Of a DNA stretch of 42,017 nucleotides, positions 1 to 42,017 are shown piece by piece. Origin of the DNA: a virus; the IMG/VR virus record IMGVR_UViG_3300034071_002895, positions 1 to 42,017 of that record; one strand, 5' to 3'. Numbering within the stretch: the first letter of the stretch is position 1; the number at the start of each line of letters is the position of its first letter. The notes beneath the pieces were generated by a model, which did no database searches, was not told the DNA's origin, and was given only the letters and a program-made list of their open reading frames with translations. The translations under genes and the position numbers were made by a program.

Positions 1-389
1 GGGGCGTTCATCTGAGGACGAACTCCAGACTTCTCCTCGATCTGTCGGACCTTGTCGTAGTGGGCGTCCAGAAGGACACAACCCCAGCATGGGCACTCCT
101 TACGAGCACCTCGGCTGCAACGGAAGTCCATCGGCATCTTCTTGCCGGACGAATCAAGGACTCCCTTGTTGAAAGCACAGTAGTGCTTCTGCGACTCAAA
201 CCACGTGGTCTCAGTCTCCAGGACTTCCTTCGTCTTGCGATCGTAGACTTCTTGCTTGTAGAGCTGCCAGGGCGAGATGTTGATCCAGCAAGCAACTTCG
301 TTCGGGTAGAAGTGATCGAACTGTCCCTCGGGAAAACGCTTTCCCTGACCGCCTGCGCCTCCGCCACCACCGGGGGTGCGCGGTTGCAT
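1..389 (-). CDS. Hypothetical Cys-containing phage protein (partial, runs off left edge)
   Basis: An open frame starts at an ATG at 389-387 and stays open to the window edge, so only the N-terminal 129 or so codons are visible. The product begins with a Gly-rich stretch (MQPRTPGGGGG). It then has a region rich in Trp, Tyr and Phe and a cysteine cluster, C-x6-C-x-C-x2-C (CSRGARKECPCWGC), that could bind zinc. The start lies 4 bases after the primase stop, so it is the last visible gene of the replication operon. Amino-acid composition and codon use look coding; the Ser/Arg-rich frames overlapping it on both strands look like shadows. I do not recognise the family. A role near DNA replication or recombination is inferred from position only. 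Confidence 0.8.
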   Translation of the reverse strand, partial: MQPRTPGGGGGAGGQGKRFPEGQFDHFYPNEVACWINISPWQLYKQEVYDRKTKEVLETETTWFESQKHYCAFNKGVLDSSGKKMPMDFRCSRGARKECPCWGCVLLDAHYDKVRQIEEKSGVRPQMNA

Positions 390-393
390 CGAA

Positions 394-1485
394 CTAGGAG
401 GCCTCTGGTCCGCGAGCCTTGCTTCGGTATGCAGTCGACGCGTTTTCATCAATGAGTTGTCTGACATGATCTTGTTGTCTCCACTGTAGATATGAACATG
501 AGGATTGAATGGCTTGATCTACTTCATCGGGTGTTAGTTCATCGGGTTGTTCTCTTTCATCGGGGTACAGCGCGACTCTTACGTCGATCCCGTATGCGGT
601 AAGCAATCTACCAGCGCGCAAGGTACCGCGATACCCTGCTTTGTTGTTGTCGAGAAACAGGACCACGATTCTGACAGCGGTACCTATCAACTCGGCATGT
701 AGGTCGCTCAGGTAGGCGCCAACAAGCGCAACCGTACTCTCATAGCCGGATTGCCAGCACCACATGCAGGCCTTGAAGCCCTCTGTGACGATCAGCGGGT
801 AGACATCGGGCTCGTTGGTGAAGAAGAACGGACGGACGACGTGGGCATGCCACAGAACCGCATCCTTGATCGCCTCCATCGTATACTCGGGCGGAATACT
901 GAATCCAGCCCTCAGCTTCATCTCTCCGTCGTAGATCTTGTATCGCGGTTCCTGGTAGTCCAGAACCGCTCTTCCAGAGATACCAACCAGATCCCCATAC
1001 TTGTTACGGATCGGGAAGGTGATCCGCATATTGTTCTGGTCGTATCCCACCTCGAAGTGCCGAAGGGTTCTCTTCTCGAACCCGGCTCGAAGGAGCTTTA
1101 CCGGAGCTTGCCGGTACTCATCGAGAAGATCCTCGTCGAGGATGTATTTTCCACGGAATGGATCGGAGCCTGTGGTAAAGCGTACAGCGACCTTACCCCG
1201 CCCCTTTACTGGCGCGGTACTTCGATCCATTCCTGTCGACTTCAGTACCTGGGCTATGCCTTCCTTACCGAGCCCGAAGTGACTGAACAGACGCGATATG
1301 TGGCCAGTAGACTGGCATGCATGGCAGAAGAAAACCGGCTTGTCCGTGGCTACCGAGCAAGACGGGTTCTTCTCTTTTCCGTCCCCGTGGAAGGGGCACT
1401 GGATCATTATGTGTGATGGGCTGATCTTCGCCGAATCTCGTAGACCAGGGACCAGCCCAAATAGGGCCGAGGCGATGTCACCCAT
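394..1485 (-). CDS. DnaG-type DNA primase (CHC2 zinc finger + TOPRIM)
   Basis: This 363-residue protein probably makes RNA primers for phage DNA replication. An N-terminal CHC2-type zinc finger is visible with C30, H33, C54 and C57. A TOPRIM domain follows: the acidic residue of motif 1 is E235 in IVTEGFKA, and motif 2 is LFLDNNKAG (D279-N280-N281). Cellular DnaG proteins usually have DxD at the second site, so Asn at 281 is unusual. The protein is shorter than bacterial DnaG (about 600 residues) and lacks an obvious C-terminal helicase-binding domain, as is common in phages. It overlaps the upstream helicase gene by 8 bases, which implies translational coupling and a helicase-primase pair. 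Confidence 0.92.
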   Translation of the reverse strand: MGDIASALFGLVPGLRDSAKISPSHIMIQCPFHGDGKEKNPSCSVATDKPVFFCHACQSTGHISRLFSHFGLGKEGIAQVLKSTGMDRSTAPVKGRGKVAVRFTTGSDPFRGKYILDEDLLDEYRQAPVKLLRAGFEKRTLRHFEVGYDQNNMRITFPIRNKYGDLVGISGRAVLDYQEPRYKIYDGEMKLRAGFSIPPEYTMEAIKDAVLWHAHVVRPFFFTNEPDVYPLIVTEGFKACMWCWQSGYESTVALVGAYLSDLHAELIGTAVRIVVLFLDNNKAGYRGTLRAGRLLTAYGIDVRVALYPDEREQPDELTPDEVDQAIQSSCSYLQWRQQDHVRQLIDENASTAYRSKARGPEAS

Positions 1486-2986
1486 TTGGCTCTCTGTCTA
1501 GGATCGATTCGTCGAAGGTGGTTTTGTTGCCGAGCAACCCACCACGAACAGCCATGCTGGCTTTGTCCAGAGTCTTCCTAGACGAGAGGCCATCAACCTT
1601 GCGCTTGTTGGTTTCCGCTTCCTCTCGAGCCTCATCCTCATCTTCTTGCTTGAGCAGTTCGGTGATCATCTTGTCATTGGTGATTGGGCCGATCTCGGAG
1701 AAATCGCAACAAGGAACATTGTTGATCAGAACTCCAGAGAATGGAACTTCGCGACCTCCAAGCATCTTGAGTGCAGACACATCTACTCCGTTCATCTTGC
1801 CCGTGATGACCTGGAAGCCGTTGTCCATGTCTTGGCCAAAGGCATCCGAGTAACCAAAGCTTGAGATCGTACCTACCTTGTTTTCAGCTCCGCGGTTCAA
1901 CTGGTGTGTCCCGACGAGACTGATGTTGGTCTTCATGGCCATGTCTTTGAGATTGCGGGACAGGCTCGACATCGCCTTCCAGTCTGCGTCTCCAGACTTC
2001 GCGCCGTTAGCATTCTGCCGGTAGAAGGAGTCAGAGATCACCACGTCCGGCGAGAACATCTCTACCTGCGACTCCATCCACGCTACGGACTTGCCCGTAG
2101 ACTCAATGATGTCGATCGAAGGCATCTTTCCCGGGCTGATCCCTTCGATGGCTTCGTGCAGGCGAAACGAGTAGTGCTCGTCTGTCTCGTTTGGATAGCG
2201 CCCATACGTCCGCGCCTCCTCGAGCAGCTGAGCGACTTCCAGCTCATTCATGTCCGAGTTCTTGAACTCGGAGTACCTGAGCTTCGCGATAAAAGCGATC
2301 ACGCGGAGAAGAACCAAGCGCCGCTTCATCTCTGGGGAAAAGATGAGCACGCGCGCATGGCCGTGCTTGAAGGCGTGGACACCGACACACAGGGCAGTGA
2401 AAGTCTTTCGGGACTTAGGTCTGCCTGCGATGATCGTGAACTCACCTTTCTGTAGACCTTTGGTGGCCTTGTTCAGAGACTCCCAGGGCCAAGGAATACC
2501 TTGGCTCAGAATGCTGCCGGTATCGTAGTCAACGAGGATGTCCTCGAAGCCGTCAGCAAGGGTTATGTGCTGAGATCTCTGTAGCTTGTCCGTCATCTTG
2601 CGAAGCTCAAGCTGCTTCGCCATCAATGGTCCGGTCAGGCTATCGGGGGATCTCGCAAGAGCATCGAGTTCCAGTGCTATCTCAGCAACCCTAGATCTCA
2701 TCTTCTGAGACTGGGTCTCGAACACCAGCGACTCAACGGTGTCACCCGGGTCTGGAGTCGGGATCTCCATACCTGAGTTGTTGAAGCGGCTCTTAACAAC
2801 AGAGAGGGATGGGTAGCGTGCTACTTCGTCCGTGCTGTGCCGGTAGCCCGTGATGAAGTTGAGCAAGATCTTACCCTGCTCTGTGATCATGTGCTCTTCA
2901 GTGATGTCCCCGGCCTGAAGAGGTTTGAAGTTTCCATCCTGTAGCATCTTCGCGAGAAGACGTAGTTCGATATTGATCACTGACAC
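1478..2986 (-). CDS. Replicative DNA helicase, DnaB/RecA-fold family
   Basis: This 502-residue hexameric-helicase-like protein probably unwinds DNA at the phage replication fork. The RecA-fold core contains a degenerate Walker A, GRPKSRKT at 188-195, where DnaB usually has GRPxxGKT. It also has the catalytic glutamate of the DnaB FSLEM motif, here IFSPEM (E219); a Walker B strand VVISDS at 315-320; and the downstream GTHQLNRG segment matching the DnaB SQLNR motif. The N-terminal 150 residues are helical and resemble a DnaB N-terminal domain. The C-terminus is charged (EDEDEAREEAE). It lies directly upstream of the primase and overlaps it by 8 bases. The Arg replacing the P-loop Gly is the main oddity. 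Confidence 0.9.
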   Translation of the reverse strand: MSVINIELRLLAKMLQDGNFKPLQAGDITEEHMITEQGKILLNFITGYRHSTDEVARYPSLSVVKSRFNNSGMEIPTPDPGDTVESLVFETQSQKMRSRVAEIALELDALARSPDSLTGPLMAKQLELRKMTDKLQRSQHITLADGFEDILVDYDTGSILSQGIPWPWESLNKATKGLQKGEFTIIAGRPKSRKTFTALCVGVHAFKHGHARVLIFSPEMKRRLVLLRVIAFIAKLRYSEFKNSDMNELEVAQLLEEARTYGRYPNETDEHYSFRLHEAIEGISPGKMPSIDIIESTGKSVAWMESQVEMFSPDVVISDSFYRQNANGAKSGDADWKAMSSLSRNLKDMAMKTNISLVGTHQLNRGAENKVGTISSFGYSDAFGQDMDNGFQVITGKMNGVDVSALKMLGGREVPFSGVLINNVPCCDFSEIGPITNDKMITELLKQEDEDEAREEAETNKRKVDGLSSRKTLDKASMAVRGGLLGNKTTFDESILDREPNG

Positions 2987-3026
2987 TCCGTGGTCATTCG
3001 TTATCCTGTACGGAGTACATCCGTAC

Positions 3027-4082
3027 TTACTTCAGAATCTGTAGTAGGACGGCTCCTGCAAGCTCGGAGCTAACATAGGCGTCGTCCTTGTCGCACTCCT
3101 TTTTGACACACACCATGATTGCGTTGAGAATACCCATCGCTGAGTGGCTGGTGTGTGCTGCCTCCTTGTAGGCAGCCGTACATGCCGTTATGAAGCCTTG
3201 CTCTGAGCCAGCTGCCTTGAGCATCGTGCTCATCGCAACCAGGGCGTCCTCCTCGGTCAAGAAGGACAGGCTCTTGAGCTTATCGATCTTCTCTGCCAAC
3301 GATCCCCAGAGGACCTTTGCGGACTCGAGAGCAGCCGAGAACTTCGCAGCAAGATCCGACGCGTCTCCCCGATGTACCTTTCGCAACGAAGCATGCTTGC
3401 GCAGAACGATGCAGACCCCGTGCTCCGGGATAAACATCATGGGCACTACCCACAGCGAGGTATAACCCACCTCGCTGTTTTTGATCACAACACCGGGGAG
3501 TGCCACGAAGTCGGTATTCGGTATTGAGATCTCTTTCTCGGTCACTGCGTATGCGTAGAAAGCACGGTCTGTCTTTCCTGATTGGTGCGCGACCGCATAC
3601 CCCTCAGGTAGAACATCCGTCAGAGCTTTCATGATCGCTGTGTCTGGGATGTCGGCGAAATGCCTGCTCACCAATCCGCGCACTACGAGTAGGTCCTCGC
3701 TGTAGTAGCTCTTCATGGTTCTGAGCATGTAGGGTCGGAGGACGTGGAGTCGCTTGTTGAGTTCATCCACCTCCTGGTCGATTGCTACGGACTCGAACCA
3801 CTTCTCGCGACAGCCCAGGTGAGACAGAAGCTGACCGCGGCTCCACCGAGTGAAGACGTGCGGCTTATCGACCTCGTCTACCTCCAGCTTGAGGCCGCAG
3901 TAGGGATCCTCCTTGTCATCCCCGGTGAACTCAGACAGGTCGATCTTCTCAAACCTCAGCCCCCTGAGATCTTTGCTGGTGTAGGTGAAGTCGGGAAGGC
4001 AAAGCCCCGCGAACTCTTCAACCTGCTTGCCCAACTCCGTCAGAGGAATCAACTGCTTCAGATAGGGTTTCAGCGATTCCAC
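3027..4082 (-). CDS. DUF932-like phage protein
   Basis: A 351-residue protein starting with GTG at 4082. Two segments recall the DUF932 (phage/plasmid-like TIGR03299) family: VVRGLVSRHFADIPD at about residues 134-148, like the family's 'R-lS-ry-pidn' motif, and the stretch from VIKNSEVGY to LRKVHRGD at about 201-242, like its 'NSEvG...R..H.g' region. DUF932 proteins are found in many phages and plasmids, often next to replication genes. Their biochemical function is not established. The C-terminal third is helical and alanine-rich. The start overlaps the upstream gene by 65 bases, which is unusual here, but the next in-frame start would remove conserved-looking sequence. The family call is from memory of motifs and is moderately sure. 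Confidence 0.75.
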   Translation of the reverse strand: MESLKPYLKQLIPLTELGKQVEEFAGLCLPDFTYTSKDLRGLRFEKIDLSEFTGDDKEDPYCGLKLEVDEVDKPHVFTRWSRGQLLSHLGCREKWFESVAIDQEVDELNKRLHVLRPYMLRTMKSYYSEDLLVVRGLVSRHFADIPDTAIMKALTDVLPEGYAVAHQSGKTDRAFYAYAVTEKEISIPNTDFVALPGVVIKNSEVGYTSLWVVPMMFIPEHGVCIVLRKHASLRKVHRGDASDLAAKFSAALESAKVLWGSLAEKIDKLKSLSFLTEEDALVAMSTMLKAAGSEQGFITACTAAYKEAAHTSHSAMGILNAIMVCVKKECDKDDAYVSSELAGAVLLQILK

Positions 4083-4356
4083 GGATCACCACTTTCTCGG
4101 TTTGCTGCTGGGACGTCGACTCATCAGTGAAGTGAACAGACTCGGCGTGTTCTTTACACGCATCTCGGATCGCAATAGCCAGCTCCCCAAACTTGGAGCC
4201 TTCTGAAAGCTCCACTTCATGGGAGATCTGGCCGTGTGCCTGTCCTTCGGAATCCACGAACAGACACTTGTAGTGGACGACTATCCCCGAGGCTGCGCGC
4301 CCCTTGATAGAGATCTCAGATATACGAACTTCGGTCCCGCGAAATCCAGAGGGCAT
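4018..4356 (-). CDS. Hypothetical small protein
   Basis: A 112-residue protein with a good ribosome-binding site (AAGGAGGACTG before ATG). Its start shares a base with the stop of the upstream gene (TGATG), so it is likely co-translated. The sequence has alternating hydrophobic strands (VRISEISIKG, GIVVHYKCLFVD) followed by a helix (SKFGELAIAIRDACKEHAESV), suggesting a small alpha/beta fold. The last 20 or so residues overlap the start of the DUF932-like gene in another frame. I do not recognise a family. Confidence 0.7.
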   Translation of the reverse strand: MPSGFRGTEVRISEISIKGRAASGIVVHYKCLFVDSEGQAHGQISHEVELSEGSKFGELAIAIRDACKEHAESVHFTDESTSQQQTEKVVIRGIAETLSEAVDSSDGVGQAG

Positions 4357-4715
4357 CAGTCCTCCTTAGCCATGTGCGTTTCGAGGTGGTCTTTGAGCAC
4401 GGTGTATGCGCTGCCGATGTAGTGATCCATGAAGACCAGGCACTCTTCGTACGCAGCCGCCTTTGCTTGCTGGATTGCTTCCGTCGTCTGGTCGCACCGA
4501 ATGGACACGGTCACATCAAGCCGAACTGAGCTGTACCCGTACGGACCAGCAAACTTCTCTGACAGGCCAACGCGAACGTTCGCGTTCCCGTCACCCAGCA
4601 TGCTCTTATATCGATCACTTGACATCCTAAGCTCCCTGGAGGCGGGCTCGCCTCCTATATCGTTGATCTGATTCCCGTCCATCCCCATTATGTATATGGT
4701 GGCGTCCAGCTCCAT
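4356..4715 (-). CDS. Hypothetical small protein
   Basis: A 119-residue protein starting one base after the stop of its upstream neighbour, preceded by an AGAAGG ribosome-binding site. The segment FAGPYGYSSVRLDVTVSIRC, followed by the helical QTTEAIQQAKAAAYEECLVFMDHYIG, suggests a small strand-helix domain. Internal ATGs near residues 10, 12 and 31 are possible alternative starts, but the first has the best spacing to the ribosome-binding site. No family is recognised. Tight coupling with the glycosylase and helicase genes suggests shared expression with early replication genes. Confidence 0.7.
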   Translation of the reverse strand: MELDATIYIMGMDGNQINDIGGEPASRELRMSSDRYKSMLGDGNANVRVGLSEKFAGPYGYSSVRLDVTVSIRCDQTTEAIQQAKAAAYEECLVFMDHYIGSAYTVLKDHLETHMAKED

Positions 4716-4716
4716 G

Positions 4717-5130
4717 TCAGGCCTTCTTGGGACCAGTCACTGAAACGCTGGCGACAAACTCAACCTCGTTCGCCACGTCCTGCGAGATGACGCCTTCGCG
4801 GAGGTACTTGTCGTACTCCTTGAGATCGACTTTGTACTCGAGATGCACAAAGTCTGCGGCCCCTGGAAGCAGCTCGACCAACCTCTTGCCGTTGATGCCG
4901 CGCCGCTTCGAGATCTTGAAATCGCCGAACACTGGTCCAAGTGTTTCGTACTCCATCTTGTACAGGGCGCCCGCATCCTCGATCGCTGAGTTGTACTCGT
5001 CGCGCAGGCGTTCATGCTTCTCGATGACACTCCCGTTCTCTGCCTCGAACCCCATGAGGGCCATCTTTGCCGCTTCGATCCGGGAGATCTGCTGCAACAG
5101 CAGCAACGACGGATTCTTCTCTTTGCTCAT
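4717..5130 (-). CDS. Hypothetical protein, helical N-terminus
   Basis: A 137-residue protein. The ATG at 5130 was chosen over upstream in-frame starts because it follows GGAGGACGAAAAGAA and forms an ATGA overlap with the glycosylase stop. Residues 1-60 look like a long helix or coiled coil rich in Glu, Lys and Leu. The middle has VFGDFKISKRRGINGKRLVELLPG, which could be a basic nucleic-acid-contacting segment, and the end has VANEVEFVASVSVTGPKKA. The layout loosely resembles small phage proteins that accompany single-strand DNA handling, but no family can be named. Confidence 0.75.
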   Translation of the reverse strand: MSKEKNPSLLLLQQISRIEAAKMALMGFEAENGSVIEKHERLRDEYNSAIEDAGALYKMEYETLGPVFGDFKISKRRGINGKRLVELLPGAADFVHLEYKVDLKEYDKYLREGVISQDVANEVEFVASVSVTGPKKA

Positions 5131-5813
5131 TTCTTTTCGTCCTCCAGTAGGTGGTTCACGTACTTCCCAGCTTTGGTCAGAGAAGCGAGCGTCGCGGCAA
5201 GAGGGCCGTGAACAGCCGAACTCGGATCCTTGATGATCTGTTTCCCAGACACGGTTGCGAGAACGGGATAGCGAACCATATCGGCTCGCCCACGAACCCA
5301 CGTATCAAAGATCTCTCCAGCTGCGGCGGAGATCGTCGTATACTTGTGACGATCTTTCGGCAAGACAAGAGTCTTCCAAGGCAGATCACCCATTGCGATG
5401 ATGAGCCTAGGATCTACCAGGTAGATGATCTCGTTCAGTCTCGGAGAGCACGCCGCAACTTCTTCCTTCGCGGGATCTCGCGTCTGCTCTCGAGCCTCCG
5501 ACTCTTCCGTTGCCGGGACAACGGTGAAGGGGCGGCACCCCACAACCGTTGTGAAGAAGACGTCTTCTTCCTTGATCCCGGCCTCCTTGAGCAGGTCGAT
5601 GACTAGGTGGCCCGCCTCGTCGGATAGGTACTCTCCGAGCAGCATGTCATCCTCGGACGGAGCATCCATGACGACCAAGAAGTGCGCGTTATGTGACCCA
5701 ACGCCAAACAGCGGCGACTCCTTCTTACGCCTGCTGGCAGCAAGCCCACACCTCTCACATTTGATCCAGCTGTCTCGAAGGACTTCGAGACTCTTCAGTG
5801 CATCCATCTTCAT
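5127..5813 (-). CDS. Uracil-DNA glycosylase, family 4/5-like (Fe-S type)
   Basis: This 228-residue protein probably removes uracil from DNA. It shows the layout of iron-sulphur uracil-DNA glycosylases: C19-x2-C22 near the N-terminus, then PLFGVGSHNAHFLVVMDAPSEDD (motif A region, residues about 34-56), VFFTTVVGCRPF with C93, and C122 in the CSPRLNEIIYLVDPRLIIAMGD segment. The four cysteines fit a [4Fe-4S] cluster. The spacing between the last two is lengthened by a charged insert (residues 101-119). The C-terminal SSAVHGPL could hold the family's conserved His. Its ATGA overlaps with both neighbours place it in the replication operon. Removal of uracil, or a role in nucleotide-pool defence, are both possible. 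Confidence 0.85.
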   Translation of the reverse strand: MKMDALKSLEVLRDSWIKCERCGLAASRRKKESPLFGVGSHNAHFLVVMDAPSEDDMLLGEYLSDEAGHLVIDLLKEAGIKEEDVFFTTVVGCRPFTVVPATEESEAREQTRDPAKEEVAACSPRLNEIIYLVDPRLIIAMGDLPWKTLVLPKDRHKYTTISAAAGEIFDTWVRGRADMVRYPVLATVSGKQIIKDPSSAVHGPLAATLASLTKAGKYVNHLLEDEKK

Positions 5814-7210
5814 GCCTCGTATTTGTAGATCTTGTAAGGAATACGCCCGCCCTTGTTAGCGGGCCACTGGTTCAACAGCCTACGCATCTTCCCGCACAGG
5901 TAGGATAGCTCGGGTATCGCGGTGTCTTCGAATACGATCACCAGGGGCTCTGCCTTCTTAGCGAAGGCCCTAAGAATGCGACCCATGACCTGCTGTAGAA
6001 TGCCCTTCTTGGAGAAAGGCTCCACAACGAACAGGGTGTCCAGGCTGGGCTTGTTTAGCGCCTGCTTACCCAGGGTCATGATAGCCACGATCGGGTTGCA
6101 TTCCCTTATACGCCGACTTCGCTCCTTTCCTTTCACGTCACCGTTAATCACCCCAGATCCGGGCAGTTTGGCGCCCAGTATCTCTGTCATCTCCTTGCTG
6201 TGAGCGAGCACTAGGACCTTCCTCCCGGAGGCCAGCGACTTCTTGATCTCCCTAACAATGAGGTCAGTCCGCCCATCCTTGTTGGACCGAGCCAGGTACC
6301 CGTAGGTCATGCCGTAATGAAACTCATCCTGGGTATCGTGCGTCTCTGCTCGGATGATTGGATCGTCGTAGTTCAGTGTCGTTGGAAGGTGCTTGAAGCA
6401 GAACTTCGGTATGAGATCTGGTGTTAGGTAGCTGTACACCACGTCCCCTAGTGTTGATCTCAGAAGAGAATCGAACTCATCTTCGCGCTCTGGAGTCGCA
6501 GTCAGCCCCCACCGACGACCGGCGAAAGGAGGGATAGCCAGATTGAAGTAGGGCGCACCCATGACGTGTGCTTCGTCCGGAATGATCACACCGAACCAGT
6601 GAAGCATCTCGGTAGGAAGCGTGTTTGTGGTGGCCCTCCTGGCGAGAGTGTTCACCTGCGCGACACAGATCTTCTTCTTCCAGTTGAACTTTCCGCCACC
6701 GATGTAGCCGATCTCCTCTGGAGGAATACCCAGCAGACTCTCTATCTCCTCCTTCCACTGCTCGGCCAGGCCCTCGTCGGTCACTACGATCAAAATAGGA
6801 ACGCGAAGCTGCGCGGCTGTGTGGAGTGCGACCACCGTTTTACCGGCACCGCATCGCAGACACAGGATTCCGTCGTAAGTACCGAGCAGCGCTTCGCTAC
6901 CTCTACGCTGGTAGTCTTTCGTTGGCTCTTTCGCGTCCAGCACTACCCGGCTGTTGAAGGACACCTTGGGGAAGTTACGGTATCGAGTATCGATCATTGG
7001 ATACGGAAGCTTCGCCAAAGTCTCTGGACGAAGAAAGTTCCTGGGCACTCGGAAGTGGTGAGGCTCCTCTCGCCAGGCATCTATGGCCTGGCCGGTCTTG
7101 CTGATGTACGTGAAGGCGGATTGAACCTGGATCGCGCTGAAGTGACTCTTCGGTAGCCACAACCACGAATCGAGGTATCCGACGCCTGGCTTTCTTACGA
7201 TGAACTTCAT
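5810..7210 (-). CDS. Superfamily 2 DNA/RNA helicase (DEAH box, UvsW-like layout)
   Basis: A 466-residue ATP-dependent helicase or translocase. Motifs are in order: Q-motif region DYQRRGSEALL at 99-109, Walker A CGAGKT at 120-125, DEAH at 212-215, TAT at 237-239, and motif VI QQVMGRILR at 406-414. A roughly 95-residue N-terminal domain precedes the core, as in phage UvsW-type helicases involved in recombination and fork processing. The ribosome-binding site AAGGA sits between the start and the U-tract of a terminator only 12 bases upstream, so expression probably depends on read-through or an internal promoter. It is the first gene of the seven-gene overlapping run to the left. Confidence 0.9.
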   Translation of the reverse strand: MKFIVRKPGVGYLDSWLWLPKSHFSAIQVQSAFTYISKTGQAIDAWREEPHHFRVPRNFLRPETLAKLPYPMIDTRYRNFPKVSFNSRVVLDAKEPTKDYQRRGSEALLGTYDGILCLRCGAGKTVVALHTAAQLRVPILIVVTDEGLAEQWKEEIESLLGIPPEEIGYIGGGKFNWKKKICVAQVNTLARRATTNTLPTEMLHWFGVIIPDEAHVMGAPYFNLAIPPFAGRRWGLTATPEREDEFDSLLRSTLGDVVYSYLTPDLIPKFCFKHLPTTLNYDDPIIRAETHDTQDEFHYGMTYGYLARSNKDGRTDLIVREIKKSLASGRKVLVLAHSKEMTEILGAKLPGSGVINGDVKGKERSRRIRECNPIVAIMTLGKQALNKPSLDTLFVVEPFSKKGILQQVMGRILRAFAKKAEPLVIVFEDTAIPELSYLCGKMRRLLNQWPANKGGRIPYKIYKYEA

Positions 7211-7222
7211 CCTGATCCTTAG

Positions 7223-7251
7223 AAAAAAAGAGGGGCGATGTGCCCCTCTTT
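7223..7251 (-). terminator. Rho-independent terminator before the replication operon
   Basis: A perfect 10-bp stem, AAAGAGGGGC (7227-7236) with GCCCCTCTTT (7242-7251), and a 5-base loop. Read on the minus strand it is followed by a run of seven T residues (7229-7223). It sits 2 bases after the stop of the Pro/Gln-rich gene and just before the SF2 helicase start. Confidence 0.92.
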
Positions 7252-7252
7252 C

Positions 7253-7957
7253 TCATTTGAAAATGTCGACACTTCTCATGTAGTCGAAGATGTGCCAACC
7301 CGCTGATCCGAGCATGCCCTGGGCGATATTCTTCGCCAGACGAGCAGGCGTGCCTTCGCCAGGCTCGGGTAGGAACGTTGGTGTGATGCCACCTCCCTGA
7401 TATCCGGAGGGGGCTACATACGGAGTATGCATCGATCTTGGCCACTCTTGCGGCGGCTGAACTGGGAACGGTACTGGGGAGTTCAGTTGCATCGGCGTCA
7501 CAAGAGCTTGCCGCGCCTGGTTCGGTGGCGTGCCCTGCGCCTGCTTGATGTTCGTCGGCAGGTTCTGATCGAAGTTCCACTGACGGAACAGGTTGTTGGG
7601 TACTTGCTGTTGCTGCTGTGGCTGCTGTTGCTGCTGTGGCTGCTGTTGCTGCGGGGGTGGCGGTTGCCTTCCGAACGAGGTGCCCTGGAGGAGTTGGCTA
7701 CCGAACGGACGCTCTCGGTTGTTGATCACTGGAAGGTTTCTTGTCGATTGCTGGTACCTTCGTCCGTCCAGGCTGCACCCGTCGTTGGCGCGCAGAGTGG
7801 CGGCTTTGCAGTCAGCCATCGATGGGCACTCGTCGTAGAAAAGGCCTTCGTGCTTTCCGCCACTGCACAGGCTGGCTGTCGGTGTTGATCCTGGGGACTC
7901 ATAGTGAGCCCAGGTTTTGCAGTTCATGAGCTGATCAGTTGGACCTATTTGAGACAC
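7253..7957 (-). CDS. Pro/Gln-rich hypothetical protein with Cys-rich N-terminus
   Basis: About 234 residues. I chose the GTG at 7957 because it follows GGAGGT by 3 bases; an ATG at 7927 in the same frame is the alternative but has no ribosome-binding site. Frames upstream of 7957 are unlike protein. The N-terminal part has spaced cysteines (MNCKTW, SLCSGGKH, YDECPSMADCK, NDGCSLDG), possibly a small metal-binding or disulphide domain. The middle is low complexity: PPPPQQQQ followed by three blocks of P with four or five Q. The C-terminus has a more ordered segment (ARLAKNIAQGMLGSAGWHIFDYM). It is a single-gene unit: a promoter-like block lies upstream and a terminator follows at once. Function is unknown; a virion or disordered linker protein is a guess. 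Confidence 0.75.
   Translation of the reverse strand: MSQIGPTDQLMNCKTWAHYESPGSTPTASLCSGGKHEGLFYDECPSMADCKAATLRANDGCSLDGRRYQQSTRNLPVINNRERPFGSQLLQGTSFGRQPPPPQQQQPQQQQQPQQQQQVPNNLFRQWNFDQNLPTNIKQAQGTPPNQARQALVTPMQLNSPVPFPVQPPQEWPRSMHTPYVAPSGYQGGGITPTFLPEPGEGTPARLAKNIAQGMLGSAGWHIFDYMRSVDIFK
7605..7652. repeat. 18-bp tandem repeat encoding the poly-Gln/Pro tract
   Basis: The plus strand shows CTGTTGCTGCTGTGGCTG repeated with an 18-bp period for about two and a half units, encoding the PQQQQQ repeats on the minus strand. It is a likely site of length variation by slippage. Confidence 0.85.
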
Positions 7958-8019
7958 AATACCTCCAACTACTGATAGGTTGTTTGACCGCTTTACACAC
8001 TCCGAGATACCCTTCGAAC
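7958..8019. promoter_or_regulatory. Divergent promoter region A
   Basis: This 62-bp spacer separates a minus-strand and a plus-strand transcription unit. It holds CCTCCAACTACTGATAGG at 7962-7979, nearly identical (16 of 18) to a block at 18369-18386. On the minus strand this reads AACCTATCAG...GGAGG, directly leading into the gene start. For the plus strand, TTGACC at 7984-7989 and GATACC at 8006-8011 (16-bp spacer) give a weak sigma-70-like promoter. Its predicted start of transcription falls 1-2 bases before the ATG at 8020. Promoter activity is inferred. Confidence 0.55.
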
Positions 8020-9501
8020 ATGAAAATCGCCGGAATCGCATACGACATCTACGACGACTCAACTGGTGCCATTCTGCGCTCCAAGCTCGCCGCGGCTAAG
8101 CAGGAACTTCCTGAAAAGCTGGCGAATATGAGGATGCTGGGCACCGAGGAACTCGAGCACCTCCCCGACCGCTTGTACGGCCTCGTTGCCGTGAACGAGG
8201 GTGAGACCGTGCGGAAGTACGCCATGCATGACGCTCCACACCTTGCTTTGTCGATGATCTACTTCGGCGAGACCGGACGGCTCCTTCCGACTGAGGCAGC
8301 CCAAAAGGTCGCCCAGAACATGATCACTGCATGTGGCTGGTACGATCTTGAGCCACCTGTCCAGCTCACAAAGCTTTCCTTGCTTGGTGGCGTGGCCGCT
8401 GCTGCGACAGCAGGCCTTGGTCTCATGGACATGGCTTCGAAGGCCAAGGAAGGCAAGCAGCTCGGCAACGAACGCATGGAGGCGTTCAGGCAGGCCCAGG
8501 CTTCGGGCATCAAGCAGGCGGGTCGCGAGGTCGAACTCACACCTCAGCAGGAGGCTGCCTCACGCAACGGAAACGGCCCTGAGGCCGGTTACATCACATC
8601 CATCCTGAATCAGTTCTCAGATCGCCACAAGGCCCAGCACAAGCTTGAGAAGCAGATGGAGCGCCGGGACCAGCTTCAGGTCGTCAAGGAGGCAGAGATC
8701 GGCCGGGATGTGATGCCGGTGTCGGCCCTTTCGAGCGGCACCCCAATGGTGGGCAGCCGCAAGACCAAGCTCTCCTCGCTCATGCTTGCCAACATGAACG
8801 CTTCTTGGCAGCACGCAGGAGACATCTCGGACGGACCCCCGACGAAGAAGATCGCGGCGTCCTTCACGCACTATGCTCTTCCGCACTTGAACAAGTACCC
8901 GATCGACACGGAGGCGCATGTCAAGACGGCAGCTGCCTACTTTGACGATCACTTCTCGTCGTTCCCACTCCCGGAGCGCAGGGCTTTCTGCTCGGCAGTG
9001 ATGCATCGCGCGGAAGAGCTTGGGATCAAGGTCGCTGGTCGCGTGAACAACTACGCCGGTGATACGTACGGCGCGAACCTCATCCCTGAGCTTACAGCGC
9101 GCATCAACCAGCTTGCCGACTCGGGAAGCAAGGTTGCCTACGAGGTCCTTCTGGAAAAGATCTCAGAGGTCGAACCCGCAGTCATGGCGGAGATGCTTCG
9201 CGAGGCGGACATTGACACTGGGTTGTCGTCTTCCTACGGCAGACCGGGGGTAGGTCACATGGACCCTTACGAGGCTGTGTACGGAATGAAGCTCGCAGAA
9301 CCAGAAGAGCCCTTCTCGTGGTCGGAAGGTACCGACTACACGAATGAGGAGCGCTTGAAGAAGCTCGTCACGAAGGGTCACAACCTTGACGATCTGTTCA
9401 CCAAGGGGTTCGCAGAGAGCTTTGCGAAAGACCCTGTAGGCGTGTTCAAGAGCATGCCTGATCCGCAGAAGGTAGTTTTGTCCCGGCTCGCTTCGAGCTA
9501 A
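8020..9501 (+). CDS. Predicted virion-associated protein
   Basis: A 493-residue protein. The ATG at 8020 (MKIAGIAYDIYDD) was chosen because the in-frame residues upstream lie in the promoter region. It lacks a clear ribosome-binding site and may be leaderless. The first 140 residues form an alpha/beta region (LPDRLYGLVAVNEGETVRKYAMHD, LALSMIYFGETG). A hydrophobic Ala/Gly-rich segment follows (LSLLGGVAAAATAGLGLMDMA, about 124-144), then a Gln/Arg-rich helical stretch and a C-terminal domain with FTHYALPHLNKYPIDTEAHVK. It opens a plus-strand run that ends in the portal, so a structural or internal-virion role is likely. No enzyme motif is visible. Confidence 0.82.
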   Translation: MKIAGIAYDIYDDSTGAILRSKLAAAKQELPEKLANMRMLGTEELEHLPDRLYGLVAVNEGETVRKYAMHDAPHLALSMIYFGETGRLLPTEAAQKVAQNMITACGWYDLEPPVQLTKLSLLGGVAAAATAGLGLMDMASKAKEGKQLGNERMEAFRQAQASGIKQAGREVELTPQQEAASRNGNGPEAGYITSILNQFSDRHKAQHKLEKQMERRDQLQVVKEAEIGRDVMPVSALSSGTPMVGSRKTKLSSLMLANMNASWQHAGDISDGPPTKKIAASFTHYALPHLNKYPIDTEAHVKTAAAYFDDHFSSFPLPERRAFCSAVMHRAEELGIKVAGRVNNYAGDTYGANLIPELTARINQLADSGSKVAYEVLLEKISEVEPAVMAEMLREADIDTGLSSSYGRPGVGHMDPYEAVYGMKLAEPEEPFSWSEGTDYTNEERLKKLVTKGHNLDDLFTKGFAESFAKDPVGVFKSMPDPQKVVLSRLASS

Positions 9502-9521
9502 CCAGTCCAAGGAGATAGATC

Positions 9522-10598
9522 ATGTCGCGTGTTTCAAAAGTTTTCGGAAAGAAGAGTGCAGCCCGCCCCCACCTCGTGGTTGGTGCTGGCGGTATTTCGG
9601 GCGAGGTCCAAGATCTTCGCAAAGACACAGAGGAAGCTTTCTTGGCTTCTGAGAAGTCGAACCTGGTTTGCCGCACGTTCATCCGTGCAGCCTCAGCAGT
9701 GGCAGTGTCTGCTGGCATCCGCGGCACCTTCGCCTCGGTTGCTGCACCTACGACACTCACGGGCGCAGACTTCGACGGAATCCTTGCGCCAGGTACGGGC
9801 CCTGCGCTCATTGATTCTCCTCGTCAGATCGTGTTCACGGTTGGTGGTGGCGGCACCCCGGCGAACTGGCTTGGCGGCAACATCACCTACACCGGCACTG
9901 ATGCAGACGGCAAGGTTCAGACCGAGACCGTCGTCAGCGCAGCTGGTGCAGGTTCGGTCACGACGACCAAGTTCTTCAAGACGCTGGTCACAGCCGCACT
10001 TCCGGCCGCATCAGGAACACTCGCCCAGCTCACGCTTGGTGTTGCGGCAGACACGGCACCGATCGCATCCATCACGGCTGCTACGATCGCTCAGGTGCTG
10101 GATACAAACGCGGAGTTCAACCGCGATCGTATCGGCAACCGAGAGATGGACATCCCGCGTCGCATCTCATTCGTCTTCTCCAACAGCGCGGAGTGGCTCG
10201 CCTCGAACATCACGCTCACGGGTGAGTGCCTTGGTGTCACTGTCACAGAGACCATCGCGATCCCCGGCGGCGGCAACACCACGGTCACTTCGTCCAAGTT
10301 CTACACACAGATCACCAAGATCTCTGTGCCGGTTCAGGGCGGAGCTACGGCAACGTGCGCAGTCACGCTCCTCAACACGGAGCTTGGTCTCAGCACGGAT
10401 ATCCTGAGCAGCGTCGTGGCTGTCTCTGTGATCCGCGAAGGAAATGATCCCGGAACCGGCACGTGGGCTGTTCCCACCGCAGGTACCGTGGCAGATGCTT
10501 CTTCTGCCAACTCCGGGCCGAATGGGAAGTACACTCCAAACGTAGCGCCCGATGGTGGGCGCAGCTACGCTTTGGTGTACATCCCCAACCCGGCATGA
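9522..10598 (+). CDS. Virion structural protein with two Ig-like/beta repeats
   Basis: A 358-residue Thr/Ser/Gly-rich protein of mostly beta character, with a strong AAGGAGATAGATC ribosome-binding site. Two repeats are visible at about residues 99-173 and 212-286. Each runs PR-x-I-x-F, then W-L-(G/A)-x-N-I-T-x-T-G, then a T-E-T strand, then T-T/S-x-K-F-(F/Y). This is an internal duplication typical of Ig-like or tail-tube/decoration domains. The N-terminal 60 residues are helical and basic. Its place beside the portal region suggests a tail, neck or decoration protein. The fold assignment is inferred; no specific family is recognised. Confidence 0.8.
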   Translation: MSRVSKVFGKKSAARPHLVVGAGGISGEVQDLRKDTEEAFLASEKSNLVCRTFIRAASAVAVSAGIRGTFASVAAPTTLTGADFDGILAPGTGPALIDSPRQIVFTVGGGGTPANWLGGNITYTGTDADGKVQTETVVSAAGAGSVTTTKFFKTLVTAALPAASGTLAQLTLGVAADTAPIASITAATIAQVLDTNAEFNRDRIGNREMDIPRRISFVFSNSAEWLASNITLTGECLGVTVTETIAIPGGGNTTVTSSKFYTQITKISVPVQGGATATCAVTLLNTELGLSTDILSSVVAVSVIREGNDPGTGTWAVPTAGTVADASSANSGPNGKYTPNVAPDGGRSYALVYIPNPA

Positions 10599-10609
10599 CC
10601 GAGGCCTGA

Positions 10610-11533
10610 ATGACCTACGCGCTCGATGAGAGCAACCTGCGCAGCTGGCCCCTTAATGGGGCCGCTGCCTCTTTTGCACCCCAACAACAAAGCAACCCAA
10701 CGGAGGCAGCCAGCCTTGATCTGGCAGAGCTAACGACGCGTGCACTTGGAGGCGCTGGTCTTGAAAAGGAAGCAAGCCTGCTTCCGGAAGTCGACCTCAA
10801 AGGGCTCTGGAAGAATCCCGATGCGAGCGCAATCGTACTCGCCCTGATCCTTCTCGATAAGTACGGCATGGAGTATTTGGAGTGGCACCCCGAGGTCCTG
10901 AAGCTGACGCTTCAGCGAGAGGGGTTTGAGATCTCCAACAAGAACTGGAACAAAGTGATGGCCGGAAGGGTCATCCTGAACTCCCCCTCACCATGGCGTC
11001 AGTGGGAGGTCTTCCACTGGGTGTGTCGCGGTCTTTGCGGAGAGACCCCGAACTTCGTCTACCTTGAGCAACCAGAGATCGGGCATATCCTCGTCGGCTA
11101 CGAGATGATGAAGCTTGTCGATCCCAAGCGGGCTACTTCAACGGAGGTGGACAAGTTCATCGCTGCCGCATTCAAGTCGGAAGGCATCCCCTTCATCCCA
11201 TATCCACTGGACGAGGCTCAGCGAGAACTCGAGGATCAAAAGCTCGAGTGTGGGCACTGCAACGCCCTGCACCGTGACGACAACGACATCAAGTGCATCA
11301 CGTGCGGAAGTACCGATCTCAAGAAGGTACCTTTCGAGTTTGCGGAACTCCGAGATAAGAGCGCTCAGCTCTTCAAGGAACTCGAGCAGCTCCCCCTGTC
11401 TGAGGCCGTAGATCGGCTGCCCGATGGTGCCGTAGGAAGCGTCGTCTACGAACTACTGATCAACTGGGACTTGGCAAAGACTGTCCATTCCCGGATGCGA
11501 CAACAGCTGCGAGCACTGGGAGGCACCCGATGA
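10610..11533 (+). CDS. Virion-associated protein with zinc ribbon
   Basis: A 307-residue protein with GAGGCC upstream of its ATG. A zinc-ribbon-like element is visible at about residues 214-233: C-x2-C (CGHC), then C-x2-C (CITC). Before it is a helical domain with conserved-looking aromatic residues (KYGMEYLEWHPEVLKLTLQREGFEISNKNWNKV). The C-terminal part is helical (LPLSEAVDRLPDGAVGSVVYELLINWDLAKTVHSRMRQQLRALG). It overlaps the next gene by 4 bases (ATGA). The position just before the portal suggests a head-completion, connector or portal-assembly factor, but this is inference only. Confidence 0.75.
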   Translation: MTYALDESNLRSWPLNGAAASFAPQQQSNPTEAASLDLAELTTRALGGAGLEKEASLLPEVDLKGLWKNPDASAIVLALILLDKYGMEYLEWHPEVLKLTLQREGFEISNKNWNKVMAGRVILNSPSPWRQWEVFHWVCRGLCGETPNFVYLEQPEIGHILVGYEMMKLVDPKRATSTEVDKFIAAAFKSEGIPFIPYPLDEAQRELEDQKLECGHCNALHRDDNDIKCITCGSTDLKKVPFEFAELRDKSAQLFKELEQLPLSEAVDRLPDGAVGSVVYELLINWDLAKTVHSRMRQQLRALGGTR

Positions 11534-12042
11534 AGATCGACGAAGTATTCTACTCTGAGGTGATCAAGCGTGCCGGTTTCAGCCAGGTCGTCTCTCGAGC
11601 AGGGAAGTCGGTGAAGAACTTCGCCAAGCGCCAGGCACACGGGATCACCGGTGCTTATGCCGATCAGGCCGTCAACATCGGGTTGAACCCGGCTGCGGTG
11701 GCTCAGGGGATCACCAGCATCCCTGGCTTGGCAAGAGGGCTGACTTCTGCGCCGAAGGAAACGCTGCGCCACGTGGGCCGTGAGGCCTTCTCTGGCGGCA
11801 AAGCTGGTCTTGCCCTGGGCGTCGGTCTTCCGGTCGCCCTGGCGGCGCCAGACCTCTCCCGCGGGGATGAGAGCGCAACTGGTGGACGCACTATGCGCCA
11901 GAAGCTGGTAGGGTTTGGCTCCAACGTAGTCGGAGGCACCCTTACAGCTGGTGTCCCGATTGTGCCGCAGATCATTGGTGGCGGCGTGATAGACGGCGTC
12001 GCGAACCGCGTTCTTGGCGGCAAAAGGAAAGAGGTACGGTAA
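11530..12042 (+). CDS. Small Gly/Ala-rich hydrophobic protein
   Basis: A 170-residue protein coupled at both ends by overlaps (ATGA with the upstream stop, TAATG with the portal start). It has an N-terminal basic helix (VVSRAGKSVKNFAKRQA), then two low-complexity hydrophobic segments, KAGLALGVGLPVALAAPD (about 97-114) and VVGGTLTAGVPIVPQIIGGGVIDGVANRVLGG (about 133-164). These could associate with or cross a membrane. Similar Ala/Gly segments recur in several other virion-module proteins here. Function unknown; an internal virion protein ejected into the cell envelope is one possibility. Confidence 0.7.
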   Translation: MKIDEVFYSEVIKRAGFSQVVSRAGKSVKNFAKRQAHGITGAYADQAVNIGLNPAAVAQGITSIPGLARGLTSAPKETLRHVGREAFSGGKAGLALGVGLPVALAAPDLSRGDESATGGRTMRQKLVGFGSNVVGGTLTAGVPIVPQIIGGGVIDGVANRVLGGKRKEVR

Positions 12043-13937
12043 TGTTCTTCGGAGGCGCAAGTCCAACAGGCGGTGCTACGCGTCCGATCGGTGGCGGTAA
12101 CGGTGACCGGTCTAGTGTGCTCGGAAGAAAGTACCAGCCGTTCTCGAACCCGTTCTTTGATCAGGCGAGCACCTACACACCCCCGAGCATCAAATCGCTG
12201 TTCGGGTTCTGCCGTTTCTACTACTTGACTCACGGCATCATCAACGCTGTGATCACGAAGGCATCTGAGTATCCGGTAACAGACCTGATCATCCAGCATC
12301 CCGACTCAGGCACTCGAGAGAAGTGGGAGGACCTGCTCCTCAGTTCCCTGAACTACATGGTTCACCAGTACGAGATCAATCTCGACTACTTCGTCTACGG
12401 CAATGCGTTCATCAGCGCGAGCTTTCCTTTCCGGAAGAAGCTGACGTGCGCAGGATGCCGAGCCCAGCACGATGCCTTGGCCGTTCGCCCGAACTGGAGA
12501 TACATCAACTTCAAGTTCTGGCTAGCTTGCCCGAAGTGCGGACAGACGGACTTCGCCACGAGCCACGACGACTACTACCCCAAGTACAGCGAGATCGGTC
12601 TCACGCGTTGGAGTCCAGAGAACGTCCACATCTTCTACAACGAAGCGACGGGGCGAAAGGACTACGGCCTCGATATCAGTCCGGACTTCCGAAGTCAGGT
12701 GATGATGGGTCGCAAAGATCTCATCGCTACGACCCCAGAGATCTTCCTTGAAGCAGTCAAGACGCGACGACAGCTGGTCTTCGATAAGTCCGAAGTCTTT
12801 CACATGAGCAGGCCTGGGCTTTCGAACATGAGTCGCGGCTGGGGAATCCCCCTCATGATGCCGGTCCTGAAGGACGCCTTCTACCTACAGGTTATGCGCA
12901 AGGCCCAGGAGTCCGTACTCCTTACCCACCTTGTTCCGCAGATCTTCTTGTTCCCACAACCTGCCACAAGCGGCGCAGACCCGTTCACGACCATCGAGTT
13001 GTCGAACTGGCGAGATCACATTCGCCGCGAGCTTGCTCGACAGAGAATGGATCCCAGCTACTACGGAATCCTTCCATTCCCTATCGGCCATCAGGTCATT
13101 GGGGAGAACGGAAAGAGCCTCCTGCTCATGCCGGAGATTCAGCAGGCGTCCGAGGTCATGGTTGCCGGTATGGGGTTCCCGGTAGACCTCGTGTTCGGGC
13201 ATGGCACGTACTCGGGATCCAGCATCTCAATGCGCATGCTCGAGAACTTCTTCCTCTCGAACGTTCGCCAGCATAAGCGCCTACTCGCATGGGTGATGCG
13301 CCGCATCGGAAGCTACCTGAACTGGCCGCTTCCAGAAGGAAGCTTCAAGACCTTCCGCATGGCAGACGACATGCAGCGACAGGCCATGATGCTTCAGATG
13401 AATCAGATGGGTAAGATCAGCGATCAGACGCTGCTGTCTTTCACCGATCTTAAGGTTGAAGATGAGAGTCAGCTGATGATTGGTGAGGCCAAGATCAAGG
13501 CAGAGGCTATGCGCCAGAAGTCTCTCCTCGAGGCGACAACGCAGGGAGAGGCCCAGCTGGTCATGGCGAAGTACCAGGCGCGCGCACAGGCCGCGGCGAC
13601 CCAGTCTCAAGCACGAGAGATGGCTCAACCACGAACTCCCTTCGACGAGCTTCAGCAAAGTGGTAGTCGCGCCGCAGGGTGGAGTCTGGACGCCGTCTCG
13701 GCTGCTCTGGCTGAGAAGATCAAGACGCTTCCTCCAGAGCAACAGCAGGCCTACATCAAGCAGCTACAGAGCCAGGTACCCGAAGCAACAGAGATGCTGG
13801 CGGGTCAGGGAATCCAGGTCCCCGATATGCAGATCCCCAGCCTGGCACAGGCACCGGGCGAGGCTGGGCCTGTCCAGGGAGTGGATGGAAGACCGATGCC
13901 CGAGAAGCTACCGCCAAGGCGCGCTGGCGGAGTATGA
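12042..13937 (+). CDS. Portal protein with embedded zinc ribbon
   Basis: This 631-residue protein probably forms the dodecameric ring at the capsid vertex through which DNA is packaged. The order fits phage portals: an N-terminal wing with hydrophobic strands (residues 50-130), a central stem/crown region with WRDHIRRELARQ and YYGILPFPIGHQ, and the GTYSGSSISMRMLENFFLSNVRQHKRLLAWVMRRIGSYL helix set. A Gln-rich helical C-terminus (about 450-631) follows. A zinc-ribbon insert is visible with C136-x2-C139 and C163-x2-C166. The recognition rests on the domain pattern and size. It ends the plus-strand unit and is followed by a strong terminator. Confidence 0.83.
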   Translation: MFFGGASPTGGATRPIGGGNGDRSSVLGRKYQPFSNPFFDQASTYTPPSIKSLFGFCRFYYLTHGIINAVITKASEYPVTDLIIQHPDSGTREKWEDLLLSSLNYMVHQYEINLDYFVYGNAFISASFPFRKKLTCAGCRAQHDALAVRPNWRYINFKFWLACPKCGQTDFATSHDDYYPKYSEIGLTRWSPENVHIFYNEATGRKDYGLDISPDFRSQVMMGRKDLIATTPEIFLEAVKTRRQLVFDKSEVFHMSRPGLSNMSRGWGIPLMMPVLKDAFYLQVMRKAQESVLLTHLVPQIFLFPQPATSGADPFTTIELSNWRDHIRRELARQRMDPSYYGILPFPIGHQVIGENGKSLLLMPEIQQASEVMVAGMGFPVDLVFGHGTYSGSSISMRMLENFFLSNVRQHKRLLAWVMRRIGSYLNWPLPEGSFKTFRMADDMQRQAMMLQMNQMGKISDQTLLSFTDLKVEDESQLMIGEAKIKAEAMRQKSLLEATTQGEAQLVMAKYQARAQAAATQSQAREMAQPRTPFDELQQSGSRAAGWSLDAVSAALAEKIKTLPPEQQQAYIKQLQSQVPEATEMLAGQGIQVPDMQIPSLAQAPGEAGPVQGVDGRPMPEKLPPRRAGGV

Positions 13938-13945
13938 GCAAAAGA

Positions 13946-13971
13946 AAAAGCCCGGAGTGATCCGGGCTTTT
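13946..13971. terminator. Bidirectional rho-independent terminator
   Basis: A perfect 11-bp stem, AAAAGCCCGGA (13946-13956) and TCCGGGCTTTT (13961-13971), with a GTGA loop. The A-run and T-run flanking the stem let it work on both strands. It lies between the convergent portal gene and the minus-strand MoxR/VWA operon. Confidence 0.95.
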
Positions 13972-13973
13972 CT

Positions 13974-15320
13974 CTATTTCACTTCTTGAGCGAAGACGCT
14001 GTCTCGCGTTCGGTAACCGTTACGGACCTTACCCAGAGCAGGTCTGTAATCTGCGAGAAGCCTCTTAATGCCCCTGATGTTTGGGTGCATGCCCAAGATC
14101 TCCTTCAGATGCAGGGACGGGTAGCTCTGAAAGTACTGGAACAGAAACATCCAGGAGATCAGCGGGTCTCCTGTTTGTTCGAGAAGGAGTGGCTTGAATG
14201 CCTTGGCCGCCTCGAACTCCTTTTGCAGAACCGCGGATGCTTCTTCCCATTCCACAAGCGGCATCTCTACGTTTGGTAGATCCGTCGTAACAGAGACCCT
14301 CTTGTTGTGATCGACGATAACGAGCCGGAGATAGTCTGGGCTGAGAACCCCAACGTAGGCCAACAACTTTGCTCGAATCTCCGGCACCGCCACCAAGACC
14401 TTTGCATGCTCCCAGTTCATCCAATGGAGCATCGTTACGGCACCCACTCCTTTGATCTTCTTGTACTCCTCCACAGTCGGCCCGCGTGCCAGATGTGGTA
14501 GTAGCTCAGCTTGTTGGGTCTCGGCCATCTGAGCCAACTGCATGAGGCCGCGCAGATACACCTCAGGTGTCGATCCCGGGTAGAAGGCACCTGCTACCAG
14601 GCGCGAGCCTCCTACACGAGACATCAGTTGATCCACAGCACCGGGGCTGGCGAAACGTATCAGCGCAGCCATGTCTCCGTAACGAAAACCGCCTTTCTTG
14701 TCGCTGATCAGCTGCCTCTCTGCAATCTTGATTGCATGATCTTGGACTGCCTTTCGTAGGCCAGGATTGTGCTTTCCAGACTCGAGAAGGGTCTTGAATG
14801 TGGTCGGATCGGAGGCCCTCTCCAAGCGATGCTTGATGACGCTGCTGACGGAGAAAGCGCCCGCCTCATAAAGCGAGTCGAACTCTCCCATGTCCAACGG
14901 CCCAACCCCAGGTATCAGAAGAGGCGGGAGAACCCAGGTGTACCGATGGTAGTTGCCGTGGTACCGCTGGGACTCGGCCTTGCCGTAGGCGGTCCTCATG
15001 TCCAGAAGAACGAGTGCCTCGTCTCGGTCTCCCATGGACATGAAGAGGTGTGCGGCGGAGATAGGTCTGAGGTAGGCGTCTGACCAGATGAACGGGTTGA
15101 CCTTTGGATTACCGTAGGCCCTGACGATCTCAGACGGCTTGATGCCCGCAAGAACAGCATGCTCGAGCATCAGGGACGACGGTGGATTTAGGCGCAGCTC
15201 TGAAACGATCTGGCCTATCTCATCCGGTGTACAGGCGTGAAGTAGCGCCCGCGTATCGTCCACTGATCGCGAGGTTGTTTGTACGAACTTCCCCAGAACC
15301 CTCAGTAGACGAGTTACCAC
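13974..15320 (-). CDS. Large hypothetical protein, last gene of the MoxR/VWA operon
   Basis: About 448 residues from the GTG at 15320, which overlaps the stop of the VWA gene in GTGGTAA; a GTG at 15350 (458 residues) is the alternative, with no ribosome-binding site. The protein is mainly helical, with short repeated-looking helical units (ALVLLDMRTAYGKAES, LFMSMGDRDEA, IRFASPGAVDQLMSRVGG). This could be an alpha-solenoid. A Leu/Val-rich stretch (AKVLVAVPEIRAKLLAYVGVLSPDYLRLVIVD, about 300-335) sits in the C-terminal half. It resembles no family I can name with confidence. HEAT-like proteins often accompany VWA proteins, as in TROVE proteins, but no TROVE signature is seen. Context suggests a substrate or adaptor of the MoxR/VWA pair. 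Confidence 0.78.
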   Translation of the reverse strand: MVTRLLRVLGKFVQTTSRSVDDTRALLHACTPDEIGQIVSELRLNPPSSLMLEHAVLAGIKPSEIVRAYGNPKVNPFIWSDAYLRPISAAHLFMSMGDRDEALVLLDMRTAYGKAESQRYHGNYHRYTWVLPPLLIPGVGPLDMGEFDSLYEAGAFSVSSVIKHRLERASDPTTFKTLLESGKHNPGLRKAVQDHAIKIAERQLISDKKGGFRYGDMAALIRFASPGAVDQLMSRVGGSRLVAGAFYPGSTPEVYLRGLMQLAQMAETQQAELLPHLARGPTVEEYKKIKGVGAVTMLHWMNWEHAKVLVAVPEIRAKLLAYVGVLSPDYLRLVIVDHNKRVSVTTDLPNVEMPLVEWEEASAVLQKEFEAAKAFKPLLLEQTGDPLISWMFLFQYFQSYPSLHLKEILGMHPNIRGIKRLLADYRPALGKVRNGYRTRDSVFAQEVK

Positions 15321-16504
15321 GACACATCCATGACGAAGCTCCTTCCCCACGGAGGAGGCGTGACGTTATCTGGAATGACCCACAGCATGTCCTTGTACGG
15401 CTTATCCGGATACATGATCATAGCGTCCGTGAGGCATACGGCAGCCTTGGGCTTGTACTCGTCGTAGATCTTGAAGGCGTCGATAGACGATGTGTGCGTG
15501 TGATGGCCAGACTTGAACGCCAGCTTAGTGATCAAGTCCTTCGGCCGCTTTGTTCGGACGACTTCTCGGACATGGCTGTCGAAGGTGACAACCATGGTCT
15601 CCTTCGCACGGACGGCGGCTCGACTTACCTCGCTCGCGAAAATGGACAGAAGAGTAGAGCCTACGCTAGCGGACACATCGATCATGATGAGGAGTCGGGA
15701 TTCGATCCGGTCCTTGGTCGTGGGCAGGACGATGCGAGGCCAGAAGCGCCTGTTCGGCGGTGAGTAGGTCGCAAACCCGTTTTCACCGAGCCTATTCATG
15801 AGTTGGCCCTGCAACAGCCTGTTCCAGGGGACCTTTGGGTTCGTGATCTCCTCAAGCCTCCTAGCCATGCATTTGCTGTAGAGGACTGTTCTGTCCCGGC
15901 CAGTGACCTGCTCTTGGATCATCGCAGCCTTGGCGATCTCCTCGGAGAACACCCTTCTGAACTCCTCTTCGTCGCCGATGAAGTAGCTCCCACCGAATCT
16001 CAAATCCTCGGAGGTGTGCGTCTCTCCTGTACCAGTGCCCGTACGAACAGTCTTGCCTGCAACCAGCTCGTCGTAGATCTGCTCAGCTGTCATGTCTACA
16101 GCCCACGCCGGAGGGATGACTCCATCGGCCGGTGGGTTCCACACCTTTCCTCCCTTGGAGAGAATGGCACAGGCTTCGCGCACGGCCACGACATCTACTG
16201 CGATGTTCCAGAGCTTTCGAATCCGATCACCAGTACGCGCGGGGTGATTGAAGTAGATGTGGATCCACTCATGCAACAAATCAAACACCCGCGCGTCATG
16301 TGTTATCCCGGCCATCCACTTCGGGGAATACCAGACGGTCCGGCCGTCCGTTTGCAAAGTTTCAATCGAGCTGTCTTCCAACAACACTACGGCCTCCCCC
16401 AAGTAGGAGAGGCCGCAGAGAGGGAAGAACAGCATCAGATCTTGGAGAGCCTTCTTGACATACCGAAGGACCTCTTTGTCTCGGATACTGTTCTCTTTGA
16501 TCAT
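15314..16504 (-). CDS. DUF2201-like metallopeptidase/VWA-domain protein
   Basis: A 396-residue protein with two parts. The N-terminal part carries HEWIH-x4-H (H78, E79, H82, H87), the zinc-binding signature of a putative metallopeptidase. The C-terminal part is a von Willebrand A-like domain: IMIDVSASVGS supplies the metal-ion-dependent adhesion DxSxS residues (D276, S278, S280), and the chain ends with a short strand set (MLWVIPDN). This order matches the DUF2201 family, commonly encoded next to MoxR-type ATPases. It starts in an ATGA overlap with the small upstream gene. By analogy the VWA protein acts with the ATPase as a chaperone or complex-remodelling partner. Whether it is a true protease is unproven. 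Confidence 0.88.
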   Translation of the reverse strand: MIKENSIRDKEVLRYVKKALQDLMLFFPLCGLSYLGEAVVLLEDSSIETLQTDGRTVWYSPKWMAGITHDARVFDLLHEWIHIYFNHPARTGDRIRKLWNIAVDVVAVREACAILSKGGKVWNPPADGVIPPAWAVDMTAEQIYDELVAGKTVRTGTGTGETHTSEDLRFGGSYFIGDEEEFRRVFSEEIAKAAMIQEQVTGRDRTVLYSKCMARRLEEITNPKVPWNRLLQGQLMNRLGENGFATYSPPNRRFWPRIVLPTTKDRIESRLLIMIDVSASVGSTLLSIFASEVSRAAVRAKETMVVTFDSHVREVVRTKRPKDLITKLAFKSGHHTHTSSIDAFKIYDEYKPKAAVCLTDAMIMYPDKPYKDMLWVIPDNVTPPPWGRSFVMDVSW

Positions 16505-16710
16505 GCTTTACTCAATACGAGGTAGGTGATTATCGCCTCGTTGGCGGCGTCGGTGTCGCAGACGTCAGGACCGGCTAGAGAATCCAGTACCAGGCGCTCT
16601 GCGTGTTCCTGCGACTTCGCGGTGACGTCGAAGCGGACGATCACTGCGAATACGTCAGGAGCATCTATCGAGGGTTCCATTGATTGCAGCTTGTTCTCCT
16701 GATCACTCAT
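16501..16710 (-). CDS. Small hypothetical protein between VWA and MoxR genes
   Basis: A 69-residue acidic protein joined by ATGA overlaps to both the MoxR ATPase gene and the VWA gene, so it is almost certainly co-translated with them. The core FAVIVRFDVTAKSQEHAERLVLDSLAG looks like a strand followed by a helix, as in small ferredoxin-like (beta-alpha-beta) domains. The family is unknown. Its location suggests an accessory subunit of the MoxR/VWA complex. Confidence 0.72.
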   Translation of the reverse strand: MSDQENKLQSMEPSIDAPDVFAVIVRFDVTAKSQEHAERLVLDSLAGPDVCDTDAANEAIITYLVLSKA

Positions 16711-17834
16711 TTCTTGGACGCCTTCGTTTTATGGTCTCCCGTGCTGATCAGTTCAGCCATCAACTCGTCTGCCACCTCTGGGAACACCTCTGCGATCTTG
16801 GTTCTCACTGTTGACTTCAGCTGGACGATCAACGCAATCTGCATCTCGGGGTCGACGCTTGTGATCCAATCGAGTAGCCCCGTGTACGTGGGCTTGATGG
16901 GGTGCGTGTTGAGCCACGTGGCCAAGGCGAAGATCGCGGCGTACTGGCGCATACGCCTCTCTGATGGGTCACCAGAGTTGTCGAACTTCTTTGCCCCGGT
17001 CAGGATCCCTTCCACGTCAATCGAACTGAGAATCTCGTGCCAGGCCCAGAAGTCGTTGGCGACGTGATCACCGAGCTTCAGGGCGACGATTGTCTTCCAG
17101 TTGTTGTTTGTCCTGTTGCCGAAGATATCTTCGCGCGGGTTTGGGAACTGAAAGAAGTGCTTCGACGCCTCGGTCCATCCGCGAGGCGTTGGGAATCGGG
17201 GAACACCTTCCTTGTGTGCATGCAGGTGCTCAGGCTTGAACTGGAGGTATCCGACGATCGAGGGATGTACGGTCCCGGTGCTGATTCCGTGCTGGCTGTA
17301 GCTCAGGACGTCGGGAATCATGGAGATGACCGTGATGCGTGTCCTGAGGCTCTCGCAGATCTCGTTTGCCAGGATGTCGTCCGACACCCCGTTCCCCGCG
17401 CAAGCAATGATGGTGCGCGGGTTCAGCGACTTGTCTCGGAACGTCCTGTTCGCCGTCACCGACAAGAGGGCGCCTTGGACTACGTCCGGAGACTTGTCCA
17501 TGTCATCGAAGAGCAAGAACACCGGCTTCAGGCAGGCCTGTGTGGCGTACTTGTTCAGGATCCACTCAGTGAACAAGCCACCACCGCCATCCTTCTTCTC
17601 CGATGGGATGCCCAGGATGTCGCTTGCATCCGTACTCTCTCCGCAGTTGATCGGAAGGAACGGGAGGTTGAGTCGCTGTGCGGCTGCTCGAGCGATTTCA
17701 GTCTTGCCGATACCAGGCGGTCCGACGAGCATCGGGACGCTCAGGGCTTGGTGATCGTTCTTCTTGATCGCCTCAGCCTGCATGGTGAGCTCGCGGTTGA
17801 ACAGGAACTCAGCTTGCTTGTGCGTGTACTTCAT
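16707..17834 (-). CDS. MoxR-type AAA+ ATPase
   Basis: A 375-residue AAA+ ATPase. Walker A is GPPGIGKT at 38-45. Walker B is FLLFDDMDK at 105-113, with Asp at 110 where most MoxR proteins have Glu. Sensor 1 is ACAGN with N147, and an arginine in SLRTRI could be the arginine finger. The AAA+ core is followed by a helical lid and a C-terminal domain rich in Trp and Asp. MoxR ATPases couple ATP hydrolysis to assembly, folding or metal loading of target complexes together with a VWA-domain partner, which is encoded two genes downstream here. ATGA overlaps at both ends show tight coupling. The target in the phage cycle is unknown. Confidence 0.9.
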   Translation of the reverse strand: MKYTHKQAEFLFNRELTMQAEAIKKNDHQALSVPMLVGPPGIGKTEIARAAAQRLNLPFLPINCGESTDASDILGIPSEKKDGGGGLFTEWILNKYATQACLKPVFLLFDDMDKSPDVVQGALLSVTANRTFRDKSLNPRTIIACAGNGVSDDILANEICESLRTRITVISMIPDVLSYSQHGISTGTVHPSIVGYLQFKPEHLHAHKEGVPRFPTPRGWTEASKHFFQFPNPREDIFGNRTNNNWKTIVALKLGDHVANDFWAWHEILSSIDVEGILTGAKKFDNSGDPSERRMRQYAAIFALATWLNTHPIKPTYTGLLDWITSVDPEMQIALIVQLKSTVRTKIAEVFPEVADELMAELISTGDHKTKASKK

Positions 17835-18172
17835 TGTTCTTCGTCCTCTTCTTCAGGTTCATCAGGTGCGTTTGCGTAAGCCGCATCTTCGATCAGATCG
17901 TCCAGGCAGTCGGTATGGATGTACTTGCACGGATGCGTGTCCGTAATGAATCCGAGAGTGCCGTTAGGCATTCTCAGGAAATCGACACCGGCATCTGGAT
18001 CCGGTATGAACACAGGAACTGCGTGCTCCATGCTTGGGAAGAGCATCCCGGGGATCGTGAGTGTTACTGGAACACCGACCCCTACGTGGCGTTCCCCGCA
18101 GCATGCACACTCAGATGTGATGTCGTTCCAATCGATCTGACCAGGCACTGGGTGCCTCTCACTTTCTGCCAT
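17831..18172 (-). CDS. Hypothetical acidic Cys-containing protein
   Basis: A 113-residue protein directly after the tiny membrane gene, using AGGAGGAGTTAG as ribosome-binding site. It has a cysteine cluster CACC plus H near residues 22-29 and another pair in HPCKYIHTDC (about 81-90), possibly one zinc site. The C-terminus is strongly acidic (EPEEEDEEQ). The middle is beta-like (VPVTLTIPGMLFP, HAVPVFIPDPD). ATGA overlap with MoxR links it to that operon. The family is unknown. Confidence 0.75.
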   Translation of the reverse strand: MAESERHPVPGQIDWNDITSECACCGERHVGVGVPVTLTIPGMLFPSMEHAVPVFIPDPDAGVDFLRMPNGTLGFITDTHPCKYIHTDCLDDLIEDAAYANAPDEPEEEDEEQ

Positions 18173-18274
18173 CTAACTCCTCCTAGACCAAGCCCACTCA
18201 GGGCTTTTGTACAAGGCATCCACTACGCCCAGGGCGAACCCTGCAACGAACGACCAGAAGATGAACTCGAACAT
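18173..18274 (-). CDS. Tiny predicted membrane peptide (33 aa)
   Basis: A 33-codon gene with one hydrophobic segment, MFEFIFWSFVAGFALGVVDALY, followed by a basic tail (WSRRS). Its ATG overlaps the stop of the preceding gene (TGATG), and its stop abuts the next ATG, with the next gene's AGGAGG inside its last codons. This tight packing argues that it is real. A small single-span membrane protein is likely; its role is unknown. Confidence 0.65.
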   Translation of the reverse strand: MFEFIFWSFVAGFALGVVDALYKSPEWAWSRRS

Positions 18275-18363
18275 CAATCCTCTTCTTCGTCGGTTTCATG
18301 CTCTTCGAGGACTTCACGGAGTTCACGCTCATAACGGGACAGACTGTCTTCTTGATCTGGCAT
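18274..18363 (-). CDS. Tiny acidic peptide (29 aa), first gene of the MoxR/VWA operon
   Basis: A 29-codon gene starting at 18363 with a perfect ribosome-binding site (GGAGGCGAAA before ATG). The product is highly charged (MPDQEDSLSRYEREL, ending HETDEEED). It is the first open frame after the promoter-like block and is coupled to the membrane peptide by TGATG. It may be a leader or regulatory peptide, or a small partner protein. The function is unknown. Confidence 0.6.
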   Translation of the reverse strand: MPDQEDSLSRYERELREVLEEHETDEEED

Positions 18364-18438
18364 TTTCGCCTCCAAGAACTGATAGGGGTTATTCCCCTTG
18401 CGTTGACCCGTATTCTGCTGGGCGAGTAGACTCTCCGG
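18364..18438. promoter_or_regulatory. Divergent promoter region B
   Basis: The spacer between the MoxR/VWA operon and the RNA polymerase gene holds CCTCCAAGAACTGATAGG at 18369-18386, matching region A at 16 of 18 bases. On the minus strand this gives AACCCCTATCAG with a GGAGG ribosome-binding site 5 bases on. For the plus strand, TTGACC at 18403-18408 and TAGACT at 18427-18432 (18-bp spacer) form a sigma-70-like promoter whose predicted start falls on the GTG at 18439. A short AGGGG/CCCCT hairpin lies inside (around 18384-18398). Confidence 0.58.
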
Positions 18439-21400
18439 GTGATTACATCAGACCCCCGCGAACAGTTCGAAGAGCTGAAGAACCAGCTCTTGAGTCAAAT
18501 CAGCCAGACCTTCCCAGTCAAAGACAGGGCAGGGCGCTACGAGGTGCGCGTAAAAGATCTTAAGGTTGATGACCATCTAGGAGTCGACGACATCCAAGGC
18601 CAGTTCAAGGCCAAGATGGAAGGGCGCTCTTGGGCAGCCCCAGTCACGGGAACGATCGAGATCGCGGACAACGAGACTGGCAAGGTCTTGGTGTCCCGAA
18701 AGAACTCTGCGATCGCGAAGATCCCCAAGCTGACCCGGCACTACAGCTACATCATCGGCGGGTCCGAGAAGTTCATCGCCAACCAGTGGCGACTTCGCCC
18801 CGGTGTCTACGTCAAGGCTACGGAGAAGCCCGGTGAGTTCGAGGCTCAGTTCCAGCTCGCAAAGGGCAGGAGCTTCGATATCCAGACCGGTGATGCGGGC
18901 GAACTTCACATGAAGCTCGGCTCCCGCAAGATCCCGCTTTACTCGGTGCTCTCTTCTATGGGGATCAGCGACGACCGGATGAAGGCCGCGTGGGGTGCCG
19001 ATGCATATGCAGCTTCCAAGAAGAAGTCTGCGGTCGACAAGGACCTCCGATCGCTTTACCAGACGTGGAGGAAGGAGGCTCTTCCGGCAACAGGAGATGC
19101 AGCCTTGGCTACCAGGGCGCTGTTTGAAGGAACCAAGATCGATGAGAGCGTCGCTCATGCAAACCTGGGCATCAAGTCCGAGCGCGTAGATGCTGAGATC
19201 ATGTTCGCTGCATCGAAGAAGCTTCTTGATGTGTCGGCGAAGCGTCAGGATCCGGATCCCATCGACAGCCTTCGATACAAGGAGTTCTGGGAGGCAAAGG
19301 ACCAGTTCATCGATAGGATCTCGCGTGCTCAGCCAGAGATTACTCAGCGCATCCAGAAGGCGCTGGCAAAGCCGCTCGTACAGAAGAAGATGATGAGCGG
19401 TGATTCCAGCATGATCCGTGACGTGTTTATGCCGGACCTCCTTCAACGTCCGCTCAATCACGTCTTCACGACCTCCCTCGCGTCCAACGGCAAGCAGACG
19501 AATCCGTTGTCGATGTTGGCGGATCGCTCGATGGTTACCATCACAGGTCCTGGCGGTATCCAGAACCCACACGCCCTCTCGAAGTCGAATACGTCCCTTG
19601 ATCCCAGCCACCTCGGCTTCCTCGATCCCGTATTCACCCCGGAGTCCAATGCAGGCGTGAACACGCATCTTGCATTTGGTGTGGTGATCAAAGACAGGAA
19701 GCCCTATGTGCGGATGTACAACGTACGCACAGGTCATATGGAACAGGTCGATGCAGCTGTTGCTGCCATCAGCAACATCGTGTTGCCCGATCAGGTGAAG
19801 TGGGAAGGTGGAAAGCCGAAGCCTCTCAACAACGCCGTGCGCATGTCGGATTCTCGCGGCCAGATGCGGGACGACATTGCGTTCTCCAAGGCTGACTACG
19901 TTCTCCCGAATGCGACGCAGGTGTTCGCTGTAGAGACCAACCTTGTTCCATTCATGCAGAATGACAGCGCCGGTCGATCGACGATGTCTGCTCGACACAT
20001 GGCCCAGGCAATCTCTGTAATCGGCAGAGAGGCTCCGCTGGTTCAGGTGGAGGCGGGTAAAGGCAAGAGCTTCGAGACCATTCTGGGATCCGGATTCCTG
20101 GCTCACCACGCCAAGAAGGACGGGACAGTCACGTCTGTCGGTCCCACTGGAGTTGTGCTGGCCTCAAAGGATGGCGGTCACGAAACGGTGCACCTCTACA
20201 ACCACTACCCGACCAACGATCCGAAGGGCCAACTGCACAGCACAGCACGCGTAGCCGTGGGCGATAAGATCACTGCTGGACAGGCAGTGGCGGACAACAA
20301 CTACACCAAGGACGGGGCTCTGGCTCTTGGCGCGAATCTTCGCGTGGCGTACCTGGCCAATGGCTCAAACCACGAAGACGGTATCGTTATCTCGAGGAGC
20401 GCAGCCAACCGCCTGGCTTCGGAGCATCTCTACAAGCCCTCGATGCTTGTTACGGATACGCACGTCATCGGCAAGAAGGAGTTCTTGATTGGAAAGCCCG
20501 GACTGTACAGCCCTGAGCGCGTCGCCAAGATCGGCGATAACGGGATTGTGCGTCCAGGTACGAAGGTCAAGCCTGGGGATCCGCTAGTACTAGCGCTTGG
20601 CGAAATCATGCTGCCAGGTACTGCGGATCTCAACGCCAAGTACAAGATCGGCAAGCGCCTCCGAAACAAGTACCAGAACTCGTCGATGATCTGGGACGGT
20701 GACTACGAGGCCGAGGTTGTGCGTGCAGATCGCATCGGCAAGAACGTTGTCGTTCATCTCAAGACTACGGAACCTGCTCAGATCGGCTCCAAGATCTCTA
20801 CGCGACACAGCGCAAAGGGTATCGTCACCCAGATCATGGATGACAACGAGATGCCCCATGATGCAAAGGGCAAACCCGTCGAGATGTTGATCAACCCGGT
20901 CAGCGTCCCCGGTCGCATGAATCCGGGCCAGCTGCTTGAAACAGCTGCGGGCAAGATTGCAGAGAAGACCGGCAAGCCGTATCTGGTGAAGAACTTCCAA
21001 GGTGGCGTCGACTACCTGAAGAAGGTCCAAGGTGAACTGAAGCAGCACGGCCTTTCGGACACGGACACACTCTACGACCCCGCCACGGGCCGCAAGCTCG
21101 GGGACGTCATGGTCGGTCCTCACTACGCGTTTCAACTCGAACATCAGATCGACAAGAAGACCCACGTTCGTTCTGGTGGTATCGACTTGTCCCAGTTCGA
21201 CGCGCCCAAGATCCACTACGACTCGGACACACGAGTTCCCAGGGGTGGTGGTCATGGCGGTGCTCAGAGCCTCGGAAGCCTCGGTATCTACGCAGCGCTT
21301 GCCGCGGGTCTGAAGGACAACCTTCGGGAGATGCAGACCCTGAAGTCTGATCAGCCCCAAGCTCGAGAGGTCTGGAACGCCCTCGCCAATGGCGAGCGTA

Positions 21401-24400
21401 TCCCGGCCCCAAAGATCCCGTTCGTGTTCAAGAAGTTCGAGGCAATGCTGACAGGCATGGGCGTCAACGTGGACAAGACCGGGGCAGAGATTCGCCTGAT
21501 GCCACGTAGCGACGCCGAGACCCGCCAGCTCAGTCGTGGAGAACTGACACGGCCTACACGAAGCATTCGTGGAAAGGATGACAAGCCAGAACCCGGAGGA
21601 CTCTTTGATTCAGTGATCACGGGAGGTCCTGCTGGTCAACACTGGGGTCACATTGAGTTGGTTGAGGCGATGCCCAACCCCGTGTACTCACGCGCCATCG
21701 CACACACGCTCGGCGTGAAGGAGACAGACATCCCCGCAATCATCGAGGGCAAGATGACTCTGCCTGGCGGAGGTATTGGCGGGAACGGGATCAGGCAGGC
21801 GCTCGCTAAGATCGATGTGACGAAGGAGATGAAGACAACGCTCGACGCTCTCAAGGACCCGAAGGTCCATGGGTCTGCGCTCGACAAACTCCATTTCCGA
21901 TACCGTGCATTGAAGAACGTTGCGGACGTCGGCAAGAAGCTCGACGAGGCATGGACAATCAAAGCTGTGCCGGTTCTACCGCCTGTATTCCGGCCACAAG
22001 CCACGATGCCGGACGGAACGGTCAAGAACAACCCGCTCAACAGCCTCTACAAGCGCCTAGGCATGGTCAACGAGTCCTTGCGCAAGGGAGAGGGGAAGGT
22101 CCCCTACAACAGCACGCTGGACGCCCGCGCTGGCCTGTACCAGGAACTCTCGAACCTCTTCGGGACAACGCCCAAGGGCAAGAAGGCTCTTGAGCTGGAT
22201 ATGCGCGGCACAAAGGAGGATCCCGACAAGACGCTCCCTGGCATCATCCATATGATCTCGGGCGAGCAGCCGAAGGATGGGTTCTTCCAGGACAAGATGG
22301 TCGCGAAGAAGCAGGACTACACATCCAGAGCAACCATCGTTGTTGATCCCAACCTCAGCGTGGACGAGATTGGTCTGCCCAAGAAGATCGCTCTCGAGCT
22401 TCTTCGTCCCATGATTGCTCGCCGTCTCATGCAAGCGCGCATCAAGCCAGACGAGGCCCAGCGTATGATCAGCCGCAAAGACCCTGTGGCTGTAAAGGCT
22501 CTCGAGCAAGAGTTGCTCTACCGCCCGTTGCTGATGAAACGCGACCCGGTGCTTCATCAGTACGGCCTTGTCGCACAGCGTGCACGCCTTACCAATGATG
22601 CTGCGATCAAGGTGAGCCCTCTCATCCTTCCTCCTCTTGGAGGAGACATCGACGGTGACACCGTTTCCCTGATGGTCCCGCTGACCCATGAGGCCGTCGA
22701 GGAAGCGAAGCGCATTCTGCCATCGCAGAGGACGCTATCTGATTCGTCTGGAGACGTTCTGTTCTCTCCATCGAACGAGAGCGCCCTGAGCCTCTACCGC
22801 ATGTCGATCCCGCGCGGAAAGCACAGCGAGGTCTTCAAGAACAAGGATGCTTGCGAGACGGCCTTCCGAGACAACAGGTTGAACCTGAATCAGGAAGTTC
22901 ATGTCACGGGCGTAGGCTCCACGACGCTTGGCCGCATGCGCATTGCTGAGGTGGTTCCAGAGAAGTACCGCCATGACATCCTTACGAAGATCGACAAACC
23001 CTTCGATCGCAAGTACCAGGAGACCGTGCTGAAGGAAGTCGCCAAGACGATGCCGAAGCACTTCGTCGAAACGGTGGACGGAATGAGCCGCCTCGGGTTC
23101 AAGATGGCTTATGACTCGGGCCACACCGTTGCACTCAAAGACATTGAGCCACTCAGGGGTCCACGAGACAAGATCATCAAGGACACGCAGAAGCACGTCG
23201 ATCACCTGAACGCGACAGGCCAGTCAGGAAAGGTCACAGCCGCCTGGCTTTCGGCTACCAAGGATATCCACGACACCTACAACAGGCTGCTGAAGGATCA
23301 TCCGACGAATGTCTCGGACATGGCCCCTGCCCCACTCGGGTCAGGCATCAAGGCAAAGAAGGAGCAGTTCCAGGGCCTTCTCATGGCGCCCATGTTGGTT
23401 GAGGACCACCTCGGGGCTCCTTCTCTGATTCCTGTCACCAAGAGCTTCGCAGAAGGTGTCGACATCGGCGGCTACTTCCTACAGGCCGCTGGTGCTCGCC
23501 GTGGCGTCATCCAGAAGACGGACAGCGTTCGCGAGCCCGGATACATGTCCAAGCTCCTAGTTCAGGCCAACATTGACCAGCCGATCACAGGAGCTGATTG
23601 CGGTACTGAACAGGGCCTTCTCATGCCTGTCGGTCACAAAGACGTCGTTGATCGCCATCTTGCACACTCAATCAAGATTGGAGATCACGTAGTCTCAGCT
23701 GGCACCGTGGTCACGCCGGAACTCATGACGCGGGCGAAGGAGGCGAGGATCGATCAGGTATCTGTTCGAAGCCCGTTGAAGTGCCGCATGCCGCAGGGAG
23801 TGTGCTCGAAGTGCATGGGTATCCATCCCAATGGAGCGGAGTACCACATGGGCGAGAACGTCGGCATCATTGCCGCCCAGGCGCTTGGTGAGCGCGCAGC
23901 ACAGCTCATGCTCAAGCAGACACACGGTGGCGGTATCGTCTCGACATCTGGTCATTCAGTGAGCGACTTCGGCGACGTGCAGAAGCTTTTCGATGCAGCC
24001 AAGCGCGGTCGTGAAGATGCGGCGCTCGCACCAACGGCTACAAAGATCACCGGAGTTCATCAAAGCCGTGGAGGCGACTGGGTGATCCAGATGGGCAGGT
24101 CACAGGTGAAGTCGCGCCAGAAGCCGTTGGAGCACGTGAAGCCAGGCCTTGAAGTCAAGAAGGGCGATACCCTGACGGAAGGTGATCCGAACATCCACGA
24201 CCTGCTGGCTACCAAAGGACTTGATGCAGTCCAGTCCCACATGGTCGATAAGATCGGCGGAATCTACGGCAGGGAGGGCGTTCTTCGTAGGCACGTCGAA
24301 CTTGCCGTGAAGAACGCTACGGGCGTCGTGCGGATCTCTAACGCTGGAGACCACGACAGCATGATCCGCGGGGACTACGTGCAGAAGAGCGTAGTCGACG

Positions 24401-24669
24401 AGATCAACCGTAACGCACTGAAGGGTAAGGAACACATTCAGTACGACACGACCCTGTTCCCGATCAAGACGATCCCACTTCGTAGGCAGGAGGACTGGAT
24501 GGCCCGTCTGCAAGGCGAGCGCATTGGACAGAGCCTCATGACCGGAATCCAACATGGTCAACGAACAAACGTCGTGGGCAGGCACCCGATCCCGTCGCTG
24601 GTCATTGGTACAACGGTAGGCGCACCATCAACGGCACGTCCGTTCGGAGAACGAAATGGCACGCACTAA
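18439..24669 (+). CDS. Fused beta/beta-prime multisubunit-type RNA polymerase
   Basis: A 2076-residue single chain carrying both large RNA polymerase subunits. Beta half (1 to about 1022): GPGGIQN near 370, F-x-PVFTPESNAG near 394-407, NDSAGRSTMSARHMAQA from 508, NHEDGIVIS with E646/D647, active-site lysines K785 and K793 around RHSAKG, THVRSGG near 908-913, and LREMQTLKSD near 963-972. Beta-prime half: GLFDS and GHIEL near 1054-1073, LPPVFRP near 1179-1185, KKQDYTSRA near 1291-1298, catalytic GGDIDGD with D1403, D1405 and D1407, bridge helix/trigger loop about 1675-1713, and a zinc site C1721, C1782, C1789, C1792. The N-terminal beta-prime zinc ribbon is absent. The start is GTG, with no ribosome-binding site. 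It should transcribe phage genes; no alpha, omega or sigma gene is visible. Confidence 0.97.
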   Translation: MITSDPREQFEELKNQLLSQISQTFPVKDRAGRYEVRVKDLKVDDHLGVDDIQGQFKAKMEGRSWAAPVTGTIEIADNETGKVLVSRKNSAIAKIPKLTRHYSYIIGGSEKFIANQWRLRPGVYVKATEKPGEFEAQFQLAKGRSFDIQTGDAGELHMKLGSRKIPLYSVLSSMGISDDRMKAAWGADAYAASKKKSAVDKDLRSLYQTWRKEALPATGDAALATRALFEGTKIDESVAHANLGIKSERVDAEIMFAASKKLLDVSAKRQDPDPIDSLRYKEFWEAKDQFIDRISRAQPEITQRIQKALAKPLVQKKMMSGDSSMIRDVFMPDLLQRPLNHVFTTSLASNGKQTNPLSMLADRSMVTITGPGGIQNPHALSKSNTSLDPSHLGFLDPVFTPESNAGVNTHLAFGVVIKDRKPYVRMYNVRTGHMEQVDAAVAAISNIVLPDQVKWEGGKPKPLNNAVRMSDSRGQMRDDIAFSKADYVLPNATQVFAVETNLVPFMQNDSAGRSTMSARHMAQAISVIGREAPLVQVEAGKGKSFETILGSGFLAHHAKKDGTVTSVGPTGVVLASKDGGHETVHLYNHYPTNDPKGQLHSTARVAVGDKITAGQAVADNNYTKDGALALGANLRVAYLANGSNHEDGIVISRSAANRLASEHLYKPSMLVTDTHVIGKKEFLIGKPGLYSPERVAKIGDNGIVRPGTKVKPGDPLVLALGEIMLPGTADLNAKYKIGKRLRNKYQNSSMIWDGDYEAEVVRADRIGKNVVVHLKTTEPAQIGSKISTRHSAKGIVTQIMDDNEMPHDAKGKPVEMLINPVSVPGRMNPGQLLETAAGKIAEKTGKPYLVKNFQGGVDYLKKVQGELKQHGLSDTDTLYDPATGRKLGDVMVGPHYAFQLEHQIDKKTHVRSGGIDLSQFDAPKIHYDSDTRVPRGGGHGGAQSLGSLGIYAALAAGLKDNLREMQTLKSDQPQAREVWNALANGERIPAPKIPFVFKKFEAMLTGMGVNVDKTGAEIRLMPRSDAETRQLSRGELTRPTRSIRGKDDKPEPGGLFDSVITGGPAGQHWGHIELVEAMPNPVYSRAIAHTLGVKETDIPAIIEGKMTLPGGGIGGNGIRQALAKIDVTKEMKTTLDALKDPKVHGSALDKLHFRYRALKNVADVGKKLDEAWTIKAVPVLPPVFRPQATMPDGTVKNNPLNSLYKRLGMVNESLRKGEGKVPYNSTLDARAGLYQELSNLFGTTPKGKKALELDMRGTKEDPDKTLPGIIHMISGEQPKDGFFQDKMVAKKQDYTSRATIVVDPNLSVDEIGLPKKIALELLRPMIARRLMQARIKPDEAQRMISRKDPVAVKALEQELLYRPLLMKRDPVLHQYGLVAQRARLTNDAAIKVSPLILPPLGGDIDGDTVSLMVPLTHEAVEEAKRILPSQRTLSDSSGDVLFSPSNESALSLYRMSIPRGKHSEVFKNKDACETAFRDNRLNLNQEVHVTGVGSTTLGRMRIAEVVPEKYRHDILTKIDKPFDRKYQETVLKEVAKTMPKHFVETVDGMSRLGFKMAYDSGHTVALKDIEPLRGPRDKIIKDTQKHVDHLNATGQSGKVTAAWLSATKDIHDTYNRLLKDHPTNVSDMAPAPLGSGIKAKKEQFQGLLMAPMLVEDHLGAPSLIPVTKSFAEGVDIGGYFLQAAGARRGVIQKTDSVREPGYMSKLLVQANIDQPITGADCGTEQGLLMPVGHKDVVDRHLAHSIKIGDHVVSAGTVVTPELMTRAKEARIDQVSVRSPLKCRMPQGVCSKCMGIHPNGAEYHMGENVGIIAAQALGERAAQLMLKQTHGGGIVSTSGHSVSDFGDVQKLFDAAKRGREDAALAPTATKITGVHQSRGGDWVIQMGRSQVKSRQKPLEHVKPGLEVKKGDTLTEGDPNIHDLLATKGLDAVQSHMVDKIGGIYGREGVLRRHVELAVKNATGVVRISNAGDHDSMIRGDYVQKSVVDEINRNALKGKEHIQYDTTLFPIKTIPLRRQEDWMARLQGERIGQSLMTGIQHGQRTNVVGRHPIPSLVIGTTVGAPSTARPFGERNGTH

Positions 24670-25780
24670 CGGAGGGCCGTCTCACAATCGGCATTCTCCT
24701 TTTCGCTGCGAGGAGGGAACGATCACCGATGTCAACAGGAACACCTACACGGTTACCGTCGAAACCCGTCATTCTGAGAAGACGGTCGAAGACGTCCAGG
24801 TACTTGCGCCCTATCACCACTTCAGCAACGGGGAAGGGATTCATCATCTCCCGGAGATCGGTGCCCTTTGCTGGATTGCCTGGCCAAACGACAATACTCC
24901 AGCGTTTGTACTTGGTTATGCTGGTGCGGCTTCTGTGCTTGGCAGTTCCGATGGAACTCCGGCTCGGTCGACTTCAACCGCGGAGGGGTCGAACACCGAC
25001 GTAAGCTTTCGATCCAGGCGGCCTAAGCTGGACCCCGGCGATATCGCCATCACGACTCGGGACGAGAACTTCTTGGTACTCAAGCGTGGTGGCGTTATCC
25101 AGATCGGCGCAACACCGATCTGTCAGCGTATCTACCTGCCCATTCTCAACTACATTAAGGACTTCGCCGAGAACTACGAGATGCACACTCTCGGCGGAGA
25201 TGTCTCTTGGACTGTAGCTCGAGCTGAAAACGACCCCTCAGGCGACGCCCCGTCATCCTACGTCTTCCACATGAACGAGTTCGCACAGGATGCTAAGGCC
25301 ACCGTGCGGATCCAGCACATGCCTCTCGGGGACGGAGATAAGGCAGCCTGGCAGGTTCAGGTCGCTCCAAAGGGTATCGATCGCGACGACGGGTCTGTCA
25401 CGGACGAGAAGTATTCGCTACTGATCACTACCTCCGGAAAGAAAGCAGAGATCATTGGTGCCGACAGAACTATTCACGTGAAAGGAAACGATACGCTCAC
25501 TGTGGACGGAAGCCGCTCCACAAGCATCAGCGGAGACGACACGTTGTCGGTCGATGGGTCAATCGATGCAACAGCCTCTGGCACTCACGTGGTCGGCGGA
25601 TCCGTTGTGAAGCTGGCGAGCAGCAACGCCAACAACCCCGGAGTGAAAGGCACGGCGCTCGTTCAGTTCCTCAGCTCGGCCATCTACATCGTCGATCCAA
25701 CCACAAACACAGCAACCCTCGCCCCTCCCCTAGTCGCGACTCTCCAGTCGCTGTTGTCCCAGAAAGTCTTTCTGGAGTAA
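24656..25780 (+). CDS. Baseplate/tail spike protein, gpV/gp5-like
   Basis: A 374-residue protein whose start overlaps the polymerase gene by 14 bases. Residues about 17-90 look like the OB-fold of gpV/gp5 spikes: EGTITDVNRNTYTVTVETR, then HLPEIGALCWIAWPNDNTPAFVLGY. The C-terminal part shows short beta-strand repeats (IHVKGNDTLTVDGSRSTSISGDDTLSVDG, about 280-308) typical of a trimeric beta-helix needle. The product probably forms the central tail tip that pierces the cell envelope. No lysozyme domain is seen. The fold call is from pattern only. Confidence 0.75.
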   Translation: MARTNGGPSHNRHSPFRCEEGTITDVNRNTYTVTVETRHSEKTVEDVQVLAPYHHFSNGEGIHHLPEIGALCWIAWPNDNTPAFVLGYAGAASVLGSSDGTPARSTSTAEGSNTDVSFRSRRPKLDPGDIAITTRDENFLVLKRGGVIQIGATPICQRIYLPILNYIKDFAENYEMHTLGGDVSWTVARAENDPSGDAPSSYVFHMNEFAQDAKATVRIQHMPLGDGDKAAWQVQVAPKGIDRDDGSVTDEKYSLLITTSGKKAEIIGADRTIHVKGNDTLTVDGSRSTSISGDDTLSVDGSIDATASGTHVVGGSVVKLASSNANNPGVKGTALVQFLSSAIYIVDPTTNTATLAPPLVATLQSLLSQKVFLE

Positions 25781-25789
25781 GGTGTAACC

Positions 25790-27808
25790 ATGGATCTCTT
25801 CGTCAACAAAACTGTTCCTGTCTTCGAGCAATCAGCCACGACCGCCAAGGCGGCCGCTGCGTTTTTGGATGAGAATCCTGAGACGTGGCCTCGGCAAATC
25901 CTCACCGAGTTGTTCCGCTCCGCACCAGAAACCAGCGAGTACATGCCGCAGGTCTCCATGATGCAGGTGGACGCAGAGCAGGGATACGGCCTGGGATGCA
26001 TCGCGATCTCAAACACTACCGACAGCGCCCTGGCTGCCACGCGTGTTGGGCCGGACCAGAAGCGCGTTCTCATCCCGATTGTGATCAAGAGCCATACGCT
26101 TCAGCCGCTTGATCTGATCATGCTGGGCAACGGGAAGATGCTACCGCTCAATGCGCGAACTCTTCGTGAAGCGCTGTTCCGCCCAGAGACGTTCGAGATG
26201 ACGACTGAAGACTGGGGTGACACAGCTTTGTGGAATCAGTTCTACCCACCCGGCCGAAGCGACAACCAGTTCGGTGCTGGCGTCGCACAGTCCATGAGTG
26301 GTGGATCTTCGGGCGGCATGAGCGTTCTCATGGGCTCTGGTATGAAGATGTCTTCTGCCAGCCTCATTCTCCCCTCGGACCTCAAGGAGATCGTGAAGCA
26401 GGCATCAGCGGTATCCTACGGGACCGAAGCGTTCTTGCTTGCCACTGCTGCAATGCTGGATGCAGAGCCATCAGCGTCTCTGACGATGCATGAGTATGCC
26501 AAGACGGCTTCGGCGGCTATGAGGCCCGCCGACGTCATTCAGATTGGGTACGATCCCATGGGCAGCTGCTACTGGATGAAGCAGGCAAGTCGTGAGTATT
26601 TCGATGCCAGCGATCCGACTAGCTACTACAACCGAAGGGAGATCCTCAAGATCGCTGGACAGGACAACGTGAATCAGGTCGATGCTCACGGTACAACCAT
26701 TCTTTCCGATGGGGTGGGGAAAGAGCACGAGAAGTCAGACAACTGGCAGGTGATCACAAGTCCTGGCACGTACGTCGTCCGCGCTACAGACGGAAGGAAG
26801 CTGACCGGCTGGGTGATCCCGAATCTCATGGACTTGGATGGGGACATCGTCCCGATGGCTCTCTTCACCAATGGCGCTGCTGCGATGGTGCAGGAGCAGA
26901 TTGTTGGTCTTCGAGGGGGCGGGATCTTGAATCTTCCGGCAAGTCCTCCTCGTGGAACCGGAGTCTTCTACTACTCCGATGGAGCAGGAAGCGTCGTGGC
27001 TACGACTCCGGTCATGGTCACTGGATTGGAGGAATCCATGTCGGGAGGTGCCTCGTGGCTGGTCAAGAGCTTGACCGGCGAAGCCTCACGCGTTCGCGTA
27101 GTACCTGATCTGAAGAAGATGATGGCATTGGGGGGTGAGTTCCTGATTCCTCCGGGAGCGAAGTTCATGGCGCTCGAGAGTGAAACCCCGGTGGCTCTGG
27201 TGGCCGATCGAGACCTGGCGAAGACGAGCAGCGGTGCTCGTATCAACATGCGGGCCGCGGGAGATACGGTGAGCATGTCTTTCCGAGGACTTCCCAAGCT
27301 TGCGAGCTACGCAGGGATGGGGCCCATGCATCAGGATAGGGCTGCATTTGTCCTGGCTCTCGCAGGTGTGGATGTGGGTGAGATCTACACAAAGATCGCA
27401 GAAGCACAGACCCGAGACATTGAGTTCTCGGGAGTCAGTGATGTCCGCCCAGTCGATGAGCTGATTGACCTGACAAAGAAGGAGGCATCGGAGTACAGTC
27501 AGCAGGTTCGTTCTCTTCGAAAGATCCTTGTCAAAGAAGCTGCTACTCTACCGGACGCAATGTCTGTCGATGCCGTTCTGAGTTTGGGTTTCATCAACTC
27601 AGAGAACGTGCGAATGTACGTAACCCACATCCCCTACCTCGAGAAGTGTCTGTCCAAGGTGTGCGAGCTTGTCCTCGGAAGCCGCCTAGGTTTGGTTGAG
27701 ATCCCGGAATACGCAGCAGCGCGAGCAGCGCGTGGGCTGGACGAGGTCATCCAAGGACTCCGGTCTCTTTCACTTCGCGACGTACGGGAGGGATCACACT
27801 CAGGATAA
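25790..27808 (+). CDS. Large virion protein, function unknown
   Basis: A 672-residue protein with AAGGTG before its ATG. It has a mixed alpha/beta N-terminal half with a Gly/Ser/Met-rich linker (MSGGSSGGMSVLMGSGMKMSS, about 168-188), beta-rich middle parts (GTYVVRATDGRKLTGWVI, GVFYYSDGAGSVVATTPVMVTG), and a helical C-terminus. Five Lys-x-Ala-Ser tetrapeptides (KQAS, KTAS, KQAS, KLAS, KEAS) are scattered through it. It lies between the spike and terminase genes, so a tail, baseplate or internal-virion role is probable. No enzyme motif or known family is recognised. Confidence 0.8.
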   Translation: MDLFVNKTVPVFEQSATTAKAAAAFLDENPETWPRQILTELFRSAPETSEYMPQVSMMQVDAEQGYGLGCIAISNTTDSALAATRVGPDQKRVLIPIVIKSHTLQPLDLIMLGNGKMLPLNARTLREALFRPETFEMTTEDWGDTALWNQFYPPGRSDNQFGAGVAQSMSGGSSGGMSVLMGSGMKMSSASLILPSDLKEIVKQASAVSYGTEAFLLATAAMLDAEPSASLTMHEYAKTASAAMRPADVIQIGYDPMGSCYWMKQASREYFDASDPTSYYNRREILKIAGQDNVNQVDAHGTTILSDGVGKEHEKSDNWQVITSPGTYVVRATDGRKLTGWVIPNLMDLDGDIVPMALFTNGAAAMVQEQIVGLRGGGILNLPASPPRGTGVFYYSDGAGSVVATTPVMVTGLEESMSGGASWLVKSLTGEASRVRVVPDLKKMMALGGEFLIPPGAKFMALESETPVALVADRDLAKTSSGARINMRAAGDTVSMSFRGLPKLASYAGMGPMHQDRAAFVLALAGVDVGEIYTKIAEAQTRDIEFSGVSDVRPVDELIDLTKKEASEYSQQVRSLRKILVKEAATLPDAMSVDAVLSLGFINSENVRMYVTHIPYLEKCLSKVCELVLGSRLGLVEIPEYAAARAARGLDEVIQGLRSLSLRDVREGSHSG

Positions 27809-27810
27809 CC

Positions 27811-28737
27811 ATGATTCGCCACCCGTTTCGCCGGTACATCTACTACCTCTTCACACGAAGAGGACAATCCAATGCCCAGATCATGAGGACACTCTCGGAT
27901 CTGGGCGTTCCTCTTCCTCAAAAGATGGATTCGTTGGAGAAGTTCATCGTAAGCGTCGTGACTGAGCGTGAGCGCCTTGTGTTCCCGCCCAACTTCGATC
28001 CGACCGCCGAAGTGCTCAACGGACCCACTCTGAACTTCCTTCGCGATCTGAACATCGTAAGCATGTGGCGGCCGGACGAGTTTATCTGCGCTGCTACCGA
28101 CATTCTGCATGAACCGCAGATGCGAAGAATGATCGAGGCGCTCCTTCTCGGGCCCATCAGCCCCGCGTCAGTAGCTGACCGCGTTCGCGATCGCTTCGGC
28201 TTGCCCGATGCCGTGATGAACGTCCGAGTGATCAAGACGTACGCCCATTACTTCTGGGACACCACCGCCCTATCCCCCGCGGAGTGGAAGACCCTTATCT
28301 CCACATGCCTTCCTGACGCCGACAACAACGACTACCTGGCAGCTCTCAATGCACCCAGGAGCGTCGCAGGAGCAGCGTTGACCCTGGCCATGGTCGACAG
28401 GAACGCCGATGCGTTGTCTCCCGTCGTGAGGTACGAGGCCATTCGAGATCACAGCTTTTCGATGTACATGGAGCATGCACTGCTACAGAATCGCTCCAAC
28501 GTCCAGAGAACGCAGGGTGCCTACATGGCGTTCCAGATGGTGAAGATGGCAGACGAGGAGCTGGCCAAACACCGCGGCGGATCTGCCGACCTCTTGGACG
28601 AGTTCAAGCGGCTGGGCACTGAGTATGATACGGATAAGATCACTTCAGTGAAGGATCTTCCCTCGCTGAATGTTCCGCCCATCATTGATGGCGAGATCGA
28701 ATACACCGAACACGAGAACGACAAGGAGATAGTATGA
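27811..28737 (+). CDS. Hypothetical protein upstream of terminase
   Basis: A 308-residue, mostly helical protein beginning 2 bases after its neighbour. The N-terminus is basic and may contain a helix-turn-helix-like element (SNAQIMRTLSDLGVPLPQKMDSLEKFIV). The rest has well-packed helices (MRRMIEALLLGPISPASVADRVRDRFGLP, HYFWDTTALSPAEWKTLIS) and an acidic C-terminal tail. Placement shortly before the large terminase makes a small-terminase-like or adaptor role conceivable, but no signature proves it. It overlaps the next gene by 4 bases with a strong AAGGAGATAGT ribosome-binding site. Confidence 0.78.
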   Translation: MIRHPFRRYIYYLFTRRGQSNAQIMRTLSDLGVPLPQKMDSLEKFIVSVVTERERLVFPPNFDPTAEVLNGPTLNFLRDLNIVSMWRPDEFICAATDILHEPQMRRMIEALLLGPISPASVADRVRDRFGLPDAVMNVRVIKTYAHYFWDTTALSPAEWKTLISTCLPDADNNDYLAALNAPRSVAGAALTLAMVDRNADALSPVVRYEAIRDHSFSMYMEHALLQNRSNVQRTQGAYMAFQMVKMADEELAKHRGGSADLLDEFKRLGTEYDTDKITSVKDLPSLNVPPIIDGEIEYTEHENDKEIV

Positions 28738-29117
28738 CCGACGAACTGGATCAGCTGACAGCACAGGGCACTGCAACGGGTCTTCAAGACGCGATCCCAA
28801 ACCGAATGGCCGTACAGACTGCGAACTACGACGTCGAGTACGGTGTTCGCTCGGACGATGACGCGCTCGTCTTTCACTTCTATCCACCCGGCACGGACTG
28901 GTCTACCAACCCGCCTGGTCTTGGGAAGTGGAACGACAGCTACAAAATGCACGATCGTCTTGAGGCTGCTATTCCGCAGATCTTCAGCGTTGAGCATATC
29001 AAGGCGCGGTACACCGAAGAGCTTCAGAGCTTCTGCATCATCGCGTACGACGTCGGGAAGAGCCCTGACCCGTACTACTTCGTGCGCTCTTTCCTTCAGA
29101 AGATCGATTCTCTTTGA
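28734..29117 (+). CDS. Small hypothetical protein upstream of terminase
   Basis: A 127-residue protein coupled to the previous gene by an ATGA overlap. The sequence has a polar N-terminal stretch, then DDALVFHFYPPGTDW, and a helix-strand C-terminal region (LEAAIPQIFSVEHIKARYTEELQSFCIIAYDVG). This looks like a compact alpha/beta domain. No family is recognised. It may be a tail or packaging accessory protein. Confidence 0.75.
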   Translation: MTDELDQLTAQGTATGLQDAIPNRMAVQTANYDVEYGVRSDDDALVFHFYPPGTDWSTNPPGLGKWNDSYKMHDRLEAAIPQIFSVEHIKARYTEELQSFCIIAYDVGKSPDPYYFVRSFLQKIDSL

Positions 29118-29122
29118 TCACC

Positions 29123-29153
29123 ATGCGGTATCGCTTTGGGAACGATACCGCAT
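29123..29153. other. Perfect inverted repeat before the large terminase gene
   Basis: ATGCGGTATCG (29123-29133) and CGATACCGCAT (29143-29153) form an 11-bp stem with a 9-base loop. Neither side has a T-run, so it is not a typical terminator. It sits in the only larger non-coding gap of this region (29118-29311) and might be a regulatory hairpin, a protein-binding site or a packaging-related site. Confidence 0.6.
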
Positions 29154-29311
29154 ATGACGTTCCGTACGCCTTGTTGTGCTCTTTCAGGTACTTCGATGCG
29201 GCGAGCCGAAAGTGATCGCTCACAGGCGTAGAGAGCCTAAACCACGTTTCGTTGTCGATGTTTCTCGTGTCGGCAACAGAGCTACCCATCCAGGTAAGAA
29301 AGAGCCCAGTC

Positions 29312-31132
29312 ATGGCAGGCAGGCCTAAGTTCGACGACATCGACTACTCCGCGTTCGAGAAGGGGAACACCACCTCTCAACGGTATGTGGAGGATCCCTT
29401 CTTGTCCAAGAAGAAGGTAGCGACCTCACAGTCGAAGATCATCCTCAGGCCCTCTCAGTGGGTGAATCGCATGGTCCGCGTGAAGGACGGCGAGAAGGGG
29501 CAGGTGTCGCGTATCGACTTTGGTGAACGCCGGTACCTGAAGCGACCCTACGATACCGAAGCGCGGAACGTGCTCTTGATGACGAGTCGTCAGACCGAGA
29601 AGTCAACGACGCTGGGCAACAAGCTGATCTCTCTGTGCGGCATGAACTGGTACCAGAACATGCTGTTCGTGACACCGTCTGCTACGCAAACGAAAGTCTT
29701 CTCGTCTGCACGTATCGACGACATCGTGGAGATCAGTCCGTTTGTAAAGGCCCTGACCTCCAAGAGCCTGACGTGGAACATCCTCGAGAAGGAGTTCCTG
29801 ACGCAATCAAAGATCTACCTCAGGTATGCCTTCCTCAACGCAGACCGTATCCGCGGTATCTCCGTTGGAACGATCTTCTACGACGAGGTGCAGGATCTAC
29901 TGAAGGATGTTCTTCCAGTCATTCGCGAATCTGCATCTCGTTTCAAGAACGCGCTGCACTTCTACAGCGGAACTCCGAAGAGCTTCGACAACTCGATCGA
30001 GAATATTTGGAGTAAGCAATCGACGATGGCGGAGTGGGCTATTCCGTGCCCACACCACTACCCCGTTCACTGGGTCGTATTGGGGCAAAAGAATATCGGG
30101 AAGCATGGACCGATCTGCGAGCGCTGCGGGAAGGCACTCAATCCTGAGCACCCAGAAGCTCGGTGGGTGGAGATGAATCCTGGGGCTACGGTGGAGGGCT
30201 ATCGAATCTGCCGTCTCATGGTTCCCTGGTATTGGAAGCCTGATCTTACTGCGCGTGATCCACACAAGATGTGGAAAGACATCATCCACACGATGGAGAC
30301 GTACCCGACCGCGCAGTTCATGAACGAGGTCATGGCGCTGAGCTACGACAGCGGAGATAAGCCGCTGACCCTAGGAGAGGTGTCTCGGGCCTGCGACGAG
30401 ACTGACACCTACATGATGGATGAGGACGCCGTCGCAGAGCTTGCCAACTCTCACAGCCTCTATGCTGGGATCGACTGGGGTACAGGAGACAATGCCTTCA
30501 CGGTATTCAGCGTCGGCGGGTACACCAGGAGCGACTCAAGCTTTCAGTACGTCTACGTCAAGCGCTTCGACGGTGCACTGACAGAGCCCGGTCCGCAAAT
30601 GGCTGAACTTGTTCGACTGATCAACAAGTTCCGAATCAAGTACGTGGGGTGCGACTACGGCATGGGGTTCGTGCAGAACAAAGCGCTGATCTCGAAGTAC
30701 GGCGCAAAGCGTATCCACCAGTTTCAGTATGCTGCGAAGGCATCGAAGAAGGTCCAATACAAGGGCGCCCTTCACCGCTACATCGTGTTCCGCACAGCTA
30801 TGATGGCGGATCTGTTCAGCGCGATCAAAACGATGAAGGTTCGACTACCTGCCTGGGCAGTGTTCAAGAACCCCTACTCCGAAGATCTGCTGTGCATCCA
30901 TGCCGAGTACTCTGACACCCTTAGGATGATCAAGTACGACAAGCCGCGAAGCAGCCCGGACGACACCTTCCACTCAATGCTCTACACCCTCATCGTCAGC
31001 TTGATTGATCACAAGCGGCCTGACATCGTTGCTCCGATGCAGGACACGACGACAGAGGAGGCGGCGAATCGTATTCGGGAAGAGCAGGCTATCGAGGAGA
31101 TCGAGAACTACTCGGCGATCTACGGAGACTAG
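29312..31132 (+). CDS. Terminase large subunit
   Basis: A 606-residue DNA-packaging ATPase/nuclease. The ATG at 29312 (MAGRPKFDD) was chosen over an in-frame ATG at 29252 because the upstream residues lie in non-coding-like sequence. Walker A is degenerate, SRQTEKST at 92-99, with Glu where Gly is usual. Walker B is TIFYDE at 187-192 (D191, E192). The RNase H-like nuclease has D388 in AGIDWG, D448 in GCDYG and further Asp in SPDDTFHSM. A zinc-ribbon-like insert lies between the two domains (C246, C269, C272 and His residues), as in GpA-type terminases. It closes the plus-strand unit that begins with the polymerase. Confidence 0.93.
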   Translation: MAGRPKFDDIDYSAFEKGNTTSQRYVEDPFLSKKKVATSQSKIILRPSQWVNRMVRVKDGEKGQVSRIDFGERRYLKRPYDTEARNVLLMTSRQTEKSTTLGNKLISLCGMNWYQNMLFVTPSATQTKVFSSARIDDIVEISPFVKALTSKSLTWNILEKEFLTQSKIYLRYAFLNADRIRGISVGTIFYDEVQDLLKDVLPVIRESASRFKNALHFYSGTPKSFDNSIENIWSKQSTMAEWAIPCPHHYPVHWVVLGQKNIGKHGPICERCGKALNPEHPEARWVEMNPGATVEGYRICRLMVPWYWKPDLTARDPHKMWKDIIHTMETYPTAQFMNEVMALSYDSGDKPLTLGEVSRACDETDTYMMDEDAVAELANSHSLYAGIDWGTGDNAFTVFSVGGYTRSDSSFQYVYVKRFDGALTEPGPQMAELVRLINKFRIKYVGCDYGMGFVQNKALISKYGAKRIHQFQYAAKASKKVQYKGALHRYIVFRTAMMADLFSAIKTMKVRLPAWAVFKNPYSEDLLCIHAEYSDTLRMIKYDKPRSSPDDTFHSMLYTLIVSLIDHKRPDIVAPMQDTTTEEAANRIREEQAIEEIENYSAIYGD

Positions 31133-31135
31133 CAA

Positions 31136-31178
31136 AAAGCTTGGTGGGCGCCCCCGTTTCCGGGGGCAGCCACACCAA
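31136..31178 (-). terminator. Terminator hairpin, minus strand
   Basis: An extended stem made of TTGGTG/CACCAA, GGC/GCC and GCCCCCG/CGGGGGC (31141-31178), with a TTTC loop and two single-base bulges. On the minus strand it is followed by CTTTTTG (31139-31134). It ends the transcript of the minus-strand unit and may also stop converging transcripts from the terminase side. Confidence 0.82.
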
Positions 31179-31182
31179 TACT

Positions 31183-31794
31183 TCAGATGTTGACGTCGTC
31201 CTTCTTGTCACGGCTCTTGTAGACGTCGTACGCAGCGACACCGACGCCAGTGGCGACGGCCATGGTGGCGACGGCCGCCACAACATGCCAGGTCTGGATC
31301 CCCCGGCGAGGAGCCTGAACGAGACCGGTCTCGAAGGCGTGTCGGATCCCGAGGGACTGGAGTCCGCGCTCAGCCACCTCGAGGGTCGCTTCGCTGGGCT
31401 CGTCTTTCTTCAGGTCAGCCAGGGCCTCGTTCTTCGTGAAGCCGACCTGACGCGCCGGAGACTTGCTGGAGAACATGGAGGACACACGGCTACGGACCGT
31501 GCGCTTGGGCTCGTCCTTCACCTCTCCGCCGAGGGTGAAGCTGATGGCCTGGACGGCGGGGGCACTGGCGTCGGCGTTGAGGGCGGCGAGGATCGATGCT
31601 TGAACTGGACCAGGCATGCCAGCGGCGATGGCCTGAAGCGTGTTGGCGAGTTCCTGGCGGGACTCTTCTTTTGCCGCCTGTGCGGCCAGCTCGGTGGCTC
31701 GGAGACGGTCGGTCATGCGCTTCTCGGCGTCTTCCATGATGGCCTGGGTCTGAGCGATGATTGCTTGTGCGACGGGCGACTGTTGTTCGGACAT
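31183..31794 (-). CDS. Hypothetical C-terminally membrane-anchored protein
   Basis: About 203 residues. The ATG at 31794 (MSEQQSPVAQ) follows AAGGAGATCACACC and is preferred over an upstream ATG. Residues 1-70 form a long Gln/Ala/Glu-rich helix (QAIIAQTQAIMEDAEKRMTDRLRATELAAQAAKEESRQ), probably a coiled coil. A basic linker follows (KRTVRSRVSSMFSSKSPARQVGF). A single hydrophobic span, WHVVAAVATMAVATGVGVAAY, lies near the C-terminus, with a charged tail (KSRDKKDD). It is the last gene of the GyrB unit, before a terminator. A tail-anchored membrane or internal virion protein is likely; the function is unknown. Confidence 0.78.
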   Translation of the reverse strand: MSEQQSPVAQAIIAQTQAIMEDAEKRMTDRLRATELAAQAAKEESRQELANTLQAIAAGMPGPVQASILAALNADASAPAVQAISFTLGGEVKDEPKRTVRSRVSSMFSSKSPARQVGFTKNEALADLKKDEPSEATLEVAERGLQSLGIRHAFETGLVQAPRRGIQTWHVVAAVATMAVATGVGVAAYDVYKSRDKKDDVNI

Positions 31795-31860
31795 GGTGTG
31801 ATCTCCTTGGTTGTGGAGTAGTTCCACTTCAATAGCTCATAGGGGGTTTTACGATCGATT
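31795..31860 (-). promoter_or_regulatory. Promoter-like spacer with TATNAG motif
   Basis: On the minus strand AACCCCCTATGAG (31848-31836) resembles the AACCCCTATCAG and AACCTATCAG elements in the two divergent promoter regions. A short inverted repeat GTGGA/TCCAC (31814-31827) and the gene's AAGGAG follow. Promoter function is inferred from similarity only. Confidence 0.4.
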
Positions 31861-33786
31861 TCACACGTCCAGGTCCCGTGCGTAGGTTGCGTTGTCCTCA
31901 ATCCACGATCGCCTGTTTTCGGCAGACTCGCCCATGAAGAGGCCGAAGTATGCCTCTGCTTTCGCAGCGTCCGCGATCGTAACCTGCTTCATCGTACGGA
32001 ACTCTGGGTTCATCGTGGTCTGCCAAAGGTCCTGAGCGTTCATCTCGCCGAGTCCCTTGTACCGCGTCACACGAGATCCCTTGTTCTGCTCGGGGCTCAA
32101 GGTGAGCCTGAACTCTTCGAGCTGCCGTTCATCCAACAAGTACTTCACCGCCTTACGGCCTGGAACGTGTACGCCATATAGCGGAGGCAGCGCGATGTAC
32201 AGGTACCCGCCGAAGATCAGCTGGGGCATGCACCTGTAGAAGAACGTCAGAAGAAGCGTTCGAATGTGCGCTCCATCTACGTCAGCGTCGGTCAGCAAGA
32301 TCACCTTGTGGTACCGAAGCTTGTCTCCATGAAACGTGTTGGCTTGAACGATTCCACAGCCAAGCGCTGTGATGAGTGTTCCGATCTCCTTGTTCTCGAG
32401 GATCCTCTCAGCACCCTCGTTCTCCACGTTCAAGACCTTCCCGCGAAGAGGCAGGATTGCCTGGAACCTACGATCACGGCCGCCCTTCGCGGAGCCGCCA
32501 GCGCTCTCGCCCTCCACGATGAAGAGTTCGCACTCCTCTGCGCGCTTCGACTGGCAGTCCGCCAACTTGCCAGGAAGGCTGGATGGATCCAGCCACTCCT
32601 TTCTCTGAACACCCTCTCGGGCTTTGCGGGCAGCCTCGCGTGCCCTTGCATTGATGATCGCGCGCTCGGCGACCTTGCGTGCAGCGCCGGGATTCTCTTT
32701 GAACCACCACGCGACCTGATCTGCGAACAGAGCCTCCACTACTGTCTTGGCCTCGGGCGTGACCAACTTGTCCTTGGTCTGGCTCGAGAAACTCACGTTC
32801 GCGATACGAAGATTGACGATCGCGACGATGCCTTCTCGAATGTCGCCGCCCGTGAGGCCGTCCGCGGGAAGGTCCTTGAGCAGATTGTGCTCCTTCGCGT
32901 AGGCCGTAACGATTCGTGTGAGGCCTGCCTTGAATCCGGTGAGGTGGGTTCCTCCATCAGGGTTGTAGGTGTTGTTGGCGTAGCAACGAACATCCTCGTC
33001 ATGGTTATCAGTCCAGCAGAACGCCATGGAACATGTGCTGGTATCGCTGAAGTACATGATCGGGAGTAGGGTCTTTTTCTTTCCCACGACCTCGGTCAGG
33101 TAGTCCTTGATTCCTCCCTTGTAGATGTACGTCTCGGACCAGGCCGCCTTGCCGCGGAAGTCACTGAATACGATCTCGAGACCGGGGTTCAGGAAAGCAA
33201 GCTCCTGAAGCCGCTCCCCAACTCTCTTGCGGTCGTACTCGATGACATCCTTGAAGATGGTCAGATCTCGCTTCCAGTAGATGGATGTCCCGTTCTTGGG
33301 CGAGGCATCTCCACGGGATACCGGACCCACAGGAATCCCTCGCATGCAACGGAACCCCCACTCGTAACCGTCCCGCCACACCGTTGCATCCATCTCGCTG
33401 CTGACTGCATTCACGGCCGAAACGCCCACGCCGTGCAGACCGGCCGACTTGGCGTAGCTGTCCTGATCGAACTTTCCACCGGCATGCAGATCACAGAGGA
33501 CCAACTGAAGCGCGGACACGCCCTCTTCGTGCATACCAACTGGGATGCCACGGCCGTTGTCTGTCACACGGCACCCGCCGTCCTCTTCCAAGCTGACCTG
33601 GATCTGGGTGCAGTACCCGGCCAAGTGCTCATCCACCGAGTTGTCGACAACTTCCTTGATGCAGTGGTGGAGCGCGTCTCCGCTACTCGGATCGCCGAGA
33701 TACATCCCTGGTCGTTCTCGAACGGCCTCGAGCCCCTTGAGTTTCCTGATCGCACTGGCTCCGTATTGCTCACTCTTTTGTGCCAT
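31861..33786 (-). CDS. gyrB: DNA gyrase/topoisomerase type IIA subunit B
   Basis: A 641-residue complete GyrB/ParE-type subunit, which would supply the ATPase half of a type IIA topoisomerase. The GHKL ATPase has E45 and N49 in KEVVDNSVDEH, DNGRGIP at 76-82 and GLHGVGVSAVNA at 116-127, with the QTKDKL loop lysine at 338. The TOPRIM domain has EGESAGG (E425), the acidic DADVDG (D500, D502, D504) and RYKGLGEMN. Length matches short GyrB proteins (about 640 residues) without the extra insert of E. coli GyrB. No gyrA/parC is in the window. The start has AGAGGAGGCC, and AACTATAAG (33812-33804), a relative of the promoter-like motif, lies just upstream. It overlaps the preceding gene by 17 bases. 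Confidence 0.95.
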   Translation of the reverse strand: MAQKSEQYGASAIRKLKGLEAVRERPGMYLGDPSSGDALHHCIKEVVDNSVDEHLAGYCTQIQVSLEEDGGCRVTDNGRGIPVGMHEEGVSALQLVLCDLHAGGKFDQDSYAKSAGLHGVGVSAVNAVSSEMDATVWRDGYEWGFRCMRGIPVGPVSRGDASPKNGTSIYWKRDLTIFKDVIEYDRKRVGERLQELAFLNPGLEIVFSDFRGKAAWSETYIYKGGIKDYLTEVVGKKKTLLPIMYFSDTSTCSMAFCWTDNHDEDVRCYANNTYNPDGGTHLTGFKAGLTRIVTAYAKEHNLLKDLPADGLTGGDIREGIVAIVNLRIANVSFSSQTKDKLVTPEAKTVVEALFADQVAWWFKENPGAARKVAERAIINARAREAARKAREGVQRKEWLDPSSLPGKLADCQSKRAEECELFIVEGESAGGSAKGGRDRRFQAILPLRGKVLNVENEGAERILENKEIGTLITALGCGIVQANTFHGDKLRYHKVILLTDADVDGAHIRTLLLTFFYRCMPQLIFGGYLYIALPPLYGVHVPGRKAVKYLLDERQLEEFRLTLSPEQNKGSRVTRYKGLGEMNAQDLWQTTMNPEFRTMKQVTIADAAKAEAYFGLFMGESAENRRSWIEDNATYARDLDV

Positions 33787-34234
33787 GAAGGCCTCCTCTG
33801 TCGCTTATAGTTGCTAGCAGCGCCTTTACGCGTAGCTGGTTACCACACATGTCCTGGGGCCTGATCTTGCGCAGACCCTGGAGGTTTAAGAGATCTTGGG
33901 CCACGGATAGTATGTGGTCCTTACAGCTGCGCACGTTGTACCCAGCCTTCTCGTATCGATTCAGAAGAAGAAGCATGGGGTGCCACGGCGCCGGATCTGA
34001 TGTCGCCCTCGCCATCTTCAGAAAAGACCTCGCATCGAGCCGGAAGAGCTGTCGCTCCCAGTGGCGAACAGTCGTCTCGTCTAGGGCTGGGGCTCGGCAG
34101 GCATCCCAATAGAGACTCACCAGATGCGTGGGCCCTGCTTGCTCTGTGACAGCGCCCAGATAGAGGCCTTCCAGTATCGCCATCCTGCGTGATAGGTCGT
34201 GTATTTCGGCCTGTAGTGCGTAGTGATCTTTCAC
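33770..34234 (-). CDS. Hypothetical helical protein upstream of gyrB
   Basis: About 154 residues from a GTG at 34234, which has AAAGGGAA upstream; an ATG at 34270 (12 codons longer) is possible. Residues upstream of that look like a shadow of the divergent plus-strand gene. The protein is mainly helical, with a coiled-coil-like start (ALQAEIHDLSRRMAILEGLYLGAV) and a basic, Cys-containing C-terminus (NVRSCKDHILSVAQDLLNLQGLRKI, then MCGNQLRVKALLATISDRGG). It overlaps the gyrB start, so the two are probably co-translated. The family is unknown. Confidence 0.68.
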   Translation of the reverse strand: MKDHYALQAEIHDLSRRMAILEGLYLGAVTEQAGPTHLVSLYWDACRAPALDETTVRHWERQLFRLDARSFLKMARATSDPAPWHPMLLLLNRYEKAGYNVRSCKDHILSVAQDLLNLQGLRKIRPQDMCGNQLRVKALLATISDRGGLHGTKE

Positions 34235-34292
34235 GGCATGTTCCCTTTCGTGGCATGTGTGCGCTAACATTGGCGGATCCCCGGAGATAGCT

Positions 34293-35321
34293 ATGAGCGC
34301 CGTAGATCCCAGAACACTTGAACTGATCGGAAAAAATGCAGCCAGTCTTGCTGAGAGCGGCGGCGTTGGGATGTCTGATGCTGTCGTTACAGCTATCGGA
34401 GCAGCGAAACTGAACGAGCAACAGGTCCGCCGTGTTGTGGAGTTCGCAAATATTGAGATCTTCAACAAGAAGTTCTCGTCTATGCAGGGAACCGTACGCT
34501 CAGTACATATCGAGGGCGGTCCTGCGAATCCGGTAGATGTGATCCAGAAACTCAATAACGCGGCCAGACCGCGAGAGGTACCAATGAACCCGTCTGATTA
34601 CAGTATCGCACCCGACTTCTCAAAGAGTTCTTCAGCAGAAGATTCTGGGAACGTTGCGGAAGTAGGCATGGAGGACATCCTCGATCTGCGTAACAAACTT
34701 GCTCATGCACGAGACCACTTCATCGCGAGCAGGGATGCGGCAGAGCAGCGAAGCATGTCCCTTATCGACCCGCTTCTGGAGTCGATCAAGTCGGCATCCG
34801 CGGCCGGAGCGCATCCCTCTGAGGTGTTTGAGGCCATGGTGGTCGTGAACAAGGCCGCAGCTGAGATCTTGTTCCCTCAAGTCTCCCACCTCATCTCCTC
34901 CTCGAACGAGAAGATCGCGAGCCGTTATATCAGCTCGGATTCCCGGTTGGTGCAGAACTTCTCATCCTTCGCAAAGGCTGCCTCGGAGGCGACGCTACAC
35001 AGCCGGGCCCTCGAGGAGGTGCTTTCGGAGATCTCTCGCGTTGATACTTGGATCAAGGAGGCTTCAAAGGCCCTTGCTGCTGGAGAGAGCATTGCCCACG
35101 CAGCCAAGAGCCTCTACAGCGGGGCGAAGGCTGTGGCACATGGGGCTTCGGATGTTGGCGCTGGTGTGGCGAAGGGTCTTGGTACCCATGAGAATGTTGG
35201 CCGTGCCGCGGGTCTGGCCGCCCTTGGTGCAGGAGGCTATGTTGGCGCGCGGAAGGTCAAGAACAAGGCAGACGAGATCAAGTTCAAGATGATGTACGGC
35301 GATCAAGGCATGTACTACTGA
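34293..35321 (+). CDS. Virion-module protein with Gly/Ala hydrophobic C-terminus
   Basis: About 342 residues from the ATG at 34293, which follows CGGAGATAGCT. The chain is mostly helical (LRNKLAHARDHFIASRDAAEQRSMSLIDPLLESIKSA). Near the C-terminus it has a repeated Ala/Gly stretch (ALAAGESIAHAAKSLYSGAKAVAHGASDVGAGVAKGLG, then AAGLAALGAGGYVGARKVKNK), with basic residues after it. Four Lys-x-Ala-Ser motifs are present. It heads the plus-strand head module. An internal virion or pilot-type protein is possible; no family is recognised. Confidence 0.75.
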   Translation: MSAVDPRTLELIGKNAASLAESGGVGMSDAVVTAIGAAKLNEQQVRRVVEFANIEIFNKKFSSMQGTVRSVHIEGGPANPVDVIQKLNNAARPREVPMNPSDYSIAPDFSKSSSAEDSGNVAEVGMEDILDLRNKLAHARDHFIASRDAAEQRSMSLIDPLLESIKSASAAGAHPSEVFEAMVVVNKAAAEILFPQVSHLISSSNEKIASRYISSDSRLVQNFSSFAKAASEATLHSRALEEVLSEISRVDTWIKEASKALAAGESIAHAAKSLYSGAKAVAHGASDVGAGVAKGLGTHENVGRAAGLAALGAGGYVGARKVKNKADEIKFKMMYGDQGMYY

Positions 35322-35339
35322 ACCTGATAGGAGAACAAC

Positions 35340-36080
35340 ATGACGACAAAGTACGCAACGAGTGGGCTGTTCGGTAAACTGATGCAAGATCCCCATTTCT
35401 GGGCTCCTGCAATCGCACTGACAGCTGGCACCGCCCTTACGGCAGGCGCTTCAGCCGTGAAGAACATCGTGGACGCCCGTCAGAAGGCGACCTCGTTCAA
35501 AGAGATGATGGACCTCCATCCTCAACTCAAACAACGCGATCCAAAGTTTGTGCAACGCGTCTACTCGAGCTTGCACAATGTCAACCCGGTCATGGCCCGA
35601 GATCCGATGGTCTCTGGCGCATGGGTTGATACGATCATCGAGAGCGGTGGCCTGGACCAAGGAGCTGCTGGACGGGCGCTCCTCGAGGGAGTGAAGGACC
35701 TTGCTCAGATTGGGTCGCACATGTCGCGCCGAGATGACAACTCCGGGCCTCGCGCAATGGGAGCAGCCCTCTCGAACCAGATCAGCCATGGTTTCAACCG
35801 GGCAAAGGAGCTGGAGAAGGAGGTCGGAGATCTGGGCGCTGCCCACCAGCAGATCAAGGACATCCAGGAGAGCTACAATCGGAAGGAACAGAACAACTAC
35901 CAGCGCGATCTGACCCGCGCATTCGCTGAGGCTGAGCAGAAGATTGTGAAGGCTCACGACCAGGGTCGTATCTCTCCAGACCAGATCCAGAGCCTGGTGG
36001 ACGCCGTGGCCGCGAAGTACAAGACATCGTCGGACAAGTCCACGGGCAAGCTGCGCAAGCTCATCGGGAAGAAATGCTGA
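35340..36080 (+). CDS. Virion-module protein with N-terminal hydrophobic segment and coiled coil
   Basis: A 246-residue protein with a strong AGGAG ribosome-binding site in CTGATAGGAGAACAAC. Residues about 20-40 (FWAPAIALTAGTALTAGASAV) form a hydrophobic helix, flanked by polar and basic residues. The rest is helical and Gln/Glu/Lys-rich (RAKELEKEVGDLGAAHQQIKDIQESYNRKEQNNYQRDLTRAFAEAEQK, about 157-204), a probable coiled coil. Its stop overlaps the next start by 7 bases. A structural or internal virion role is likely; no family is recognised. Confidence 0.76.
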   Translation: MTTKYATSGLFGKLMQDPHFWAPAIALTAGTALTAGASAVKNIVDARQKATSFKEMMDLHPQLKQRDPKFVQRVYSSLHNVNPVMARDPMVSGAWVDTIIESGGLDQGAAGRALLEGVKDLAQIGSHMSRRDDNSGPRAMGAALSNQISHGFNRAKELEKEVGDLGAAHQQIKDIQESYNRKEQNNYQRDLTRAFAEAEQKIVKAHDQGRISPDQIQSLVDAVAAKYKTSSDKSTGKLRKLIGKKC

Positions 36081-37768
36081 TCAAGAGGTCACACTACACA
36101 CTGGATGAATCGCAGATCCATCTAGTGAGGCCCGGAGAGCAGGTGAAGACGGCGAGTCGGATCCTGCCCTCCGTTCAAGCTTTCATTGATCAGTTGTCTG
36201 CCAGCGAGGACTATTCCTACGTCCTTGTGAACGCCATGGGTTACTCGGAGTTCTACGGGGCGAACTCCAACACGGACTGGTACGGGTACAACGAGTACTT
36301 GGACTTCAATGGCCTTCTCCATGCCCCACTAGGTTTCGGAAACAACTACGAAACCGACAAGATGCATGGAGCTGATTGGCCTTACGGCTACCCCAGCTAC
36401 TACTCCGCAACGGCGTACGCGCATCACAAGAACACTGATCCTCAGCTACTGGGATTTGGTGACGTGATCTTTGTTGCGATCAACCAGGAGATGAAGCGCG
36501 TCGAACTCATCATCCGAGTCTTCAACGAGGAGGCCAAGAAGAAGGGCCACCTGTCTATCCTGAACCGGATAGAGGCTGGCGAGCGCGTTGACGTGTCGAT
36601 GGGTTGTCGTGTGCCCTTTGACCTTTGCTCGATCTGCACTGACTGGGCTGCTGTGAAGTCGGCATGGAAGACGTTTGATCCGAAGAAGCATCGTCATCCC
36701 GGTGTGGCAATCCTTGCAGCCCACAAGGCCAAGAACATTCGCGGTCTCGCAGTAACCAGAAAGGACTACTGCGAATGCATGCGGAAGCGCCGCGGACAGA
36801 TCCTTCCTGATGGTCGCAAGGTCTTTGTCTACAACGACTTCCCGCGCTTCTTCGATATCAGCTTCGTTCTCGTCGGAGCAGACAAGACCGCTAAGATGAT
36901 GTGGCATCTGAGCGGGAGCGGACCAAGCGCGCCAAAGCCAGATAGGTCAGGCCTTTCACTTCTATTGAAGTCCTCGAGCATCGATAAGGAGATCCCCGGA
37001 GCCATTGGTCAACTCATCGATGCAGACGCAGAGAGCGCCTCGGACATGAGCACTCTTCTCAAGGCGAAGTCGTTCTCTGCTGATCCAGTAGATAGCGCAC
37101 GCAGGCTGCTTTCTAGCCTGGCAAGCCTGGGAATCATCGCATCTCCGGGGGAGTTCCAGTCGCTAGTCGTCTCTTGCTACCCAGAAGGCAGCGGAGGGCT
37201 AGGGGACTGTGTCTTCGATTCTCGTTTGGGAGGAATCGATGATCGGTTTTCAGTTCGCCCAGAGTCGTACAGCGAGGCTGTAGCAAAACTCTTCGCCCCG
37301 ATGGTCCATGACAGATCAGGCTTTGCTCCTTTCCTGAACAAGAGGCTTGGTGGTGGACTCAAGAAGGTCGCTTCCAAAGCGCCCACTGTTCAACGGAACT
37401 CGCTACTCAATAAGATCGCGGAGATGTACAACGGATACAGGCTTTCCGTTCTTGAGAAGTCGGCCGAGCTTTTCCCCAAAGTCGCAGCAGCTGTGCCGCT
37501 CGATCCAAGGGATAAGGGGATCGGTCCTGGTGGGCTTCTCCTAGGTCTTGGGCCCGTGTTACATTTGCTTTCGGCCCACCTACGGAAGAATCCGGAAGAA
37601 AGCCAAACGATCGGTACCATGGCAAACCTCGCAGCAACCAACCCCGAGCTAAAGACGGTCTCTATGATCGGGGAAAGTCTGCGCTCGGCCATGAATATCG
37701 ACAAGACGAGCGGACTGACGCAAGCTGCGGTCAAAGCTCTTCACAGATTGCCGGGATCAGCTAGGTAG
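36074..37768 (+). CDS. Probable prohead maturation protease (with large C-terminal extension)
   Basis: A 564-residue protein. The N-terminal half has a layout I associate with phage prohead serine proteases of the herpesvirus-assemblin fold: a His in YAHHKNTD (H117/H118), a beta strand set FGDVIFVAINQEMKRVELIIRVFNEEA, and a candidate catalytic serine S175 in RVDVSMGCRVPF, 57-58 residues after the His. This is followed by a Cys-rich turn (C185-x2-C188, C233-x-C235) and GRKVFVYNDFPRFFDISFVLVGADKTA. The C-terminal half (about 290-564) is a helical extension, possibly a scaffold, with KTAS and KVAS motifs. Its position before scaffold-like and capsid genes supports the call. The catalytic residues are inferred. 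Confidence 0.65.
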   Translation: MLIKRSHYTLDESQIHLVRPGEQVKTASRILPSVQAFIDQLSASEDYSYVLVNAMGYSEFYGANSNTDWYGYNEYLDFNGLLHAPLGFGNNYETDKMHGADWPYGYPSYYSATAYAHHKNTDPQLLGFGDVIFVAINQEMKRVELIIRVFNEEAKKKGHLSILNRIEAGERVDVSMGCRVPFDLCSICTDWAAVKSAWKTFDPKKHRHPGVAILAAHKAKNIRGLAVTRKDYCECMRKRRGQILPDGRKVFVYNDFPRFFDISFVLVGADKTAKMMWHLSGSGPSAPKPDRSGLSLLLKSSSIDKEIPGAIGQLIDADAESASDMSTLLKAKSFSADPVDSARRLLSSLASLGIIASPGEFQSLVVSCYPEGSGGLGDCVFDSRLGGIDDRFSVRPESYSEAVAKLFAPMVHDRSGFAPFLNKRLGGGLKKVASKAPTVQRNSLLNKIAEMYNGYRLSVLEKSAELFPKVAAAVPLDPRDKGIGPGGLLLGLGPVLHLLSAHLRKNPEESQTIGTMANLAATNPELKTVSMIGESLRSAMNIDKTSGLTQAAVKALHRLPGSAR

Positions 37769-37813
37769 CTCACGCCACCGACGATGCGGGATCTCCTCAG
37801 AAGGAAAAAGAAC

Positions 37814-38722
37814 ATGGAAGATTTCGACAGCATTTTTGATCCAGTGGATTCGGATGTGGAACTCGCAAACGCGGGAGCCATCCTCGAAAAGATCGCCTCA
37901 GAGAATGGGATCGATCTCAACAGCCTCTCCGAGGAGTCCATCGCGGAACTTCTCGGAGACTTGATGCCCCAGAACGCAACGACACAAACCAAGGAAGCTC
38001 AGATGCCCCAGAACGCAACCGCCCAGATCACGCACACCGACGTCGCTCTTGAACTCAGCAAGATTGCTTCGGCGAACTCCATCGACCTCACCACCATCCC
38101 CCGTGAGGAGTACGAGGCTGCGTACAACGACCTCGCCGAGAAGATGGCCAGTGATCCGGCCGCGTACCAGGCCAAGCTCGCAGAGGAAGAGAAGCTCTCC
38201 GAGGCCTACACGCAGGGCGTGCGCATGGCTGACGGCTTCCTCGATCGCCTGAAGCAGGCCGAGATGGAAGAGGAAGAGAAGAAGGAGAAGAAGGAAGAGA
38301 GGAAGGAGGAGAAGGAGAAGGAAGCTGCTGGCTCCTACAGCCGCGGCTACACCCCCGAGACGGGTCAGGCCATCAAGAACATGGCCAAGGGTCTTGTGGA
38401 CAAGGTCCGTGGTACCGCAGCTGAAAAGGGCAAGGCCCTCTCTGGCGCGGTCAAAGATCACGTCGCCAAGAACAAGGACAAGTACACGCACGGCGCTGCG
38501 GCGGCTGGCGGTGCAGCAGTCGGCGGTGCAGCAGCGGCGCTCTCCCGCAAGAAGGAAGCTTCGCTGGAAGACCTCGCCAACGACCTCGCAGTCCAGCTTG
38601 TCGCTGAGGCGGGTTTCTCGCCTGAGACCGGCGAGAAGGTCGCGGCGGATGCGGATACGTCCAGCCTCGCCGTCCTCGCTCTCGCGTTCGATCAGATCAA
38701 GAAGGCCGGTTACCTCGGATGA
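37814..38722 (+). CDS. Scaffold-like virion protein with internal repeat
   Basis: About 302 residues from the ATG at 37814 (AGAAGG upstream), preferred over an in-frame ATG at 37784 that lacks spacing. Two copies of a module (L-x2-KIAS-x-N-x-IDL, about residues 21-33 and 86-98) are separated by two MPQNAT repeats. A long, highly charged Glu/Lys helix follows (AEMEEEEKKEKKEERKEEKEKE, about 149-170). Near residues 230-249 there is an Ala/Gly-rich stretch (GAAAAGGAAVGGAAAALSRKK). The charged helix and the place between protease and capsid suggest a scaffolding or internal core protein. The family is not recognised. Confidence 0.76.
   Translation: MEDFDSIFDPVDSDVELANAGAILEKIASENGIDLNSLSEESIAELLGDLMPQNATTQTKEAQMPQNATAQITHTDVALELSKIASANSIDLTTIPREEYEAAYNDLAEKMASDPAAYQAKLAEEEKLSEAYTQGVRMADGFLDRLKQAEMEEEEKKEKKEERKEEKEKEAAGSYSRGYTPETGQAIKNMAKGLVDKVRGTAAEKGKALSGAVKDHVAKNKDKYTHGAAAAGGAAVGGAAAALSRKKEASLEDLANDLAVQLVAEAGFSPETGEKVAADADTSSLAVLALAFDQIKKAGYLG
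37963..38019. repeat. Direct repeat, 18 bp with 39-bp period
   Basis: GATGCCCCAGAACGCAAC occurs at 37963-37980 and again at 38002-38019, encoding the two MPQNAT units. The repeat is exact at DNA level, so it is recent or maintained by recombination, unlike the more diverged flanking module copies. Confidence 0.9.
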
Positions 38723-38928
38723 CTATGACGCGCCCCGATCTTATGCTGAATGCCTGGCTCAAAGAAGCCCAGGAGCTACAGCGTCCGTTTGGGGTAGGCG
38801 ACATCCGTAAGGGCCAGTCATCGGTGGGTAAGGATCGGCAGCAGTACGCCACACCAAACCCACCGATGGCTGCAACCCAGCCCGGAACTGTCACAGCGCA
38901 GAAGACACTCAGTCCACCCCCTGTATGA
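38719..38928 (+). CDS. Small hypothetical virion-module protein
   Basis: A 69-residue protein overlapping the previous stop by 4 bases (ATGA). It is rich in Pro, Gln and Thr (TPNPPMAATQPGTVTAQKTLSPPPV), with a short helix at the N-terminus (PDLMLNAWLKEAQELQRPF). It is likely unstructured in its second half. The function is unknown. Tight coupling supports it being real. Confidence 0.68.
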   Translation: MTMTRPDLMLNAWLKEAQELQRPFGVGDIRKGQSSVGKDRQQYATPNPPMAATQPGTVTAQKTLSPPPV

Positions 38929-38934
38929 GGAACC

Positions 38935-39900
38935 ATGCCCAACCTTGCCGACATCATCAACAACGCACTCAACTCCGCTGGAGAGGGTATGAAGCGCGCT
39001 TCAGCCCGTGACGCGGCACCTGTCGGAGGAAGCCTGGACTTTCTCGAACAGGAGTTCCCGTCTGCCCCGAAGGCAAAGATCGCTTCGGCGACTGAGCCCC
39101 AGACCACAGAGAAGCGTGCATCGAAAGAGGAAGTCCTCACCGATGCAGACTTCGCCATGAAGCTTGCTTCTGCACTTGAGATTGGCGCGAACATCGTTTC
39201 GACGAAGCTTGCACAATCTGCGATCGACGCACCGGGACCGGCTGTCACGGCGTCTGGTCATCAGACGACTTCCACGATCCCCACCGCGAACAGCGTCGTT
39301 ACGGGAAAGATCACGGGAGCAACGACGGGCCCAGGCGGTCTTCCGACGACGAAGGATGACTTCACCTCTGTGAATGCAGGCGGTGGTGTTACCAATCATC
39401 CCGAGAAGACAGCTGGCTGGACGAGCGACCCGGAAACGGTTCGTCGCGTCATCCGTGCAAAGACGGCTCAGGCTGAGGTCTTCGCTGCGATGGGAGACAA
39501 GGCTTCGGCTGACCGTCTCCTGAACGAGATCAAGCTTGCCCAGGACCCAAGCTCACCACAACCCACGATGCCTGCGCACAACACGAGCTTCAAGCTCGAC
39601 ACGGAGCGCTCACAGGCAGGGAACGTGATCCCGGACAACGCAGGCCTCATTGCGTTGACGCGTGCCTCGGCTCGAGAGAAGTCGAAGCAGGACCTCGGCA
39701 GCGTCCTCACAGAGCCGATGAAGAAGGATCCCGCAGTCCAGGCAGCGCTTGGTCACTCCGAGGGTCTCAAGACATCGTCTGCTCGTGATTACCTGATCGA
39801 TATCATCAAGACCGCTTCGGACCCGAACGCGTCGGAGGAGGCCCGTAACAAGGCCGCCAGTGACCTCCGCATCGTTCGTGCCCGAGCTGCTCGAGCCTGA
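38935..39900 (+). CDS. Hypothetical virion-module protein, Ser/Thr/Ala-rich
   Basis: A 321-residue protein with GAGGAACC upstream. It contains six Lys-x-Ala-Ser motifs (KRAS, KIAS, KRAS, KLAS, KTAS, KAAS), an extended Thr/Gly/Pro-rich linker (about 105-155), and a helical C-terminal part (DPETVRRVIRAKTAQAEVFAAMGDKASADRLLNEIKLAQD). The Ser/Thr-rich parts suggest a partly disordered, surface-exposed or proteolytically processed head protein. No family is recognised. Confidence 0.76.
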   Translation: MPNLADIINNALNSAGEGMKRASARDAAPVGGSLDFLEQEFPSAPKAKIASATEPQTTEKRASKEEVLTDADFAMKLASALEIGANIVSTKLAQSAIDAPGPAVTASGHQTTSTIPTANSVVTGKITGATTGPGGLPTTKDDFTSVNAGGGVTNHPEKTAGWTSDPETVRRVIRAKTAQAEVFAAMGDKASADRLLNEIKLAQDPSSPQPTMPAHNTSFKLDTERSQAGNVIPDNAGLIALTRASAREKSKQDLGSVLTEPMKKDPAVQAALGHSEGLKTSSARDYLIDIIKTASDPNASEEARNKAASDLRIVRARAARA

Positions 39901-39909
39901 AGGAGAGCC

Positions 39910-40281
39910 ATGGCAAAAGAATCCGTAGAGAATGACGTTCCGAGCATCATGCGCGCAGCGTCACAACACATGAGCAAGCTTGCGAATCAGAACGTCGGCC
40001 TTGTGAAGCGTGCAGAGTCGGCAGAGCGAGAACTTCTGATCGTGAAGATCGCTCGACGCATGGAGCAACGCGGCTTGCAGCAGCATCTCTCGTACGAAGA
40101 GAAGGTTGCGCATCTCTCTGAGGTGCAGGACCTCGATGCAGTGCAAGCAGCAGTTGAGATTGCTGCGGGCGGTGTGAGTCTTGGGAAGGTCGCAGAGGCG
40201 GATCGACCCAGCAACAATACGCGGAGTGACTCAGCAGAGGATCTCGAAGCGTTCATCAACAGTCAGTCAGCTTTCAGCTGA
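39910..40281 (+). CDS. Small helical hypothetical virion-module protein
   Basis: A 123-residue protein with AAGGAGAGCC before its ATG. It is almost wholly helical (MRAASQHMSKLANQNVGLVKRAESAERELLIVKIARRMEQRG), with coiled-coil features, then polar linkers and a short C-terminal helix (DLEAFINSQSAF). A scaffold, adaptor or capsid-size role is possible, given its place before the decoration-like and capsid genes. The family is unknown. Confidence 0.72.
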   Translation: MAKESVENDVPSIMRAASQHMSKLANQNVGLVKRAESAERELLIVKIARRMEQRGLQQHLSYEEKVAHLSEVQDLDAVQAAVEIAAGGVSLGKVAEADRPSNNTRSDSAEDLEAFINSQSAFS

Positions 40282-40307
40282 GATGATCAAGAAAGAAGGA
40301 GAATACA

Positions 40308-40775
40308 ATGGCAAGTTACGATCGTAAGTTTGAGGTCATCCAGCCCACCCTGGATCGCCTTTCGCGCAAGACCCTCGAAGTTGATGACCTTCAGCTTCTG
40401 AATCCGACCTACTCGTTGGCCCTCATCCCGGGCGAGTTGGTCCAGCTGTCCTCGGTCTACAAGTTCAAGCGCGCCACGGATGCGGCCGTCCCCTCGTTCT
40501 TCTCGATTGAAGATCGTGGCGACTACGGCCCGCAAGCAGCCCGCAAGCTCAGCGCCATCATGGGTGGCTCGTTCGAGGCCGACACCATCGTCTTCAGCAC
40601 TGCGCTTACGTCGGTTGGTGCAGCGGTTCAGATGGGAACGGTCAACAACGCCCTCAGCGGAAGCGTGAACCGTGCAGGTCTCGTGGCCAGCTCGGGCGGC
40701 ATCATCCTCGGCTACGTCACGAAGGTGGCGTCGAACAACGGTGGTCTCATCCGAGTGCTTCAGACGTTTGTCTGA
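40308..40775 (+). CDS. Capsid decoration-like or minor head protein
   Basis: A 155-residue protein directly upstream of the major capsid gene, with GAAGGAGAATACA upstream. It is beta-rich (YSLALIPGELVQLSSVYKFKRA, TSVGAAVQMGTVNNALSGSV, LVASSGGIILGYVTKVASNNGGLIRVLQTFV), fitting a small trimeric decoration or stabilising protein. Position and size support that role. No specific family is proved. Confidence 0.72.
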   Translation: MASYDRKFEVIQPTLDRLSRKTLEVDDLQLLNPTYSLALIPGELVQLSSVYKFKRATDAAVPSFFSIEDRGDYGPQAARKLSAIMGGSFEADTIVFSTALTSVGAAVQMGTVNNALSGSVNRAGLVASSGGIILGYVTKVASNNGGLIRVLQTFV

Positions 40776-40817
40776 TCGGGGACAGACTCAAAGAAAACGA
40801 CGAACAAGGAACAAGAC

Positions 40818-41930
40818 ATGACGACGATGAACCAGCTTATCAGTCAGCTCGACGACTCGAATGCGACGAAGAAGATCGCAGCGAAGTTCGGCGGCTACGT
40901 CCGCGACAGGCTTCGCGAATCCAGCTTCGCAGAGCAAGTTCTTCCCCCGGAGAACGTCAATGCGAGCCAGTGCCAGGTGTCGACGAATCACGACAGCTTG
41001 GTCAAGATCGAGAACATCGAGCCCCGCTCACGCGCCATGACGGTGACTTTCCGCGGCGAGCCCCGCGCGAACTTCATCCGTGGCGAGCGTGTCGAGATCC
41101 CGTTCATCACGGTGATGTCCGACATGTTCCAGAAGCCCGAGCAGGAGCTTTTGGCCTACACCTACCCGATCGCGAAGGTGATCGAGGACAACAGCATCAA
41201 GGACATGGGCGAGGTCCAGGACCGCGAGTTCTTGATCCACATCGAGGCTGCTTGTCAGGCTCTCCAGACGGAGGCCAATGGCGGCACGCCTACGGCTCTC
41301 AACGCAGCTGGCATCATCGCTGGCTCGGTCGTTGAGGCCAGCATCACCAAGGGCGAGCTTGCTCGTATCGCTTCGACGGCGAACGGCATTGCGCTCCCGA
41401 TTCAGAAGCCGGACTTTGTCCGTCTGATGAAGCTCCTCGATGGCAACCGCCTCGAGTCGGACCTGATCCTTCTCACCGCGGTCGACTACGACGACATCCT
41501 TCAGTGGACCGTCGAAGACCAGGGTGACAAAATCCAGTCTGAGGTCGTGGTCCAGGGCTACAAGTACAACACGATCGTCGGCAAGCGCTACGTCCGCACG
41601 ATCAAGACGGACATCCTCCGTCCAGGCAACGTGTACTGCTTCACGGCGCCTGACTTCCTCGGCAAGTTCTACGTGTTGAACAACACGAAGTTCTTCATCG
41701 ACAAATATATCAACGTCATCAAGTTCTGCGCTTGGAAGGACATCGGCATGTCGATCATCAACATCGCCGCCGTTCGCAAGCTCGAACTCTACAGCGGTGA
41801 TGCGAACCCGACGACGAACGCAGATACGATTCTCTCCTCGGTCACGCCGGTGAGCGAAGAGGATCTTGGTCGTCAGAACAACCGCGCTGGCAACCGCCAG
41901 TTCTACCCACAGGTCGTCAGCATCGGCTGA
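40818..41930 (+). CDS. Major capsid protein, HK97-like fold
   Basis: A 370-residue protein with CAAGGAACAAGAC upstream. It shows the order expected of HK97-fold capsid proteins: a helical N-terminal arm (about 1-45), a long E-loop region (TVTFRGEPRANFIRGERVEIPF), a spine helix with DREFLIHIEAACQALQTEANGG (about 135-156), and A-domain strands near the C-terminus (DILRPGNVYCFTAPDFLGKFYVLNNTKFFID, WKDIGMSIINIAAVRKLELYSG). It ends the head module before a strong terminator. Cys residues are few. It is shorter than T4 gp23, closer to smaller phage capsids. Confidence 0.85.
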   Translation: MTTMNQLISQLDDSNATKKIAAKFGGYVRDRLRESSFAEQVLPPENVNASQCQVSTNHDSLVKIENIEPRSRAMTVTFRGEPRANFIRGERVEIPFITVMSDMFQKPEQELLAYTYPIAKVIEDNSIKDMGEVQDREFLIHIEAACQALQTEANGGTPTALNAAGIIAGSVVEASITKGELARIASTANGIALPIQKPDFVRLMKLLDGNRLESDLILLTAVDYDDILQWTVEDQGDKIQSEVVVQGYKYNTIVGKRYVRTIKTDILRPGNVYCFTAPDFLGKFYVLNNTKFFIDKYINVIKFCAWKDIGMSIINIAAVRKLELYSGDANPTTNADTILSSVTPVSEEDLGRQNNRAGNRQFYPQVVSIG

Positions 41931-41938
41931 TTCGACTT

Positions 41939-41991
41939 CTCGTCATAAGACGAGTTACCGGAGGGGCATCGGCACTGCCGGTGCCCCTTTT
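41939..41991 (+). terminator. Tandem hairpin terminator after the capsid gene
   Basis: A first small stem, CTCGTC/GACGAG (41939-41954), is followed by a strong stem, GGGGCATCGGC with GCCGGTGCCCC (41963-41973 and 41977-41987, one T-G pair), an ACT loop and TTTTGTCT. This gives a good rho-independent terminator for the head module. Confidence 0.93.
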
Positions 41992-42007
41992 GTCTATAGG
42001 AGATCAC

Positions 42008-42017
42008 ATGAACAAGC
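42008..42017 (+). CDS. Start of a gene cut by the right edge
   Basis: An ATG at 42008 follows ATAGGAGATCAC, the same GGAGATCAC leader seen before the gene starting at 31794. Only the first three codons (MNK) are visible, so the product cannot be named. It lies just after the capsid terminator and so probably has its own promoter. Confidence 0.6.

Follow-up and report, generated by a model that had tools for sequence, protein, structure and literature searches.

Phage RNA polymerases (RNAPs) with recognizable beta and beta' subunits, strongly diverged single-chain phage RNAPs, and fused rpoBC genes of cells are already known. The first group is represented by the mReC enzymes of Caudovirales, which consist of beta and beta' subunits, were selected by the NADxDGD motif, and occur with a large terminase (TerL) of the PF03237 type (Weinheimer and Aylward 2020; PMC7481178). 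RNAPs of the phiKZ/AR9 type in jumbo phages are made of several polypeptides and lack a sigma factor, and a phage usually encodes two such enzymes (PMC7598289, PMC7824862). In the literature searched, jumbo phages encode either their own multisubunit RNAP without a sigma factor or a sigma factor without an RNAP (PMC7824862). YonO, gp66 of crAss-like phages, and gp64/gp96 of P23-45 are single-chain two-barrel RNAPs (PMC5467207, PMC10770324), and these were the only types that our literature search found for beta-beta' fusion in phages. Among cellular enzymes, the fused models of Helicobacter and Wolbachia have lengths of approximately 2840–2890 aa. These cellular enzymes work with alpha and omega.

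The polymerase described here is encoded in the window, i.e., the whole stretch of 42,017 bases that was analyzed, which is a complete IMG/VR record and a fragment of a larger phage. Like the phiKZ/AR9-type RNAPs, it belongs to a family of multisubunit-type phage enzymes without alpha or omega, but, as the sequence-only reading of this DNA had stated, its beta and beta' lie in one frame and not in separate polypeptides. With the Helicobacter and Wolbachia enzymes it shares the joining of beta and beta' in one ORF in the same order, and the NCBIfam fused models match it, although far below their curated cut-offs (398.5 bits against 5372, and 345.7 bits against 4632). The likeness to Helicobacter that had been drawn from the sequence holds for the gene layout and fails otherwise, since Helicobacter keeps alpha and omega. 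YonO, crAss gp66, and the P23-45 enzymes have little similarity to the window chain beyond DxDxD, whereas the latter is a full bacterial-type beta plus beta'.

The same RNAP family includes isolates, namely Salmonella phage Arash (OQ632216) and Vibrio phages D69, D148, and D181. They resemble the present system in full-length homology, in the fusion of beta to the N-terminal part of beta', in the deletion of a zinc domain, and in encoding sigma factors, but they are approximately 28–30% identical to the window and have two genes, split after the catalytic barrel. The RNAP of D181 is further interrupted near a homing endonuclease, and D148 appears alike by its coordinates. No paper on Arash, D69, or D181 was found in the literature search. 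The mReC RNAPs (PMC7481178) and the window family are both recognizable by cellular models and branch apart from Bacteria; the window differs in having one chain, a TerL of the PF05876 type, and the catalytic loop GGDIDGD instead of NADxDGD. The alignment shows GGDIDGD throughout the window clade, in contrast to the NADFDGD of cells, so selection by NADxDGD, as in the mReC study, would have excluded this clade. Some other members of the family, unlike the window clade, have NADFDGD. Members outside the window clade may be among the mReC contigs.

Identification of the fused RNAP gene

The RNAP gene (18,439–24,669, plus strand) sits between the genes for a portal-like protein (12,042–13,937, plus strand; a weak match to phrog_2833, E 3.6e-5) and a gp5-like baseplate hub protein (24,656–25,780, plus strand; Pfam and PHROG-type profile matches), with phage genes on both sides. 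Profile matches also identified a GpA-type large terminase (TerL PF05876; 29,252–31,132, plus strand) and a DNA gyrase B/topoisomerase II large subunit (31,861–33,786, minus strand), and the window further encodes a primase, a DnaB-type helicase, and a capsid-like protein. The earlier assignment of this DNA to a phage was correct. Contigs of close relatives are 150–177 kb long, those of wider relatives reach approximately 200 kb, and the near-complete relatives measure approximately 150–195 kb. The capsid family PF07068 had matches in 0 of 22 records, in a search that had no positive control.

The frame has a GTG start and 2076 open codons. In profile searches, RpoB models aligned with approximately residues 255–1012 of the 2076-aa chain (E 5e-88) and RpoC models aligned with residues 1112–2015 in the same frame (E 3e-122), so that both halves match, one after the other. 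The Pfam matches are Rpb2_6, Rpb1_2, and Rpb1_5, and the beta and beta' chains of solved structures in the PDB also match. The identity to bacterial subunits is approximately 25–30%. From the RpoB models and the alignment with the C-terminus of E. coli beta, the beta part was assigned to approximately residues 1–1011 (18,439–21,471, plus strand). The beta' part, approximately residues 1012–2076 (21,472–24,666, plus strand; RpoC models), follows directly: in the junction alignment with E. coli, the C-terminus of beta runs into the N-terminus of beta' through a short joint only.

Alignment with E. coli RNAP placed the catalytic residues of both subunits. R678, E813, D814, K1065, K1073, and R1106 of E. 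coli beta correspond to R513, E646, D647, K785, K793, and R826 of the phage chain, and the two active-site lysines, K785 and K793, are encoded at 20,791–20,817 (plus strand). D460, D462, and D464 of E. coli beta' correspond to residues 1403, 1405, and 1407 in the catalytic DIDGD (residues 1403–1407; 22,645–22,659, plus strand). The second zinc site, formed by C1721, C1782, C1789, and C1792 (23,599–23,814, plus strand), is present, and H1829 in the trigger loop (23,872–23,988, plus strand) is the counterpart of E. coli His936. The first, N-terminal zinc domain of beta' (C70–C88 in E. coli) is deleted in the family members that were aligned. The sequence-only reading was right about the catalytic DIDGD and the second zinc site, but its wording that every core motif is carried goes too far, given the missing first zinc domain and the GGDIDGD in place of NADFDGD. 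Its remark that the chain is much shorter than the summed E. coli subunits depends in part on the yardstick, as Gram-positive beta' subunits have approximately 1200 aa. E. coli RNAP subunits carry large lineage-specific inserts.

The fused beta-beta' RNAP is established at the sequence level, and the conserved residues indicate that the 2076-aa chain would form a bacterial-type RNA polymerase core that is catalytically complete and enzymatically active. Such a frame could conceivably also come from a degenerating, nonfunctional copy or from an assembly chimera of bacterial rpoB and rpoC, given that some public "phage" records are bacterial contaminants with rpoBC. However, the single frame claimed for the window is intact in independent relatives at 73–82% identity as well as in numerous relatives that are more distant, and its presence on independent contigs excludes an assembly error. 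In addition, the active site is conserved and phage genes flank the RNAP gene, and we regard decay or a chimera as extremely improbable.

Predicted structure of the catalytic core

The structure of a 1200-residue core (residues 500–1699), which spans both barrels, was predicted with AlphaFold from 46 aligned rows; the trigger loop and the N-terminus of beta were left out of this input. The model had a mean pLDDT of 88.1 and a pTM of 0.80, and its best Foldseek matches were bacterial beta' chains. A single active site formed by both barrels is plausible and supported by this model, without being proved by it. The bridge helix was assigned to residues 1672–1712 (23,452–23,574, plus strand) from the model and the alignment.

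Helices are predicted at the flap-tip and clamp positions, where sigma docks on bacterial RNAP. The putative flap-tip helix, the usual sigma4 contact, comprises residues 726–741 (20,614–20,661, plus strand) and lies in a low-confidence loop of the model, placed also by alignment. The clamp helices of beta', the usual sigma2 contact, are modeled at residues 1199–1241 (22,033–22,161, plus strand), and the sigma2-contact residues R275, E295, and R297 of E. coli beta' are not conserved in the phage chain.

Gene layouts and phylogenetic analysis

Scans recovered relatives with identities from 54–82% down to approximately 25%, with one multisubunit RNAP gene per record. The RNAP occurs in three layouts in this family: one chain (approximately 1985–2170 aa), two chains, and three chains. 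Close relatives are all single-chain. In the two-chain layout, to which the isolates Arash and D69 belong, the cut lies after the catalytic barrel and gives chains of approximately 1525 and 610 aa. The cut points of distant relatives are non-native. In the seven three-chain members checked, chain 1 ends in an N-terminal segment of beta' (GGLFD, followed by TGG and a W-H motif), and, as judged from the sequence, this segment is a scar of the beta-beta' fusion.

A maximum-likelihood tree was constructed with four bacterial and four archaeal references, and support is given as bootstrap/SH-aLRT. Many high-scoring "phage" records were bacterial contaminants and served solely as cellular references, and the RNAPs of Cobetia Carin-5 and Yersinia GN1, which gave poor alignments, were omitted. 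The RNAP family (100/100) is apart from the bacterial and archaeal references, of which there are only four each. The three-chain forms (100/99) are placed beside the two-chain forms within one clade (100/100). A single-chain member (L067) is located at the base of this split clade (98/97), on a long branch that makes its placement unsure. Taken together, the scar in chain 1 and the tree point to a single ancestral beta-beta' fusion, followed by a cut after the barrel and then by a second cut. The fusion is not peculiar to one phage but goes back to the ancestor of a large family, of which some members have since split the chain again. This natural series presents a single enzyme in one-, two-, and three-chain forms, and the fusion scar gives the order of events. 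A scan of genome contigs yielded a single short contig, assigned to an archaeal bin.

Promoter of the RNAP gene

The alignment of upstream regions revealed a conserved host-type (sigma70-like) promoter at 18,403–18,432 (plus strand), with the -35 element TTGACC (18,403–18,408), an 18-nt spacer, and the -10 element TAGACT (18,427–18,432). Its end is separated by 6 nt from the GTG at which the RNAP gene starts. In 15 of 15 close relatives, one of which has TAAACT, TTGACC-N18-TAGACT was present 5–6 nt before GTG; these records constitute the window clade, and a few of them are near-identical. The DNA flanking the promoter has diverged while the promoter was kept. The pattern matched once each in the window, G001, and G002, where 0 to 0.1 matches are expected. 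There is no ribosome-binding site (RBS) between the -10 element and GTG, and the RNAP mRNA is therefore probably leaderless. Leaderless promoters of this form, with TTGAC and TAGxxT, are common in Actinobacteria.

This promoter bears on when the enzyme is made. The RNAP could be packaged in the virion and injected to transcribe the first genes, as in crAss-like and phiKZ-type phages; its gene lies between those for the portal-like and baseplate hub proteins and follows the portal region in Arash and D69, and the single multisubunit RNAP gene per record would agree with such a role. However, a host-type promoter placed directly upstream in all 15 records suits synthesis in the cell by the host RNAP, and the chain carries no fused virion protein such as a tape measure. 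We consider a virion RNAP unlikely.

Search for partner subunits

The sequence-only reading had seen no alpha, omega, or sigma gene. For alpha and omega this extends to the relatives: none of 30 records matched alpha (PF01193; 13 of 14 cellular controls positive), and none of 23 matched omega (PF01192; all 14 controls positive). For sigma it does not, and the missing gene in the window says little because the window is only a 42-kb fragment. Every split-RNAP record and two single-chain ones (G013 and G018) contained canonical sigma region 2 (Sigma70_r2), which was not detected in the clade of the window. A view of fused phages without sigma, taken from this absence, was overturned when a search with the phage sigma factors pulled out a second, diverged sigma70-type family of approximately 225–280 aa. 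It is present in 26 of the 30 records searched, or 26 of the 27 RNAP-family records besides the window. The profile misses the window fragment, G016, and two RNAP-phage records outside the family.

The profile of this sigma-like family matches solved sigma factors with an E of 4e-18 over positions 27–235 of 243, and a profile-profile comparison with canonical phage sigma factors gave a probability of 97.4%. Pfam Sigma70_r3 was found in 19 of 24 members, with regions 2 and 4 weak. The fold matches of the sigma-like protein are sigma factors, with a low global TM because the domain placement differs. By its sequence and predicted fold, the sigma-like protein of the relatives is of the sigma70 type.

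The failure to find alpha and omega genes in the family would also fit a phage core that borrows alpha, omega, or sigma from the host. At approximately 25–30% identity, contacts with host alpha or sigma are unlikely to persist, and the phage family offers a sigma-like gene of its own; such borrowing appears quite improbable. With beta and beta' fused, the alpha dimer that normally joins them is probably no longer needed.

Putative phage promoter motif and proposed transcription pathway

All 7-mers upstream of RBS-like sites were ranked without bias; an earlier promoter search on crude gene calls had given noise from antisense ORFs and was dropped. CTATCAG, or the word shifted by one base, ranked first or second in G001, G002, G004, and G007, of which G004 and G007 were fetched after CTATCAG had been chosen. 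The motif (CTATCAG or CTATAAG) lies approximately 20 nt upstream of the start codon, and in G001 and G002 it is found ahead of the sigma-like gene. Three such sites occur in the window, all ahead of leftward genes (minus strand). CTATCAG at 18,379–18,385 is divergent from the RNAP gene, is followed by GGAGG and a small ORF, and is conserved in the upstream alignment. CTATCAG at 7,972–7,978 is followed by GGAGG and a start codon, and its assignment rests, as for the first site, on the family-wide enrichment together with its sequence context. CTATAAG at 33,804–33,810, from the motif ranking, precedes GGAGG and the start of the gyrase-B-like gene. The count of CTATCAG in the window alone is not above chance, and CTATCAG is not the top word in distant members, where G011 is headed by GGGATAAG and G022 by GTATAAGTAA. 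We infer that CTATCAG/CTATAAG is a phage promoter-like motif.

We propose a transcription pathway in which the host makes the RNAP early and the complete fused core then reads the phage promoters with a phage sigma factor. The host RNAP with its main sigma would transcribe the leaderless RNAP mRNA from TTGACC-N18-TAGACT. The phage RNAP would bind the diverged sigma70-type factor, whose gene is present in relatives and not in the 42-kb window, and the resulting holoenzyme would read CTATCAG/CTATAAG promoters, including that of the sigma gene itself in some relatives. The pairing of RNAP with sigma and the assignment of the polymerase to the motif are our inferences, and we judge the pathway as a whole to be likely. 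If sigma is needed at the CTATCAG ahead of its own gene, the first sigma must come from elsewhere.

Alternatively, the sigma-like protein might steer the host RNAP to CTATCAG, and the phage RNAP might use another factor or none. Phage sigma factors usually recruit the host core (PMC7824862), and the lack of conservation at the sigma2-contact residues of the phage beta' would be in line with this. Those residues, and the lack of a sigma-like gene in the window and in G016, are also the points that speak against a phage holoenzyme. On the other hand, the sigma-like gene accompanies the RNAP family in 26 of 27 records and is missing from the two RNAP-phage records outside it, and recruitment of the host RNAP seems doubtful to us in comparison with the proposed phage holoenzyme.

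Unlike the jumbo phages discussed above (PMC7824862), the window's family has both an RNAP and a sigma factor. The sigma genes of the near-complete relatives and the shared promoter-like signature suggest a self-contained viral transcription system. The chances appear about even that this lineage has a nearly self-sufficient machine of two polypeptides, i.e., the fused core and the near-universal diverged sigma, that uses a promoter code of its own, and that the core derives from one ancient fusion re-cut by some descendants. In the papers searched, we found no description of a one-chain bacterial-type core combined with a near-universal diverged sigma and a shared promoter motif, which does not prove that none exists. 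A core encoded by one gene that lacks alpha, omega, and the first beta' zinc domain provides a way to test the roles of those parts.

Inserts and interruptions in the polymerase genes

Five loci of the phage beta-beta' polymerase family (L058, L089, L090, L097, and L102) carry inserts of approximately 500 amino acids exactly at the catalytic DxDGD loop. The insert of L058, located at about 14120-15700, has a LAGLIDADG match (5.7e-8) and weak intein-splicing matches. The inserts at this loop in the five loci are inteins in the polymerase active site. In L089, the residue preceding the insert is N and not the third Asp. The GDKLS motif of beta, near the active-site lysines, is a second site of intein-like inserts, which are present in L097 (residues 786-947), L095 (residues 600-937), and L074 (about 771-921). 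Some of the inserts at the GDKLS site are mini-inteins, in which an endonuclease match is absent.

The beta part is broken in two further loci, Vibrio phage D181 (L209, 2515-3465) and L065 (11515-12445). The break in L065 falls at profile position 541/542. D181 is interrupted at a comparable position, where an annotated homing endonuclease separates the two parts of beta. The interruption in both loci represents either an intron or a split gene.

Neighboring genes and other phage RNA polymerases

A profile search of the family records did not find the sigma-like protein, a diverged sigma70-type protein, in the 171-kb record containing L093 (G016). This record and the window fragment are the only family records in which it was not found. 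In the window, at 15314-17834 on the minus strand, a VWA/DUF2201 metallopeptidase-like protein adjoins an AAA ATPase, and the pair resembles MoxR-VWA modules.

A contig in a Woesearchaeota metagenome bin (L121) bears a piece of the same polymerase family and is probably a phage contig mis-binned as archaeal. Cobetia phage Carin-5 (L206, 1541-8366) has an annotated sigma factor directly 5' of separate beta and beta' genes, and appears to be another phage lineage unrelated to the polymerase family of the window. L076, L077, L078, and L079 represent a distinct phage polymerase type with separate genes, beta' first and beta second. In the maximum-likelihood tree of phage polymerases with four bacterial and four archaeal references, L076-L078 are placed as sister to the window's family, although their branch is long.
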